Source of the DNA: Oerskovia jenensis
GTDB lineage: Bacteria > Actinomycetota > Actinomycetes > Actinomycetales > Cellulomonadaceae
Length of the DNA: 64,000 bases
Assembly (NCBI RefSeq): GCF_016907235.1
Contig: NZ_JAFBBO010000001.1
Coordinates: forward strand, 682,001 to 746,000
Direction: 5' to 3'
The notes beneath the pieces were generated by a model. That model saw only the letters and a program-made list of their open reading frames with translations, had not been told where the DNA came from and made no database searches. Both the position numbers and the translations under genes were made by a program. This document shows positions 1-64,000 of this stretch, in pieces. How positions within the stretch are numbered: the first letter of the stretch is position 1; each line of letters opens with the position of its first letter.

Positions 1-56
1 GACGCGGTCGAACGGTCGAGCAGCGGGTCGGGGCGGGCACCCTGCCCGCACGGGGG

Positions 57-704
57 TCAGAGCGAACGGACCCAGTTCTCCAGGAGACGCGCGCCGGCGT
101 CGCCGGACTTCTCCGGGTGGAACTGCGTCGCGGAGAGCGGGCCGTTCTCGACGGCCGCGACGAACGGGCCGCCGTGGTCCGACCACGTGACGAGCGGCGC
201 GCGGAACGCCGGGCCCACGGGCTCGTCGACGCCGAGCGAGAAGCGGCGGGCCGCGTAGGAGTGGACGAAGTAGAACCGCTCGTCGGCGATCCCGTCGAAC
301 AGCACCGACCCGCCGGGGACCTCGACCGTGTCCCAGCCCATGTGCGGGACCACCGGAGCCTCGAGGCGGTCGACGATGCCGGGCCACTCGCCGAGCCCCT
401 CGGTGAGGGTGCCGTGCTCGTCCCCCTCGTCGAACATGACCTGCATGCCGACGCAGATCCCGAGCACGGGGCGACCGCCCGCAAGACGCCGCTCGACGAT
501 CTGGTCGCCGCGCACGGCCTTGAGCCCCGCCATGACCGCGGCGAACGCGCCGACGCCGGGCACGACCAGGCCGTCGGCCTCCGACGCGCGCGCACGGTCC
601 GCCGTGAGCTCGACCCGCGCACCGACGCGCTCAAGAGCGCGGACCGCCGAACGGACGTTGCCGAACCCGTAGTCGAGGACGACGACCGAGGGCCCCTCGC
701 TCAC
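57..704 (-). CDS. hisH: Imidazole glycerol phosphate synthase, glutaminase subunit HisH
   Basis: The 215-residue product is a class I glutamine amidotransferase that feeds ammonia to HisF in histidine biosynthesis. The nucleophile lies in GICVGMQ (Cys84) and the catalytic pair in FHPEKS (His196, Glu198). The N-terminal [13 protein letters not shown] stretch is typical of HisH. The GTG start at 704 overlaps the stop of the upstream gene as GTGA, which fixes the start and indicates translational coupling. It is the last of four overlapping genes (hisC, hisB, unknown, hisH). The usual next genes, priA/hisA and hisF, would lie beyond the left edge of the window. Confidence 0.96.
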
Positions 705-1309
705 TTCTTGCGCGCCTTGCGTGCGGTGGCCGTGAGCAGGCGCATGGCCTTCCAGCGCGAGATCCCCGAGCTGGGGACCACGCCCTGGAGGTCCGCGACG
801 GTCGTGTGGCCCGTGACGAGGTCCTCGAGCTCCTCGGGGGCGCCCCCGAGGACCAGGCCGGGCGCAAGGGTGTCGCCCTCGACCCCGTCCTCCCAGCGCG
901 TCGCGGTGAGCTGCTCGCCGCGACGTGTGAGCAGGATCAGGGGCACGCCCTTGACGAGCGTCGAGATCGCGGCCGCTGCCCGCTGCGGGGCCTCGCCCGA
1001 CAGGTCGCGCAGGACGGCGAGCGCACCGATGCCCGTGGGCACGGCGTCGACCTCGATCTGCGCGATCGAGCACGCTGCCGCGAGCGGCTCGGCGCCCGCG
1101 ATCTGGGTCACGAGGACCGCGACCTCGGGGTCGGAGGACGGGGTGAGCAGGCTCGAGATGTCGTCCGGGATCTCCAGGTCCAGCTCGGGCTCGTCGGCGG
1201 GGTTCTGCGGGGTGGTCATGTCGTCCGTCTCGGTCGTCCGCGGGTCGCGGGGGTGATCGCCGTGCTCGGGCCCGTCGGGCTGAGCGGGGGTGGTCGGCTC
1301 GGAGGTCAC
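701..1309 (-). CDS. Conserved protein of unknown function inside the his operon
   Basis: This 202-residue protein lies between hisB and hisH with 4-base GTGA overlaps on both sides, so it is almost certainly co-translated with histidine enzymes. The first ~45 residues are acidic, proline-rich and probably disordered. The rest looks like a compact alpha/beta domain with no catalytic motif I recognise and ends in a very basic tail (RKARKK). I see no signal peptide or membrane segment. An internal ATG 30 codons downstream could be an alternative start, but the overlap with hisB favours GTG at 1309. Its place in the operon suggests a role linked to HisH/HisF or to regulation; that is inference only. 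Confidence 0.85.
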
Positions 1310-1905
1310 AGGGCGCCCTTGGTCGACGGGATGCCGTCGACCCGGGCGTCGGGCGCCACGGCGAAGCGCAGCGCACGGGCGAGCGCCTTGAACTGCGCCT
1401 CCACGATGTGGTGGGGGTCGCGGCCCGAGAGCACGCGCACGTGGATGCAGATGGCCGCGTGGTGGGCGATCGACTCGAGCACGTGGCGCGTGAGAGACCC
1501 CGTGAAGTGGCCGCCGATCAGGTGGTACTCCTGCCCCGCGGGCTCGCCCTCGTGCACGAGGTACGGGCGGCCCGACACGTCCACGACCGCGAGCGCGAGC
1601 GCCTCGTCGAGCGGGACCATCGCGTCGCCGAAGCGGGAGATCCCGGCCTTGTCGCCCAGCGCGATCCGCAGCGCCTCGCCGATCGTGATCGCGACGTCCT
1701 CGACCGTGTGGTGCGCGTCGATGTGCGTGTCACCCGTGGCCCTGACCGTGAGGTCGATGAGCGAGTGCTTGCCGAGGGCCGTCAGCATGTGGTCGTAGAA
1801 CGGGACGGTCGTCGAGATGTCCGTCTTGCCGGTCCCGTCGAGGTCCAGCTCGACGAGCACGCTCGACTCCGACGTCGCGCGCTCGATGCGCGCGGTGCGC
1901 TTCAC
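1306..1905 (-). CDS. hisB: Imidazoleglycerol-phosphate dehydratase HisB
   Basis: The 199-residue single-domain dehydratase makes imidazole-acetol phosphate in histidine biosynthesis. It shows the paired metal-binding histidine motifs of the family, HHTVEDV and [12 protein letters not shown], plus GGHFTGSL between them. The length matches monofunctional HisB; there is no phosphatase domain. GTG at 1905 overlaps the hisC stop as GTGA, and the gene's own stop overlaps the next start in the same way. Confidence 0.97.
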
Positions 1906-3128
1906 AGTCCTGCCACCTCCACCAGGGCGTCCTTGAACGCCGTCATCTCCTGCGGCGTGCCGATCGACACCCGCAGCCATCCGTCGGGACCAGTCTCCCG
2001 GATGAGGACGCCTCGATCCAACAGGCCCTGCCAGATCGCGTGGCGGTCCGGGAAGGTGCCGAACAGCACGAAGTTCGCGTCGGAGTCGGCGACCTGCAGC
2101 GCCGCGCCACCCAGGGCCGCCGGGCGCTGGGCCCGCAGCCAGGTGACCGTGGCGTCGCGCTCGGTACGCAGTGCGTCGACCTGGGCCAGCAGCGACGCCG
2201 AGTGCTTGAGCGCGGCGCGCGCGACGGCCTGCGTCACGGCCGACAGGTGGTACGGCAGGCGGACCACGCGCAGCGCGTCGACGAGCGGGCGCGCCGCGGC
2301 GAGGTATCCCACGCGGGCCCCGGCCAGCGCGAACGCCTTGGACATGGTGCGCGTCACCGCGAGGTTCGGGTAGCGCTCGAGGAGCTCGAGGGCCGAAGGG
2401 ACCCCCGCGCGCCGGAACTCTCCGTACGCCTCGTCGACCACGACGACCGCGGACGTACCCGGCTCGGCGCCGCGCGGGGTGACCGCGAGCGCCGCCTCGC
2501 ACACGGCCTCGACGACCTCGCGCGTCAGGGCCGTGCCGGTCGGGTTGTTGGGGCTGGCCAGGAGGATCACGGACGGCGCGTGCTCGACGATCGCGGCGCG
2601 GGCGGCGTCGGCGTCGAGCGTGAAGTCCTCCTCGCGGCGCCCGGTGACCCAGGCCGTCGAGGTGTCGCGCGCGTACTCGGGGTACATCGAGTAGGTGGGC
2701 GCGAAGGACAGCGCGGTGCGGCCCGGTCCGCCGAAGGCCTGGAGCAGGTGGAGCATGATCTCGTTCGAGCCGTTCGCGGCCCAGACCTGCTCGGGCGCCA
2801 CGCGCACGCCCGACTCCCCCGCGAGATAGTCGGCGAGGTCCTGGCGAAGCCCCAGGAAGTCGCGGTCCGGGTAGCGGTTGAGGGTCGCGGCAGCAGCGGC
2901 GACGTCGGCGGCGACGGTCGCGACGACCTCGGCCGAGGGCGCGTAGGGGTTCTCGTTGACGTTGAGCAGGACGGGGACGTCGAGCTGCGGCGCCCCGTAC
3001 GGCTCGATCCCCGCGTGCTCGGCCCGCACCGGCAGGTGCACCTCGGAGGCGGCGTGCGCGCGGGGCTGCGAGAGGGAGGCACCCGCCTGGGGTGCGCCGT
3101 CCGGGGACTCGAGGAGTGGAGTGGTCAC
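1902..3128 (-). CDS. hisC: Histidinol-phosphate aminotransferase HisC
   Basis: A 408-residue class I/II PLP aminotransferase that converts imidazole-acetol phosphate to histidinol phosphate. The PLP lysine is in [15 protein letters not shown] (Lys264), and LNVNENPY and SPNNPTG are typical HisC motifs. The first ~35 residues (alanine/proline-rich) are longer than in E. coli HisC. The GTG start has no Shine-Dalgarno sequence but has TAGACT exactly six bases before it, so a leaderless message is likely. It begins the hisC-hisB-unknown-hisH operon; hisD, normally adjacent, is about 5 kb away. Confidence 0.95.
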
Positions 3129-3140
3129 CAGGACAGTCTA
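3129..3140 (-). promoter_or_regulatory. Leaderless -10 element of hisC
   Basis: TAGACT lies at 3135-3140 with six bases to the GTG at 3128. No ribosome binding site and no clear -35 are visible. Confidence 0.5.
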
Positions 3141-3236
3141 CGAAGCCGTTCGTGCGGGAGCGGTGGACGTCCGGCAGGCGGGCGGTGAGCCTGCGTGCCG
3201 CGGGCCGTGCCCTGCCCTGTCGGCACGTCGGGCACG

Positions 3237-3764
3237 TCAGGCCGTGACCACGTCGGTCCCGCTCACCGTGACGGCGAGCCGCGGCAGCGGTGAGGGTGCC
3301 GGGCCGGCGAGCACGTCGCCCGTGCTCAGGTCGAAGCGTGACCCGTGGCACGGGCAGTCGAGCTCGCCGTCGCCCGGCGCGACGGTGCAGCCCTGGTGGG
3401 TGCAGATCGCGCTGAAGGCCTCGAACGTGCCTTCCTCGGGCTGGGTCACGAGGTAGGGCGCGCCGTCGACCTGGACGGAGACCGCGCCGCCCACGGGCAC
3501 GTCGCCCGTGGCGGTGACCACCGTGCCCGACGGCGCCCCGGCGGTCCCGCTCGTCCCCCCGCCCTGACCCGTGGTCCCGGCGGTACCGCTGCCTCCGCCG
3601 CCGCCCGAGCACGCGGCGAGGACCAGCGCGCCCGCGCCCGTGCCCGCGGACACGAGGAGCGAGCGGCGCGAGAGGTCACGGGCGGGCGTCGCGAGGAGCG
3701 CCTCCTGCGCCCCCTGCACCGTCGGTGCCGGGATAGGGGTCGCCTGCGTGGTCGAGGTCCTCAT
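3237..3764 (-). CDS. Tat-exported Rieske [2Fe-2S] lipoprotein
   Basis: A 175-residue precursor. The Tat motif (SRRSLL, RR at 33-34) is followed by a hydrophobic stretch and a lipobox LAAC (Cys52), so it is probably exported folded and lipid-anchored on the outer face. A Gly/Thr/Ser linker (53-85) precedes a Rieske domain. CTHQGC (121-126) and CPCHGS (137-142) give ligands Cys121, His123, Cys137 and His140, with Cys126-Cys139 as the usual disulfide. ATG at 3764 follows a good GGAGGG, so I prefer it to the longer upstream reading. No electron-transfer partner gene is adjacent and the redox partner is unknown. Confidence 0.9.
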
Positions 3765-3919
3765 GGTCACCCTCCGCCGTGCGTTCCGGGTCGATCGGTC
3801 CTTCAATTGAAGCATCGGGCCCTGCGCCGCGCGCGAGCGCGGCGCTGCCGGTCCGGCACGTGCGACCCGCCCGTACCGGAGTGTGCAGCGCACCTGCACC
3901 AGAGCACTCGGAGCACCTC

Positions 3920-4417
3920 ATGGACGCGTCCGGCCCTCCTCCCACCGACGGCTCGACCGGCTCGACCGGTTCGACGCCCGGGCGCTCACAGGCGTCGGGC
4001 ACCCCTCCCACCCCTCCGCCGCTGCCCCGCGGCGCGTGGCTGCTGCGGGGAGTGACGGCCGCGGGGCTGCTGCTGTCGGCCGACGTGCACCTGTTCCTGT
4101 ACGTGCAGGGGTATCGGGACATCGAGGTCGTGGGTCCGCTGTTCCTGCTCAACGCGGTCGCCGGGTTCGTGCTCGGGCTCCTGGTCCTGGTGTGGCGTCA
4201 CTGGCTTCCTCTGCTGGGGGCGGTCGGGTTCTCGGTCGCGACGCTGGGCGCGTTCTACCTGTCCACGACGGTCGGCTTCTTCGCGGTCAACGAGACGGTG
4301 GGCGGTGTCCAGCAGGTCACGGCAGCCGTGAGCGAGTGGGTCGCGCTCGTCGGGGCGCTGCTCGCGCTCGTGGTCGAGCGGCGCAGGTCCTCAGATCGGC
4401 CTCAAAAGGCCGGGTGA
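3920..4417 (+). CDS. Small four-helix membrane protein of unknown function
   Basis: The 165-residue protein has a Pro/Ser/Thr-rich cytosolic N-terminus (~35 residues) and then about four hydrophobic helices (starting near WLLRGVTAAGLLLS, LFLLNAVAGFVLGLL, LLGAVGFSVATLG and VALVGALLALVV) and a short basic tail. ATG at 3920 has GGAG six bases upstream, preferred over the longer reading from 3779. It is divergent from the Rieske gene. I recognise no functional motif. A hairpin (4397-4412) overlaps its last codons. Confidence 0.8.
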   Translation: MDASGPPPTDGSTGSTGSTPGRSQASGTPPTPPPLPRGAWLLRGVTAAGLLLSADVHLFLYVQGYRDIEVVGPLFLLNAVAGFVLGLLVLVWRHWLPLLGAVGFSVATLGAFYLSTTVGFFAVNETVGGVQQVTAAVSEWVALVGALLALVVERRRSSDRPQKAG

Positions 4418-4432
4418 CCTGCGCAGATGGCG

Positions 4433-4452
4433 CTTGTGATGATCTTCACAAG
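4433..4452. promoter_or_regulatory. CRP/GlxR-type operator upstream of adhP
   Basis: CTTGTGA-N6-TCACAAG is a perfect 7+7 inverted repeat containing the Crp/Fnr-family core TGTGA-N6-TCACA. Its centre is 172 bases before the adhP ATG. If GATACGGT (4503-4510) is the -10, the site lies about 74 bases before the transcription start, close to a class I activator position. The regulator is inferred, not seen here. Confidence 0.75.
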
Positions 4453-4614
4453 ACTTTCGCCCGTTCTGCCCTGCCCTCACCGGGCACCCGGCCCCACGCT
4501 CGGATACGGTCGAGGAGCCGGACATCATCGGACGCGCAGCGCGTCCCGTCGCGCCTGACGCGCCAGTCGACGAATGGCTCGACCCACCCCGGTGTCCGCT
4601 CCTGGAGGAGAGTC

Positions 4615-5646
4615 ATGAGCACCATGAAGGCAGCCGTCGTCCACACGTTCGCCGCACCGCTCACGATCGACGACGTCGAGGTCCCCACCCCCGGCCCCCT
4701 CGAAGCACTCGTCAAGGTCGACTACACCGGCGTCTGTCACACCGACCTGCACGCCGCCCACGGCGACTGGCCCGTCAAGCCGTCGCCGCCCTTCGTCCCG
4801 GGCCACGAGGGAGTCGGCACCGTCGTCGCGGTCGGCGACCAGGTCACGCGCGTGGCCGTCGGCGACAAGGTCGGCAACGCGTGGCTCTGGAGCGCGTGCG
4901 GCGAGTGCGAGTACTGCGAGACCGGGTGGGAGACCCTCTGCCCGCACCAGAAGAACGGCGGCTACTCGGTCGACGGCTCGTTCGGTCAGTACATGCTCGT
5001 CGACTCCCGCTACGCCCCGATCATCCCCGAGGGCGTCGAGGACGCGGCCGTGGGGCCCATCCTGTGCGCGGGCGTCACGGTCTACAAGGGCCTCAAGCAG
5101 ACGGACACCCAGCCCGGCGAGTGGGTCCTGATCTCCGGCATCGGCGGTCTGGGGCACATCGCCGTGCAGTACGCCGTGGCCATGGGCCGCCGTGTCGCCG
5201 CGGTCGACGTCGACGACGACAAGCTCGCCCTGGCCCGCAAGCACGGCGCCGAGGTCACGGTCAACGCCGCCACGTCGGCCGACGCCGCGGCCGAGATCCA
5301 GGACAAGACCGGTGGCGGCGTGCACGGCGCGCTCGTGACGGCCGTCAACGCCCACGCGTTCCCCCAGGCCGTCGGAGCGCTGCGCCGCGGCGGCACGGTC
5401 TCGCTCGTGGGCCTGCCCCCGGAGAAGTTCCCGCTCGACATCTTCACGACCGTGCTGTTCGGCCTCACCGTCCGCGGCTCGATCGTCGGGACCCGCAAGG
5501 ACATGGCCGAGGCGCTCGACTTCTTCGCCCGCGGCAAGATCACCCCGACCTACACCGTCCGGCCGCTGAGCGACATCAACGACATCTTCAGCGAGATGGA
5601 GCAGGGCAAGATCGACGGACGCGTCGTCATGGACATGCACTCCTGA
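4615..5646 (+). CDS. adhP: Zinc-dependent alcohol dehydrogenase, AdhP type
   Basis: A 343-residue medium-chain dehydrogenase interconverting primary alcohols and aldehydes with NAD. The catalytic zinc region GVCHTDLHAAHGDWP and GHEGVG, the structural zinc loop (CGECEYC, then a Cys in WETLC) and the Rossmann motif GIGGLGH are all present, and the length matches AdhP. ATG at 4615 follows GGAGGAG. A near-perfect CRP-type palindrome lies 165 bases upstream, so carbon or fermentation control is plausible. A 14-base-pair hairpin follows the gene. Confidence 0.95.
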   Translation: MSTMKAAVVHTFAAPLTIDDVEVPTPGPLEALVKVDYTGVCHTDLHAAHGDWPVKPSPPFVPGHEGVGTVVAVGDQVTRVAVGDKVGNAWLWSACGECEYCETGWETLCPHQKNGGYSVDGSFGQYMLVDSRYAPIIPEGVEDAAVGPILCAGVTVYKGLKQTDTQPGEWVLISGIGGLGHIAVQYAVAMGRRVAAVDVDDDKLALARKHGAEVTVNAATSADAAAEIQDKTGGGVHGALVTAVNAHAFPQAVGALRRGGTVSLVGLPPEKFPLDIFTTVLFGLTVRGSIVGTRKDMAEALDFFARGKITPTYTVRPLSDINDIFSEMEQGKIDGRVVMDMHS

Positions 5647-5663
5647 CGGCTCCCCGCCCCTCG

Positions 5664-5714
5664 CGAGGCCCGGTGCGGCCCGACGGACCTCCCGTCCGGA
5701 CGCACCGGGCCTCG
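5664..5714 (+). terminator. Hairpin terminator after adhP
   Basis: CGAGGCCCGGTGCG (5664-5677) pairs perfectly with CGCACCGGGCCTCG (5701-5714). The 23-base loop itself can fold. There is no T-run. Confidence 0.8.
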
Positions 5715-5749
5715 CCTGTGCACGACCGCGCGATGTCCCACCCAGCGCC

Positions 5750-5761
5750 TACGATCGCTGG
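5750..5761 (+). promoter_or_regulatory. Leaderless -10 element of recQ
   Basis: TACGAT (5750-5755) is six bases before the GTG at 5762 and no Shine-Dalgarno sequence is present. TGTC sits eight bases further upstream of the -10 core, at the spacing of the PafBC motif, but the rest of that box does not match. Confidence 0.45.
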
Positions 5762-8314
5762 GTGACCTCGTTCCCCCGTGACCAGCGTGACCCGTACGCC
5801 GACCTCCCGCCCGACTTCGCGTCGGAGCCTCCCGCCGACCTCTACGACGAGCCACCGGTCCCCGACGACGCGGGGGCGGCTCCGGCGCGCCGCGCCGCCT
5901 CTCCCGGTGGGGCCCCGGCGCCCTCCGCCGTCCAGGCCACCGCACCGGCCGGTACGCCTGCGGATGCCACGCCCGCCGGCTCTGCCGCCGACGCGGCCGA
6001 CGCCGCGCGACTCGCCAAGGTCGCCATGCTGCGTGGTCTCCTCGAGGGCAAGGACCTGCGCGAGGAGGCCGAGGCCGCGCTCCGCAGGCTCGTGGGCCGC
6101 GAGGACGCCGTGCTGCGCGACGACCAGTGGCTCGCGATCGAGGCCCTGGTCGCGTTCCGCCGTCGGGCCCTGGTGGTCCAGCGCACCGGCTGGGGCAAGT
6201 CCGCGGTCTACTTCGTCGCGACCTCGCTGCTGCGCTCGCGCGGCGCGGGCCCCACGGTCATCGTCTCGCCGCTGCTGGCCCTGATGCGCGACCAGATCTC
6301 GGCCGCGGCCCGCGCCGGGATCCGCGCCGTGACCATCAACTCCTCGAACATGACCGAGTGGGACGAGGTGCACGCCGCGATCGCCGCGGGCGAGGTCGAC
6401 GTGCTCCTCTGCTCGCCCGAACGCCTCAACAACCCCGGCTTCCGCGACGAGGTGCTCCCCCGGCTCGCGGCCGACGCGGGCCTGGTCGTGATCGACGAGG
6501 CGCACTGCATCTCCGACTGGGGCCACGACTTCCGGCCCGACTACCGGCGCATCCGCACCCTGCTCGCGGACCTGCCCCCGGGCATCCCGGTGCTCGCGAC
6601 GACCGCGACCGCGAACGAGCGCGTCACCGCGGACGTCGCCGAGCAGCTCGGCGTCACGGGGGCGTCGGTCGGCACGGGAGCCCCGGGCACCGCCGGGCCC
6701 GCCGGGGCACCCGGCACCCCTCGTGAGGACGTGCTCGTGCTGCGCGGCGGCCTCGACCGCGAGTCGCTGCACCTGGCCGTGCTGAACCTGCCGGACCAGC
6801 CGAGCCGCATCGCGTGGCTCGCGGAGACCCTCCAGGACGTCGACGGCTCGGGGATCGTCTACTGCCTCACGGTCTCGGCCGCCGAGCAGGTCGCGAGCCA
6901 GCTCCGCGCGACGGGCCTCGCCGTGGCCGCGTACACGGGTCAGACCGACACGACCGAGCGCGAGCAGCTCGAGGCGGACCTCAAGGAGAACCGGGTCAAG
7001 GCGCTCATCGCGACCTCGGCGCTCGGCATGGGCTTCGACAAGCCGGACCTCGCGTTCGTCGTGCACCTCGGCGCGCCCTCGTCCCCCATCGCGTACTACC
7101 AGCAGGTCGGCCGTGCGGGGCGCGGCGTCGACAGCGCGGTCGTGGTGCTGCTGCCCGGTGAGGAGGACCGGCGCATCTGGGAGTACTTCGGCTCGCTCGC
7201 GTTCCCCGCCGAGCGTCAGGTCCGCGAGACCCTCGCGGCCCTCGAGGCCGGGGGCGGCACCCAGTCGGTCGCGGCCCTCGAGACGCAGGTCGACCTCAAG
7301 CGTTCACGTCTCGAGACCATGCTCAAGGTGCTCGACGTCGACGGCGCGGTGCGCCGGGTCAAGGGCGGCTGGGTCTCGACCGGGCAGCCGTGGGTCTACG
7401 ACGCCGACCGCTACGCGCGCGTCGAGCAGACCCGGCTCGCCGAGCAGCGGTCCATGATCGACTACGAGGCCACGACCGAGTGCCGCATGGCGTTCCTGCG
7501 CGCCACGCTCGACGACCCGGAGCTCGAGCCCGGCTGGAGGTGCGGACGGTGCGACCGCTGCGGTGGCGTCGACCTGCCCGCGGCCCCCGACGCCGAGGCC
7601 GTGTCCGCCGCGCGTGCCGACATGGACCGACCGGGCGTCGAGGTCGTGGCCCGTCGCCAGTGGCCCACGGGCCTCGACCGCCTGGGGCTCGACCTCAAGG
7701 GCCGCCTGTCCCCCGAGGAGCTCGCGTCCCCGGGACGTGCCGTCGCGCGCCTCGACGGGCTGGGTTGGTCGGGTCCGCTGCGTGAGCTCTTCGCGCCCGG
7801 TGTGCCCGACGGCGAGACCCCCGTCGCGCTGCGCCGCGCGGCAGCGCGCGTGCTCGACGAGTGGGACGCGCTGTACGCCGCCGCGCCCGCCGCCGACGGC
7901 GACGCCGCACCCGACCCGACCGGCACCCGCGCGGCCGACGACGAGGCCCCCGCACGCAGGCTCCTGCTCGACGGCGTCGTGTCGGTCCGGTCGGCCACCC
8001 GCCCGCACCTCGTCCAGCACCTCGCGGGCGGGCTCGCGCGCTACCTCGACCGCCCGCTCGTCGGGTCGGTCGGTCCCGTGCCGGGCCGCGAGCAGCCCGG
8101 TCGCCACGACGTGAACTCGGCCATGCGACTGGCGGGCGTCGTCGAACGGCTGCAGCTCGAGCTGTCCGGGCCGGCGCTCGCCGGGCTCGCGGGACGCCGG
8201 ATCCTCCTGGTCGACGACTACACCGACTCGGGCTGGACCCTCACGGTCGCCGCCCGTCTGCTGCGACAGGCGGGCGCCGCGGCGGTCCACCCGTTCGTGC
8301 TCGGGGTGCGCTGA
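5762..8314 (+). CDS. recQ: RecQ-family DNA helicase with C-terminal phosphoribosyltransferase-like domain
   Basis: An 850-residue helicase. After a disordered Ala/Pro-rich N-terminus (~1-90) come Walker A QRTGWGKSAVYF (~140), the DEAH box VIDEAHCISDWGHDF (~243-257) and helicase motifs TSALGMGFDKPDL and YQQVGRAGRG. A RecQ zinc cluster follows (Cys ~573, then CGRCDRC ~593-600). The last ~110 residues are not helicase: ILLVDDYTDSGWT (~814-826) matches the PRPP loop of type I phosphoribosyltransferases (ComF-like). I see no HRDC domain. The GTG start is probably leaderless. It is convergent with hisD across a strong terminator. Roles in recombination repair are family knowledge; the function of the C-terminal domain is unknown. 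Confidence 0.93.
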   Translation: MTSFPRDQRDPYADLPPDFASEPPADLYDEPPVPDDAGAAPARRAASPGGAPAPSAVQATAPAGTPADATPAGSAADAADAARLAKVAMLRGLLEGKDLREEAEAALRRLVGREDAVLRDDQWLAIEALVAFRRRALVVQRTGWGKSAVYFVATSLLRSRGAGPTVIVSPLLALMRDQISAAARAGIRAVTINSSNMTEWDEVHAAIAAGEVDVLLCSPERLNNPGFRDEVLPRLAADAGLVVIDEAHCISDWGHDFRPDYRRIRTLLADLPPGIPVLATTATANERVTADVAEQLGVTGASVGTGAPGTAGPAGAPGTPREDVLVLRGGLDRESLHLAVLNLPDQPSRIAWLAETLQDVDGSGIVYCLTVSAAEQVASQLRATGLAVAAYTGQTDTTEREQLEADLKENRVKALIATSALGMGFDKPDLAFVVHLGAPSSPIAYYQQVGRAGRGVDSAVVVLLPGEEDRRIWEYFGSLAFPAERQVRETLAALEAGGGTQSVAALETQVDLKRSRLETMLKVLDVDGAVRRVKGGWVSTGQPWVYDADRYARVEQTRLAEQRSMIDYEATTECRMAFLRATLDDPELEPGWRCGRCDRCGGVDLPAAPDAEAVSAARADMDRPGVEVVARRQWPTGLDRLGLDLKGRLSPEELASPGRAVARLDGLGWSGPLRELFAPGVPDGETPVALRRAAARVLDEWDALYAAAPAADGDAAPDPTGTRAADDEAPARRLLLDGVVSVRSATRPHLVQHLAGGLARYLDRPLVGSVGPVPGREQPGRHDVNSAMRLAGVVERLQLELSGPALAGLAGRRILLVDDYTDSGWTLTVAARLLRQAGAAAVHPFVLGVR

Positions 8315-8332
8315 CGCCCTGCGCGCGACGAG

Positions 8333-8377
8333 AGCGGGGCGCGGACCGGAGAACAGCTCTCCGGTCCGCGCCCCGCT
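8333..8377. terminator. Bidirectional terminator between recQ and hisD
   Basis: A perfect 20-base-pair stem (8333-8352 with 8358-8377) and a five-base ACAGC loop, sitting between convergent genes. Confidence 0.92.
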
Positions 8378-8396
8378 CCTTCGGGAGGTGCCGCGC

Positions 8397-9722
8397 CTAC
8401 TGGAAGCGCGCCTTGATCGCCTCACCGTGCGCGGGCAGGTCCTCGTCGTTCGCGACGGCCACGATGCGGTCGGCCAGCTCCTGGAGCGCATCCGCCGAGT
8501 ACTCGACGACCTGGACCGCACGCAGGAAGCTGTGCACCCCGAGCCCGCTCGAGTAGTGCGCGCACCCGCCGGTCGGCAGGACGTGGTTGGAGCCCGCCAT
8601 GTAGTCGCCCAGCGGGACGGGCGAGTACGGACCGACGAAGATCGCGCCCGCGCTCTGCACGCGCTCGGCGACCGCCGCGGCGTCGGCCGTCTGGATCTCG
8701 AGGTGCTCGGCACCGTAGGAGTCGACGACGTCGAGGCCCTGCTCCAGGTCGTCGACCACGATGATGGCCGACTGCGGCCCGGACAGCGCCTGCGCCACAC
8801 GCGCAGCGTGCTTGGTCTCGGGCACCAGGTCCACCAGGCGGGCGTCGACCGCCGCGGCCAGCTCGACCGACGGCGTCACGAGGACGGCCGCGGCGTCGGG
8901 CGTGTGCTCTCCCTGGCTGATGAGGTCGAGCGCGACGTGCGTCGGGTTCGCCCCGCCGTCCGCGAGGATCGCGATCTCGGTGGGACCGGCCTCGGAGTCG
9001 ATCCCGACGACACCCCGCACGAGCCGCTTGGCGGCCGCGACGTAGATGTTCCCCGGACCCGTGATGACGTCGACGGGCTCGCACAGGTAGTCGCCGTCCT
9101 GCGGCTCGCTGCCCGCGGCCCCGTACGCGAACATGCCGATCGCCTGCGCCCCGCCGACCGCGTAGACCTCCTCGACCCCCAGCAGCGCGCACGCCGCGAG
9201 GATCGTGGGGTGCGGCAGGCCGTCGTTCTCACGCTGCGGCGGGGAGGCCACCGCGAGCTCGCGCACGCCGGCCTCCTGCGCCGCGACCACGCTCATGATG
9301 ACCGACGACGGGTAGACCGCGATGCCGCCGGGCACGTAGAGCCCCACGCGACGCACCGGGATCCAGCGCTGGCGGACCTGCGCCCCGGGGGCCAGGTCGA
9401 CCGAGAACGGCTGGGGACGCTGGGCGGCGTGCACCGTGCGGACGCGCCGGATGGCCTCCTCGAGACCCTCGCGCACGAGCGGGTCGAGCGTCTCGAGCGC
9501 GGCCGACAGTCGCTCGACCGGGACCCGCAGGTGGACCGGGCGCACGCCGTCGAACCGCTCCGAGAGGTCCCGGAGCGCGGAGGCGCCGTGCAGGCGGACG
9601 TCATGCAGGATCGGGGCGACCTTCTCCGCGGCGTCCTCGACGCCGATCTCCGGACGGGGCAGGATCTCCGTGAGCTCACGGGGAGACAGGGAACGACCAC
9701 GCAGGTCGATGCGATTGATCAC
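8397..9722 (-). CDS. hisD: Histidinol dehydrogenase HisD
   Basis: The 441-residue enzyme performs the last two oxidations of histidine synthesis. Family stretches include [33 protein letters not shown] and [12 protein letters not shown] choose GTG at 9722 ([10 protein letters not shown]) because TACGAT lies exactly six bases before it, as for a leaderless start. An ATG 14 codons upstream lacks any ribosome site and would lie upstream of that -10. It stands alone here, about 5.3 kb from hisC. Confidence 0.95.
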
Positions 9723-9734
9723 CGCTCCATCGTA
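9723..9734 (-). promoter_or_regulatory. Leaderless -10 element of hisD
   Basis: TACGAT (9729-9734) is six bases before the GTG start codon. Confidence 0.45.
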
Positions 9735-9803
9735 GGCCGGGCCGAGAGCCGACCTCCAGGCCATTCAGCAGGTGGGCAGTTCCCCGGGACGTCCCGGACG
9801 CGA

Positions 9804-9815
9804 GAGAATGGGTGC
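9804..9815 (+). promoter_or_regulatory. Leaderless -10 element of the S4 gene
   Basis: GAGAAT (9804-9809) is six bases before ATG 9816. No Shine-Dalgarno sequence is visible. Confidence 0.4.
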
Positions 9816-10043
9816 ATGACCACGACACCCACGGTGGAGATCACCGACGACGTCATCCGCCTCGGCCAGTTCCTCAAGCTCGCGAGCCTCGTCGAGTCCG
9901 GCGCCCACGCCCGCGACCTCATCTCCGAGGGAGAGGTCCAGGTCAACGGCGAGGTCGACACGCGTCGCGGCCGCCAGCTCCGCAAGGGCGACGTCGTGAC
10001 GGTCGACGTCCCGACCGGTCAGATCGGCGCGATCGTCGGCTAG
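9816..10043 (+). CDS. Small S4-domain RNA-binding protein (YaaA/RlbA type)
   Basis: A 75-residue protein that is essentially one S4 domain: IRLGQFLKLASLVESGAHAR, then EGEVQVNGEV and RKGDVVTVDV, the classic S4 RNA-binding pattern. Proteins of this type bind structured RNA such as rRNA; the target here is unknown. It is divergent from hisD and followed by a strong hairpin. Confidence 0.9.
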   Translation: MTTTPTVEITDDVIRLGQFLKLASLVESGAHARDLISEGEVQVNGEVDTRRGRQLRKGDVVTVDVPTGQIGAIVG

Positions 10044-10049
10044 GGCGTC

Positions 10050-10077
10050 CCGCCCGCCTCTGGTGCGAGGCGGGCGG
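10050..10077. terminator. Hairpin terminator after the S4 gene
   Basis: CCGCCCGCCTC (10050-10060) pairs with GAGGCGGGCGG (10067-10077) around a six-base loop. A second small hairpin (GACTCCC-GGC-GGGAGTC, 10080-10096) follows. The rest of the gap to 10255 is GC-rich with no gene. Confidence 0.85.
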
Positions 10078-10255
10078 CAGACTCCCGGCGGGAGTCGGTC
10101 CCAGGTTCTGACGACGGCCGTGATCGACGCTGGTACGGAGGAGGACCTCACGCAGGGCCGAACCCTCGCGGGTGCCGGGAGACCCGCCCTCGCCGGAACC
10201 GGCTCGCCCGGCCCCGAGACGGTTCGGCCGGCGGCGCCGGCCGCCCACGAGGCGC

Positions 10256-10663
10256 TCAGAAGGCCATGTAGCTCGAGCTCATGACCTTGTCCGCGACGAT
10301 CCGCAGGACGACCCGGCGCGGGTTGACGCGCGGCTCCTTGTAGCGCCGCGTGTAGCGGCGCACGGCCTCGGCGACCTCGTCGGGGTCGCGCGAGACCGAG
10401 ATGGTGCCTTCGAGCGTGATCCAGCGTCCGCCCTCGACCTGGCAGACGGCCGCGCGGGGGTGGGCACCGTCGGCCGTGAGGCGCTCGGCGTTGAGCGCCT
10501 TGACCGACGAGTCGTTCGTGGTGATGCGCACGACCCCGGTCTCGGAGTCCCACGTGAAGCCCACGGGCACGACGTGCGGGCTGCCGTCCGCCCGCAGGGT
10601 GGTCAGGGTCGCCAGGTGGCGCTCGGTCACGAAGACGCGTTGCTCGGGGGTCAGGTGGATCAC
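10256..10663 (-). CDS. PPOX-class F420/FMN-dependent oxidoreductase
   Basis: A 135-residue split-barrel protein of the pyridoxamine-5'-phosphate-oxidase-like class (similar to the small actinobacterial Rv1155 group). Typical parts are TLRADGSPHVVPVGF, the beta-barrel stretch GVVRITTNDSSVKALN and GGRWITLEGTISV. The substrate is unknown; F420 or FMN binding is family knowledge. GTG at 10663 has TAGACT seven bases upstream, overlapping the stop codon of the Nudix gene, so it may have its own leaderless promoter as well as read-through from dnaE-Nudix. Confidence 0.85.
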   Translation of the reverse strand: MIHLTPEQRVFVTERHLATLTTLRADGSPHVVPVGFTWDSETGVVRITTNDSSVKALNAERLTADGAHPRAAVCQVEGGRWITLEGTISVSRDPDEVAEAVRRYTRRYKEPRVNPRRVVLRIVADKVMSSSYMAF

Positions 10664-10676
10664 GCCCGCGAGTCTA
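10664..10676 (-). promoter_or_regulatory. Possible leaderless -10 element of the PPOX gene
   Basis: TAGACT (10671-10676) lies seven bases before GTG 10663. Its TAG is the stop codon of the upstream Nudix gene. Confidence 0.35.
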
Positions 10677-11200
10677 CGTCCCGCCCGGGTCCGAGAAGCC
10701 GAACGTCATGACCGGCGGCACGGTGCCGGCGGCGAGCGCCCCGAGCACCGCGGCCTCGTGCGGCACGACGGGTGCGGGCAGCGCGGACAGCGCGAACCAC
10801 CGCAGGTCGGCGGCCTTCTCCCGCTCCGCGATCACCGGGTCACCCGTCCATGTGCGGCACGCGAAGAAGAAGTCGACCCGCTGCTCGATCGGTCCCCCGT
10901 CCGGGCGTGTGCGGTGCATCACCGTGAGTGCCTCGAGATCCGTCGTCCCGACGTCGATGCCGAGCTCCTCGCGTGCCTCTCGCCGCGCGGCGTCCAGCAC
11001 GCTCTCGCCCTCCTCGACGTGCCCCGCCGCGGCAGCGGCCCAGTGACCGTCCATGTACCCGGTGTTCTGCCGGAGCTGGAGCAGGACCTGGTCGTCGCGG
11101 CGCAGCAGCACGTACGCGGCCGGGATCACCTGGAACCGTCCCGGAGAGCCGTCGGACACCGGGACGTACCCGCCACCGGCCCCTCGACCCGAGTCCCCGG

Positions 11201-11204
<4 letters not shown>
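10674..11204 (-). CDS. Nudix hydrolase
   Basis: A 176-residue protein with the Nudix box GHVEEGESVLDAARREAREELG (GX5EX7REUXEEXGU pattern). The GTG start overlaps the dnaE stop as GTGA, so the two are translated together. A nucleotide-pool or sanitising role next to the replicative polymerase is attractive but the substrate cannot be told from sequence. A later GTG (VPVSDGSPG) is a possible shorter start. Confidence 0.88.
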
Positions 11205-14758
<3,554 letters not shown>

Positions 14759-14787
14759 GCGACGAGTCTAGATCGAGCCACCGACGC
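14759..14787 (-). promoter_or_regulatory. PafBC-type (RecA-independent) promoter of dnaE, leaderless
   Basis: Read on the minus strand: CGTCGGTG (14786-14779), eight bases, TAGACT (14770-14765), six bases, ATG. This fits the mycobacterial RecA-NDp/PafBC consensus tTGTCRgtg-N8-TAnnnT with one mismatch. dinG has the same layout. Confidence 0.7.
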
Positions 14788-15012
14788 CTCTCGGCGTGTC
14801 GCCTCCGGGCACGGGCGTGTGCCTCGTCTCATGCCGTCGGGACGCAGGCTCCGTCCCCGCCCGACGGCGCCACGCCCCCTCGCGGCCCCTCGAAGCCTCT
14901 CGCGCTCGCTCGTCCCGCACGGCCCGTACGGCCCGTACGGCCTGTCGCGCACGCCAAGGGCGAACCGGCGGCGCCGTCGGCCCGCAGCGCGGTGGAGGGC
15001 GTCCTCCTGCGG

Positions 15013-15480
15013 TCAGTCCTGAGCCGTGAGCGTCTTGGCGGCGTCCCGGTGATCGATCCCGGCGTCGAGGTACACGGGACCGTACGCCTGGTACCCGAGA
15101 CGCTCGTAGAAGCCGACCGCCTGGGTCTGCGCGCTGAGCTCGATCCGGACGCTGCCGTCCGACGCGTGCTCAGCGAGCGCGATCTCCTCGAGCGCTCGCA
15201 TGACCGCGGCTCCCGCGCCCGTCCCGCGGGCGGTGCGTGCGACCGCGACCCGTCCGACGTGCACGTCGCCCGGGTGGGCCGGGTCGGTCAGCAGACGCCC
15301 CGTCCCGACGACCCGACCCGCGCCGTCGCGCGCGAGGACGTGCGTCGTGGTCGGTGCGAAGTCGGCGTCGTCGATCTCCTCGGCCAGCGGCACGCGCTGC
15401 TCGTCGACGAAGACCGTCAGCCGCAGGCCGTGCGCCTCGGCGAGCTGCTCGGGCGTGCGGACCCGTTCCGTCGTCAGCAT
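15013..15480 (-). CDS. GNAT-family N-acetyltransferase
   Basis: A 155-residue acetyltransferase with the acetyl-CoA pyrophosphate-binding motif VGRVAVARTARGTGAG (~75-90) and the C-terminal FYERLGYQAYGPVYLDAG strand-helix of the ElaA/YjcF group. The substrate is unknown. ATG at 15480 follows a purine-rich GGAAGGA. It lies 46 bases after rluD on the same strand. The 254-base gap to dnaE holds only GC-rich DNA with a short tandem palindrome. Confidence 0.85.
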   Translation of the reverse strand: MLTTERVRTPEQLAEAHGLRLTVFVDEQRVPLAEEIDDADFAPTTTHVLARDGAGRVVGTGRLLTDPAHPGDVHVGRVAVARTARGTGAGAAVMRALEEIALAEHASDGSVRIELSAQTQAVGFYERLGYQAYGPVYLDAGIDHRDAAKTLTAQD

Positions 15481-15526
15481 CCGGCGTCCTTCCGTCGACG
15501 GGCCCCTGCGGACCCTCGACCGGTGC

Positions 15527-16465
15527 TCAGGAGTACGCCCCGCGCACGACCTCGAGCGCGCGCGCCAGGTCGTCGGGGTACTCGCTCGTGACCTGGGTCC
15601 ACTGCCCCGTCGCGGGGTGCTCGAACCCGAGCTGCACGGCGTGCAGCCACTGTCTCGTCAGTCCGACCTTCTTGGCCAGCACGGGGTCCGCACCGTACGT
15701 CAGGTCGCCGACGCACGGGTGCCGCAGCGCGGAGAAGTGCACCCGGATCTGGTGCGTCCGCCCGGTCTCGAGGTGCACCTCGACGAGCGAGGCCGCGGGC
15801 AGCATCTCGAGGACCTCGTAGTGCGTCACCGAGGGCTTGCCCTCGGCCGTGACGGCGAACTTGTAGTCGGCCGACGGGTGACGTCCGATGGGCGCGTCGA
15901 TCGTGCCCGTCGTCGGCTCGGGGTGCCCCTGGACGAGCGCGTGGTAGACCTTCTCGACCGTGCGCTCCTTGAAGGCGCGCTTGAGCACCGAGTACGCGAG
16001 CTCGCTCTTGGCCACCACCATGAGTCCCGACGTCCCGACGTCGAGCCGGTGCACGATCCCCTGGCGCTCCGCGGCCCCCGAGGTCGAGATCCGGTACCCC
16101 GCGGCGATCAACGCGCCCACGACCGTCGGACCGGTCCAGCCCGGCGAGGGGTGCGCCGCGACACCGACCGGCTTGTCGATGACCACGACGTCGTCGTCGT
16201 CGTAGACGATCTTCATGCCCGGCACGGGCTCCGCGACGATCTGCGGCTCCCGGGCCTCGGGCTCGTCGGGGATCTCGACCTCGAGCCAGGCACCGGCGAC
16301 CAACCGGTCGGACTTGCCGACCTCGCGACCGTCGACCCGCACGCCGCCGAGCGCCGCGACCTCGGCCGCACGCGTGCGTGACAGGCCGAGCAGGCGCGCC
16401 AGTGCCGCGTCGACCCGTTCGCCGGCCAGCCCGTCGGGGACCGGGAGCGCGCGCACCTGGCCCAT
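15527..16465 (-). CDS. rluD: 23S rRNA pseudouridine synthase, RluD family
   Basis: A 312-residue enzyme: an N-terminal S4 domain ([15 protein letters not shown] to [15 protein letters not shown]) and the RluA/RluD catalytic domain with [16 protein letters not shown] (catalytic Asp142) and GRTHQIRVH. In this position after lspA it is the usual actinobacterial RluD homologue; exact target uridines cannot be read. The ATG shares its first base with the lspA stop (TGATG), so the pair is coupled. Confidence 0.94.
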
Positions 16466-17241
16466 CAGGACTCCGTCCCGGCCGTCGGGCCGGACGTGGA
16501 CGTCGTGCCCGGAGCGCCCGAACCCTGGGGTCCGGCGCTCGGGGAGGTCGTGGTGGGAGCACCCGGCCCGGGAGCGTCGGTGGTCCGCTCGGGGACGCCG
16601 CTCCCCTCCTCGTCGACGTCGCCCTTCGCGTGCGCCTGCTCCTGCTCGACATGGCGCTGCCCGTCGATGCCGATGCCCTGGACCGAGAGGATCGCGATCA
16701 TCACCGCGGCCGCCACGACCGCGATGTCCGCGACGTTCCCGATGAACAGGTCGCCGTACCCGATGAAGTCGACCACGTGCCCCTGGGCGAAGCCGGGCTC
16801 ACGGAAGATCCGGTCGATGAGGTTGCCCAGCGCCCCTCCGAGCAGCAGCCCGAGGGCGACCGCCCAGCCGCGCGAGCCGATCTTGCGCATGCTGCGCAGG
16901 ATGAACACGATCACGACCGTGACGACGATCGTCAGGATCCAGGTGTAGCCCGAGCCGATCCCCAGCGCCGCCCCCTCGTTGCGGATGAACGTCAGGTGGA
17001 GCCACTCGCCGAGGAGCTCGATGGTCTCGCGGCCCTCGAGCTCCGCGACGGCCCAGATCTTGGTGACCTGGTCGACCAGGACGACGAGGGCCGCGAGCAC
17101 CACGACCCACAGGACGAGACGCCGAGGGGCGACGGTCGTGCGCGGCGCGAGGTCGGCGGCCGGGGTCGCGCCGACGGTCTCGGCGCTGCCCTCGGACGGG
17201 TCGGCGGGCACGGGCTGCTGGGGTGAGGGAGTCGATGGCAT
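16465..17241 (-). CDS. lspA: Prolipoprotein signal peptidase LspA with long C-terminal tail
   Basis: The 258-residue membrane aspartyl peptidase removes signal peptides from lipid-modified prolipoproteins. Four transmembrane helices, [14 protein letters not shown], and the catalytic aspartates in GHVVDFI (Asp158) and GNVADIAVV (Asp172) are all present. Unlike typical ~160-residue LspA it has a ~40-residue N-terminal extension and a ~68-residue Gly/Pro/Ser/Thr-rich tail (191-258). I choose ATG 17241 because TTGACC and CAGACT look like a promoter spanning the alternative ATG at 17259; neither start has a clear ribosome site. Confidence 0.93.
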
Positions 17242-17291
17242 CGGCGGCAAGTCTGCCATGCCCGGTCCCGGGTCAACGATCCGGGACGACG

Positions 17292-17321
17292 ACGGCCGCC
17301 GTCCCGGGGGACGGCGGCCGT
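17292..17321 (-). terminator. Hairpin in the lspA upstream region, after the TraR-like gene
   Basis: ACGGCCGCCGTCCC (17292-17305) pairs with GGGACGGCGGCCGT (17308-17321). It stands about 25 bases after the stop of the TraR/DksA-like gene. Confidence 0.8.
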
Positions 17322-17345
17322 GGTCCGTACGGCGCAGGGGTCGCG

Positions 17346-17807
17346 TCAGCGACGTTCCTCGCGCTGCTTGGCCTCGACGGACAGGTTCGCCCGCGGGTAG
17401 GCCTGCAGGCGTGCCTTGCCGATCGGCAGCCCCGTGGCCTCGCACGTCGCGTAGGTCCCGGCCGCGATGCGGTCGATCGCGTGCTTGGTCTGTTCGAGCA
17501 GGTCCCTCATGTTGTTGACGAGGGTGAGCTCCTGCTCACGTTCGAGCGCGCTCGACCCGGAGTCCGCCTGGTCGTCGCCCGCGCCGTCCCCCGAGTTGCG
17601 CAGGAGCTCCGAGAGCTCCTGGTCGGCCTCGGTCAGCTCTCGTTCGAGGCGCTCGCGCTCCTCCAGCAGAGTCGCTGCCTGCTCCTCCGCCTCCTTCACC
17701 GTCCACGGCTCCTCGCCGTCACGCACTGGGAAGGACTTGACGTCGCGAGCTAGGTTCGGGAACTGCTGTCGTACGACCGCGCGCGTCGCGGTGCTGAGCT
17801 TGGTCAT
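17346..17807 (-). CDS. TraR/DksA-family protein with degenerate zinc finger
   Basis: A 153-residue protein. A long charged coiled coil (~35-115) leads to a DksA/TraR-type C-terminus (YATCEATGLPIGKARLQAYP). DksA-like proteins enter the RNA polymerase secondary channel. Here only Cys122 of the four zinc cysteines remains: the others are Thr125, Ser143 and Ala146. ATG at 17807 follows GGAGGGG, preferred over the longer upstream reading. It sits between lspA and divIVA with hairpins on both sides, so it is probably its own unit. Confidence 0.88.
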   Translation of the reverse strand: MTKLSTATRAVVRQQFPNLARDVKSFPVRDGEEPWTVKEAEEQAATLLEERERLERELTEADQELSELLRNSGDGAGDDQADSGSSALEREQELTLVNNMRDLLEQTKHAIDRIAAGTYATCEATGLPIGKARLQAYPRANLSVEAKQREERR

Positions 17808-17863
17808 GTCGCCCCTCCGGTTCGAGTTGCGGTGAGAGTAGACGCCGCCTGCCGGTACGCACA

Positions 17864-17896
17864 ACGCACCACGCCGGATGGACCGGCGTGGTGCGT
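17864..17896 (-). terminator. Hairpin terminator after divIVA
   Basis: ACGCACCACGCCGG (17864-17877) pairs perfectly with CCGGCGTGGTGCGT (17883-17896), five-base loop. Confidence 0.88.
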
Positions 17897-17969
17897 CGTC
17901 ACGGACCGACCGACGGCGAACCCTGTGGTCCGCACGCCTGGTGTGATCGTCTGCCAGGTGGCAGGTGGA

Positions 17970-18626
17970 CTAGATGCCCGCGCTGAGGTCGCTCGAGCGA
18001 CCCGCGCCGGAACCGCTGCGCGGCGGGAGTGCGCTGCCGCGGTTGTCGAGGTCGCCCATGAGGTTCTGCAGGTAGCTCTTGAGACGCGTGCGGTAGTCCC
18101 GCTCGAAGAGACGGAGCTCGTCGATCTTGCGCTCCAGGAGCGAGCGCTCCTGCTCGAGCTGCGAGAGCGTGCGGTGCGAGGTCTCCTCGGCCTCCTGCAC
18201 GATCCGGGTCCCCTCCTCCTTCGCTTCCGCGATGAGGCGGTCACCCTCCTGCTGGCCCGAGCGCACGTAGTCGTCGTGCAGCTTCTGGGCGAGCTGGAGC
18301 ATGCCCGTGGCCGACTCCGGCTCGGCGGTCGACTTGCCCAGGACAGGGGCCGAGCTCGCGACGACGGGGGCGGGCTCCGGAGAGGACACCGCCTCGACCA
18401 CGGCCGGCTTGGACGGCGCCGAGGCGTCGGCCCGGCTGAGCTCGGCGACGCGTCGCTCCGCTGCGGCCAGCTTGGTCTTGAGGTCGTCGTTCTCCTCCTG
18501 CACGGAGTTGAGCGTCCTCACCACCTCGTCCAGGAAGTCATCGACCTCTTCGACGTCGTATCCCTCGCGGAACTTCGTCGCGGAGAACTTCTTGTTCAGG
18601 ATGTCCTCTGCTGTCAGCAGTGCCAT
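17970..18626 (-). CDS. divIVA: Polar growth and division protein DivIVA (Wag31)
   Basis: A 218-residue coiled-coil protein that marks negatively curved membrane and directs cell-wall growth in actinobacteria. The N-terminal DivIVA lipid-binding motif is present (LTAEDILNKKFSATKFREGY then DVEEVDDFLDEV), followed by a coiled coil, a Pro/Ala/Ser linker (~65-105) and a second long coiled coil (~108-190). ATG at 18626 follows GAGG. A perfect 18-base palindrome lies 35 bases upstream and a terminator follows. Confidence 0.95.
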   Translation of the reverse strand: MALLTAEDILNKKFSATKFREGYDVEEVDDFLDEVVRTLNSVQEENDDLKTKLAAAERRVAELSRADASAPSKPAVVEAVSSPEPAPVVASSAPVLGKSTAEPESATGMLQLAQKLHDDYVRSGQQEGDRLIAEAKEEGTRIVQEAEETSHRTLSQLEQERSLLERKIDELRLFERDYRTRLKSYLQNLMGDLDNRGSALPPRSGSGAGRSSDLSAGI

Positions 18627-18660
18627 CGTCTCACCTCAATGCGTTTGCGCCGTCAGTCCG

Positions 18661-18678
18661 GGCGATCTCGAGATCGCC
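18661..18678. promoter_or_regulatory. Perfect 18-base palindrome upstream of divIVA
   Basis: GGCGATCTCGAGATCGCC is its own reverse complement and begins 34 bases before the divIVA ATG. A half copy (AGATCGCC) recurs at 18751-18758 in the same gap. It could be an operator for divIVA or a hairpin after yggT; no matching regulator is known to me. Confidence 0.5.
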
Positions 18679-18779
18679 ACAGTCCAAAGTAGCGGAGATT
18701 GTCAGCGGAGGCGGCCTCCGACCGGAGACCCACCAGGGTCGTCGGGCGCGAGATCGCCGTGATGTCAGATTTCTACGTG

Positions 18780-19064
18780 TTACACGCCCCTCAGGATCTG
18801 TGCCGCGAACGACACTGCGAGGAAGAGCACGATGAAACCGAGGTCGATGCGCACCTGACCGATGGTCAGGGGCGGGATGACCTTGCGCAGCGCTCGCAGC
18901 GGCGGGTCGGTCAGGGTGTAGATGGCCTCGGCCAGCACGAGCATGACGCCACGCGGACGCCAGTCGCGCGCGAAGACCTGCACCCAGTCGAACACCACCC
19001 GTCCGATGAGCACCACGAGGTAGAGGCCGAGGACGAATGCCAGCAGATCGAAGACGAAATTCAC
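18780..19064 (-). CDS. yggT: YggT-family membrane protein
   Basis: A 94-residue protein with two hydrophobic segments at its ends (LLAFVLGLYLVVLIGRVVFDW and the C-terminal FIVLFLAVSFAAQIL) around the conserved amphipathic middle (LTDPPLRALRKVIPPL) of the YggT/YlmG/SepG family. It lies between sepF and divIVA as in other Gram-positives and probably supports septum or nucleoid organisation. GTG start; 26 bases after sepF. Confidence 0.93.
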   Translation of the reverse strand: MNFVFDLLAFVLGLYLVVLIGRVVFDWVQVFARDWRPRGVMLVLAEAIYTLTDPPLRALRKVIPPLTIGQVRIDLGFIVLFLAVSFAAQILRGV

Positions 19065-19090
19065 GAGGTCAACTGTGCCAGAGTCCGCGG

Positions 19091-19576
19091 TCAGCTCTGG
19101 TTGAAGAAGCCGGCCCGGTTCACCGGAGGCTCGGGAGCCTGCTCCTCACCGGTGATCTCCACGTGCTCGGGCGAGAGCAGGAAGACCTTGTTGGTCACGC
19201 GCTCGATGGCCCCGTGCAGCCCGAAGATGAGACCCGCGGAGAAGTCGACGAGCCGCTTGGCGTCCGCGTCGTCCATGTCGGAGAGGTTCATGATGACCGG
19301 CGTGCCGCCTCGGAACGCTTCCCCGATGACGCGGGCGTCGTTGTAGGAGCGCGGGTGCACGGTCGTGATCCTGCGGAGCTCTGCTGCTGACATGCTCGTC
19401 TGGGGTACCTCTCGTGGGGCGACCGTCCGGTGCAGGGGGGTCACCTGAGCCTGGTAGTCGGTCGGCACGTCGGCCCCCAAGTCGTCGTACTCGTCGATGA
19501 ACTCTTCCTGGTCGCCCTCGCCTCGATCATCAGCGAGGCCCAGGTAAAGCATGGTCTTGCGAAGTGCTCCGGCCAT
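19091..19576 (-). CDS. sepF: Cell division protein SepF
   Basis: A 161-residue FtsZ-anchoring protein. The N-terminal amphipathic helix ([14 protein letters not shown]) is the membrane-targeting sequence. An acidic linker follows, then the SepF core with [36 protein letters not shown] and [11 protein letters not shown]. No ftsA is present in the cluster, so SepF is the likely FtsZ membrane tether. A purine-rich site (GGAGAG) precedes the ATG. Confidence 0.96.
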
Positions 19577-19701
19577 CGCCCTCTCTCCGTCCTCATGTCG
19601 ACTGCTGGTTCCGTGCTTTGCACGCTAGCCCAGCCCTGGACGGGCGCCGGATGCGACACGCCCAGGAGGCGACAACGGGTACGGGGGTGAGAAACGGCAC
19701 G

Positions 19702-20505
19702 CTACGGTCTCGCACCGGCCCGCTCCAGGGCGACGACCCCTGCGAACCGGCCCGTGGTGCGGCCGTCGCGCGACGCGAGACGGTGGGAGTAGAACCGCTC
19801 GTCCTCGAGGGTGCAGACGTCGGTCGTGGTGATCTCCTGCACCCCGGCGGCGCGCAGCTCGGCGACGACTCCCGCCGGCAGGTCGAGCGCGGGCGTGCCC
19901 CAGCTCGTGGTCGACCGCGTGCCGGGACGCACCGCGGCGACCTCCTCGCGCATCCGCGCGGGGACCTCGTAGCAGCGCCCGCACGCCGACGGCCCGACGA
20001 CGGCGCGCACCCGGTCCGCTCGCGCCCCCTGGGCGAGCAGCGCCCCGAGCGCGGCACCCACGACCCCTGCGAGCAGACCTGCCCGACCCGCGTGGACGAC
20101 GCCGACGACCCGAGCACCCGGGTCCGCGAGCAGGACCGGGACGCAGTCCGCGACCAGGACGCCGAGCCCGAGGCCTGCCTGGGCCGTCACGAGGGCGTCG
20201 TGCTCGCCGCAGGTCGCGGCTCCCTCGCCGTGCTCGAGGCGTGCGGCCCGATCGTCCCGCGAGAGCACGCGGACCCCGGCACCGTGGACCTGCGTGCCGA
20301 ACACGAGGGGCGCAGCGAGCCACCGACCGACCGACTCCCGGTGAGCGAGGACGCGCCCGGCGTCGTCACCGACCCCCAGGCCGAGGTTGAGACCCGACCA
20401 GGGCGCGGGCGAGGTTCCCCCCGTGCGGCCCGTGAACGCAGCACGCACCCCCGGCCCGAGGTCGACCTCGAGAACCGGGGGTGCGGGGAGTGCAGGATCG
20501 AGCAC
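19702..20505 (-). CDS. pgeF: Peptidoglycan editing factor PgeF (multicopper/laccase-fold YlmD family)
   Basis: A 267-residue Cu-oxidase_4 (YfiH/YlmD) protein. The metal-site motifs GTQVHG, VADCVPVLLAD, GVVHAGRAGL and DVCTLEDERFYSHR are intact. Family members correct peptidoglycan precursors carrying L-Ser and have been reported as purine nucleoside enzymes or laccases. GTG begins three bases after the ftsZ stop, so it is co-translated with ftsZ. Confidence 0.92.
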   Translation of the reverse strand: MLDPALPAPPVLEVDLGPGVRAAFTGRTGGTSPAPWSGLNLGLGVGDDAGRVLAHRESVGRWLAAPLVFGTQVHGAGVRVLSRDDRAARLEHGEGAATCGEHDALVTAQAGLGLGVLVADCVPVLLADPGARVVGVVHAGRAGLLAGVVGAALGALLAQGARADRVRAVVGPSACGRCYEVPARMREEVAAVRPGTRSTTSWGTPALDLPAGVVAELRAAGVQEITTTDVCTLEDERFYSHRLASRDGRTTGRFAGVVALERAGARP

Positions 20506-20508
20506 GTG

Positions 20509-21822
20509 CTACTTCAGGAAGTCGGGCACGTCGAGGTCCTCGACCTTGCGCCGGACGGGCTCCTCGTCGTACAGGCGAGGAACCTCGACCTGGGCGGACC
20601 GCTCGGCCGCGAGCTGCTCGGCGTTCACGTTCTCGTCGGTCGGCACGACGCTGAACGTCGGGATCGGCGCGTAGCCGGCCGAGACCGTGGCCGCCCCCCC
20701 GCCGAAGGTGACGGGCACGTCGTCGGGCTCCGAGGCGATCGGGACCACCGGACGCGGGAGCGTGTGGCTGCCCGTGGCCGTGGGGACCGCCGCGGGCAGC
20801 GGCGCCGGTGCCGGCGGTGCCGCTGCCACGCCGGCGACCTGCCCCAGGGCTCGTGCGTCCTTGCGGATCTGGGGCGTGCCCCCGTCGAACCCGGCCGCGA
20901 TGACGGTGACCCGGACCTCGTCGCCCAGGGCGTCGTCGATCACGGCACCGAAGATGATGTTCGCCTCGGTGTGTGCCGCCTCGTGCACCAGGCGTGCCGC
21001 CTCGTTGATCTCGAAGAGTCCGAGGTCGGAGCCGCCCTGGATCGAGAGCAGCACGCCGTGCGCCCCGTCGATGCTGGCCTCGAGCAGCGGCGAGGAGATC
21101 GCGAGCTCTGCGGCCTGGACCGCACGATCCTCGCCTCGTGCCGAGCCGATCCCCATGAGGGCGCTGCCCGCGCCCTGCATGACGGACTTCACGTCGGCGA
21201 AGTCGAGGTTGATCAACCCCGGGGTCGTGATGAGGTCCGTGATGCCCTGGACGCCCGAGAGCAGGACCTGGTCGGCCGAGTGGAACGCGTCGAGCGCCGA
21301 GACGTTGCGGTCCGACATCGACAGGAGCCGGTCGTTGGGGATGACGATGAGGGTGTCGACCTCGTTGCGCAGGGCCTCGATCCCCTGGTCGGCCTGGACG
21401 GACCGACGACGCCCCTCGAACGTGAAGGGACGCGTGACGACACCGACGGTCAGGGCGCCCAGCGAACGCGCGATGCGCGCGACCACGGGAGCACCACCGG
21501 TCCCGGTGCCACCTCCTTCGCCCGCCGTGACGAAGACCATGTCGGCGCCGCGCAGGACGTCCTCGATCTCCTCGGCGTGGTCCTCGGCCGCCTTCTTGCC
21601 CACCTCGGGGTCGGCGCCCGCTCCGAGGCCACGCGTGAGCTCGCGCCCGACGTCGAGCTTGACGTCCGCGTCGGACATCAGCAGCGCCTGCGCGTCGGTG
21701 TTGATGGCGATGAACTCGACGCCCTTGAGACCGACCTCGATCATCCGGTTGACGGCGTTCACGCCACCACCGCCGATGCCGACCACCTTGATCACTGCTA
21801 GGTAGTTCTGCGGAGTTGCCAC
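20509..21822 (-). CDS. ftsZ: Cell division tubulin homologue FtsZ
   Basis: A 437-residue GTPase forming the Z ring. Evidence: N-terminal [13 protein letters not shown], the tubulin signature [15 protein letters not shown] (~101-115), the T7-loop region [13 protein letters not shown], a ~110-residue disordered linker and the conserved C-terminal peptide DLDVPDFLK that binds SepF/FtsW. GTG at 21822 ([10 protein letters not shown]) has GAGAGG eight bases upstream, preferred over the ATG ten codons earlier. The 172-base gap from ftsQ leaves room for its own promoter. Confidence 0.97.
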
Positions 21823-21857
21823 GTCAATGCCTCTCGATCCTGTAGCCCTCAACCTTC

Positions 21858-21878
21858 ACCCTCAACTAGAGGGTTATA
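21858..21878 (-). promoter_or_regulatory. Possible ftsZ promoter -10 and leader hairpin
   Basis: On the minus strand an unusually AT-rich TATAAC (21878-21873) is followed by a small hairpin ACCCTC-TAGTT-GAGGGT (21874-21858). TCGACA lies 19 bases upstream of TATAAC. This is the only AT-rich patch in the ftsQ-ftsZ gap. Confidence 0.35.
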
Positions 21879-21994
21879 GTTATGTCAGGTTGTGCTGTGT
21901 CGACGGTAGGTGTCCGCCTCTGCCGTATCAACGACCCGACCGCGCGTGTCGGCGAAAACCTCTGCCATGGTTCGTGTCACATCGTCCCGACCCT

Positions 21995-23119
21995 TCACCG
22001 GGTGATGGGCATCGTGGGGGCCGACACGTCGAAGAGCCGGGCTCCCTGGTTCTCCGGCAACCCCCGGAGCGCCTGGAGGACCCTGACCTTGAGCGCCGCG
22101 TCCTCCTCGTTGCCCCACTCGACGACCGCGCCGTCGCGCAGCGTCATCGTGACCGCGTCCTGCGTCGGTGCCGTGACCTCGGCGACCTCGGCCCGCAGCT
22201 CGGGCGGCAGCGCGTTGAGCACGATCCGCGCTGCCCGCAACGACCGCGCGCCCTTCTCGTCGAGCGTCACACCGATGGCCGGCAAGCCCTCGGGCACCGC
22301 GTCGACCGTCGCGACCTGGACCCCGTCACGGTCCAGCAGCGCGAAGGCCCCCTCGTGCGGCACGGCGGCCACCGGCTCCCTGGACTCCAGGGTCACGCTG
22401 AGCCCGTCCGGCCACACCCTCAGGATCCGCACGTCGCGCACGCCGTTGAGGTCGAGGATCGCGTCGCGCAGGCCGATCGTGTCCACCCGGGGCAACGGGA
22501 CCCCCGAGACGCCGCCGACGACCTGCTGGACCTGGGCGATGTCGATCACCGTCCCCTCGCCCGAGATCTCGACCTTGGCCGGGTCCGTCCCGAGCAGCGG
22601 CGAGAAGAGCGCGACCCAGACCGCGGTCGCGAGCACGAGCACCCCACCGGCCCAGCCGAGGACCCGGTTCCGGAGACGGTGCCGACGCATCGCGGCCTTC
22701 TCGGCAAGCCGGTCCGCCATCCCGGTCGAGACCACGCGGTCGACGGGGCGACCCCGGCCACCCACCGGTCCCCGGACGAGAGGTAGCGGGCCCGACAGGG
22801 GCCGCTCGAGCGCCGGGCCTGCCGACGGGCCCGGCGAGTCCGTCCGAGCGACCTCGCTCCCCCGGAGCACGAGCGGCTGGGTCGCGATGTCGTCGTCGGC
22901 TCGACCTGACGTCGCGGAGCCCCGCACCGTCGAGCCGCGCGTCGCTCGAGCGCGCTCGTCCACCCCGCGCCCCGACGCCACGACGTCCTCCCCGGGCTCC
23001 GCGGCGTCGCCCCGGCCGGAGGTGGCCGGACGAGAACGCACGGGCGGGGCCTGGCGAGACGGCGCCGGAGGGGACGCGGGACGAGGAGCCGCGGGACGAG
23101 GGCGGGACGGCGGCCGCAT
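21995..23119 (-). CDS. ftsQ: Divisome protein FtsQ with long disordered N-terminus
   Basis: A 374-residue single-pass protein. Residues 1-140 are a Pro/Arg/Ser-rich cytosolic tail, one transmembrane helix lies at ~152-173, then POTRA (VEISGEGTVIDIAQVQQVVGG, to ~245) and the FtsQ beta domain. It scaffolds the divisome with FtsL. The ATG shares one base with the murC stop (TGATG) and GGAGG lies upstream. Confidence 0.93.
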   Translation of the reverse strand: MRPPSRPRPAAPRPASPPAPSRQAPPVRSRPATSGRGDAAEPGEDVVASGRGVDERARATRGSTVRGSATSGRADDDIATQPLVLRGSEVARTDSPGPSAGPALERPLSGPLPLVRGPVGGRGRPVDRVVSTGMADRLAEKAAMRRHRLRNRVLGWAGGVLVLATAVWVALFSPLLGTDPAKVEISGEGTVIDIAQVQQVVGGVSGVPLPRVDTIGLRDAILDLNGVRDVRILRVWPDGLSVTLESREPVAAVPHEGAFALLDRDGVQVATVDAVPEGLPAIGVTLDEKGARSLRAARIVLNALPPELRAEVAEVTAPTQDAVTMTLRDGAVVEWGNEEDAALKVRVLQALRGLPENQGARLFDVSAPTMPITR

Positions 23120-24618
23120 CAGTCCTCGACCTCCCCCGGAGGTGCCGCCGCGTCCCGCCCGGCGAGCGCGTCGAGGACGACCGCACCGAGCTCGGTGACG
23201 TCCCCGGCCCCCACCGTGAGCAGCAGGTCGCCAGGACGCGCGTCGGCAGCGAGCACGCGAGCAGCCTCGAGACGGTCCTCGACCCCTCGGGCGCGGGCTC
23301 CCGGCATCAGGTCCGTGATGGTCCACGAGCCCGTGGTCGGGTCGGGGTCCTCACGGGCCGCGTAGACACCCGTCACGACGACCTCGTCGGCGAGGGACAG
23401 CGCGTCGGCGAACTCCCGTGCGAAGGTGCGCGTACGGGAGAACAGGTGCGGCTGGAAGAGCACGAGCACCCGGCCCCCCGCCGCCACGGGACGCGCCGCG
23501 GTCAGGAGCGCCGCGACCTCGGTCGGGTGGTGCGCGTAGTCGTCGACCACCCGCACCCCGCCCGCCTCGCCCCGCGCCTCGAAGCGTCGGCCGGTCCCCA
23601 GGAACTCGCCGACCCCCGCCACGGCCTGCTCGGTGCTCACGCCCAGCAGGATCGCGGTCGCCACCGCAGCGGCGGCATTGAGGACGTTGTGCGCGCCGGG
23701 CACCTGCAGGCGCAGGTCGAGCCCCCGCGTCGTCGCCCCCTGCCCCCCGCCCGAGAGCGCGCCGGCGCTCCCGCCCACCCGGCCGTCGACGACGGTGAGC
23801 CGAGCGGCTGCTCCCGCGGCGCCGTCGGGCCGGACGTCCTCCAGCAGCACGTCGCTGCCCGGGGTCGTGCCGTACGTGACGACTCGCCCGCCCGCTGCGC
23901 GGTGCGCCTGCGCCAGGGCGGACGCCCCCGGGTCGTCCGCGCACGCGACGAGGAAACCGCCCGGCACGATGCGCTCCGCGAACGCGACGAACGCCTGCTC
24001 GAACGCCTCGCGCGAGCCGTAGTGGTCCAGGTGGTCGGGCTCGACGTTCAGCACGACCGCGATCGTGGGGGCGTAGTTGAGGAACGAGCCGTCGGACTCG
24101 TCGGCCTCGGCGACCACGACGTCACCCGCCCCGAGGTGTCCCCCGGGGATCGCGCCGTCGCTCGTGATGACCGAACCCCCGATCGCGAAGGACGGGTCGA
24201 GACCCGCCGCGCGCAGGGTCGTCGCGACCATGGCCGACGTCGTGGTCTTGCCGTGCGCCCCCGCGACGGCCACGGACCGCCCCTGGGCCATGAGCACGGC
24301 GAGCGCCTCGGACCGGTGCAGCACGCGCAGGCCCGCCGCCCGGGCGGCCACCAGCTCGGGATTGTCGGGGCGCACGGCGCTCGAGAGCACGAGCGTGTCG
24401 GCCCCCTCGACGTTGCCCGCGGCATGACCCACGTGCACCACGATCCCGTCCGCGCGCAGGGCCTCGACCACCGCGCTGTCCTTCGCGTCAGAGCCCTGGA
24501 CCCGCACCCCGCGCGCGGCCAGCAGGCGCGCCACGACGGACATGCCCGCGCCGCCGATGCCGACCAGGTGGACCGTGCCGAGGTCAGCGGGCCCCGCGAG
24601 GCCCTCGTCGCCCGTCAT
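23119..24618 (-). CDS. murC: UDP-N-acetylmuramate--L-alanine ligase MurC
   Basis: A 499-residue Mur ligase adding L-Ala to UDP-MurNAc. It has VHLVGIGGAGMSVVARLL at the N-terminus, the ATP loop AGAHGKTTTSAM, the central EADESDGSFL and DHLDHYG motifs and the C-terminal DDYAHHPTEV. ATG overlaps the murG stop as ATGA; the end overlaps ftsQ by one base. Confidence 0.97.
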   Translation of the reverse strand: MTGDEGLAGPADLGTVHLVGIGGAGMSVVARLLAARGVRVQGSDAKDSAVVEALRADGIVVHVGHAAGNVEGADTLVLSSAVRPDNPELVAARAAGLRVLHRSEALAVLMAQGRSVAVAGAHGKTTTSAMVATTLRAAGLDPSFAIGGSVITSDGAIPGGHLGAGDVVVAEADESDGSFLNYAPTIAVVLNVEPDHLDHYGSREAFEQAFVAFAERIVPGGFLVACADDPGASALAQAHRAAGGRVVTYGTTPGSDVLLEDVRPDGAAGAAARLTVVDGRVGGSAGALSGGGQGATTRGLDLRLQVPGAHNVLNAAAAVATAILLGVSTEQAVAGVGEFLGTGRRFEARGEAGGVRVVDDYAHHPTEVAALLTAARPVAAGGRVLVLFQPHLFSRTRTFAREFADALSLADEVVVTGVYAAREDPDPTTGSWTITDLMPGARARGVEDRLEAARVLAADARPGDLLLTVGAGDVTELGAVVLDALAGRDAAAPPGEVED

Positions 24619-25739
24619 CGCGCGCCCCCGGCCGCCCTCGCGACCAGGTCCGCGACCCGTGCCGTCGCGTCCTGGATGCCCGCGCGCGACGCGAGCGAGG
24701 CCATGGTGCGCAGCCGGTCGCCGTCGGCGACCAGGGGCGGCACGTTCGCCGCGACCCACGCGGCCGTGAACGCCTCGTCCTCGACGAGGATGCCGCCGCC
24801 CGCCCGCACGACCGGCCCGGCGTTGAGCCGCTGCTCGCCGTTCCCGATGGGCAGCGGCACGTAGACCGCCGGGATCCCGAGCGCCGCGAGCTCGCTGACC
24901 GTCCCCGCACCCGACCGGCAGACCACGAGGTCCGCGACCGCGTACGCGAGGTGCATCTCCGACAGGTACTCGCGCACGTCGTAGCCCGGCAGACCGTCCA
25001 CGACGGTGCGCACCGCCTCGGCCTTGCCCCTGCCGGTCAGGTGCAGGACCTGCGCTCCCGTCGCCAGGAGCTCGCGCGCCGCACCCGAGACCGCCTCGTT
25101 GAGGCTCTGCGCACCGAGCGAGCCGCCCGTGACCACGACCGTGGGGCGGGCCGGGTCCAGGCCGAGCGACGCCGCGGCGTTCGCCCGGACCGTCGGGGCG
25201 TCGACCCCCCGGTCGCGGATCAGGTCGGCGATCTCCCAGCGCAGCGGCAGGCCCGTCACGACACCCCCCTTGAGCGGGGTCCCCTCGAACGTGAGCGCGA
25301 CCGAGGTCGCCCACCGAGCCCCGGCCCGGTTCGCCAGGCCCGGCCGAGCGTTCTGCTCGTGGATCACGATCGGCACGCCGCGACGGTGGGCCGCGATGTA
25401 CGCGGGCGTCGAGACGTAGCCGCCGAAGCCCACCACGACCTCGGCCCGCGTCTCGTCGATCACGGCGCCGGCGGCGTCGACCGCGGCCTTGAGCTTGCCC
25501 GGCAGCGCGACCCACTCACCGCTGGGGCGTCGCGGCAGCGGCACCTTGGGCACGAAGCGCAGCGGGTACCCGCGAGCGGGCACGAGGTCCGCCTCGAGGC
25601 CGCTCTGCGTCCCGAGCACCGTGACGACCGTCTCGGGGTTGCGTGCACGCAGCTCGTCCGCGACCGCGAGCAGCGGGTTGACGTGCCCCGCCGTCCCGCC
25701 GCCTGCGAGCACCACCGAGCCGACTGAAGAGCTCACCAC
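24615..25739 (-). CDS. murG: Lipid II synthase MurG (GlcNAc transferase)
   Basis: A 374-residue GT28 glycosyltransferase adding GlcNAc to lipid I at the inner membrane face. Motifs: AGGGTAGHVNPLLAVA, GFGGYVSTPAY, HEQNARPGLANR, TGGSLGAQSLN and CRSGAGTVSELAALGIPA. A GTG pair at 25739/25736 begins the gene. The 129-base gap after ftsW contains a small hairpin (25780-25795) and a TACTCT -10-like element, so an internal promoter is possible. Confidence 0.96.
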   Translation of the reverse strand: MVSSSVGSVVLAGGGTAGHVNPLLAVADELRARNPETVVTVLGTQSGLEADLVPARGYPLRFVPKVPLPRRPSGEWVALPGKLKAAVDAAGAVIDETRAEVVVGFGGYVSTPAYIAAHRRGVPIVIHEQNARPGLANRAGARWATSVALTFEGTPLKGGVVTGLPLRWEIADLIRDRGVDAPTVRANAAASLGLDPARPTVVVTGGSLGAQSLNEAVSGAARELLATGAQVLHLTGRGKAEAVRTVVDGLPGYDVREYLSEMHLAYAVADLVVCRSGAGTVSELAALGIPAVYVPLPIGNGEQRLNAGPVVRAGGGILVEDEAFTAAWVAANVPPLVADGDRLRTMASLASRAGIQDATARVADLVARAAGGAR

Positions 25740-25868
25740 GTACCTGTCACCTGTCCTTGCTGTCGCTGCTGATGTCCGTCCCGGAAACGTCCGGGCCCCT
25801 GAGAGTAGCCGTGCGCGTCGGCCGGACGCCCCGGTGCGGCACCGCCGCCACGGACCGCCCGCCCGCCG

Positions 25869-27533
25869 TCATCGCGTCTGGGAGCGTCTGCGCGGGACCG
25901 CCCGGCGCCCGGCGTGCCCGACGACGGCGAGCGACCTGCGCACCACGCTCCCCCGGGCGCTGAGCGCCTCGCGCGCCCCCGGCTCGTCGCGCGCGAACGA
26001 GATGACCACACCCAGCGCGGCCATGGTCGTGATCAGTGCCGACCCCCCCGAGGAGACCAGGGGCAGCGGTACGCCGATGACGGGGATGATGCCGATCACG
26101 ACACCGATGTTGATGAACGCCTGCCCGACGATCCAGCACGCGATGCCCGCGGTCGTGATCTTCACGAACGGGTCCGGGTGCCGACGGATCACCCGGCTCA
26201 TCGCCAGTCCGAGCACCGCGAACAGAGCGAGGACGAGGAGCGTGCCGAGCAGGCCGAGCTCCTCCCCGATCACACCGAAGATGAAGTCGTTGTGCGCCTC
26301 GGGAAGGTAGCTCCACTTCTCGCGGCTCGCGCCCAGGCCCACGCCGCCGAGCCCGCCCGTCCCGAGCGCCCACAGGCCGTGGACCGACTGGTAGCACCCC
26401 GTGCCGACGTTCGCGTCGGTCGTGTCGCACACGCCCGTGTACGTCGCCAGGAACCGGCTCATGCGGTTGGAGCTCTCCTGCATGGCCACGAACCCGACAC
26501 CGACCACGACCGCGGAGATCCCGCCCGCCGCCGCCAGGAGCTTCCAGTCGACCCCGGCGACGAAGAACGCCCCCGCCACGAGCAGCAGGATCACGAGCAT
26601 GGTGCCCAGGTCGTGCCCCGCCAGGACGAGCCCCATGACCAGGAGCGCGCCCGGGACGGCCGGCACGATCGCGTGCTTCCACGAACCCAGCAGCCGCTGC
26701 TTGCGACCGAGGACCACCCCGAGCCAGACCGCGAGCGCGAGCTTGGCCGGCTCCGAGGGCTGGACGTAGAACGAGCCGAAGTTCAGCCAGTTGAGGTTGC
26801 CGTTGACCTCCTTGCCGAGCGGGCTGAAGATCAGGAGCTGGAGCAGCAGGCTGACGCCCAGGAGCGGCCACGCGGCGTGCCGGTAGAAGCTCGTGGGCAG
26901 CCGCGTCGCGAGCAGCAGCACCGGCAGGCCCATGAGGGCGAACCGGGCCTGGGTGAAGAACGCCTCGTACGGCGAGCGGCCTGCGGCGATCTCCGTGACC
27001 GCCGAGCTCGACAGCACCATGACCAGACCGATGATCGCGAGCAGGGTCGTGGCACCGACCAGCAGGTAGTAGCTCGTCACCGCACTGTCCCACTGACCGA
27101 GCCAGGCACGCTCGTCGGCGACCGAGGCCCTGGTCCCCTTGCTCGCCCGCGACCGCCTGCGGGACGTGCCCGCCTTCGCCGTCGAGGCGGCCTTGCGTCG
27201 GCCGAGCAGCCCCGTCGCGGCCGTGCCGGTCGCGCGCGCCGCGGACCCGGCCCTGGCGGTGGACCTGGTGGTCCGCGCCGGCTTCGCCGCGCCCGCGGTC
27301 CGCGCCGGCTTCCCGGCGCCCGTCGTCCGCGGCGTCCCGGAGCTGCCGGCGCCCGTCTGCGTGCGCGGCCGGACGCCTTCCCCCGCCTCGCTCCCCTTCG
27401 TCCGGACGGGGTTCGAGGGCGCTGCCCGCCCGCCGGTCGTGGACCTTGCGCCGCCCGAGGTCGGGGGCGTCGGCGTGGTGCGGCCCGCGGCCGAGCGGGA
27501 CGCGGGCCCGCGCCCACTCGTCGTCTGGGCCAC
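25869..27533 (-). CDS. ftsW: SEDS-family septal peptidoglycan glycosyltransferase FtsW
   Basis: A 554-residue polytopic protein. The SEDS core (~155-510) has YVQPSEPAKLALAVW, GHDLGTMLVILL, EAHNDFIFGVIGEELG and PLPLVSSGGSALI. The first ~150 residues are a very basic Ala/Thr/Arg/Gly-rich cytosolic extension, much longer than in E. coli FtsW. GTG at 27533 starts four bases after the murD stop with GGAGGGG upstream. It works with FtsI to build septal wall. Confidence 0.94.
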   Translation of the reverse strand: MAQTTSGRGPASRSAAGRTTPTPPTSGGARSTTGGRAAPSNPVRTKGSEAGEGVRPRTQTGAGSSGTPRTTGAGKPARTAGAAKPARTTRSTARAGSAARATGTAATGLLGRRKAASTAKAGTSRRRSRASKGTRASVADERAWLGQWDSAVTSYYLLVGATTLLAIIGLVMVLSSSAVTEIAAGRSPYEAFFTQARFALMGLPVLLLATRLPTSFYRHAAWPLLGVSLLLQLLIFSPLGKEVNGNLNWLNFGSFYVQPSEPAKLALAVWLGVVLGRKQRLLGSWKHAIVPAVPGALLVMGLVLAGHDLGTMLVILLLVAGAFFVAGVDWKLLAAAGGISAVVVGVGFVAMQESSNRMSRFLATYTGVCDTTDANVGTGCYQSVHGLWALGTGGLGGVGLGASREKWSYLPEAHNDFIFGVIGEELGLLGTLLVLALFAVLGLAMSRVIRRHPDPFVKITTAGIACWIVGQAFINIGVVIGIIPVIGVPLPLVSSGGSALITTMAALGVVISFARDEPGAREALSARGSVVRRSLAVVGHAGRRAVPRRRSQTR

Positions 27534-27537
27534 CGGG

Positions 27538-29028
27538 CTACCCCTCCAGCTCGGACGCGGGACCGGCCAGGTCGTGGACGGCGGCCACGAAGGCGTCGCC
27601 ACGGGCCGCGTAGGACACGAACTGGTCCATCGACGCGCACGCGGGCGCGAGCAGGACCGTGTCCCCGGGGACGGCCAGTCCACGGGCGCTGGAGACCGCG
27701 CGCTGCATCACCGTCCCAGTGTCACCGGGATCGACGCGGACCACCGGGACATCGGGTGCGTGTCGGGCCAGTGCACCCGCGAGCGGCTCGGGGTCCACCC
27801 CGATCAGCACGACGGCGCGCAGCCTCGACAGGCGCGAGCGCACCAGCTCGTCGAACGTCGCTCCCTTGGCCAGGCCCCCTGCGACCCAGACCACGGACCC
27901 CGACGAGAACGACCCGAGCGCCGCGGCCGCGGCGTGCGCGTTCGTCGCCTTCGAGTCGTCGACGTACGCGACGCCGTCGACCGTCGCCACGTGCGCGATC
28001 CGGTGGGCACCGGGGCGGAACGAGCGCAGCCCCTCCCGGACGGCGCGCGCGTCGACCCCGTGCGCCCGCGCGAGGGCCGCGGCCGCGAGGGCGTCGGCGA
28101 CCACGTGGACCGGCACGACGCCGTCCGAGCCGGCGAGGTGCGCCAGGTCCGCGAACGTCGCGAGCTCCTGGGCGCTGCGGTGCCGCGCGGGGTCGTCGGG
28201 GGCCGCATGGAACGCACGGTCCACCAGGACGTCCTCGATCACGCCCAGCTGGGCCCGCGCGGGCGCTCCCACCGTGAACCCGATCGCCCGGGCCCCCTCC
28301 TCGACGTCGGCCTCCCGGACGAGGTGCTCGGTCCGGGCGTCCGCCACGTTGTACACGCAGGCGACCTGGGCACGCTCGTAGATGCGTCCCTTGTCGCCCG
28401 CGTAGGCATCGAGCGAGCCGTGCCAGTCGAGGTGGTCGGGCGCGACGTTGAGCACCGCCGCGGCCTGGGCCGACATGCTGTGCGTGAAGTGGAGCTGGAA
28501 GCTCGAGAGCTCGACCGCGAGCACGTCGAGGTCCGGGTCGAGCGCGGCCGTCACCACCGGGGTCCCGACGTTGCCGACGGCGGCGGCGTGCAGCCCCGCG
28601 GCGGACAGGATCGACGTGAGCATCTCGACCGTGGTCGTCTTGCCGTTGGTCCCCGTGATCGCGAGCCAGGGGGCGGACGAGCCGTCGGCGCGCGGGGTGC
28701 GCAGCTGCCAGGCGAGCTCGACCTCGCTCCAGACGGGCACGCCCGCCTCCCGGGCGGCGACCAGCAGGTCCGACGACGGCGCCCACCCCGGCGAGGCGAC
28801 CACGAGGTCGATCGTCGACAGGTCGACCCCGGCGGCGTCCGCCACGTCGGCGTCGGGCGCCGCGCGGTCCACCGTGACGACCGAGGCCGCTCGAGGCGTC
28901 AGCGCGGCCACCACGGCACGACCGGAGACCCCGAGCCCGGCGACCAGGACACGGGCCTGAGCCCACGGGACGCGGAGCACGTGAGCGGCGGCGTCGCCCG
29001 GGGTCCCGGCCACGGGCGCGTCGGCCAC
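27538..29028 (-). CDS. murD: UDP-N-acetylmuramoyl-L-alanine--D-glutamate ligase MurD
   Basis: A 496-residue Mur ligase adding D-Glu. N-terminal RVLVAGLGVSGRAVV, the ATP loop ITGTNGKTTTVEML, the central ELSSFQLHF and PDHLDWHGS and the C-terminal YVDDSKATNAHAA and LLAPACASMDQF are all present. I use GTG at 29028, which shares its G with the mraY stop codon and has GGGTGG upstream. An ATG five codons earlier would overlap mraY by 16 bases. Confidence 0.96.
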   Translation of the reverse strand: MADAPVAGTPGDAAAHVLRVPWAQARVLVAGLGVSGRAVVAALTPRAASVVTVDRAAPDADVADAAGVDLSTIDLVVASPGWAPSSDLLVAAREAGVPVWSEVELAWQLRTPRADGSSAPWLAITGTNGKTTTVEMLTSILSAAGLHAAAVGNVGTPVVTAALDPDLDVLAVELSSFQLHFTHSMSAQAAAVLNVAPDHLDWHGSLDAYAGDKGRIYERAQVACVYNVADARTEHLVREADVEEGARAIGFTVGAPARAQLGVIEDVLVDRAFHAAPDDPARHRSAQELATFADLAHLAGSDGVVPVHVVADALAAAALARAHGVDARAVREGLRSFRPGAHRIAHVATVDGVAYVDDSKATNAHAAAAALGSFSSGSVVWVAGGLAKGATFDELVRSRLSRLRAVVLIGVDPEPLAGALARHAPDVPVVRVDPGDTGTVMQRAVSSARGLAVPGDTVLLAPACASMDQFVSYAARGDAFVAAVHDLAGPASELEG

Positions 29029-30128
29029 TAGCTGACCACCCATTCGGCGTAGAAGATCCCCAGTCCGAGACCCGCGAAGAGCCCGGCGATCAGCCAGAAC
29101 CGGATGACGATCGTCACCTCTCCCCATCCGGACAGCTCGAAGTGGTGGTGCAGCGGCGCCATCTTGAAGACGCGCTTGCCCGTCATCTTGAAGTACCCGA
29201 TCTGGATCACGTCGGAGAGCACGATGATGACGAACAGGCCGCCGATGATGACCGCGAGGACCTCGGTGCGGGACAGGATCGTCAGACCGGCCAGCGCCCC
29301 GCCGAGCGCGAGCGAGCCCGTGTCGCCCATGAAGATCTTCGCGGGGCTCGCGTTCCACCACAGGAACCCGACGCAGGCACCCATGATGGCCGCGGCGACG
29401 ATCGCCAGGTCCTGCGGGTCACGGACCTCGTAGCAGCGCGGCCCGGCGGCGTCGAGGATCTGGCAGCTCTGGTTGAGCTGCCAGATGCTGACCAGGATGT
29501 AGCTGCCGAACACGATCACGGACACGCCCGTGGCCAGGCCGTCGAGGCCGTCCGTCAGGTTCACCGCGTTCGACCACGCCGTGATGAGGAAGTTCGCCCA
29601 CAGGACGAAGAGGATCAGGCCGACCGTGGCCCCCGCGAACGCGAGGTCCAGGTTGGTGTCGCGCAGGAAGGAGATGTGCGTCGAGGCCGGTGTCCGGAAG
29701 TTCTCGTTGGGGAACTGGAGCGCGAGGACCGCGAACGTGACGCCCACGATCCCCTGGCCGACGATCTTGGCCCGCGGCGAGAGCCCCAGGCTGCGCTGCT
29801 TGCGGATCTTCGTGAAGTCGTCGAAGAAACCGACCAGCCCCAGGCCGGTCATGAGGAACAGCACGAGGAGCGAGGACACGCTCGGCGTCCTCGGCGTGTC
29901 CGAGACGATCGACGACACGACGTAGGACATCGCCCAGCCGATCAGGGTCGCCCCGATGATGACGACCCCGCCCATGGTGGGCGTACCGCGCTTGGTGAAG
30001 TGCGCCGTCGGGCCGTCCTGCCGGACGAACTGACCGTAGTTGCGGTGGACCAGGAACTTGATGAACAGCGGGGTGCCCAGCAGGGCCACGAGCAGCGAGA
30101 CGCACGCGGAGACGAGGATCGCGATCAT
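29028..30128 (-). CDS. mraY: Phospho-N-acetylmuramoyl-pentapeptide transferase MraY
   Basis: A 366-residue membrane enzyme making lipid I from UDP-MurNAc-pentapeptide and undecaprenyl phosphate. About ten transmembrane helices; the catalytic aspartates lie in [12 protein letters not shown] and [15 protein letters not shown], and PLHHHFE near the end is the MraY histidine motif. The ATG overlaps the murF stop as ATGA. Confidence 0.97.
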
Positions 30129-31528
30129 GCGCGCACCTCGCCCGCGAGCTCGTCGCCCAGGCGCCACAGGCCCGAGCCGTTCGAGGACTTCACCAGGACC
30201 ACGTCGCCCGGCAGGAGCTCGTCGCGCAGCAGCACGGACGCCGCCTCGACGTCAGGCACGAACCGAGTCTCATCACCCCAGGACCCCTCTTGGGTGGCGC
30301 CGTCGTGGATGCCACCGGCACCGTCACCGACCACGACGAGCAGCTTGATGTTCAATCGGACCACGAGACGACCGATCTCGTCGTGAGCCGCGCGCGAGTC
30401 GGGTCCGAGTTCTCGCATCTCCCCCAGGACCGCGACCGACCTGCGCTCGCGTCCCGCCATGACCGCGAGAGCCTTGAGCGCGGCCCTCATCGAGTCGGGG
30501 TTGGCGTTGTAGGAGTCGTCGATCACCGTGATGCCGTCAGCGCGCTGCGTGACCGCCATGCGGTGCGGGCTGATCGCGGTCGCCTCGTTCAGACCGGCCG
30601 CGACGGCCCGGGGGTCCAGCCCCACCCGGATCGCCGCTGCGGCCGACGCGAGCGCGTTGGCGACGTGGTGCTCGCCCACGAGGCGGAGCTGGACCGGGAA
30701 GGTCTCTTCCTCGGCCCCGCGCACCCGCAGGTCGAACGACGCGCACCCGGCGCGGTCCATCCCGATGTTCTCGGCGCGCACGTCGGCCACGGGGATGGTG
30801 CCGAACGTCCACACGGGACCGGGCGCGAGCGAAGCCATCGCCGCGACCCGCAGGTCGTCGGCGTTCAGGACGGCCGTGCCGCCCGGGGCGAGCCCCGTGA
30901 CGATCTCGGCCTTGGCCGTGGCCACGGCCTCGATCCCGCCGAACTCCCCCAGGTGGGCGCTGCCCACCGCGAGGACGACGGAGACGTCCGGGGGCGCGAT
31001 CCGCGTCAGGTACGTCAGGTGACCGAGGCCGCTCGCCCCCATCTCCAGGACCAGGTAGCGGGTCGAGGCGTCGGCCTCGAGCACGGTCAGCGGCAGCCCG
31101 ATCTCGTTGTTGAACGAGCCTCGGGGCACGACGGTCCGGCCATGGGGAGCGAGCAGCTGCCCCAGAAGGTCCTTGGTGGTCGTCTTGCCCACCGATCCCG
31201 TGATCCCGACCACCTTGAGGTCGCCGGCGACGCGCAGGCGCCGCAGGACCTCACGGGCCAGCGCACCCAGCGCGACCTGCACGTCCTCCACGACGACCGC
31301 GGGCGCGTCGACGTCGCGCGCCGCCAGGACGAGCGCCGCGCCGTTGCCGACCGCGACCGGCACGAAGTCGTGCCCGTCGACGTGCTCCCCCGGGAGCGCC
31401 ACGAAGAGCGAGCCCTCCTGCACCCGTCGGGAGTCGATGACGACCGAGCCGGTCACCCTCACGTCCGGGTCGGCCGCCAGCCGCCCACCGGTCGCTGCGG
31501 CGACCTCCGCCGCAGTCAGCTCGATCAT
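30125..31528 (-). CDS. murF: UDP-MurNAc-tripeptide--D-alanyl-D-alanine ligase MurF
   Basis: A 467-residue Mur ligase adding D-Ala-D-Ala. ATP loop [39 protein letters not shown] and [15 protein letters not shown] are typical MurF. It overlaps murE upstream and mraY downstream by four bases (ATGA). Confidence 0.97.
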
Positions 31529-33207
31529 TCTCCGTGCTCCTTCGTCGTCTCGTGGCGCGCGGCCAGTGCGGCGCGCGCCTCCACCCTGTCGTCCAGGGCA
31601 TGGTCCACTCCGGCGATCTCCTGCCAGACCTCGTGGCCACGGCCCGCGATCAGGACGGTGTCCTGCGCGTCGGCCTCCCGGATCGTGTCACGGATCGCGG
31701 TGGCCCGCGGTGCGACCTCGACCACGGTGCGCGCCCGTGGCCTCCCGGCCTCGCCGACGGCGTCGCGCGCCCCCGACGGGTCGACCGCCGCGGCGGTCTG
31801 CTGTGCCGCCCTGGCACCGGCGAGCACCTCGGCGCGGATCGCAGCCGGGTCCTCCCCGTGCGGGTCGTCGTCCGTGACGACGACCACGTCGGCGCCCTCG
31901 ACGGCGACCGCCCCCATGCTGGGTCGCTTGCCCTTGTCACGGTCGCCGGTCGCGCCGAACACCACGACGAGGCGGCCCGCCGTCGTCGGGCGCAGCGCTG
32001 CCAGGGCGAGCGAGAGCGCGTCCGTGTTGTGCGCGAAGTCGACGACGACGCGTGGCGCGGCCCCCACGACCTCCATGCGCCCGGGGACCTGGGCGCTCAC
32101 GCCACCCGCACCCTCGAGCGCCGCGGCCACGTCGCGCAGGTCCGCTCCTGCCTCCAGGACCATGACCAACGCCAGGGCGGCGTTGGCGACGTTGAACCCG
32201 CCGGGCAGCGTCGTCGAGGTCCGCAGCTCGCGTCCGTCACGGTGGCGCAGGACGAACGCGCTGCCCGTGCCCGTGGCCGCGTCGACGTCGTGCAGGTCGG
32301 ACACGGTCCAGTCCGCCCCTGCCCCCGTGCCGTCGGCGCTGCCGGCGACGGAGAGCGTCGCGACCGGGATCGTCGCGACCTCGGCCAGGCGTCTGCCCCA
32401 GGCGTCGTCCACCACGACCACGCCTCGACGAGCGTGCGCCGGGGTGAAGAGCGCGGCCTTGGCCTCGAAGTACTCCTGCAGGTCCCCGTGGAAGTCGAGG
32501 TGGTCCTGGCTCAGGTTGGTGAAGCCCGCCACGTCGAACACGATGCCGTCCACCCGGTGCAACGACAGCGCGTGCGAGGAGACCTCCATCGCCAGGGTCC
32601 CGACCCCGTCCTCGCGCATCGTGGCGAGCAGCGCCTGCAGGTCCGCGGCCTCGGGGGTCGTCAGGCGGCTCGGCAGGACGCGGTCGCCCGAGCGCATCTC
32701 GACCGTCCCGATCAGCCCGCCCTTCCAGCCGAGCGTGCGCAGCACGTGGTCCAGCAGGTAGGTCGTCGTCGTCTTGCCGTTGGTGCCCGTCACGGCGAAC
32801 GTCGTCAGCTGCGTCGCGGGCTCCCCGTACACCCAGGCCGCGACGTGCCCCAGGACGGCACGCGGGTCCTGCGTCACGAGGACCGGCACGCGCACCTCCC
32901 GGGCGTCCGCGAGCAGGCGGGCCCCCTCCGGATCCGTCAGCACGGCCCGCGCGCCCCGGGAGATCGCGTCGCTCGCGAACCTCGCACCGTGCGTGCCCGC
33001 ACCGGGCAGCGCGACGAAGAGGTCGCCGTCGGCGACCACGCGGTTGTCCGAGGCCACGGACCAGATCTCGGTCTCCACGAGGGCGTGGGACCCCTGGGCC
33101 GACGCCGTCCCCCCGACGTCGGCGACGAGGCCGAAGGCGGTCGCGAGGTCCTGGGCTGTGCGGTGCACGGACGTGGCTGGACGAAGGCGGTCGATCGGGG
33201 ATGTCAC
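31525..33207 (-). CDS. murE: UDP-MurNAc-tripeptide synthetase MurE (probably L-Lys or L-Orn adding)
   Basis: A 560-residue Mur ligase that adds the third amino acid of the stem peptide. ATP loop TGTNGKTTTTYLL; SSHALSLHRVDG and LSQDHLDFHG are conserved. The specificity motif reads DDPH at ~447-450 instead of DNPR, which marks meso-diaminopimelate enzymes, so a diamino acid such as L-Lys or L-Orn is inferred. The length is at the long end of the family. The GTG start has no ribosome site but TAGGTT is six bases upstream. Confidence 0.95.
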   Translation of the reverse strand: MTSPIDRLRPATSVHRTAQDLATAFGLVADVGGTASAQGSHALVETEIWSVASDNRVVADGDLFVALPGAGTHGARFASDAISRGARAVLTDPEGARLLADAREVRVPVLVTQDPRAVLGHVAAWVYGEPATQLTTFAVTGTNGKTTTTYLLDHVLRTLGWKGGLIGTVEMRSGDRVLPSRLTTPEAADLQALLATMREDGVGTLAMEVSSHALSLHRVDGIVFDVAGFTNLSQDHLDFHGDLQEYFEAKAALFTPAHARRGVVVVDDAWGRRLAEVATIPVATLSVAGSADGTGAGADWTVSDLHDVDAATGTGSAFVLRHRDGRELRTSTTLPGGFNVANAALALVMVLEAGADLRDVAAALEGAGGVSAQVPGRMEVVGAAPRVVVDFAHNTDALSLALAALRPTTAGRLVVVFGATGDRDKGKRPSMGAVAVEGADVVVVTDDDPHGEDPAAIRAEVLAGARAAQQTAAAVDPSGARDAVGEAGRPRARTVVEVAPRATAIRDTIREADAQDTVLIAGRGHEVWQEIAGVDHALDDRVEARAALAARHETTKEHGE

Positions 33208-33219
33208 GAGTAGAACCTA
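33208..33219 (-). promoter_or_regulatory. Leaderless -10 element of murE
   Basis: TAGGTT (33219-33214) is six bases before GTG 33207, in a 259-base gap after ftsI. The rest of the gap has no gene or clear structure. An internal dcw promoter here would let the mur genes be transcribed apart from ftsL-ftsI. Confidence 0.5.
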
Positions 33220-33466
33220 CCGTGTGTCAGGGTCTCGACCGGTCGGCGGGGATGCCACGACCGGGTACTTCACGGGACCTTCACGCACGCCCCGGCGCCC
33301 TCCGTGCGTGACGGGAAGCACCCTGCGCGGGTCCCCACGGGGCCGCCTCCGCCGAGCGTCCCGGCGAGGGCACCGCCGGGCCACGCGGGAGGACGGGACC
33401 GCGCCCACCGAGCCCGTTCGGCCGTCCTGCCCGACGACGGCGCGACCGTCCCCCGACGGGGCGCCC

Positions 33467-35569
33467 TCACCACTCGGTCGCGTAGGGCTCCTCGACCTTC
33501 GAGCTCGGGGGCACGTTCATGTGCTGGAGCGTGAAACCCATCACGTCCTTGAACACCGGGGCCGCGACGAGCCCGCCGAAGATGTTCGTCCGAGGGTTCT
33601 TGAGGAACACGGACACGGTGTACCGCGGGTCGTCGGCCGGTGCCACACCGATGAACGAGGCCATGATGTCCGTGAGCCGCCCGTCCGCACCGACCTCCTC
33701 CGCGGTGCCCGTCTTGCCGGCCACGCGGTAGCCGTCGATCGCCGCCGCGGCGCCCGACCCCTCCTCGACCACGGCCTCCATCATGTGCAGCACCTGGTCC
33801 GCCGTCGACTCCGAGACCACCTGGGTCGTCTCGCGCGCCGGCGCAGGGACGAAGACCCCGTCGGGCCCGGTCGTGCCCTTGAGGAGCGTCGGCGCCACCC
33901 GCTTGCCGCCGTTGGCGATCGTCGAGAAGACGCTCGTCGCCTGGACCGCGTTGACCGCCAGGCCCTGGCCGAAGAGGACCGCGTACTCGGTCCGCCCGTC
34001 CCACTTCTCGGCCGGAGCCAGGATCCCCGCGGACTCGCCCGGGAGCCCGAGCCCTGTCTTGGCGCCGAACCCGAAGGCCCGCAGGTAGTCCTCCCGAGCC
34101 TGCTTGGGCAGGTCCTGGCCGACCATGACCGTGCCGGTGTTGGAGGACTCCGCGAGGATGCCCGCGAGGGTCAGCTTCTCCAGCCCGTGGACGTGCGAGT
34201 CCCGGAAGGTCTCACCGTTCGCCGTCGTGTACGTGTAGTCGACCTCGTACTGGCTCGCCGGCGTCGCGAGCCCCTCCTCGATCACGGCGGCCATGGTGAC
34301 GACCTTGCCCGTCGACCCCGGCGCGAACACGTCCTTGACCGCGCGGCTGCCGTCCGCGACCCTCGAGCTCGAACGGTCGTTCGGGTCGATCGCGCCCGAG
34401 TCGGCGAGAGCCAGGATCTCCTGGGTCCGGACGTCCTGGACCACCGCGATCCCGTAGTCGGCCCCCGTCTCCAGCACTGCCTTGTCGATCGAGTCCTGGG
34501 CCTTCCAGCCGATGTCGCGCACGAGGGTCAGCGCCACGGCGTCACCGGGCACGGCCTCGACGCTCTCCCGGGTGCTCCCGGGGATCCTCACCCCGCCCGC
34601 GCCACCCGCACGCTGGAAGCTCTCGCTGCCCGGGGTCCCGGTGAGCAGGTCGTCGTAGGTCGCCTCGATCCCTCCGAGGCCCACGACCTGTTCGGGGGCG
34701 CCGTCCTCGGACGGCTCGGCGCCGACGTAGCCGACGATGTTCCCGGCCGTGGTGCCCGCGGGGTAGGTGCGCTCCGTCGTCAGCTTCGTGCTGATGTAGG
34801 CCGAGACGCCGAGCTCGACGATCTGGCGCTGCACCTCCGGGACGACGTCCTTCTTGAGCAGCACGTTGCGGTTGACGCGCCCGTTCGTCCCACTGAGCTG
34901 GGCCGCGAGCTCGGGGGCCGAGCGGTCGAGGATGGGCGCGAGCAGTCTCGCGAGCGCGACCGCGCCCGTCCCCTCGACCTGCTTCCCGTCGACCGTGTGC
35001 CGTGCGGTCGGCACGAAGTCGGGGATGGTCTTCTGGTCCGCCGAGACCGTGTAGCGGTCGATCGACGTGGCGAGCACGACGCCGTCGGCGTCCGTGATGT
35101 CCCCCCGGTGCGCCATCGTCACGTGCGACTGCGTGCGCTGGCTCTCGGCGGCCTGGGCCAGGCTCGGGCCGATCACGACCTGGACGTAGACGAGGCGGAC
35201 CGTGAAGACCAGCAGGACGGCCAGCGCGATCCCCATGATCCAGCGCTGGCGACGTTCCGGACGCCCGGGGGCGGGCAGGGCGACGGCGGCCGGCCGCCCG
35301 AGGCCCGTGCCCCGTCCGCCTGCTCCACCGCGCGCCACGGCCGATCCCTGCCCGGCGGACCGCTGGGCGCCGGCCGTGGCGCGTGGGGCCGTCGCCGTGC
35401 GCACGGGGCGGTCGGTGGTGGTGCGGGGCTCCTGACCCGACGCCGGCTTTCGCGCGGCGGTTCCTCGGCTCGGCGCCGCGCCCGACGGCCGCGCCGAGGT
35501 GCTCCCGCGGGACGAGCCGGCACGGCGCGGCTGCGCGCCACGCCCCTGCCGGTCCGCCCCACGGGTCAC
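33467..35569 (-). CDS. ftsI: Septal transpeptidase FtsI (class B penicillin-binding protein)
   Basis: A 700-residue class B PBP. Residues 1-108 are a basic disordered cytosolic tail; a transmembrane helix is at ~110-132; the pedestal domain starts with HRGDITDADGVVLA; the transpeptidase domain has STGK (active Ser419), SSN (475-477) and KTG (619-621). No PASTA repeat. GTG overlaps the ftsL stop as GTGA. Confidence 0.95.
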   Translation of the reverse strand: MTRGADRQGRGAQPRRAGSSRGSTSARPSGAAPSRGTAARKPASGQEPRTTTDRPVRTATAPRATAGAQRSAGQGSAVARGGAGGRGTGLGRPAAVALPAPGRPERRQRWIMGIALAVLLVFTVRLVYVQVVIGPSLAQAAESQRTQSHVTMAHRGDITDADGVVLATSIDRYTVSADQKTIPDFVPTARHTVDGKQVEGTGAVALARLLAPILDRSAPELAAQLSGTNGRVNRNVLLKKDVVPEVQRQIVELGVSAYISTKLTTERTYPAGTTAGNIVGYVGAEPSEDGAPEQVVGLGGIEATYDDLLTGTPGSESFQRAGGAGGVRIPGSTRESVEAVPGDAVALTLVRDIGWKAQDSIDKAVLETGADYGIAVVQDVRTQEILALADSGAIDPNDRSSSRVADGSRAVKDVFAPGSTGKVVTMAAVIEEGLATPASQYEVDYTYTTANGETFRDSHVHGLEKLTLAGILAESSNTGTVMVGQDLPKQAREDYLRAFGFGAKTGLGLPGESAGILAPAEKWDGRTEYAVLFGQGLAVNAVQATSVFSTIANGGKRVAPTLLKGTTGPDGVFVPAPARETTQVVSESTADQVLHMMEAVVEEGSGAAAAIDGYRVAGKTGTAEEVGADGRLTDIMASFIGVAPADDPRYTVSVFLKNPRTNIFGGLVAAPVFKDVMGFTLQHMNVPPSSKVEEPYATEW

Positions 35570-36009
35570 GGGACGCTCCCGGCCTCCGGCGCACCCACGA
35601 TCGCACCGTCCGACAGGCGCAGCATCGTCGGCGCGTCGGACTCGACCATGCCCAGCGCGAGGGCTCGGCTGTGGAGCGAGGTCGCCGCGGCCTGCAGCTG
35701 CGAGTGCAAGGACTGCGTGTCCTGCTCGAGCACCCCCGCCGTGGTCCGCAGGGCCGAGAGCTGGTAGGACCCCTTGGCCATGGTCGTGTTGAGCAGCAGC
35801 GCTCCCAGGAGCGCGGCCCCGAGGATCGACATGCACAGGACCAGGAACGGGACCCGTGAGCGTACCTGCAGCGGGGCACGCACGGCTTCGAGCCGAGGGC
35901 GCTGGGAACGCCCCGCGGCGCCTCCCGGCAGGGCGGTGAGCGACGGCCTGCGGGCAGGTGCCGGGCTCGTCGACGTCAGAGGCCGGGCAGCGGCCTGTCG
36001 TGGGCTCAT
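35566..36009 (-). CDS. ftsL: Cell division protein FtsL-like
   Basis: A 147-residue bitopic protein: ~50 basic cytosolic residues, one transmembrane helix (~54-77, [19 protein letters not shown]) and an outer coiled coil ([21 protein letters not shown]). Size, topology and position between rsmH and ftsI are those of FtsL; sequence identity in this family is low. ATG overlaps the rsmH stop as ATGA. Confidence 0.85.
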
Positions 36010-37028
36010 GGCTTGTTCTCCCCTCGCGGGCGGTGACGGAGGTGTTCGGGCGTGGGGCGCAGCCGCTCGGCGGCCCGCAACCGCACCGAGGCGGAACGCG
36101 GGTTGCGCTCGAGCTCCTCCGGGGACGCCTCCTCGGCACCCCGGACGAGCAGCTTGAGATAGGGCTTGTGCGTCTCGGGCTCGACCGGCAGGCCCGCCGG
36201 CGCGCTCGACGTCGCCCCGCGGGCGAGCTCGCGCTTGACGATGCGGTCCTCGAGGGACTGATAGGACTCGACGACGATCCGGCCACCGACGGCAAGCGCC
36301 TCGACCGCCGCCGGGACAGCGCGCTCGAGGACCTCGAGCTCGCCGTTGACCTCGATCCGCAGCGCCTGGAAGGTGCGCTTGGCCGGGTTGCCGCCGGTCT
36401 TGCGGGTAGCGGCCGGGATGTTGGCACGCACGAGGTCAACGAGCGCGGCGCTGCGGGTCCACGGCTCGGTCTCACGCCGGCGGACGACGGCCCGCGCGAT
36501 GCGCTGGGCGAACCGCTCCTCGCCGTACTCCCGCAGGATCCTCGTGAGCTCGCGCTCGTCGTAGGTGTTGAGGACGTCTGCGGCGGTGAGACCCGTCGTG
36601 GTGTCCATCCGCATGTCGAGCGGCGCGTCGTGCGCGTACGAGAAGCCGCGCTCCGACTCGTCGATCTGCAGCGACGAGACCCCGAGATCCATCAGGACCC
36701 CCTGGACGGCAGGCAGGCCCAGGTCCCCGATCACCTCGCCGATCTCGTCGTACACGGCATGCACCGCCTGGAAGCGGTCGCCGAAGCGGGCGAGCCGCTG
36801 CGAGGCGAGCGCGATGGCCTGCGGGTCCCGGTCGATCCCGACGACGCGCGCGGTGGGCACCTGCTCGAGCACGGCCTCCGTGTGCCCTCCCATACCGAGG
36901 GTGCAGTCGACGAGCACGGAACCGGGCTCGGCGAGGGCCGGGGCGAGGAGGTCCACGCACCGCTGCAGGAGGACCGGGACGTGACGGTCCTCCGCTCCTG
37001 ATCCTGACGTGCTGCGAGGTGTGGTCAT
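36006..37028 (-). CDS. rsmH: 16S rRNA (cytosine-1402-N4) methyltransferase RsmH
   Basis: A 340-residue SAM-dependent methyltransferase. HVPVLLQRC at the N-terminus, the SAM motif [47 protein letters not shown] and the C-terminal [11 protein letters not shown] are diagnostic. ATG at 37028 follows GGAGG by five bases; the longer upstream reading has no support. Confidence 0.96.
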
Positions 37029-37301
37029 GACGCCTCCTTCCTGGTCGTTCCTCGTCGGGCTGAAGAGGGATGGTGCATGTGGTGCGTGCCTGCCTGTCCG
37101 TCGTGCAGACCGCCGGTCGCTGCGGTCCCGGTGCCGGGCCGCCCGATCAGGTCTCCCTCCGCGTCCTTTCTGGCACCGGGGAAGTGCGCCAGACCGGGCG
37201 GGAGGAGGCCTCATCGTGCGGAGCCTGCCCACCTGCTGCTCGTGCTGATCGTGCTGATCGTGCTGGGTCGCTCGGACGGGCCGGACCCGGAGGTCCGTCG
37301 G
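37029..37301. other. mraZ-rsmH intergenic region
   Basis: 273 bases with no gene. It holds a nine-base unit (CGTGCTGAT) in tandem at 37241-37267 (two exact copies and a partial third) and the rsmH ribosome site. Confidence 0.6.
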
Positions 37302-37766
37302 TCAGAAGCGCAACGCGGGAAGCACCTCCTCGGACGTGGCCGCGTACTCGGCCTCCTGGTCGGCGAGGTACGTCTCCCACGCGGCTGCGTCCCAGATCTC
37401 GACGCGGGTGCCGGCACCGATCACGGCGACGTCCCGGTCGAGTCCCGCATACGTCCGCAGCGGGGCCGGGATCGAGATCCTGCCCTGCTTGTCCGGGATC
37501 TCGTCGCTCGCTCCCGAGAGGAACACGCGCAGGTAGTCCCGCGCCTGCTTGCTCGTGACGGGGGCCTGACGGATCTGGTCGTACATCCGACGGAACTCGT
37601 CCATCGGCAGGAGGAAGAGGCACCGCTCCTGCCCCCTGGTCATGACCAGCCCCGGAGCGAGCTGTCCACGGAACTTCGCAGGCAGGATGAGCCGTCCCTT
37701 GTCGTCGAGCCGAGGGGTGTACGTCCCGAGGAGCAGGCTCGGAGAACCGCCGAACGACTCGTTCAT
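37302..37766 (-). CDS. mraZ: Transcriptional regulator MraZ
   Basis: A 154-residue protein of two AbrB-like halves: [20 protein letters not shown] and [20 protein letters not shown] each carry the DXXXR motif. MraZ binds repeats in its own promoter and controls the dcw operon. ATG at 37766 follows GGAGG; the earlier in-frame start would run through the operator boxes. Three GTGGAG boxes lie 32-57 bases upstream. Confidence 0.95.
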
Positions 37767-38072
37767 CAGCCTCCACCTCCCCTCCCGCTCCCTCGTCCTC
37801 CACAGTACTCCACAAGCCTCCACCGAGCCCGGGATATGGATCTCATTTCACCCCTCTTCGCAGAATCTCCGCAGGTCAGGACACACAGATCGGTGTGGAG
37901 CGCGGCGCGCGTCCTTCCGGGCCCCCGCGGGGGCTTCGCGTGATAAGCCCGGCTCGTCCCGGGTCCTGGCCTGCCCGGACGCGGTCCCGTGATCCGGACG
38001 GGGAGGGAAGTGGGGAGAAAGGTCAACTAGGCTCGACCTTCCAGACGCCAGGCGTGACCAACGGAGGTTCTC
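37767..38072. other. mraZ / moxR divergent promoter region
   Basis: 306 bases between divergent operons. It holds the MraZ boxes (37798-37823), a relatively AT-rich patch near 37834-37850 that may contain the mraZ -10, and a TAGGCT element (38031-38036) that may serve moxR, followed by GGAGG before the moxR GTG. No gene is apparent. Confidence 0.55.
37798..37823 (-). promoter_or_regulatory. MraZ operator: three GTGGAG boxes at 10-base period
   Basis: On the minus strand GTGGAG begins at 37823, 37813 and 37803, exactly ten bases apart, so the boxes lie on one face of the helix. This is the arrangement of MraZ operators (short direct repeats at 10-base spacing) directly upstream of mraZ. Confidence 0.85.
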
Positions 38073-39077
38073 GTGCTCACCGACTACTCCACCGCGCCTC
38101 GGCGCGACGGGATCGATCCGCTCGGCGAGCTCGTCGAGGCGACGGGACGGATCCGGACCCGGATCGAGTCGGTGATCTCCGGACGACCGGAGCTGGTCCA
38201 CCTGACGGTCGCGGTCCTCCTCGCCGAGGGCCACCTCCTCCTGGAGGACGTCCCCGGAGTCGGCAAGACGACCCTCGCCAAGGCGCTCGCGAGGACGATC
38301 GACTGTCATGTCGGGCGCATCCAGTTCACACCGGACCTGCTGCCCAGCGACCTCACCGGGGTCAACATCTTCCGCACCGAGACCCACGACTTCGAGTTCC
38401 GTCCCGGTCCGGTCTTCTCCAACATCGTCATCGGTGACGAGATCAACCGGGCATCCCCCAAGACGCAGTCCGCGCTGCTCGAGTGCATGGAGGAGGGACA
38501 GACGACGGTCGACGGGACGACGCACCGGCTCCCCCGTCCGTTCCTCGTCGTCGCCACGCAGAACCCCGTCGAGATGGAGGGCACCTATCCCCTTCCCGAG
38601 GCACAGCGTGACCGCTTCATGGCCCGGCTCACCGTCGGCTACCCGGACCTCGACGCCGAGCTGGAGATGCTCGACCGCCAGGAGTCGGACACCCCCCTCG
38701 AGCACATCGAGCCCGTGGTCGACGGCGCGACGGTCCTGCGCTTCGCCCAGGTCGTCCGGTCCGTCTACGCCTCGCCCGCCGTCAAGCGCTACGTGCTGGC
38801 CCTGGTGACCCAGACCAGGGAGCACCCCGGCCTGAAGCTCGGCGCCTCCCCCCGCACCTCGCTCCAGCTGCTGCGCGCCGCGAAGTCGGTCGCCGCGATG
38901 GCCGGCCGCGACCACGTCCTTCCCGACGACGTCCAGCTCCTGGCGCAGCCCGTGCTGGCGCACCGGTTGATCCTCTCGACCGAGTCCCGGCTCGCGGGTC
39001 GCACGACCGAGCACGTCGTGCGCTCGATCGTCGAAGCCACCCCGATCCCGGCCCGTTCGGCGACGGAACCTCGCTGA
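38073..39077 (+). CDS. MoxR-family AAA+ ATPase
   Basis: A 334-residue AAA+ chaperone-like ATPase. Walker A EDVPGVGKTTLAKAL (~65-79), Walker B VIGDEINRASPKTQSALLE and sensor region TQNPVEMEGTYPLPEAQRDRF. MoxR proteins act with adjacent DUF58 and VWA proteins in maturation or envelope stress roles. GTG at 38073 follows GGAGG. The DUF58 gene starts one base after the stop. Confidence 0.93.
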   Translation: MLTDYSTAPRRDGIDPLGELVEATGRIRTRIESVISGRPELVHLTVAVLLAEGHLLLEDVPGVGKTTLAKALARTIDCHVGRIQFTPDLLPSDLTGVNIFRTETHDFEFRPGPVFSNIVIGDEINRASPKTQSALLECMEEGQTTVDGTTHRLPRPFLVVATQNPVEMEGTYPLPEAQRDRFMARLTVGYPDLDAELEMLDRQESDTPLEHIEPVVDGATVLRFAQVVRSVYASPAVKRYVLALVTQTREHPGLKLGASPRTSLQLLRAAKSVAAMAGRDHVLPDDVQLLAQPVLAHRLILSTESRLAGRTTEHVVRSIVEATPIPARSATEPR

Positions 39078-39078
39078 C

Positions 39079-40407
39079 GTGCCCGGTCCCCGTCCCGCAC
39101 CGCGGAGCCCGGGCCGGCTCCTGCGGGTCCGTCCCACCGCCCGCGGGACCGCTGTCCTGGCGGCCAGCGTCGCGCTCGTCGCCACCGGCACCGCGGTCGG
39201 CCTCCCGGACCTCGTCGGGCTCGGCGCCGCAGGGCTGCTCGTCGTCGGCGGCGCATGGGCCTGGATGGTCCTGCGCCGGATCGACCGGGGCCGGGGAGCG
39301 CTCCAGGTCGCACGTCGCATCGAGCCCGATCCCGCGGTGCGCGGCAACCAGGTCACGACCCGGCTCCTCGTCTCCCCCGTCTCCCCGACCGCGACGGCGC
39401 TCGGACGCCTGGGGCGGCTGCAGATCAGCGAGCAGGCCGCCGCCCAGCTGTGCGAGCACGACGCACTGCGCGCGCAGGTCGTCTCGCATCCCGACCGGAT
39501 CGCCGTCCGCTACCGGCTGCGGCCAGAGCACCGCGGTCGCTGGCCGCTCGGCCCCGTGCTCACCAGCAGGGTGGACGTCTTCGGCCTCGTCCGCGCCGCG
39601 CAGCCGCTCGGGGAGCGCAGCACGGTCTCCGTCCGCCCCCGCACGACCGAGCTGGCGACGCGTGGCTCGCGCGCGTTCGGCGACCTCGCCCGGTCCGCGA
39701 ACGGGGCGCGCACCTCGTCGAGCGACGACAGCATCCTGCGAGAGTACGTCGCGGGCGACGACCCCCGCCGGGTGCACTGGGCCACGGCCGCCCGCCGAGG
39801 ACAGCTCATGGTGCGCACCGACGAGAACGCCGGCATGCCGCCCGTCACGGTGCTCTTCGACCGGGGGATCCTCCCTCCGCCGGACACCGACAGGGCGTGG
39901 CCCGCGGCACAGGACGGGGAGTGGGCGGTCGAAGCGGCGGCCTCGGTCGCGGTCGCGCTCCTGGGGACGGGCCACCCGACCCGGCTCGTCGCGTCGACCG
40001 CGGCACCGGCGCTCGAGGCGTATCCCTACTCGACCGGGCGCGGGAGCGACGGTGCCGCGCAGATCCTCGACGACACGATCGATCTCGAGGGCCACGCGAG
40101 CCCGCGCGACGCGGAGCACGCTCTCGCCGCCACCGCCGACGCGCTGCGGGCCTCTCGGCGTCCCGGCGAGCTCACGTTCGCCGTGATCGGCCCCCTCGGG
40201 CCGATCTCCGGACCCTCCCTCGCGCCCCTGGCGGGCGACGGCAACCACTGGGCGTTCGTCGTCGCACCCGCTCACGACGACCAGGACCCAGCGGTCCGGG
40301 ACACGCTGTCCATGCTCCGCACCATCGGGTGGCACGCCGTCGCCGTGGACCCGCGCTCGACCGCGATCAGCGACGCATGGAACCGACTCATGGAGGAGCA
40401 CCGGTGA
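39079..40407 (+). CDS. DUF58 membrane-associated protein
   Basis: A 442-residue protein. Two hydrophobic segments near the N-terminus (~24-62) anchor it; the rest is cytosolic with the DUF58 signature REYVAGDDPRRVHWATAARRGQLMVR. It is the middle gene of MoxR-DUF58-transglutaminase, a recurrent bacterial cluster. Its stop overlaps the next start as GTGA. The biochemical role is not established. Confidence 0.9.
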   Translation: MPGPRPAPRSPGRLLRVRPTARGTAVLAASVALVATGTAVGLPDLVGLGAAGLLVVGGAWAWMVLRRIDRGRGALQVARRIEPDPAVRGNQVTTRLLVSPVSPTATALGRLGRLQISEQAAAQLCEHDALRAQVVSHPDRIAVRYRLRPEHRGRWPLGPVLTSRVDVFGLVRAAQPLGERSTVSVRPRTTELATRGSRAFGDLARSANGARTSSSDDSILREYVAGDDPRRVHWATAARRGQLMVRTDENAGMPPVTVLFDRGILPPPDTDRAWPAAQDGEWAVEAAASVAVALLGTGHPTRLVASTAAPALEAYPYSTGRGSDGAAQILDDTIDLEGHASPRDAEHALAATADALRASRRPGELTFAVIGPLGPISGPSLAPLAGDGNHWAFVVAPAHDDQDPAVRDTLSMLRTIGWHAVAVDPRSTAISDAWNRLMEEHR

Positions 40408-42746
40408 CCGGCACGTCCCCCCAGCCAGCCCCGCACGTCCCGCGCGAGCTCGTCGTGCGGGTCGTCGCGACCTCCGCTCTCGTCACCGTCGCGACGCTCG
40501 CCTCGTTCCGAGCCCTCACGGTGCTCATCGGACCAGGACAGTGGACCCTCACCGGGTCGGTCCTGGTGCTGACTCTCGCCCTCGTGACCGGGGGCGCACG
40601 GCTCCTGCTCGAGCGCGGTCCCGCTGCTCGTCCCGGACGCCACGGCCTCGGCCTGCGGAGCATCGTCCCCACGCTGGTGGGCCTGACCGTCGGGGCATGG
40701 GCGCTGCTCGCCGTGTTCGGCGGGCCCACCTCACGCGGCATCGACCTGGCGATCAGCGGTGCGAGCATCGACCGGCTCCTGGCTCGTCTCGCTGCCGGAC
40801 GCGCGCTGATCGCCGGGGAGGTCGCACCGATCGACCCCTCGTTCCCCCTCGCGCTGATCGCCGTGGCCGGGGTCGCCCTCGTCCTCCTCGCCACCGACCT
40901 GGTCGTGGGCGGCCTGCGTCTGCCCGCGGCGGCAGCGCTCCCGCTCCTCGCCCTGTGGATCCCACCGTTGGTCATCGAAGGCGCGATCCCACCGTCCGTC
41001 TTCGTCGTCACGGTCGTCGCGCTCCTCCTCCTCGTGGTGGTCGACAACCCGCACCTCGCCCCACGACGCCGCGGCGCCACGGCTGCCTCCGTCGGGCCGG
41101 CCGTGCGGGCCGCGCGGGTCGGCGGCGTCGTGGGCGCCACCGCGGCGATCGCCGTGGTGGCCCTCGTCGCGGGCACCGCGGCCGGCGCGGTCCCCCAGAT
41201 CCTGAGCTCGCCGTGGTCGTCCTTCTTCACGAGCGCCGGCCCGACCGAACGCCTCGCCAGCGACCTCGACATGGAGGACGACCTCGGCGCACGGTCCCAG
41301 GAGGTCGCCCTGACGTACGAGTTCCCGCAGGAGGCGGACGAGGGGGGCGCCAGCACGAGCATCGGCCCCTTGCGCATGTTCACACTGACGGGCTTCGACG
41401 GCAAGAGCTGGCGCCGCGGCGACTCGCGGCAAGGACCGCCGGTCGACGCCGGGCAGGTCCTGTGGCCCGACGACTCGGGGATCGGTTCCGGCGAGACCAG
41501 GACGGTCGACATCACGCTCCGGACACTGCGCGACGAGAAGCTGGTCCTGCCGACCGAGCCGAGATCGGTCGACGTCGAGGGCGAGTGGTTCTACGACGAC
41601 TCCCGCGACGAGGTCACGGGGAACTCCGCGACGACGCCCGGGATGACCTACTCGATCGACGTCTTCGCCCGCCCGCTGACCGCCGACGCCCTCCGGACCA
41701 GCTCGGGCGACGACCTGGACGACCCGAACGTGGTCGAGGTCCCCGAGAGCGCGCACCGCGACGAGATCCGCACTCTCGCCGAGGAGATCGTCGCGGGTAC
41801 CACGACGCGCTACGACGCCGCGGTCGCTCTGCAGTCCTACTTTCGCGACGGGAGCAACTTCACCTACTCCACGCAGGTCCCCGACGGCGCGACCGACGAC
41901 ACGGTGTGGAACTTCCTCCAGGACCGCGAGGGGTACTGCGTCCAGTTCGCGACCTCCATGACGCTGATGGCCCGCTCGGTCGGGATACCGGCGCGCCTGG
42001 CCGTGGGCTTCCTGCCGGGAGAGCGCACGGGCGACAACGTCTACCAGGTCACGGGCAAGGACTCGCACGCGTGGCCGGAGCTGTACTTCCCCGGTCAGGG
42101 ATGGGTCAGGTTCGAGCCGACACCTGCGGTGCAGGCGGGTCCCGTCCCGTCCTGGGCCGACCCGTTGCTCGGCCCGTCGGACGACGAGGCCGCCTCCGCA
42201 CCCGACGACGTGCCGACGAGCCAGGTCGGTCCGAACGCCACGGCAGGGACCGACCAGACCACGGCTCCGGCGCCGGGGGCGGGCGGCGGCGGGGCTGCCG
42301 ACGAGGCAGCCACCGGTCGCGGGTGGGGCGCGGGCGTCATCACCCTGGTCGTCGTGCTCGTCCTGGCCGTGGTGGGGTGGGTGGCGGTGCGCCGCCGGGG
42401 AACGCTGACCCCCGAGCCCGACGTCGAGTCCACGTGGGCCGACCTCGTCCGGCAGCTCGAGGACCTGGGCATCAGCTGGCAGGAGTCGGTGACGCTCCGC
42501 AAGGTCCCGTCGGTCGTGGCGAGTCAGTTCGCACAGAAGACCGGTCGCCACCTACCGGACGCGACGATCGACACCCTCGTGGCCCTGGCCGCGGAGGTGG
42601 AGTCGGAGCGCTATGCACGCACCTGGTCCCCTCCGCCGCCGAGCGACCTGGCCGCGATGCGCGACAAGGTGGTTGCCGGAGTCCGCGACGGGCTCAGCGA
42701 CCGCCCTGCTCACGTCGACGGTCCCAACGCTCTTCCAGTCGGTTGA
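40404..42746 (+). CDS. Membrane-bound transglutaminase-like protein (TgpA family)
   Basis: A 780-residue protein. Several transmembrane helices fill ~15-260, an extracytoplasmic region follows with a transglutaminase core: EGYCVQFATSM (Cys512), KDSHAWPELYF (His555) and GWVRFEPTP, where Glu stands at the place usually held by Asp. A Ser/Thr/Gly linker, one more transmembrane helix (~640-660) and a cytosolic C-terminal domain end it. Start overlaps the DUF58 stop; GGAGGAG lies upstream. Its 3' end overlaps the convergent DUF3040 gene by 53 bases. Confidence 0.92.
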   Translation: MTGTSPQPAPHVPRELVVRVVATSALVTVATLASFRALTVLIGPGQWTLTGSVLVLTLALVTGGARLLLERGPAARPGRHGLGLRSIVPTLVGLTVGAWALLAVFGGPTSRGIDLAISGASIDRLLARLAAGRALIAGEVAPIDPSFPLALIAVAGVALVLLATDLVVGGLRLPAAAALPLLALWIPPLVIEGAIPPSVFVVTVVALLLLVVVDNPHLAPRRRGATAASVGPAVRAARVGGVVGATAAIAVVALVAGTAAGAVPQILSSPWSSFFTSAGPTERLASDLDMEDDLGARSQEVALTYEFPQEADEGGASTSIGPLRMFTLTGFDGKSWRRGDSRQGPPVDAGQVLWPDDSGIGSGETRTVDITLRTLRDEKLVLPTEPRSVDVEGEWFYDDSRDEVTGNSATTPGMTYSIDVFARPLTADALRTSSGDDLDDPNVVEVPESAHRDEIRTLAEEIVAGTTTRYDAAVALQSYFRDGSNFTYSTQVPDGATDDTVWNFLQDREGYCVQFATSMTLMARSVGIPARLAVGFLPGERTGDNVYQVTGKDSHAWPELYFPGQGWVRFEPTPAVQAGPVPSWADPLLGPSDDEAASAPDDVPTSQVGPNATAGTDQTTAPAPGAGGGGAADEAATGRGWGAGVITLVVVLVLAVVGWVAVRRRGTLTPEPDVESTWADLVRQLEDLGISWQESVTLRKVPSVVASQFAQKTGRHLPDATIDTLVALAAEVESERYARTWSPPPPSDLAAMRDKVVAGVRDGLSDRPAHVDGPNALPVG

Positions 42747-43098
42747 GGAATCCCTGACCGGACGAGCCTCGCTTCGCCGAGGCCTTGGGGGGCGTGACCT
42801 TGCCGTGCTCGTCCACGACCCCGACCGGTCCGGTCGTCGACTTGCGGGGCGCGGAGAAGGCGAACGCCACGCCGGCGAACATCACGACGAAGCCGACGAC
42901 TCCCAGCACGGGCGAGGCGGACGCCGCGCCGAAGACCAGGAGCAACAGCCCCCCGACCACGCCGATGCCTGCGGCAACGTAGCGCAGACCCGACTTGCGG
43001 GGGCTCGACTGAAGCGTCGTCGCCAACCGCGGATCATCCGAGGTCAGCGCTCTTTCCATCTGTTCCAGTACGCGCTGCTCGTACTCTGACAGAGGCAT
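42694..43098 (-). CDS. DUF3040 membrane protein
   Basis: A 134-residue actinobacterial DUF3040 protein: the N-terminal MPLSEYEQRVLEQMERALTS is diagnostic, followed by two hydrophobic segments (YVAAGIGVVGGLLLLVFG, VLGVVGFVVMFAGVAFAF) and a basic tail. Function unknown. ATG 43098 follows GGGGG. It lies 38 bases after dinB and its 3' end lies inside the convergent transglutaminase gene. Confidence 0.9.
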   Translation of the reverse strand: MPLSEYEQRVLEQMERALTSDDPRLATTLQSSPRKSGLRYVAAGIGVVGGLLLLVFGAASASPVLGVVGFVVMFAGVAFAFSAPRKSTTGPVGVVDEHGKVTPPKASAKRGSSGQGFLNRLEERWDRRREQGGR

Positions 43099-43136
43099 GG
43101 GCACCCCCGGTTCTCAGCGGTTGATATGTGTCTCCC

Positions 43137-44396
43137 TCAGGATAGTTCTACATCCGCCCGGGTGGTAGTCGAGCGCCGACGGGTGGACGCCGGGCCGATC
43201 GAATTCACCCCAAAACGGTCCCGGATCAGGTCGAGCGCCCGCTCGGCCTCACGCTGGGCACCGGACCCTTCCTGCACCGACTCCTCGAGCGTCGGCTGCT
43301 CGACCGAGGCTCCTCGGCGTTCCAGGTTCTCCGCACGCACCCCCACCAGACGCACGGGCAGACCGCGCCGGTCCACGCCTCGGGCGAGCTCGAGTGCCAC
43401 GGCATGGATCTCCTGGGCCACGTCGGTCGGCGAGGAGAGCGTCCGCGAACGGGTCAGGGTCCGGAAGTCCGCGGTCCTGACCTTCACCGAGACCGTCCGC
43501 GCGACGAACCCCTGGCTGCGCAGACGCGTCGCGCACCGGTCCGCGAGCCCCAGCAGGGCTGACCCGATGACCGCGAAGTCGTAGAGGTCCTGCGCGAAGG
43601 TCGTCTCGGCGCCGATGCTCTGCTCGGCACGCCCGGGATCGACGGGGCGGGGGTCCCTGCCCCAGGCGAGGTCGTGCAGATGAGCCCCGGCCGCCTTCCC
43701 CACCGCGGCCTGCAGCGTCGCGACGTCGGTGTCGGCGAGCTCCGCGACGGTCGTGATGCCCCACCCGGCGAGCGTCTTCTCGGTGCGCTCCCCGACCCCC
43801 CACAGCGCACCCACGGGCAGCGTGCGCAAGAAGCGGACGGTCGAGCCGGCCGGGACCAGGAGCAGGCCGTCCGGCTTGGCGTGCGTCGACGCGAGCTTGG
43901 CGACGAACTTGGTCGTGGCGATCCCCACCGAGCACGTGATGCCGACCTCTCGCCGTACCCGTTCCCGCAGCTCCCGGCCGATACGAGTGGGCGCCCCGAG
44001 CCGGCGCCTGGCACCGCTCACGTCGAGGAACGCCTCGTCGATGCTGATCTGCTCGACGAGCGCCGTGATCTCGTGGACGATCTCCATGACCGCTCGCGAG
44101 GCGTCCTGGTACGCACGGTGGTCGGGTGGCACGACGACGGCCTGGGGGCAGAGCCTGCGGGCGAGCGCCATGGGCATGGCCGAGTGGACCCCGAAGGCAC
44201 GCGCCTCGTAGGTGGCCGCCAGGACGACGCTGCGCTCTGCCCCGCCGACGATCACCGGACGACCGACGAGCTCCGGTCTGCGCGTCAGCTCGACCGAGGC
44301 GAAGAAGGCGTCCATGTCGACGTGCAGGATGGAGCAGCCCGTCTCGTCGTCGCCCCAGTCCCGACGAGCCTGGGGGGCCCGCGGGCCGCGGCTCAT
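43137..44396 (-). CDS. dinB: Y-family DNA polymerase IV DinB
   Basis: A 419-residue translesion polymerase. Catalytic motifs HVDMDAFFASVE and EQISIDEAFLDVSG, the HhH region (GALWGVGERTEKTLAGWG) and the little-finger domain are present. There is no obvious C-terminal beta-clamp QLxLF motif. ATG at 44396 is 22 bases after the HEPN gene, and both are read from a promoter with a LexA box, so SOS induction is expected. Confidence 0.95.
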   Translation of the reverse strand: MSRGPRAPQARRDWGDDETGCSILHVDMDAFFASVELTRRPELVGRPVIVGGAERSVVLAATYEARAFGVHSAMPMALARRLCPQAVVVPPDHRAYQDASRAVMEIVHEITALVEQISIDEAFLDVSGARRRLGAPTRIGRELRERVRREVGITCSVGIATTKFVAKLASTHAKPDGLLLVPAGSTVRFLRTLPVGALWGVGERTEKTLAGWGITTVAELADTDVATLQAAVGKAAGAHLHDLAWGRDPRPVDPGRAEQSIGAETTFAQDLYDFAVIGSALLGLADRCATRLRSQGFVARTVSVKVRTADFRTLTRSRTLSSPTDVAQEIHAVALELARGVDRRGLPVRLVGVRAENLERRGASVEQPTLEESVQEGSGAQREAERALDLIRDRFGVNSIGPASTRRRSTTTRADVELS

Positions 44397-44418
44397 CGCC
44401 CACCGACCAGGAACGAGG

Positions 44419-44868
44419 TCACGAGGCCACGACCCGCAGGGACGGATGGCGGACGAACCCCACGTCCGGGTCGACGAGCATCGCGACCTCGTCGCGGAAG
44501 TCCTCGGCGCAGGCCATGATCTCGTCGGCCTGCCGCGCCTCGACCGCGTCGAAACGCCCCGCGTCGACGGCCGCCCGGATGCGCGCCCCGCCCGCGAAGT
44601 AGACCGACCAGGCCGACAGCCCGGGCTCGACGAGCGCGAGCATGTCCCAGACCGACCGGGCGCGCGAACGGGAGGACGGCCTGCCCCGGAGGGCGACGAC
44701 GGCGGCTGCGGAGCGCAGCGCGCCGAGGTGCGAGTGGACGAACCGCTCGGCCGGGTCGGCGGTGAGCCCGGCGGCGACGAGCTCTGCGTCGGCACGGGCC
44801 AGGAGGCGCGCGACCTCGGGCGGCGTGACGCCCCTCGCGCCCGGGAGCGCCCTGTGCTGTGTGGTCAT
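44419..44868 (-). CDS. SAV_6107-family HEPN-domain protein, SOS partner of dinB
   Basis: A 149-residue all-helical protein of the actinobacterial SAV_6107 HEPN group. RFVHSH (42-47) fits the R-x4-H pattern that forms the active site in HEPN ribonucleases, followed by LGALRSAAAVVALRG typical of the group. No signal peptide. ATG at 44868 follows GGAGG; the promoter holds a LexA box. Function unknown; an SOS-induced RNA-acting or adaptor role with DinB is a hypothesis. Confidence 0.85.
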   Translation of the reverse strand: MTTQHRALPGARGVTPPEVARLLARADAELVAAGLTADPAERFVHSHLGALRSAAAVVALRGRPSSRSRARSVWDMLALVEPGLSAWSVYFAGGARIRAAVDAGRFDAVEARQADEIMACAEDFRDEVAMLVDPDVGFVRHPSLRVVAS

Positions 44869-44886
44869 CGGAACACCTCCATGCCA

Positions 44887-44915
44887 ACTATCGAACACCT
44901 GTTCGAATCTGTCAA
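44887..44915 (-). promoter_or_regulatory. Promoter of the HEPN-dinB operon
   Basis: On the minus strand TTGACA (44915-44910), 17 bases, GATAGT (44892-44887). The LexA box fills the spacer and touches the -10, so LexA would block polymerase directly. Confidence 0.8.
44891..44906. promoter_or_regulatory. LexA box of HEPN-dinB
   Basis: TCGAACACCTGTTCGA: arms TCGAAC/GTTCGA around ACCT, the Gram-positive/actinobacterial SOS box. The same core recurs upstream of LysM/lexA at 58.2 kb. Confidence 0.92.
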
Positions 44916-44980
44916 TCCGCCGGGGCGGCCGTCCGGACGGTCGAGCGACGAGGGAAGTCCCCTCGCGCCCGCACACCCCC

Positions 44981-44992
44981 TACGGTTGCCTC
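44981..44992 (+). promoter_or_regulatory. Leaderless -10 element of the methyltransferase gene
   Basis: TACGGT (44981-44986) is six bases before ATG 44993; no ribosome site. Confidence 0.45.
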
Positions 44993-46102
44993 ATGGGCCG
45001 CAAGACCACCGGGCGTTCGTCCCGTCGTTCCTCAGCATCCACCTCCCCACCCACAGAGACCGCCCCGCCGTCGCGGCGCAGCCGTGCCGGTGCCCGGCAC
45101 CAGGGCGCGGAGTCCGCCCGTGACCTGCCCACCGAGGAGGTCCGCACCTCGACGGGCACGGCCCGGTTGGTGCCGGACCCCGACGGCAGCACCGGGGTCA
45201 CCCTCCTCGTCAACGGCGTGCCGAGCTCGCACCTGGACCTCGCGGACCCCGGCCTGCTCACGTTCGAGTACATGCAGCAGATGGCGGCCGTCCTGGCCGT
45301 GCTCCCCACGGGGCCGCTGCGGGTCGTGCACCTGGGCGCCGCGGGGTGCACGCTCGCCCGGTACGTCGAGCACGAGCGACCGGACTCCCGGCAGATCGCG
45401 GTCGACCTGGACGCCGACCTCGTCGCGCGGGTCCGCGAGTGGTTCGCGCTCCCCCGGGCCCCGCGACTGCGCCTTCGCGCGGGGGACGCACGGACCGAGC
45501 TGGCCACCCTGCCCGACGCGAGCGCCGACGTCGTCGTGCGGGACGTCTTCGCGGGCGACACCACGCCCGAGCACGTCACCACGGCAGGCTTCGTGCGCGA
45601 CGTCCTGCGCGTGCTGCGCCCCGGCGGCGTCTATCTCGCGAACTGCGCGGACCGCCCGCCGCTCGCCCTCGTGCGCGCCGAGCTCGCCACCGCCGTCTCG
45701 GCCCTCACCTCGGACGGCCGCGCCGAGCGGGGCGTCTGGGACGACGTGGGCCTGATCGCCGAACCCGGGCAGCTCAAGGGGCGCCGCTACGGGAACCTGG
45801 TCCTGGTCGCGGTCCGCAGCTCGCCCTCCACCTCGCACGGCCCGGGCGGGGGCTCCACCCACGCAGGGCTCGACCTGCGTGACGCGACGCTCGCTCGCAC
45901 GCTGCGCAGCCTGCCCGTCCCGGCCACGCTGCTCACGGGCGAGGAGGCCCGCCGGTTCGCCGGCACCGCGGTGCCGCTCGAGGACCCGCCCGCTCCTGCC
46001 TCGCCCGGGGACCCGGCGGCCCCGCTCCCTCCCGACGGCGCCACGCACCCGGGCGCGTCCGCGGCGGACGGACGCCGCGCCGTCGGGCAGCCCGAGGGCT
46101 GA
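44993..46102 (+). CDS. Spermidine-synthase-like SAM-dependent methyltransferase fold protein
   Basis: A 369-residue protein. After a basic Ser-rich N-terminus the class I fold appears: VVHLGAAGCTLARYV, IAVDLDADLVARV, LRAGDARTELATLP and DVVVRDVFAGDTTPEH resemble spermidine synthase (SpeE) but the polyamine-site residues cannot be confirmed. The ~60 C-terminal residues are Pro/Ala-rich. It is divergent from HEPN-dinB and ends at a strong bidirectional terminator shared with the cold-shock gene. Confidence 0.82.
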   Translation: MGRKTTGRSSRRSSASTSPPTETAPPSRRSRAGARHQGAESARDLPTEEVRTSTGTARLVPDPDGSTGVTLLVNGVPSSHLDLADPGLLTFEYMQQMAAVLAVLPTGPLRVVHLGAAGCTLARYVEHERPDSRQIAVDLDADLVARVREWFALPRAPRLRLRAGDARTELATLPDASADVVVRDVFAGDTTPEHVTTAGFVRDVLRVLRPGGVYLANCADRPPLALVRAELATAVSALTSDGRAERGVWDDVGLIAEPGQLKGRRYGNLVLVAVRSSPSTSHGPGGGSTHAGLDLRDATLARTLRSLPVPATLLTGEEARRFAGTAVPLEDPPAPASPGDPAAPLPPDGATHPGASAADGRRAVGQPEG

Positions 46103-46108
46103 GCAGCA

Positions 46109-46142
46109 CGGAGGCCGCACCCCGGACGGGGTGCGGCCTCCG
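46109..46142. terminator. Bidirectional terminator between methyltransferase and cold-shock genes
   Basis: Perfect 15-base-pair stem (46109-46123 with 46128-46142) and a GGAC tetraloop between convergent genes. Confidence 0.92.
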
Positions 46143-46179
46143 ACGCCGACCCGCGAGGGCCGGCACACGATCAGGGAGA

Positions 46180-46383
46180 TCAGATCGGGTGGACGTTCTC
46201 CGCCTGCGGGCCCTTGGGCCCCTGGGTGATCTCGAACTCGACCCGCTGAGCCTCTTCGAGCGACCGGTAGCCCTGGGCCTCGATCGCGGAGTAGTGGACG
46301 AAGACGTCGGCGCCGCCGCCGTCCTGGGCGATGAACCCGTAGCCCTTCTCAGCGTTGAACCACTTCACAGAACCCTGCGCCAT
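46180..46383 (-). CDS. Cold-shock protein (CspA family)
   Basis: A 67-residue single cold-shock domain with RNP1 KGYGFI and RNP2 VFVHYSAI; binds single-stranded RNA/DNA. ATG 46383 follows GAGGAA. The start at [10 protein letters not shown] matches family members; the longer upstream reading is not supported. Confidence 0.96.
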
Positions 46384-46696
46384 GCTGTTCCTCGTACCTT
46401 CTGTCCATGCGGGGACATCCGCGAACGGGCCCTTCGCCCGTTCATCGAGCCGCAGCCACGCGGACCCGCGACACGCTCCGCGAGGTCCGGTCGTGGCGAC
46501 CGCCGGCTGGACTGGCACGACCCCGGCGGACCGGGACCCTGCTGTGTCGATACCGGTTCACGCGAAGGCATGTCTCGAGCACGTCACTGCAACGAGACTT
46601 AGTTTTGCACGGTGAAGGTGAAGTTCGCCACGTCAAGCGCCGAGGAAATACCGTGATTCGTCCGCACAACCTCCGCACAACCTCCGCGAGCGGCCG
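46384..46696. other. Upstream region of the cold-shock gene
   Basis: 313 bases between the cold-shock start and the PAC2 stop. It is less GC-rich than its surroundings around 46600-46690 and holds an 11-base unit (TCCGCACAACC) in exact tandem at 46661-46682. It probably contains a long cold-shock leader. No confident promoter or gene. Confidence 0.5.
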
Positions 46697-47644
46697 TCAC
46701 TCCCCCGTCTGCTGGGCAAGGAAGCGTTCGAACTCGGCCCCGAGCTCGTCAGCAGTCGGTATGGGGGCCGACTCCGCGAGCAGGCTCGTGCGACCCACCG
46801 AGCGCGCGAACGCGTCGTACTGCTCCTCGAGCGCGCGCACGACCGCCGTGACCTCCTCCGACTCGGCCATCTGACGCTCGACCTCGGCCACGGCCTCCTG
46901 AGCCCCCGCGGTGAGCGCGCCGACCCGCAGGTCCAGGCCCGTCGAACGTTGGACGTTCTCGAGCGCCACCACGGCCGCGGGCGGGAACGGCGACTGCGCC
47001 AGGTAGTGCGGTACGTGCACCGTGAAGCCCATCGCGTCGTGCCCCGACTCGCCCAGGCGCAGCTCGAGCAACGAGGCCAGCGAGCCCGGGACCTTGACCG
47101 TGCCGAACCACGACGTGTGGTCCTCGATCAGCTCGCGCCGTGTCGCGTGCGCCGTCACCGACAGCGGGCGCGTGTGCGGGATGCCCATGGGGATGCCGTG
47201 GAACCCGACGACGAGCGACACGTCGAAACGGCTCACGAGCTCGCGCAGCGCCGCGACCACGCGCTCCCACTGCAGGTCCGGCTCCATCCCGTGCAGGAGC
47301 AGGAACCCCGTGCCCTCCGCGTCGCGCAGGTGGTCGATCGCGAGGAACGGCTCGTCGTACGACGCCCACCGGTCCGCGTCGAACACCATGGTGACCCGCT
47401 TCGAGCGGTAGTCCAGGAGCTGGTCCACGTCGAACGTGACCAGCCGCGTGACCTCGAACTCCTCGAGCAGGTGCTCGACCGCGAGCTCGCCGGCCGTCCC
47501 CGCGTCCACGAAACCGCGCACCGAGTGCAGCATGACCGGGCCCGTCGCACGGACCGCGGCCTCTTCCTGCGTCCCCGTCGCCGCGGGCAGGACGCGCGCC
47601 ACCGCGGCCTCGTCCACCTCGTAGATCTCTCGTGGGTCCAACAC
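46697..47644 (-). CDS. PAC2-family protein
   Basis: A 315-residue protein of the PAC2 (proteasome assembly chaperone 2-like) superfamily: VMLHSVRGFVDAGTAGELAVEHL, FLLLHGMEPDLQWERVVAAL, VVGFHGIPMGIPHTRP and MGFTVHVPHYLAQSPFPPAA are typical of actinobacterial members. Function in bacteria unknown. GTG at 47644 (VLDPREIYEV) has GGAG seven bases upstream. Confidence 0.87.
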   Translation of the reverse strand: MLDPREIYEVDEAAVARVLPAATGTQEEAAVRATGPVMLHSVRGFVDAGTAGELAVEHLLEEFEVTRLVTFDVDQLLDYRSKRVTMVFDADRWASYDEPFLAIDHLRDAEGTGFLLLHGMEPDLQWERVVAALRELVSRFDVSLVVGFHGIPMGIPHTRPLSVTAHATRRELIEDHTSWFGTVKVPGSLASLLELRLGESGHDAMGFTVHVPHYLAQSPFPPAAVVALENVQRSTGLDLRVGALTAGAQEAVAEVERQMAESEEVTAVVRALEEQYDAFARSVGRTSLLAESAPIPTADELGAEFERFLAQQTGE

Positions 47645-47799
47645 CAGATGCTCCTCCGTCGTCGTCCTCGCCCGCCCAGGTCGTCGGCCGGGCGGTGCCG
47701 GCACGGTTCTCGGGCAGTTCGCTCACGACAACACCGACCGGTGCCCGATGCTTCCCGCCGGACGGGTCGAGCCGACCGCCGCGCGGTCGCGGGACGCGC

Positions 47800-48240
47800 T
47801 CAGCGAGCGGGCAGGCGGACCACCGTGACGAAGAAGTCGTCGATCTGACGCACGACGTCGATGAACCGGTCGAAGTCGACCGGCTTGGTCACGTAGGCGT
47901 TGGCGTGCAGGGAGTACGACCGCACGACGTCCTCCTCGGCCTCCGACGTCGTCAGCACGACCACGGGGATCTGGCGCAGGGCCGGGTCGGACTTGAGCTC
48001 ACCGAGCACCTCGCGACCGTCCATGCGCGGCAGGTTCAGGTCGAGCAGGATCAGGTCGGGCGTCGGGGCGTCGGCGTACTCGCCCTCCTTGCGCAGGAAG
48101 GCCATCGCGCTCACGCCGTCGCTGACCACCGAGAGGCGGTTGGTGACCTTGTGGTCCTCGAAGGCCTCACGCGTCATCAGCACGTCACCGGGGTCGTCCT
48201 CGACCAGCAGGACGTCGATCACCTTGTGCCCGTTGCTCAT
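47800..48240 (-). CDS. Single-domain response regulator (Rcp1/CheY type)
   Basis: A 146-residue receiver with no output domain. [18 protein letters not shown], phospho-acceptor Asp67 in [18 protein letters not shown] and the Lys in YVTKPVDF are conserved. The extended form ([13 protein letters not shown]) resembles the Rcp1 group that pairs with bacteriophytochrome-like kinases. It is 109 bases downstream of the kinase gene and is its likely partner. Confidence 0.9.
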
Positions 48241-48349
48241 CTCGTCCACCGTGCCGTTCCTCGTGGTCCGGCCCCGGTCCTCCGGAGCCACGCCGTGAGC
48301 CTAGTCGACGAGGGGCGTCCGGGCGCGACCTCCCGCGCCGCGCCGGGCC

Positions 48350-50077
48350 TCATGCTGCCGACGGGGCGGACGGCGCGCTCCCGACCGGGTCGTACCGGTG
48401 CGCGATCGTGAACCGGACCGTCGTGCCACCCCCCGGGGTCTGCTCGATCCAGATCCTGCCCCCGTGGTACTCGACGATCCGCTTGCACAGCGCGAGCCCG
48501 ATCCCGGTCCCCTCGTAGACGTCCTTGGGGTGCAGCCGCTGGAAGATCACGAAGACCCGTTCCGCGTACTGCGCGTCGATGCCGATCCCGTTGTCGCAGA
48601 CCGCGAACTCCCACTCGGTGCTCAGCGCCCGGACCGTGACCCGCACCTCGGGCGTCCGCTCCGGGTCGCGGAACTTGATCGCGTTCCCCACGAGGTTGAC
48701 GAAGAGCTGTTCGAGCAGCGCCTTCTCCCCGCGCACCGTGGGCAACGGGTCATGGGTCACCCGTGCGCCCGTCGACGTGATCTTCTCCTCGAGGTCGGAG
48801 AGCACCACCGCGAAGGACTTCTCGAGGTCCACGGGCACCCTCTCGGTCCCCGTCCGCCCCACCCGCGAGAAGCCCAGCAGGTCCTGGATGAGCCGCTGCA
48901 TGCGCTTGGCGCCGTCGACGGCGAACTCGATGTACTGGTCGGCACGGTCGTCGAGCTGGCCCCCGTAGCGCTTCTGCAGGAGCTGGGTGAACGACGCGAC
49001 CTTGCGCAACGGCTCCTGCAGGTCGTGCGAGGCCACGTAGGCGAACTGCTCGAGGTCACGGTTCGAACGGGCCAGCTCCTGCGCCTGGGCAGCGAGGAGC
49101 TCGTGCGAGTGCTCGACCTCCTCGTGCGACGTGCGGATCTCGGCGACCTGGCTCACGAGCTCTCGGCGCATGTGCTCGACGTCGACCGCGAGCGCCCCGA
49201 TCTCTCCCGGCGCCTGGACGGCCACGGGCTGACGGAGGTTCCCGTCGCTGACGACCCGGACCTGGTGGGCGAGCGTGGTCACGGGGTCCGTGATCCAGCG
49301 CTTGAGCACGCTCCAGAGGAACCCTCCGACGAGGATCGCGGCGACGACGAGCACCACGACCGACCCGAACAGCACCTGTGTCCAGAGCTCGAGCGAACGG
49401 ACCTTCTCCTCCCGGACCTCGCGCAGCACCGCGATGTAGTCCCCCGTCGCGGTGCGGGCGTCCTCGAAGAGTCGGGCGCCCTCGAGCCGTTCGTCGGTCG
49501 TCACGGCGTCCGGACCGTCCTGGCGCACCTTCTCGACCGCGGGGCGCGCGAACTCGGTCGACCACTTCTGGACGGCCCGCGTCGCGTGGTCGAGCGCCGT
49601 CGCCACCTGCGGCGACCGGACGATGCGCTCGGACGTGGGTTCGTCGTGGATCGCACCGCCCTCCTCGGTCGCGAGCGAACGCTCGAACGCCTCGAGGCTC
49701 AGGGCGCTGCCCGTCGCCAGATAGCCACGGACCGAGGACTCGGCGTCGACCAGGGTCACGTACGCGCTGTCGGCCTGCGTGACGGCGGTGAAGTACGGGT
49801 TGGTGACCTCGTCCTGGAAGCGCACCACGTTCACGAGCGCCACGACGGAGACGCAGACCACGACGAGGAGGATCGCGGCGGCGAGCACCAGGAGCCCGCC
49901 GAGCCGGCGCCGCAGCGAAGGACCCGAGGGAGGTTCGGTGGAAGGTGCCCCGTCGCCCGCCCCGGGGTCGCCGCCCCCCGAGGGCTCGTCGGGGACCGGG
50001 TCGCCGCCCGCCGAGGGATCGTCGTCGGGCGCGGGCTCGGGCACGCCACCCGGAGCGGCCGAGGAGAGCCCCGTCAC
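48350..50077 (-). CDS. Membrane sensor histidine kinase
   Basis: A 575-residue kinase. Residues 1-55 are acidic and Pro/Gly-rich; transmembrane helix ~61-86; a ~145-residue helical extracytoplasmic CHASE3-like sensor (SSVRGYLATG, typical of CHASE3); second helix ~236-258; HAMP; coiled coil; HisKA with SHDLQEPLRKV (His351); HATPase with NLVGNAIKFRDPE and CDNGIGIDAQYAERVF. GTG overlaps the stop of the broken receiver-phosphatase gene as GTGA, so loss of that frame may affect its translation. Confidence 0.92.
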   Translation of the reverse strand: MTGLSSAAPGGVPEPAPDDDPSAGGDPVPDEPSGGGDPGAGDGAPSTEPPSGPSLRRRLGGLLVLAAAILLVVVCVSVVALVNVVRFQDEVTNPYFTAVTQADSAYVTLVDAESSVRGYLATGSALSLEAFERSLATEEGGAIHDEPTSERIVRSPQVATALDHATRAVQKWSTEFARPAVEKVRQDGPDAVTTDERLEGARLFEDARTATGDYIAVLREVREEKVRSLELWTQVLFGSVVVLVVAAILVGGFLWSVLKRWITDPVTTLAHQVRVVSDGNLRQPVAVQAPGEIGALAVDVEHMRRELVSQVAEIRTSHEEVEHSHELLAAQAQELARSNRDLEQFAYVASHDLQEPLRKVASFTQLLQKRYGGQLDDRADQYIEFAVDGAKRMQRLIQDLLGFSRVGRTGTERVPVDLEKSFAVVLSDLEEKITSTGARVTHDPLPTVRGEKALLEQLFVNLVGNAIKFRDPERTPEVRVTVRALSTEWEFAVCDNGIGIDAQYAERVFVIFQRLHPKDVYEGTGIGLALCKRIVEYHGGRIWIEQTPGGGTTVRFTIAHRYDPVGSAPSAPSAA

Positions 50078-51419
50078 TGCGACCACTCGTCGGAGTCCGC
50101 GAGCGTCGCGGTGCGTTCGCCGCGGGCGTCCTGGTCCGGGCCGCCCCACCCGATCACGAGCACCGCCGCGTCGTCCGCCAGAGGCCCGCCGTGCAGGGCG
50201 CGCACCCGACGGAAGAGCCGCTCGACGAGCCCCTCCCCGCCGTGCGCGAGCTCGGTGTCGACGGCCGCGACGAGTCCTCGGACGCCGAGGCGTTCTCGCC
50301 GACCGGGCGTCCCCGCGGGGACGGGTGCGTCGGTGCCCGCGGCGGACCGGGTGTCCTCGGCGAGCGTCGCCTCGATCAGACCGTCGGTGTAGAGCATGAG
50401 CGCCCAGGGGGCGTCGAGCGCCACGCGTTCGGCACGCCACCCGCCCGTGACGGGGATGCCCAGCGCCCGGCCGCGCGAGGTCGTCGGGAGCTCGGTGCAC
50501 GAGTCCTGCAGGAGCAGCGGCGACATGTGTCCCGCGAGGAAGAGGTCCACGGCCGCCCGGTCCGGCGAGATCACGACCTGGCAGAGGGTCACGAAGACCT
50601 CGGGCCGGGCACGCTCGGGGACCAGGACGCGTTCGACGAGAGGGAGGATCTCGGCGGGGTCGACGTCCGACAGGACGAGGGTGCGCCACGCGGTGCGCAG
50701 GGTCGCGCCGAGGGCGGCCTCGTCCGGCCCGTGACCCGCGACGTCACCGATCAGGCACAGGACGCTCCCGTCGGGACGCTCGACGGCGTCGTAGAAGTCT
50801 CCGCCCAGGAGCCCGTTGCCCCCAGGGATGTAGCCCACCATCACGGCGATCGTCTCGTCGGTCACGAGCGGCTTGGGCAGCAGGGCGCGCTCGAGGCGGG
50901 CGGTCTCGGCGGCGCGCACCTCGCTGCGGTAGAGGGCTCGCTGCTGCTCCTTGGAGCGACGGCGCTGGACGGAGTAGCGGACAGAACGCCCCAGCAGATC
51001 GCCGTCGACCTCGCCCTTGACCAGGTAGTCGTCGGCGCCCCCTTGACCAGGTAGTCGTCGGCGCCCGCCGCGACGGCCTGGACCCCGAGGTCGATCCCGG
51101 TGTGTCCGGTGAGCACGACGAGCGCGGGCGGGTCCGGGCGGGACTGGAGCCGCTCGACGGCGGACAGTCCCACCGCGTCCGGGAGACCGAGGTCGAGCAG
51201 GACGCAGTGCACGTCGTGCAGCCGCAGCATCTCGAGGGCCACGTCGAGGCTCCTCGCCCGGTGCAGCTCGACCTTGACCCGCGCGTCGTCGAGGAGCTCC
51301 TCGACGAGGATCGCGTCCCCGTCGTCGTCCTCGACGAGCAGGACACGCAGGAGGTCCTCCGGGGACAGCACCCCCGGAGCCCCATCTTCCGGCCGGGGCG
51401 ACAAGGGATCAGTCACCAC
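50074..51419 (-). pseudogene. Receiver-PPM (SpoIIE/RsbU) phosphatase gene broken by a 26-base tandem duplication
   Basis: The upstream part encodes a receiver (RVLLVEDDDGDAILVEEL, LLDLGLPDAVG, GADDYLVKG). The downstream frame encodes a PPM serine phosphatase (PGGNGLLGGDFYDAV, IGDVAGHGPDEAALGA, LFLAGHMSPLL, MLYTDGLIEA). The two are in different frames because a 26-base unit is repeated at 51014-51065. With one copy removed, translation runs from GADDYLVKG straight into EVDGDLLGRSVRYS, and the gene becomes 1320 bases (439 residues). GTG 51419 has GGAGG eight bases upstream. In the repeated state only a truncated receiver is expected. A sequencing or assembly error is possible. Confidence 0.85.
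51014..51065. repeat. 26-base exact tandem duplication
   Basis: The unit begins CCCTTGACCAGG and ends GGCGCC; copies are 51014-51039 and 51040-51065. 26 is not a multiple of three, so it shifts the reading frame of the enclosing gene. Confidence 0.97.
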
Positions 51420-51643
51420 GACGCGCGCCTCCGACAGTCGCCATGGTTCCCGATCGTAGAGGACGCGGGCGCCTCGTGCTGGGGAGCGCCGTCCGCGCCG
51501 CCCCGGTCCGGGCGACGCGGAGGGAGCGTGTCCACCCACGAGGCCGATGGCGCTCGGTCCGTGCGGGATCAGCAATAATGGACGGCTGCGTCGCGGGGGT
51601 GTGCGAGCGGACCGCGAAGGACCAGACGACAGGACGGAACAGC
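51420..51643. promoter_or_regulatory. Divergent promoter region, receiver-phosphatase / HelD
   Basis: 224 GC-rich bases. AATAAT at 51574-51579 is a strong -10 candidate for the HelD gene; no good -35 is visible. Confidence 0.45.
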
Positions 51644-53974
51644 GTGCGCGAGACGAGCGACCGGACGAGCGGGGCACCGACCACCGGTGAGCAGGTCCGG
51701 CCGGAGCGGGACGCCCCGACGACGGACCGCCGGCACGAGATCGGCAGGGAACAGGTCGTCGTCGACTCGCTCTACGCCCGTCTCGACGAGCTGCGCGCCT
51801 CGACCCGTTCGCGGCTCGCGGGCGTGCGCAGGTCGGGACCCTCGGGGTCTCCGCAGAACCGCAGCGAGCGCGACGCCTTCGCGACCCTCTACGAGGACCG
51901 GCTCGCCCAGCTCGAGGCGGTCGAGGACCGGCTCGCGTTCGGTCGGCTCGACCTGGACGACGGCGCGACCCGGTACGTCGGGCGCATCGGTCTGTCCGAC
52001 GAGGAGCACACGTCGATCCTCACCGACTGGCGCGCACCCGCCGCGCAGTCGTTCTACCGCGCGACCGCGGCACACCCCGACGGGGTCCGTCGCCGTCGCC
52101 ACCTCGTGACCAGGGGCCGCGCGGTCACGGGCGTCGAGGACGAGGTCCTCGACCTCTCCTCGGGCGCCGCGGCCGACTCGAACCTCTCGGGAGAGGGTGC
52201 GCTGCTCGCGGCGATGGCCGCCGGGCGCACGAGCCGCATGGGCGACATCGTCGCCACGATCCAGGCCGAGCAGGACGCGATCATCCGCTCCGAGCTCGCC
52301 GGGGCGCTCGTGGTCCAGGGTGGGCCCGGGACGGGCAAGACGGCCGTGGCGCTGCACCGCGCCGCCTACCTGCTGTACGCGCACCGGCGACTGCTCGAAC
52401 GCTCGGGCGTGCTGCTCGTCGGACCGAGCCTGTCCTTCCTGCACTACATCGACCAGGTCCTGCCCTCGCTCGGTGAGACCGGTGTCGTGAGCACGACCAT
52501 CTCCGAGCTCCTCCCGGGCCTCGTCGCCGACGGCGAGGAGGCCCCCGAGGTCGCCCGGATCAAGGGGCGCGCGTCGTGGGCCAAGGTCGTGCAGCGCGCG
52601 GTCCGCGCGCGCCAGCGCGTGCCTGCCGCGGACCAGCACCTGCGCATCGACGGGCACGACCTCGTGATCCGCCGCTCCGACGTGCGCGACGCGATCGCCA
52701 AGGCGCACCGCACGCACAAGCCGCACAACCTCGCGCGCGTCCCGTTCGTGCGCGAGATGCTGGGTCGGCTCGCGGACCAGTACCTGGCCGAGCTCGGCGG
52801 GCCGGTCGCGCCCGAGGAGCGGGCCGAGGTGGTCGACGACCTGCGGCGACAGCGCGAGATCAGGATCGCGCTCAACCTGGCGTGGATGCCCCTGACCCCC
52901 GAGCGCCTCATCGAGGACCTGTTCGTCAAGCCGCACCGCCTCGCCGAGGCCGCGCCCGACATGTCGCGTGCGGACCGTGCGGCGCTGGTGCGCCCCAAGG
53001 GCGCCCCGTGGACCCCCGCGGACGTTCCCCTCCTCGACGAGGCCGCCGAGCTCCTGGGCGAGGACGACCAGGCCGCCCGCGCCCAGGCCAAGGCCGAGGT
53101 TGCCGAGCGGGCGGCCAGCCTCGACTACGCACGCCAGGTCCTCGAGTCGTCCGGTGCCGGCGGCGGGATCGTCGGCGCGGAGATCCTCGCCGACCGGTTC
53201 GCCGGCGGCGGGTCCCGGCTGACCACGGCCGAGCGCGCGGCCCAGGATCGTACGTGGACCTACGCGCACGTCGTGGTCGACGAGGCGCAGGAGCTGTCCG
53301 CGATGGCATGGCGGGCCCTGGTGCGACGCTGCCCCACGCGGTCCATGACTATCGTCGGCGACGTCGCCCAGACGTCCTCGCTCGCGGGAGCCCGGTCGTG
53401 GGCGAGCATGCTCGATCCGCTGCTGCGCGGCTCGTGGCGCCTCGCGACCCTCACGGTCAACTACCGCACGCCCACGCAGATCGCGGACACCGCCCAGCGG
53501 TTCGCTGCGGCCCATCGGCTCCCGACGTCGTCGCTCACCTCGGCGCGCGACATCCCGGGAGCACTCGTCCTGGCACCGGTCGCGACGGGCGAGGACCTTC
53601 TGGACGAGGTGTCGGTCCGCGTCCGGTCGGCCCTCGCGGAGTTCGTGGGACCCGACGGCGCGGGCCGGGTGGCGGTCGTCGCACCTGCCGACCACGTCGT
53701 GGGCGTGCGCGACCGCCTGACCCGCGACCACGCCGTCGCCCCGTTGCTGACGGGGCCCGCGGCAGAGGTCGAGGGTGCCCTGGGTGCCGCGCTCACGGTC
53801 CTGAGCCCGACGCAGGCCAAGGGCCTCGAGTTCGACGCGGTCGTCCTCCTGGAGCCCGCGGAGATCCTTGCCGGCACGTCGGGAGCCTCCGAGCTCTACG
53901 TCGCCATGACCCGCCCGACGCAACGGCTCGTCGTCGTGCACGCCCGCCCCCTCCCCCGAGGCTTCACCGACTGA
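51644..53974 (+). CDS. HelD-like UvrD-family RNA polymerase-recycling helicase
   Basis: A 776-residue superfamily 1 NTPase. The N-terminal coiled region (REQVVVDSLYARLDELR), YVGRIGLSDEE, DWRAPAAQSFYRA, Walker A VQGGPGTGKTAVALHR (~224-239), VVDEAQELSAMAWRAL, GDVAQTS and VNYRTPTQI, and ELYVAMTRPTQRLVVVH are the HelD pattern. Family members remove RNA polymerase from DNA; some (HelR) give rifamycin tolerance. I start at GTG 51644; an ATG at 51578 lies on the AATAAT -10 and is unlikely. Confidence 0.9.
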   Translation: MRETSDRTSGAPTTGEQVRPERDAPTTDRRHEIGREQVVVDSLYARLDELRASTRSRLAGVRRSGPSGSPQNRSERDAFATLYEDRLAQLEAVEDRLAFGRLDLDDGATRYVGRIGLSDEEHTSILTDWRAPAAQSFYRATAAHPDGVRRRRHLVTRGRAVTGVEDEVLDLSSGAAADSNLSGEGALLAAMAAGRTSRMGDIVATIQAEQDAIIRSELAGALVVQGGPGTGKTAVALHRAAYLLYAHRRLLERSGVLLVGPSLSFLHYIDQVLPSLGETGVVSTTISELLPGLVADGEEAPEVARIKGRASWAKVVQRAVRARQRVPAADQHLRIDGHDLVIRRSDVRDAIAKAHRTHKPHNLARVPFVREMLGRLADQYLAELGGPVAPEERAEVVDDLRRQREIRIALNLAWMPLTPERLIEDLFVKPHRLAEAAPDMSRADRAALVRPKGAPWTPADVPLLDEAAELLGEDDQAARAQAKAEVAERAASLDYARQVLESSGAGGGIVGAEILADRFAGGGSRLTTAERAAQDRTWTYAHVVVDEAQELSAMAWRALVRRCPTRSMTIVGDVAQTSSLAGARSWASMLDPLLRGSWRLATLTVNYRTPTQIADTAQRFAAAHRLPTSSLTSARDIPGALVLAPVATGEDLLDEVSVRVRSALAEFVGPDGAGRVAVVAPADHVVGVRDRLTRDHAVAPLLTGPAAEVEGALGAALTVLSPTQAKGLEFDAVVLLEPAEILAGTSGASELYVAMTRPTQRLVVVHARPLPRGFTD

Positions 53975-54046
53975 CCGGAGGAGATCGCGTCGTCCGAGGG
54001 ACAAGACTCGTTTGGTGCTCGCAGCAACTCGGCGCACCATAGACAC

Positions 54047-55246
54047 GTGCTACGTGCCCTCCTCCTTGAAAACCTGCACCCCCTCGCCACCTCGATCCTC
54101 GAGTCCGCCGGTATCGACGTGACCGTGCGCACCGGGGCCATGGACGAGTCCGAGCTGATCGAGGCGCTCGAGGGTGTGAACATCCTCGGCATCCGCTCCA
54201 AGACCAACGTGACCGCCCGCGTGCTCGAGTCCGCCCCGGACCTGATCGCGATCGGCGCGTTCTGCATCGGGACCAACCAGATCGACCTCAAGGCCGCGGC
54301 GTCCCACGGTGTCGCGACCTTCAACGCCCCGTTCTCCAACACGCGCTCGGTCGTCGAGATCGCGCTCGCCGAGATCATCGCGCTGACGCGCCGCCTGACC
54401 GAGCGCGACCGTGCACTGCACGAGGGTGTCTGGGACAAGTCCGCCGAGGGTGCCCACGAGGTCCGCGGTCGCACGCTCGGCATCATCGGCTACGGCAACA
54501 TCGGCACGCAGCTCTCGGTCGTCGCCGAGGCCCTGGGCATGTCGGTCGTCTTCTACGACACCGCCGAGAAGCTCGCCCTGGGCAACGCGCGACGCATGGA
54601 CAGCCTCGACGAGCTCCTCGAGACGGCGGACGTCGTCACGCTCCACGTGGACGGTCGCGGCGGCAACGCCGGCCTGTTCGGCGAGAAGCAGATCTCGCGC
54701 ATGCGCCAGGGGGCGATCCTGCTCAACCTGTCGCGCGGCTTCGTCGTGGACACCGGCGCCCTGCGCGAGGCGATCCTCTCCGGGCACCTGTCGGGTGCGG
54801 CCATCGACGTGTTCCCCGAGGAGCCCAAGAAGCGCGGTGACCACTTCGACTCGGAGCTGCGCGGCCTGCCGAACGTCATCCTCACCCCGCACATCGGCGG
54901 CTCCACCGAGGAGGCCCAGGAGTCGATCGGCCAGTTCGTCGCGGGCAAGCTCCGGGACTACCTCGCCACCGGTTCGACGACCCTGAGCGTCAACATGCCG
55001 AACCTCGCGCTCGAGCAGAGCACGGGCGTGAGCCGGATCGCCCACCTGCACCGCAACACCCCGGGCGTGCTCGCGGCCGTGAACGCGGTCCTCGCCGAGC
55101 ACGGCACGAACATCGAGGGCCAGATGCTCGCGACGCGTGGCGAGCTCGGCTACGTGGTGACCGACGTCGGTGCCGAGCTCCTGCCCGCAGCCATCGAGGA
55201 GCTCCTGGCGATGGACGCGACCGTCAAGCTGCGCGTCCTGTCCTGA
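54047..55246 (+). CDS. serA: D-3-phosphoglycerate dehydrogenase SerA
   Basis: A 399-residue NAD enzyme starting serine synthesis. NAD motif LGIIGYGNIGTQLS, catalytic region LLNLSRGFVVDTGAL, the DVFPEEP loop and HIGGSTEEAQ, and a C-terminal ACT domain (~325-399; NTPGVLAAVNAVLAEHGTNIEGQ). This is the short E. coli-like form without the extra ASB domain. GTG at 54047 has no ribosome site; ACCATA just upstream suggests a leaderless start. Confidence 0.95.
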   Translation: MLRALLLENLHPLATSILESAGIDVTVRTGAMDESELIEALEGVNILGIRSKTNVTARVLESAPDLIAIGAFCIGTNQIDLKAAASHGVATFNAPFSNTRSVVEIALAEIIALTRRLTERDRALHEGVWDKSAEGAHEVRGRTLGIIGYGNIGTQLSVVAEALGMSVVFYDTAEKLALGNARRMDSLDELLETADVVTLHVDGRGGNAGLFGEKQISRMRQGAILLNLSRGFVVDTGALREAILSGHLSGAAIDVFPEEPKKRGDHFDSELRGLPNVILTPHIGGSTEEAQESIGQFVAGKLRDYLATGSTTLSVNMPNLALEQSTGVSRIAHLHRNTPGVLAAVNAVLAEHGTNIEGQMLATRGELGYVVTDVGAELLPAAIEELLAMDATVKLRVLS

Positions 55247-55258
55247 CGGCTCCCGTCG

Positions 55259-55309
55259 GAGCACGAGGAAGGGGACCAGCCCGTCGGGCCGGTCCCCTTC
55301 CTCGTGCTC
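55259..55309. terminator. Terminator between serA and the DUF5302 gene
   Basis: A 19-base-pair perfect stem (55259-55277 with 55291-55309); the loop can pair further (GCCC-GTC-GGGC). Confidence 0.93.
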
Positions 55310-55339
55310 TGCGGTGCGGGGCCGTGGCCCTGCCGACGA

Positions 55340-55531
55340 TCAGCCGGACTTGCGGCGGAACGTCCGCTGCACAGGTCCGACGGTCTCCGACCCGTGGACG
55401 GAGCCCGTGTTCGAGCCGCCGTCCGCGGTGCGGTGGCTGGCGGCGTTCTTGCGGTCAAGCGCCTCGCGGAACTTCGCCTTGGCGTCCTCGGCCGGCGTGG
55501 TCGCGGGTGTCTCGTCCTTCGACGTCGTCAT
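55340..55531 (-). CDS. DUF5302 small protein
   Basis: A 63-residue actinobacterial protein: AKAKFREALDRKNAASH and the C-terminal RTFRRKSG are typical of DUF5302. Probably disordered; function unknown. ATG 55531 follows GGAGG by seven bases; the longer upstream reading would run into the divergent gene's promoter. Confidence 0.87.
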   Translation of the reverse strand: MTTSKDETPATTPAEDAKAKFREALDRKNAASHRTADGGSNTGSVHGSETVGPVQRTFRRKSG

Positions 55532-55631
55532 CGGCGAGCCTCCTTCTCTCGGTGGATCAGGTGCGCCGTCGGGCGCTCCCGTGCCCCAGCCTGTCGCACC
55601 CGGCGAGGTAACGCCAGTGAATACGACCCGG

Positions 55632-55643
55632 TACGGTCGAGAC
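55632..55643 (+). promoter_or_regulatory. Leaderless -10 element of the aldo/keto reductase gene
   Basis: TACGGT (55632-55637) is six bases before ATG 55644; no ribosome site. Confidence 0.45.
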
Positions 55644-56720
55644 ATGTCGCACAAAACACCGGAGGCGGGCACCGGGATGCCCTTCGCCCGCGTCGGGCGC
55701 GCCGGCCTCTCGCTGCCCCGCCTCTCGCTCGGCCTCTGGCAGAACTTCGGGGAGTCGACGCCGTTCGCGGCTCAGCGCGAGCTCGTCCTGCACGCGTTCG
55801 ACCGTGGGATCGTGCACTTCGACCTCGCGAACAACTACGGTCCGCCACCCGGGTCGGCCGAGGCCGCCTTCGGCCGTCTCCTGGCCGGTGACCTCCGAGG
55901 CCGCCGCGACGAGCTCCTGATCTCGACCAAGGCGGGCTACCGCATGGGCCCGGGGCCCTACGGCGAGGGCGGCTCGCGCAAGTACCTGCTCTCGTCCCTC
56001 GACGCGTCGTTGCGCCGCCTCGGCACCGACCACGTCGACGTCTTCTACTCCCACCGGTTCGACCCGACGACCCCGCTCGAGGAGACGATCGGTGCGCTCG
56101 CCACGGCCGTCTCCTCGGGCCGCGCCACCTACGCCGCGATCTCGTCCTACTCGGCCGGGCGGACGACCGAGGCGCTCGCGATCGCCGCCGACCTCGGCCT
56201 GCCCCTGGTCCTGCACCAGCCGTCGTACTCGATGCTGAACCGGTGGATCGAGGCCCCGGGGACCGACGGGCGCAGCCTGCTCGACGTCGCCGGCGACTCG
56301 GGGACCGGCCTCATCGTGTTCTCGCCCCTGGCCCAAGGGATGCTCTCCGACAAGTACCTCGACGGCGTGCCGTCCGACTCCCGTGCGGCACGAGCGGTCT
56401 CGCTGCGGCCCGAGCACCTCGCCCCCGCGAACCTGGCCAGGATCAGGGCGCTGCGTGACGTGGCGACGGGTCGCGGCGAGCCCCTCGCGCGCACGGCGAT
56501 CGCGTGGACGCTGCGCGACCGGCGTGTGACGTCCGTGCTCACGGGCGCGCGGACCACGGCCCAGGTCGACGAGAGTCTCACGGCCCTCGAGGCACCGCCG
56601 TTCACGACCGACGAGCTCGCGGCGATCGACGCCGTGACGACCGAGGTCGCGCCCGACGGGACCCGTCGTCCGCTGGACGCGGGCATCAACATCTGGGCGG
56701 CCCGTTCGAGCGATCTCTAG
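55644..56720 (+). CDS. Aldo/keto reductase (L-glyceraldehyde 3-phosphate reductase, YghZ-like)
   Basis: A 358-residue TIM-barrel NADPH reductase. HFDLANNYGPPPGSAE holds the catalytic Asp and Tyr, ISTKAGYRMGPGPYG the Lys, VFYSHRFDP the His; the GPPPGSAE/GPGPYG insertion marks the YghZ (AKR14) branch acting on L-glyceraldehyde 3-phosphate or methylglyoxal. Convergent with nrdR. Confidence 0.9.
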   Translation: MSHKTPEAGTGMPFARVGRAGLSLPRLSLGLWQNFGESTPFAAQRELVLHAFDRGIVHFDLANNYGPPPGSAEAAFGRLLAGDLRGRRDELLISTKAGYRMGPGPYGEGGSRKYLLSSLDASLRRLGTDHVDVFYSHRFDPTTPLEETIGALATAVSSGRATYAAISSYSAGRTTEALAIAADLGLPLVLHQPSYSMLNRWIEAPGTDGRSLLDVAGDSGTGLIVFSPLAQGMLSDKYLDGVPSDSRAARAVSLRPEHLAPANLARIRALRDVATGRGEPLARTAIAWTLRDRRVTSVLTGARTTAQVDESLTALEAPPFTTDELAAIDAVTTEVAPDGTRRPLDAGINIWAARSSDL

Positions 56721-56731
56721 CCCCGTCGGCC

Positions 56732-56749
56732 GCCCCCGGTACCGGGGGC
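56732..56749. terminator. Hairpin between aldo/keto reductase and nrdR
   Basis: GCCCCCG-GTAC-CGGGGGC, a perfect 18-base palindrome in the 54-base gap of two convergent genes. Confidence 0.75.
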
Positions 56750-56774
56750 TCTGCGTCCGCCCGGTTCCCTCGGC

Positions 56775-57311
56775 TCAGGCGCGGTCCGGCACCACCTCGG
56801 TGGTGGGGTCGGTGTCCGCCGTGCCAGCAGCGGCCGCGCCCTCGCCGAACGCGGCCTCGCGCTCCTCGCGCTCGGCACGGAGCGAGTTGATCGCCGACTC
56901 GAAGTCCTCGAGCGAGTCGAACGCCTGGTAGACGCTCGCGAAGCGCAGGTAGGCGACCTCGTCGAGCTCGCGCAGGGGCCCGAGGATCGCCAACCCGATC
57001 TCGTACGCGTCCAGCTCTGCGCTGCCACCGGCCCGGAGCGACTCCTCGACCTTCTGCGCGAGCACGGCGAGGTCGTCCTCGTTGACGGGACGTCCCTGGC
57101 ACGCCTTGCGCACCCCGGTCACGATCTTCTCCCGGCTGAACGGCTCGGTCACGCCCGAGCGCTTGACGACCGACAGGCTCGCGGTCTCGATGGTGGTGAA
57201 GCGGCGGTTGCACGCCGGGCACTGTCGACGACGGCGGATGGAGGCCCCGTCGTCGGAGGTCCTCGAGTCGACGACCCGGGAGTCCGCGTGCCGGCAGAAC
57301 GGACAGTGCAT
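56775..57311 (-). CDS. nrdR: Ribonucleotide reductase repressor NrdR
   Basis: A 178-residue regulator. Zinc ribbon [16 protein letters not shown] (1-38), the RRRQCPAC context, and an ATP-cone domain ([25 protein letters not shown]). NrdR senses ATP/dATP and represses nrd genes. The ~25-residue C-terminal tail is Ala/Asp-rich. A promoter TTGCGT-N18-TAGGTT lies ~64 bases upstream. It is close to lexA as in many actinobacteria. Confidence 0.95.
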
Positions 57312-57374
57312 GAGGCGGTACTCCTGGGGTCTGCGCGGGTGCTCCGGGGCGATCGCCGCGGACGGTGCGTCCCG

Positions 57375-57404
57375 AACCTATGTCTCGACGTCGACGGGAC
57401 GCAA
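57375..57404 (-). promoter_or_regulatory. nrdR promoter
   Basis: On the minus strand TTGCGT (57404-57399), 18 bases, TAGGTT (57380-57375). Confidence 0.6.
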
Positions 57405-57481
57405 GGCGCCCCGCCACAGGAGCAGGTCACGACACGCCTCTGCACGCGATCAGCACACAGGAGAGACCAGTGCACATGAGA

Positions 57482-57512
57482 ACGGAGGTGGCCGATGATC
57501 GGCCACCTCCGT
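57482..57512. terminator. Strong hairpin upstream of nrdR
   Basis: ACGGAGGTGGCCGAT (57482-57496) and its complement (57498-57512) are separated by one base; realistically a 13-base-pair stem with a five-base loop. Could end a transcript coming from 57.6 kb or be an attenuator. Confidence 0.65.
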
Positions 57513-57573
57513 CGGGACGCCCCCGTCCCCATCTCACGCCCGCGACTCGCCTCGCGAACGTCGACGCAACTGC

Positions 57574-57596
57574 GGAGGCGCGCGTGGCGCGCCTCC
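57574..57596. other. Hairpin GGAGGCGCGC-GTG-GCGCGCCTCC
   Basis: A perfect 10-base-pair stem between the iron-box-like site and the 57482-57512 hairpin. Confidence 0.6.
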
Positions 57597-57637
57597 CCCT
57601 CACCGACCGACCCCCCAGCCGGGTTGGTGAGGCAGTA

Positions 57638-57656
57638 CTAACTTAGGGGAACCTAA
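57638..57656. promoter_or_regulatory. DtxR/IdeR iron-box-like site
   Basis: CTAACTTAGGGGAACCTAA agrees with the IdeR consensus TTAGGTTAGGCTAACCTAA at 14 of 19 positions, in otherwise very GC-rich DNA. On the minus strand TTGCGC-N18-TAAGTT straddles it and could be the regulated promoter. Confidence 0.5.
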
Positions 57657-57770
57657 TGCGATCGCGCAAGCCCGGTGAGCGGGAGTCCTGCCTGGGGGGC
57701 GAGAGCCGCGTCGGAGCGAGCCCCGACCAGGACCACGCGACACCCACCCGCCGCCGGCCCGCGCCCGCGG

Positions 57771-58148
57771 TCAGCGCCCGAAGTCCGGGTCGACCGGGAG
57801 CAGGAGCTGCTGGCCGGCCTGCAGCGCGGTCGAGGAGAGGTTGTTCAGCTCGGCGAGGTCCGCCACCACGTCACGGACGTCCCGACCGCCCGAGGCCAGG
57901 GCCGACGCGTGCTGCCAGAGGGTCTCGCCCGCCTCGACGACATGGACACGCACCTCGACCGGCTCGCCCGGGCCCGAGGCGACCGCCCGAGCGCCCCACA
58001 GCGCCCCGAGGGCGAGGAACGCCGCGACGAGCAGCGAGAGGACGACGCGGCCCCGCGTCGTGAGCCTCAGCGGCGCCTCGCCGTGCGCACCGGTGCGCCG
58101 CTCGAACCGCACACCGTCGCCAGCGCCCATCGCAGTGACTGCACTCAT
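57771..58148 (-). CDS. LysM-domain membrane protein divergent from lexA (SOS division-inhibitor type)
   Basis: A 125-residue protein: ~38 cytosolic residues, one transmembrane helix (~39-60, VVLSLLVAAFLALGAL) and an outer LysM domain (~70-120; VHVVEAGETLWQHASALA ... LNNLSSTALQAGQQLLLP). It occupies the place of Rv2719c/ChiZ, DivS or YneA next to lexA, which arrest division during SOS. ATG 58148 follows GGAG; two LexA boxes lie over its transcription start. Confidence 0.9.
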   Translation of the reverse strand: MSAVTAMGAGDGVRFERRTGAHGEAPLRLTTRGRVVLSLLVAAFLALGALWGARAVASGPGEPVEVRVHVVEAGETLWQHASALASGGRDVRDVVADLAELNNLSSTALQAGQQLLLPVDPDFGR

Positions 58149-58194
58149 GCCCACTCCTTCGCCCGTGGTGCTCGAACCGCCTTCCCCGGTCGGT

Positions 58195-58210
58195 TCGAAC
58201 ACCTGTTCGT
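58195..58210. promoter_or_regulatory. LexA box 1
   Basis: TCGAACACCTGTTCGT, core CGAAC-ACCT-GTTCG, just downstream of the LysM-gene -10. Confidence 0.92.
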
Positions 58211-58225
58211 CGAACACCTGTACGA
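58210..58225. promoter_or_regulatory. LexA box 2
   Basis: TCGAACACCTGTACGA, one mismatch from the palindrome, 15 bases after box 1 and abutting the LysM-gene -10. Confidence 0.88.
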
Positions 58226-58254
58226 TTTCTATCACCACCTGGCAGCGATGTCGA
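58226..58254 (-). promoter_or_regulatory. Promoter of the LysM gene
   Basis: On the minus strand TCGACA (58254-58249), 17 bases, TAGAAA (58231-58226); LexA boxes 1 and 2 follow immediately. Confidence 0.65.
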
Positions 58255-58261
58255 GACATGC

Positions 58262-58277
58262 TCGAACATGTGTTTGA
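58262..58277. promoter_or_regulatory. LexA box 3
   Basis: TCGAACATGTGTTTGA fits CGAACRNRYGTTYG and overlaps the lexA -35. Confidence 0.88.
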
Positions 58278-58302
58278 TTCGTGTCGCCGTGTGACCTACG
58301 CT
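58274..58302 (+). promoter_or_regulatory. lexA promoter
   Basis: TTGATT (58274-58279), 17 bases, TACGCT (58297-58302). LexA box 3 covers the -35, consistent with autorepression. Confidence 0.75.
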
Positions 58303-58461
58303 GTTCGAGTACTGGTCGTCCGATATGTCGGACGCTCGAGGACCGGGTGAAGCCGTCCACGAGCCGACGAGGTAGAGCCGGCCACGCTCAGGAGCCCGTG
58401 CCCCTCGCGGCACCGCTCCGCAGGGACAGGACCGAGACGGCCGAGCAGGGCGGAGACGACG

Positions 58462-59211
58462 ATGGCGGGACGGGTGGCCGACACCACGGGCAGGCTCGCG
58501 AAGGTGCACGAGCTGCCCGACGGCACGACGGGCGGCGACGGCCTCACGCCGCGCCAGCGCCTCGTGCTCGAGACGATCCGTGCATCGGTGGACCAGCGGG
58601 GCTACCCGCCGAGCATGCGCGAGATCGGCGAGGCCGTCGGCCTGACGAGCCCCTCGAGCGTCAAGCACCAGCTCACGACCCTCGAGCGCAAGGGCTACCT
58701 GCGCAGGGACCCCAACCGCCCCCGGGCGATCGAGGTCGTCCACAACGACGACGCACGGGCCATCTCGGCGCTCCCCGGCAGCGCGTTCGGCCGTGCCGAG
58801 GGCATCGATGCGTCCGAGGACTCACCCGAGCGTCCCACCCCGTCGTACGTCCCCGTCGTGGGACGCATCGCGGCCGGTGGCCCCATCCTGGCCGAGCAGG
58901 TGGTCGAGGACGTGTTCCCCCTCCCCCGCCAGCTCGTCGGTGACGGCGAGCTCTTCCTGCTCCGTGTGGCCGGAGACTCCATGATCGACGCCGCGATCTG
59001 CGACGGCGACTGGGTCGTGGTCCGTCGCCAGCCCGTCGCCGAGAACGGTGAGATCGTCGCGGCGATGATCGACGGCGAGGCCACCGTCAAGACGTTCAAG
59101 CGGATCGACAAGCACGTGTGGCTCATGCCGCACAACGCGGCGTACCAGCCCATCTCCGGGGACGACGCCCAGATCCTCGGCCGGGTCGTCTCGGTGCTGC
59201 GCAGCCTCTGA
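58462..59211 (+). CDS. lexA: SOS repressor LexA
   Basis: A 249-residue repressor. A ~25-residue extra N-terminus precedes the winged helix-turn-helix ([30 protein letters not shown]). Cleavage site Ala138-Gly139 in GRIAAGGP; catalytic Ser173 in AGDSM and Lys210 in ATVKTF. ATG follows GGAG by seven bases. The boxes at dinB and at its own promoter are its predicted targets. Confidence 0.97.
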
Positions 59212-59251
59212 GCACAGCGTCCCGCCCGCCCCTCGGGGACCGGCGCTCAGT

Positions 59252-59292
59252 ACGACGAAGGGGACGGCCCGGCGGGCCGTCCCCTTCGTCGT
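59252..59292. terminator. Bidirectional terminator between lexA and ldh
   Basis: A perfect 19-base-pair stem (59252-59270 with 59274-59292) and a three-base loop between convergent genes. Confidence 0.93.
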
Positions 59293-59325
59293 GCCCGGCG
59301 CCCGTCGCGGGCCCCGAGGCGACGA

Positions 59326-60279
59326 CTACAGGCCGAAGCTCTTGGCCACGGCGCGCACCGAGTCCGCGGACGCCCGCAGACCCGCGAGCTCGTGGTCCGA
59401 CAGCGGGACCTCGATCCGCTCGCCGCAGCCACGCCGCTCGAGCAGCGAGGGGACGGAGAGGCAGACGTCGCTGATCCCGTGGAAGTCCTCGAGGAGCGAG
59501 GACACCGGCAGGACCCGGTGCTCGTCGTCGAGGACGGCCTCGATGATGCGGGTCGCGGCGAGCGCGACGGCGTAGTTCGTCGCGCCCTTGCCCTCGATGA
59601 TGCGGTAGGCCGACTGCACGACCTCGTGCGCGATGTCCGCGCGCACCTCGGCCGTGAGCGGTCCTCGACCCTTGAGCCCCTGCCACTCGAGCAGCGGCAC
59701 CCCGCTGATGGTCGCCGAGCTCCAGAGCGGGATCTCGCTGTCCCCGTGCTCGCCCGCGATGTAGGCGTGCACGTTCTGGACCGCGACCCCGCAGTGCTGC
59801 GCCACGAGGAACCGCAGCCTCGAGGAGTCCAGGACCGTGCCGCTGCCGAAGAGCTGGTTCGGCGGCAGTCCCGAGTACTTGAGCGCGGCGTACGTCACCA
59901 CGTCGACCGGGTTGGTCACCATGATGTAGACGGCGTTGGGTGCCACCTCGACGAGCCCGGGCAGGATCTTGCGCACGAGGGAGATCGTGGCCTCGGCGAG
60001 GTCCAGGCGCGTCTGCCCGGGCTTCTGCTTGGCTCCGGCCGTGAACACCACGACGTCGGCGTCGGCACACACCGCGACGTCGTCCGATCCTTCGACCTTG
60101 GCCATGGGCATGAACTGGATGCCGTGCTGGAGGTCGAGGACCTCGGCCTCGACCTTGGTCCTGTTGATGTCGAGGAGGCTCACGGTGTGAGCCGCTCCGC
60201 GCATGAGCGCCGCATAGGCGAGAGTCGATCCGACGGAACCTGCGCCGACGATCGCGAGCTTGGTGGTACGGGCGGGCAC
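59326..60279 (-). CDS. ldh: L-lactate dehydrogenase
   Basis: A 317-residue NAD-dependent enzyme converting pyruvate to L-lactate. LAIVGAGSVGSTLAYAA binds NAD; AGAKQKPGQTRLDL has Gln at the specificity position (malate enzymes have Arg); catalytic His in GEHGDSEIP. GTG 60279 (VPARTTKLAIVG) follows AGGAGG. It is 78 bases after dinG; no Rex-type operator is evident. Confidence 0.95.
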   Translation of the reverse strand: MPARTTKLAIVGAGSVGSTLAYAALMRGAAHTVSLLDINRTKVEAEVLDLQHGIQFMPMAKVEGSDDVAVCADADVVVFTAGAKQKPGQTRLDLAEATISLVRKILPGLVEVAPNAVYIMVTNPVDVVTYAALKYSGLPPNQLFGSGTVLDSSRLRFLVAQHCGVAVQNVHAYIAGEHGDSEIPLWSSATISGVPLLEWQGLKGRGPLTAEVRADIAHEVVQSAYRIIEGKGATNYAVALAATRIIEAVLDDEHRVLPVSSLLEDFHGISDVCLSVPSLLERRGCGERIEVPLSDHELAGLRASADSVRAVAKSFGL

Positions 60280-60357
60280 TGTGCCTCCTGGACGTGGTGC
60301 GTCGGACGCCGGGTGCTGCACGAGCACCGTGACGTCCGTCGTGTGGACTGCCAGGTC

Positions 60358-62415
60358 TCAGCCTAGGGCGGAGAGGCGCTCGAGCGCAGAGAGGACGACA
60401 CGTCGGTCCGTCGTGGTCCAGAAGTCCGGCATCGACTTCGTGAGGTACGAACCGTACCGCGCGGTCGCCAGGCGCGGGTCGAGGACCGCGACGACCCCGC
60501 GGTCCGCGGTCGACCGGATGAGCCGCCCTGCGCCCTGCGCGAGCAGGAGCGCGGCGTGGTTGGCCGAGACCTGCATGAAGCCGTTGCCCCCGGCGGCCTC
60601 GACCGCCCGCGCGCGCGCCGACTTCACGGGGTCGTCCGGGCGCGGGAAGGGGATCCGGTCGATGAGCACGAGCTGGCAGCTCGGACCGGGCACGTCGACG
60701 CCCTGCCAGAGCGAGAGCGTCCCGAACAGGCACGTCGCCGGGTCTGCGGCGAACTCCTTGACGAGCGTCGGGAGCTGGTCCTCCCCCTGGCACAGGATCG
60801 GGACGTCGAGGCGCTCACGCATGGCCTCGGCGACGGCGAGCGCAGCCCGCCGTGAGGAGAAGAGCCCGAGGGTCCGGCCCCCGGCAGCGGTGATGAGGTC
60901 GGCGATCTCGTCGAGCTGGCCGTCCGTGGCGGCCTCCCGGCCGGGCTGCGGCAGGTGCTTGGCGATGTAGAGGATGCCCTGCTGGGGGTAGTCGAACGGG
61001 CTGCCGACGTCCACGCCGGTCCAGGTGGCGCCGTCGTCGTCGAGACCGAGGGACCGGGCCACGGGGTCGAACGTGCCGCCGAGCGCGAGCGTGGCCGACG
61101 TGAAGACGCCCGTGCGCTCGGTCAGGAGGTGGGTCCGGATGAGACCGGCGACCGCGAGGGGCGCGGCGTGCAGCTTGCTCACCCCGTCCCCGCTCCACCG
61201 ACCGTCGTCGCCCGCGCGCGAGCACCACAGGACGTCGTGGCCGGTCGGGTCCTGGGCCATGCGCTCGGCGATCTCGAAGACCTGCAGCATGGTCGCCTGG
61301 GCCATCTTCATGCCGGTGTCGGGCTGCGCCTGCGGCCCGCCCGAGGTGTCGGGCTTGAGGGCGCTCAGCACGGTGCGGGCCGCGTCACGGACGGCCGCGA
61401 CGGTCGAGCGCGCGTCGTCGGGCAGGCCGTCGGGGAAGCGCTCCGCGGGGAGCGACGCGACGACGGTCCCGAACGCCCCGGTCGCCAGGTCGAGGTCCGT
61501 CGTCTGGACTCCTCCGTGGCGGCGCGCGAGGCGCGCGGCGTGCTCGATGATCGGCACGGAGAGGTCCGCGGTCGCGGCGGCCGTGACGCGGTCGCTGAGC
61601 TCGTGCGCCTCGTCGACGACCACGACACCGTGCTCGGGCAGCACGCCGGGCGACCCCGACGCGGCGATGCCCAGCATCGCGTGGTTGGTCACGACGACGT
61701 CGGCCTCGCGGGCGCTCGTGCGCGCCTGGTCGGGGAAGCAGTCGTCGATCAGCGGGCACTTGGAACCCAGGCACTCGAGGGCCGTGACCGAGACCTGGCG
61801 CCACGCCTTGTCCGAGACGCCGGGCACGAGGTCGTCCCGGTCCCCGGTCGTGGTCTCCTGGGCCCACTCGCGCAACCGCACGACCTGCTCGCCCAGCGCC
61901 GCCGCCCCGGAGGCCGCGCCCGGCGCGGGGTGCTCCGCGACGCCCGCGCGCTCGCCGCCCGTGGGCAGGTCGAACAGCGTGGGCTCGTCGGCCGGGTAGC
62001 CGCCCTCGATCTTGTGCTGGCACAGGTAGTTGTGCCAGCCCTTGAGGAGCGCGATCCGCGGCTCGCGCGGCAACCGGTCCGCGACGGCCTGCGCGACGAG
62101 CGGCAGGTCGCGCGTGATGATCTGGCGCTGGAGGGCGAGGGTCGCGGTCGAGACGATGACGCGTTCGTCCTCGCAGACCGCGTGGCGCACGGCGGGCACG
62201 AGATATCCCAGCGACTTGCCGGTGCCCGTCCCGGCCTGGACGAGCAGGTGGTCGGGTCCGCCCGAGCCGTCGATCGTCCGCGCGACGTTCACGGCCATCT
62301 GGTGCTGCCCGGCGCGACGACCGCCGCCCAGGGCGCCGACGGCGAGGTCGAGCAGCTCCTCGACGTCAGGGGTCGCGGGGCCCGTGGTCAGGGTGGTGGT
62401 GGTCTCCTCGGGCAC
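60358..62415 (-). CDS. dinG: DinG/XPD-type iron-sulfur DNA helicase
   Basis: A 685-residue superfamily 2 helicase. Walker A LVQAGTGTGKSLGYLVP, Fe-S cysteines (NYLCQHK then CLGSKCPLIDDC, ~137-232), DEAH box VVVDEAHELSDR and motif VI QGAGRLIRSTADRG. DinG unwinds R-loops and D-loops. GTG has no ribosome site; TAGACT is six bases upstream and a TGTCGGTG PafBC box is eight bases before that, so damage induction independent of RecA is likely. Confidence 0.94.
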   Translation of the reverse strand: MPEETTTTLTTGPATPDVEELLDLAVGALGGGRRAGQHQMAVNVARTIDGSGGPDHLLVQAGTGTGKSLGYLVPAVRHAVCEDERVIVSTATLALQRQIITRDLPLVAQAVADRLPREPRIALLKGWHNYLCQHKIEGGYPADEPTLFDLPTGGERAGVAEHPAPGAASGAAALGEQVVRLREWAQETTTGDRDDLVPGVSDKAWRQVSVTALECLGSKCPLIDDCFPDQARTSAREADVVVTNHAMLGIAASGSPGVLPEHGVVVVDEAHELSDRVTAAATADLSVPIIEHAARLARRHGGVQTTDLDLATGAFGTVVASLPAERFPDGLPDDARSTVAAVRDAARTVLSALKPDTSGGPQAQPDTGMKMAQATMLQVFEIAERMAQDPTGHDVLWCSRAGDDGRWSGDGVSKLHAAPLAVAGLIRTHLLTERTGVFTSATLALGGTFDPVARSLGLDDDGATWTGVDVGSPFDYPQQGILYIAKHLPQPGREAATDGQLDEIADLITAAGGRTLGLFSSRRAALAVAEAMRERLDVPILCQGEDQLPTLVKEFAADPATCLFGTLSLWQGVDVPGPSCQLVLIDRIPFPRPDDPVKSARARAVEAAGGNGFMQVSANHAALLLAQGAGRLIRSTADRGVVAVLDPRLATARYGSYLTKSMPDFWTTTDRRVVLSALERLSALG

Positions 62416-62444
62416 CCCGAGAGTCTACGTGGGGCCACCGACAC
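62416..62444 (-). promoter_or_regulatory. PafBC-type (RecA-independent) promoter of dinG, leaderless
   Basis: On the minus strand TGTCGGTG (62443-62436), eight bases, TAGACT (62427-62422), six bases, GTG. Matches tTGTCRgtg-N8-TAnnnT apart from the first, weakly conserved T. Confidence 0.78.
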
Positions 62445-62506
62445 GGCCGGGTGCGCCCCCGTGGTCCCGCCGGGCCGGGCGCGTGCCCGGTCCGCCGGAC
62501 GCGACC

Positions 62507-64000
62507 TCAGGCCCGGACCGCCACCGCGTTGAGCTCGAGCGCCAGACCTTCGTCGACGCGCCCGAGCAGGCGCGTGCCGGTCTCGACGTGCTCCTCGAGG
62601 TCGATCTCGCCCGTGAGGTGCACCCGGTTGACCAGGTCGCCACGGTGGTAGGGCACCACGACGTCGATCGAGACGTCGGGGCGCGGCAGCTCGTCGGCGA
62701 TGAGCTGGAGCAGGTCGTCGATCCCCTGCCCGGTGTGCGCCGAGACGAGGATCGTGCGGCGCTCGCGCCCGCGGATGCGTGCGACGACGTCGGGGTCGGC
62801 GACGTCGACCTTGTTGAGCACGACGACCTCGAGCACCTGGTCGATGCCCGGGATGTCGGCCAGCACGTGGCGCACTGCCGCGATCTGCCCCTCGGGGTCG
62901 GGGTGCGACGCGTCGACGACGTGGAGCAGCAGGTCGGCCTGACCGACCTCCTCGAGCGTCGAGCGGAACGCCTCGACGAGCTGGTGCGGCAGGGACCGCA
63001 CGAACCCGACCGTGTCGGCGAGCGTGTAGACGCGCCCGTCCTCGGTCTGGGCGCGACGGACCGTGGGGTCCAGGGTCGCGAACAGCGCGTTCTCGACGAG
63101 CACGCCCGCGCCCGTGAGGGCGTTGAGCAGGCTCGACTTGCCCGCGTTGGTGTAGCCCGCGATCGCGACCGACGGGATCGCGTGCCGCTTGCGCGAGGAC
63201 CGCTTGGTCTCGCGGCCCGGGGCCATCGCGGCGATCTCTCGGCGCAGCTTGGTCATGCGGTCGCGGATGCGGCGACGGTCGAGCTCGATCTTGGTCTCAC
63301 CGGGTCCGCGCGAGCCCATGCCGGCACCTGCGCCACCCACCTGTCCACCGGCCTGCCGGGACATCGACTCGCCCCAGCCGCGCAGGCGCGGCAGGAGGTA
63401 CTCGAGCTGGGCGAGCTCGACCTGGGCCTTGCCCTCCCGTGACTTGGCGTGCTGGGCGAAGATGTCGAGGATCAGCGCGGTCCGGTCGACGACCTTGACC
63501 TTGACGATGTCCTCGAGCGCGCGGCGCTGCGAGGGCGCGAGCTCGCCGTCGATCACGACCGTGTCCGCACCGCTCACGGCCACGACGGACGCGAGCTCCT
63601 CGGCCTTGCCCGAGCCGAGGTAGGTGCCGGGGTCCGGCTTCTGGCGGCGCTGGAGCACGCCGTCGAGCACCTGGGAGCCGGCCGTCTCGGCGAGGGCCGC
63701 GAGCTCGCGCAGCGAGACCTCGGCCTCGGCCGCCGCGGCGTCACCGCTGCCGCTGTACAGCCCGACGAGCACGACCTTCTCGAGCCGCAGCTGCCGGTAC
63801 TCGACCTCGGTGACGTCCTCGAGCTCGGTCGACAGGTTCGCGACCCGTCGCAGCGCGGTGCGCTCGGCCAGCTCGAGCTGGTCGCCGTCGTGGACCGAGT
63901 GCTGGGTGCCTCCCTCGGCGCGCGCGGTACCCGCCCGTGCGAGCACCCGTGCCACGACGTCACCGGCGATGTCGCGCTCGGGGCGCACGGTCTCCGGTTC
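62507..64000 (-). CDS. hflX: Ribosome-associated GTPase HflX (5' end beyond the window)
   Basis: At least 493 residues of an HflX GTPase that splits stalled 70S ribosomes. The N-terminal HflX domain (VVLVGLYSGSG, DPGTYLGSGKAEEL, VVIDGELAPSQRRALE) leads to a glycine-rich loop (GAGAGMGSRGPGETKIE) and the G domain with G1 AGYTNAGKSSLLN, G3 DTVGFVRSLP and G4 NKVD. The frame stays open to base 64000; a GTG at 63988 is possible but the true start is probably upstream. Confidence 0.95.
   Translation of the reverse strand, partial: EPETVRPERDIAGDVVARVLARAGTARAEGGTQHSVHDGDQLELAERTALRRVANLSTELEDVTEVEYRQLRLEKVVLVGLYSGSGDAAAAEAEVSLRELAALAETAGSQVLDGVLQRRQKPDPGTYLGSGKAEELASVVAVSGADTVVIDGELAPSQRRALEDIVKVKVVDRTALILDIFAQHAKSREGKAQVELAQLEYLLPRLRGWGESMSRQAGGQVGGAGAGMGSRGPGETKIELDRRRIRDRMTKLRREIAAMAPGRETKRSSRKRHAIPSVAIAGYTNAGKSSLLNALTGAGVLVENALFATLDPTVRRAQTEDGRVYTLADTVGFVRSLPHQLVEAFRSTLEEVGQADLLLHVVDASHPDPEGQIAAVRHVLADIPGIDQVLEVVVLNKVDVADPDVVARIRGRERRTILVSAHTGQGIDDLLQLIADELPRPDVSIDVVVPYHRGDLVNRVHLTGEIDLEEHVETGTRLLGRVDEGLALELNAVAVRA

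Follow-up and report, generated by a model that had tools for sequence, protein, structure and literature searches.

A private 26-bp tandem duplication that probably broke a conserved receiver-phosphatase gene in Oerskovia jenensis

Why are a receiver and a phosphatase, which share one reading frame in almost all relatives, found in two frames in Oerskovia jenensis, and can the exact repeat that lies between them act as a switch? The DNA analysed here, referred to as the window, is a stretch of 64,000 nucleotides (contig NZ_JAFBBO010000001.1, positions 682,001 to 746,000), and coordinates without a locus label are positions in it. An earlier note on this DNA described a receiver-PPM phosphatase gene interrupted by an exact 26-base in-line duplication. 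It suggested that the repeat may be a reversible on/off switch and gave recent mutation or assembly error as the alternative. The identity of the gene was borne out, as Pfam recognizes Response_reg and SpoIIE on the two pieces. The parts of the locus and its surroundings are the following:

47800..48291, minus strand: single-domain response regulator, downstream of the kinase (Pfam Response_reg, 9.1e-21)
48350..50077, minus strand: histidine kinase, CHASE3-HAMP-HisKA-HATPase_c (Pfam, with a query slightly longer than this interval; open reading frame; frame)
50074..50077, minus strand: GTGA in which the phosphatase stop overlaps the histidine kinase start (frame read)
50074..50919, minus strand: SpoIIE/PPM phosphatase frame, from its first start to its stop (Pfam SpoIIE, 5.4e-32; start scan)
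50862..50865, minus strand: GTGA shared by the TGA that ends the shifted receiver frame and a GTG read in the phosphatase frame (frame read)
50862..51419, minus strand: receiver frame as it stands, 185 residues (Pfam Response_reg, 3.3e-17; frame read; alignment)
51014..51039, minus strand: 26-bp unit, phosphatase-proximal copy (100% identity to the second copy; Tandem Repeats Finder)
51040..51065, minus strand: 26-bp unit, receiver-proximal copy, with GADDYLVKG in the receiver frame (repeat search; frame read)
51443..53974, plus strand: UvrD/AAA-type helicase-like gene, divergent, upstream and outside the system (Pfam)

The duplication at 51014-51065 was confirmed by a repeat search and by Tandem Repeats Finder. 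The two copies are 100% identical, and the corresponding Tandem Repeats Finder row (51014-51066, 100% match) has the top score among the 15 rows in the window. The probability that 26 adjacent bases are identical by chance should be negligible. As its length leaves a remainder of 2 on division by 3, the extra unit puts the SpoIIE/PPM phosphatase in a different frame from the receiver. The length calculation in the earlier note is also correct: 51419 to 50077 spans 1343 bases, two more than a multiple of three, and without one 26-base copy the interval comprises exactly 439 codons. The receiver frame begins with GTG at 51419, meets GADDYLVKG in the first copy and is lost in the second. The shifted frame ends at the TGA at 50864-50862, inside the phosphatase region. 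The receiver product is intact as far as the conserved lysine in DYLVK, after which it continues as a shifted tail, and the remaining receiver and the linker are gone. In receivers, DYLVK is located at the end of the last strand, and the missing end is the last helix. Consequently, a frameshift just past DYLVK deprives the receiver product of this helix and of the linker. In the phosphatase frame, a stop at 51411 is followed by open sequence up to the end at 50074; the first ATG, GTG or TTG in this frame is GTG 50919, which falls within the region serving as the linker in relatives. The frames of the kinase and single-domain regulator genes located downstream are open.

The locus was found in seven of the seven genomes of the genus that were examined, this one included. 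In the other six, the match to a 181-base probe, all or nearly all of which was spanned, is 153-155 bases long, i.e., 26 fewer than the query stretch covered, and the proteins have 435-441 residues with analyst-chosen starts. When up to five mismatches were allowed, exactly one copy of the 26-bp unit was present in 23 of 26 relatives' loci (L005-L030). The unit was not matched at this threshold in L016, L023 and L029; L016 and L029 have one copy according to protein alignment, and L023 (genome G015) shows a profile match in one open frame. Two copies were found only in the window's own locus among the loci scanned. A repeat that is present or varies in copy number in relatives was seen neither in the six genus genomes nor in the 23 loci with the unit. 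Twenty-five relatives read as one receiver-phosphatase frame of 400-463 residues, with starts set by a simple rule.

A profile search across the family gave matches at E <= 1e-60 in 160 of 200 genomes, and 40 had no match. Receiver and phosphatase are in one frame in 158 of the 160 genomes with the gene. The outcome that, according to the earlier note, would have refuted its reading, namely domains encoded by separate genes in every relative, is therefore ruled out. These 158 one-frame matches run from profile position 26 or lower, in the receiver, to position 410 or higher; the match of genome G097 begins at position 70, and its receiver was read separately. The ten genomes ranking lowest by E-value among the 160 were looked at individually, as were G097 and the present genome (G000 in the locus labels). 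Many family matches include one or two TGAs and end near position 412-428, and we read these TGAs as the normal stop of a shorter protein. Open frames were read directly in the 25 relatives, in 30 loci of the family search, in L023 and in ten loci (L222, L224-L232). In L023 and L228-L232, the frame is open, even though the receiver motif search gave no match there. The gene of the present genome matches the family profile in two pieces, 15-129 and 119-432. The other broken gene in the family belongs to G098 (L233/L234) and is split near profile positions 191-193, within the phosphatase. Its frame change is independent of the 26-bp duplication and lies elsewhere, and it is possibly a sequencing error, since that genome is 87% complete. 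The kinase motif was detected in 25 of 26 relatives' loci, with no motif match in L023. Translational coupling to the downstream histidine kinase, also suggested previously, is plausible and conserved: the stop overlaps the kinase-frame start in 25 of 25 relatives read, as GTGA or ATGA in 24 and as TGATG in L016.

The intact gene is RsfR/RsbY-like and encodes a receiver, a helical linker and a PPM phosphatase, followed by a CHASE3 histidine kinase. In the present genome, the receiver has its phospho-acceptor Asp (Response_reg match, with LLDLGLPD kept in the alignment), the position of which we take from general knowledge of receivers. The CHASE3 kinase, recognized by Pfam, adjoins the receiver-phosphatase gene. 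A C-terminal SpoIIE/PP2C domain in the same protein as the receiver is missing here, as the frame is broken. The Mycobacterium smegmatis RsfR/RsfS system (MSMEG_6131/6130) has a similar layout, with a receiver-PP2C gene, a CHASE3 kinase and a further receiver gene in a putative operon (PMC10950880). In that system, phosphorylation by the kinase makes RsfR less active as a phosphatase of the anti-SigF antagonist RsfB (PMC10950880). There are also differences. The third gene encodes a single-domain receiver here, whereas that of the rsfR-rsfS operon encodes a receiver-HTH protein (PMC10950880). No rsfB-rsbW pair adjoins the present locus, and its divergent neighbour is helicase-like. Unlike M. 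smegmatis RsfR, the copy described here is frame-broken.

Among solved structures, the best sequence match is 3eq2 (E 5.5e-24, covering receiver and phosphatase), which belongs to RssB of Pseudomonas aeruginosa (PDB 3eq2/3f7a). One study names 3eq2 as this protein, built of a receiver, a helical linker and a PPM domain (PMC12143880). According to this study, the phosphatase domains of P. aeruginosa RssB and of RsbU are brought together by helical linkers that cross each other (PMC12143880). P. aeruginosa HsbR may likewise be one of the closest known systems. The gene is not an RssB orthologue by the NCBIfam test, because an intact relative scores 54.5 against a cut-off of 700 bits. Seven other SpoIIE-type open frames occur in the present genome (nine matches in total, with one frame matched twice). 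The genome also has 13 matches to STAS and 17 to HATPase_c_2, 12 of the latter above the cut-off, and neither of these two domains occurs at this locus. Some of the HATPase_c_2 matches may be ordinary kinases. Since partner-switching parts are present elsewhere in the genome, some redundancy is possible.

The age of the duplication can be estimated from the two halves of the gene. The dN/dS of the receiver is 0.06-0.14 in comparison with three intact relatives and 0.10-0.12 among those relatives, and the values for the phosphatase are 0.09-0.11 and 0.08-0.11, respectively. Codon changes private to this genome comprise four synonymous and two non-synonymous ones in the receiver, which are too few to exclude slight relaxation, and 21 synonymous and two non-synonymous ones in the phosphatase. 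A further stop or frame break was sought in both halves, and none was seen. Because both halves are about as constrained as in intact relatives and no further lesion was seen, the duplication is either recent or an artefact. Judged from these sequences, the split from the relatives would long predate the duplication, unless the latter is not real.

We consider it probable (about 0.6) that a private, recent short tandem duplication broke an otherwise conserved RsfR/RsbY-like phosphatase gene. Of the readings in the earlier note, its alternative of recent mutation or assembly error is the better fit. From its interpretation as a whole, the receiver-PPM gene, the frame break and the plausible coupling are retained, and the reversible switch is not. 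The spontaneous 26-bp duplication would have arisen recently in one lineage. The ends of the unit have one base in common. With this single shared base, and with no repeat of the unit in one-copy relatives, the duplication was probably formed by a rare slip or by end-joining. Once the pair exists, contraction to a single copy should happen more readily than the duplication did, and it could in principle revert the allele. Translation would follow the receiver to DYLVK and then proceed in the wrong frame until the stop inside the phosphatase. The predicted product would have no receiver end, no helical linker and no phosphatase. Translation of the downstream kinase and regulator may fall; the expression of the kinase may drop because few ribosomes would reach the coupled stop/start at 50074-50077. 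The allele is most likely a simple loss of function. Nevertheless, the term inactivating should be used with some reserve, because GTG 50919 or GTG 50865 might still yield a free phosphatase.

As it stands, this is an ordinary-looking private frame-breaking duplication. If it is real and heritable, it represents a natural knock-out (or a deregulated allele) of a sensor phosphatase conserved in the family, and the genome would be unsuitable as a reference copy of the receiver-phosphatase gene.

An error of assembly or consensus, with a genome that truly has one copy, is the first competing explanation to be weighed, and we regard it as unlikely. It would agree with the one copy in the relatives examined, and the lack of decay in either half fits it equally well; the sequence is also, by eye, of high G+C. 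On the other hand, the assembly consists of 1 contig of 4,453,691 bases and is 99.92% complete and 0.17% contaminated. A special case, a circularisation join at 733 kb, was set aside as unlikely because the dnaA match is at 2,521,577 and the contig is not rotated there. The frequency of frame changes elsewhere also speaks against an error. When proteins of relatives were compared with sampled DNA of this genome in 177 tests (55 with proteins from G005, 12 from G001, 63 from G003 and 47 from G006; one gene can be tested repeatedly), four frame changes were flagged: the window gene and three located, by eye, before likely gene starts, one being a one-base difference in a C run. The corresponding numbers for the other genomes are 6 of 125 tests in G005, 1 of 11 in G001, 0 of 56 in G003 and 0 of 47 in G006. 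In total, the 11 protein-versus-sample comparisons yielded 11 flags (four in the present genome, six in G005 and one in G001), which are in excess in the two single-contig genomes. Eight of the ten flags outside the window were aligned (nine alignments; L184 versus L212 and L289 versus L217 were left unaligned), and seven are, by eye, outside genes or before gene starts; the eighth (L185 versus L211) includes a 152-bp length difference in a HEAT-repeat gene. On these counts and alignments, a poor assembly with many frame errors was rejected. The genes of this genome appear to have fair base quality, and a local error at 51014-51065 may still have occurred. Additionally, the many-contig genomes G001, G003 and G006 contain exact tandem arrays whose units, 17-65 bp long, are not multiples of three, which counts against this explanation.

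A contingency switch, in which slippage alters the copy number and turns the phosphatase on or off within a population, is improbable. The pair does lie within an open reading frame and has a unit that is not a multiple of three (26 bp x 2), as is looked for in phase-variable loci, and adjacent exact repeats can contract precisely. As an exact, head-to-tail and frame-breaking duplication with no counterpart in relatives, it also has the form of the duplications studied by Waite et al. (2001, 2003); cap3A was reportedly the subject of the 2001 paper. Reversible duplications within capsule genes have been reported for pneumococcus (PMC4022640, PMC4243769). These papers describe capsule phase variants (cap3A, cap8E, tts) in which, like here, sequence was spontaneously duplicated within a gene, reversibly in those cases (PMC4022640, PMC4243769). 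For short capsule-gene insertions, the longest of nine bases, one of them gives reversion of about 1e-5 or less, citing Waite et al. (PMC4022640). However, isolates and reversion have been reported for the pneumococcal variants, whereas the present case comprises one genome, and its target is a signalling enzyme.

Against a switch, the repeat was found in no relative examined, and for this reason an evolved switch with a conserved repeat was rejected. With a repeat-free site in relatives and one base shared at the ends of the unit, nothing appears to be kept there for slippage, and the step from one to two copies would be rare. The folding of single-stranded DNA at the site is unremarkable (z -1.4 and 0.0). 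The reversible on/off switch put forward in the earlier note is therefore not supported, as the repeat is confined to one genome and the relatives have none at the site. If reads were to show both copy numbers, a high-G+C actinobacterium would provide a case in which a signalling enzyme is switched by duplication.

A functional fission has an equally poor chance. Ribosomes would stop at 50862 and restart at GTG 50865, which would give a free phosphatase of 263 residues and leave the kinase coupled. In a variant of this explanation, some ribosomes would slip by -1 on the five Gs where the two copies meet and would make a full-length protein carrying a short repeated insertion. In its arrangement, the GTGA at 50865-50862 is identical to the native junction between phosphatase and kinase, and the stretch from GTG 50865 retains the whole SpoIIE match (112 bits versus 114 for an intact relative). 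Moreover, -1 is the direction needed to restore the frame, as worked out from the frames. However, the overlap is unremarkable: any TGA after A, G or T yields one in this relative frame, so that the GTGA at 50862..50865 likely arose by chance. Inspection by eye showed neither a good ribosome-binding sequence in the 20 bases upstream of either GTG nor a classical slippery heptamer. With a restart at GTG 50919, the phosphatase would retain just the end of the linker, and with one at GTG 50865 even less. The linker, which drives phosphatase dimerisation in related proteins (PMC12143880), would be mostly missing. Still less probable is a combination of the two ideas, in which the duplication would yield two translationally coupled products: a receiver, and a separate phosphatase that is translated from the GTGA overlap and escapes control by the receiver. 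Because the repeat can contract, it is conceivable that cells would switch reversibly between a kinase-controlled and an uncontrolled phosphatase and not between on and off.

The preferred reading, a recent private duplication, can be set against the background of tandem repeats in the genus. Exact tandem repeats with a period of 12-400 gave 21 rows in 464 kb of the present genome (the window and 20 x 20 kb), where some arrays are given by more than one row, and 16 rows in 400 kb of the sister genome G005. In G005, an exact 41-bp pair (L215:4037-4118), which is also not a multiple of three, interrupts a BNR/sialidase-like frame. At this site, the remaining six genomes of the genus match the 401-base probe with 360-363 bases (38-41 shorter). 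For most of the exact arrays of 17-65 bp units in G001, G003 and G006, the coding signal is unclear on one side. Taken with the G005 pair, they indicate that events of this kind recur in the genus. The 26-bp pair came under study because it is present in the window. Other exact repeats with a period of at least 20 that is not a multiple of three were found neither in an evenly spaced 400-kb sample of the present genome nor in the G025 sample. The phase test based on third-position G+C is blunt; it rated the window's own duplication as unclear and could not distinguish a frame break from neighbouring genes, and only the repeat counts were used.

Several observations were made alongside. The present genome includes exact tracts with short units: 8 bp x 6.6 at L196:2514-2566, 7 bp x 9.6 at L185:15325-15391 and 8 bp x 4.6 at L186:10407-10443. 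By type, these are better candidates for variation by slippage than the 26-bp pair. In the same genome, a HEAT-repeat gene (L185:3514-5478) has about 152 bp fewer than its counterpart in G005 (L211:15646-16473), the only genome with which it was compared; this 152-bp difference shifts the frame and runs the gene into the next one. A draft contig of G006 (L308:5552-5656) has 56 G, 10 bases and then 39 C, possibly as an assembly artefact. Finally, an element of 60-75 bp (e.g., L192:7977-8048 in the present genome) occurs in many places and in either orientation in the genomes of the genus; it appeared as numerous secondary matches and is perhaps a dispersed palindromic repeat.
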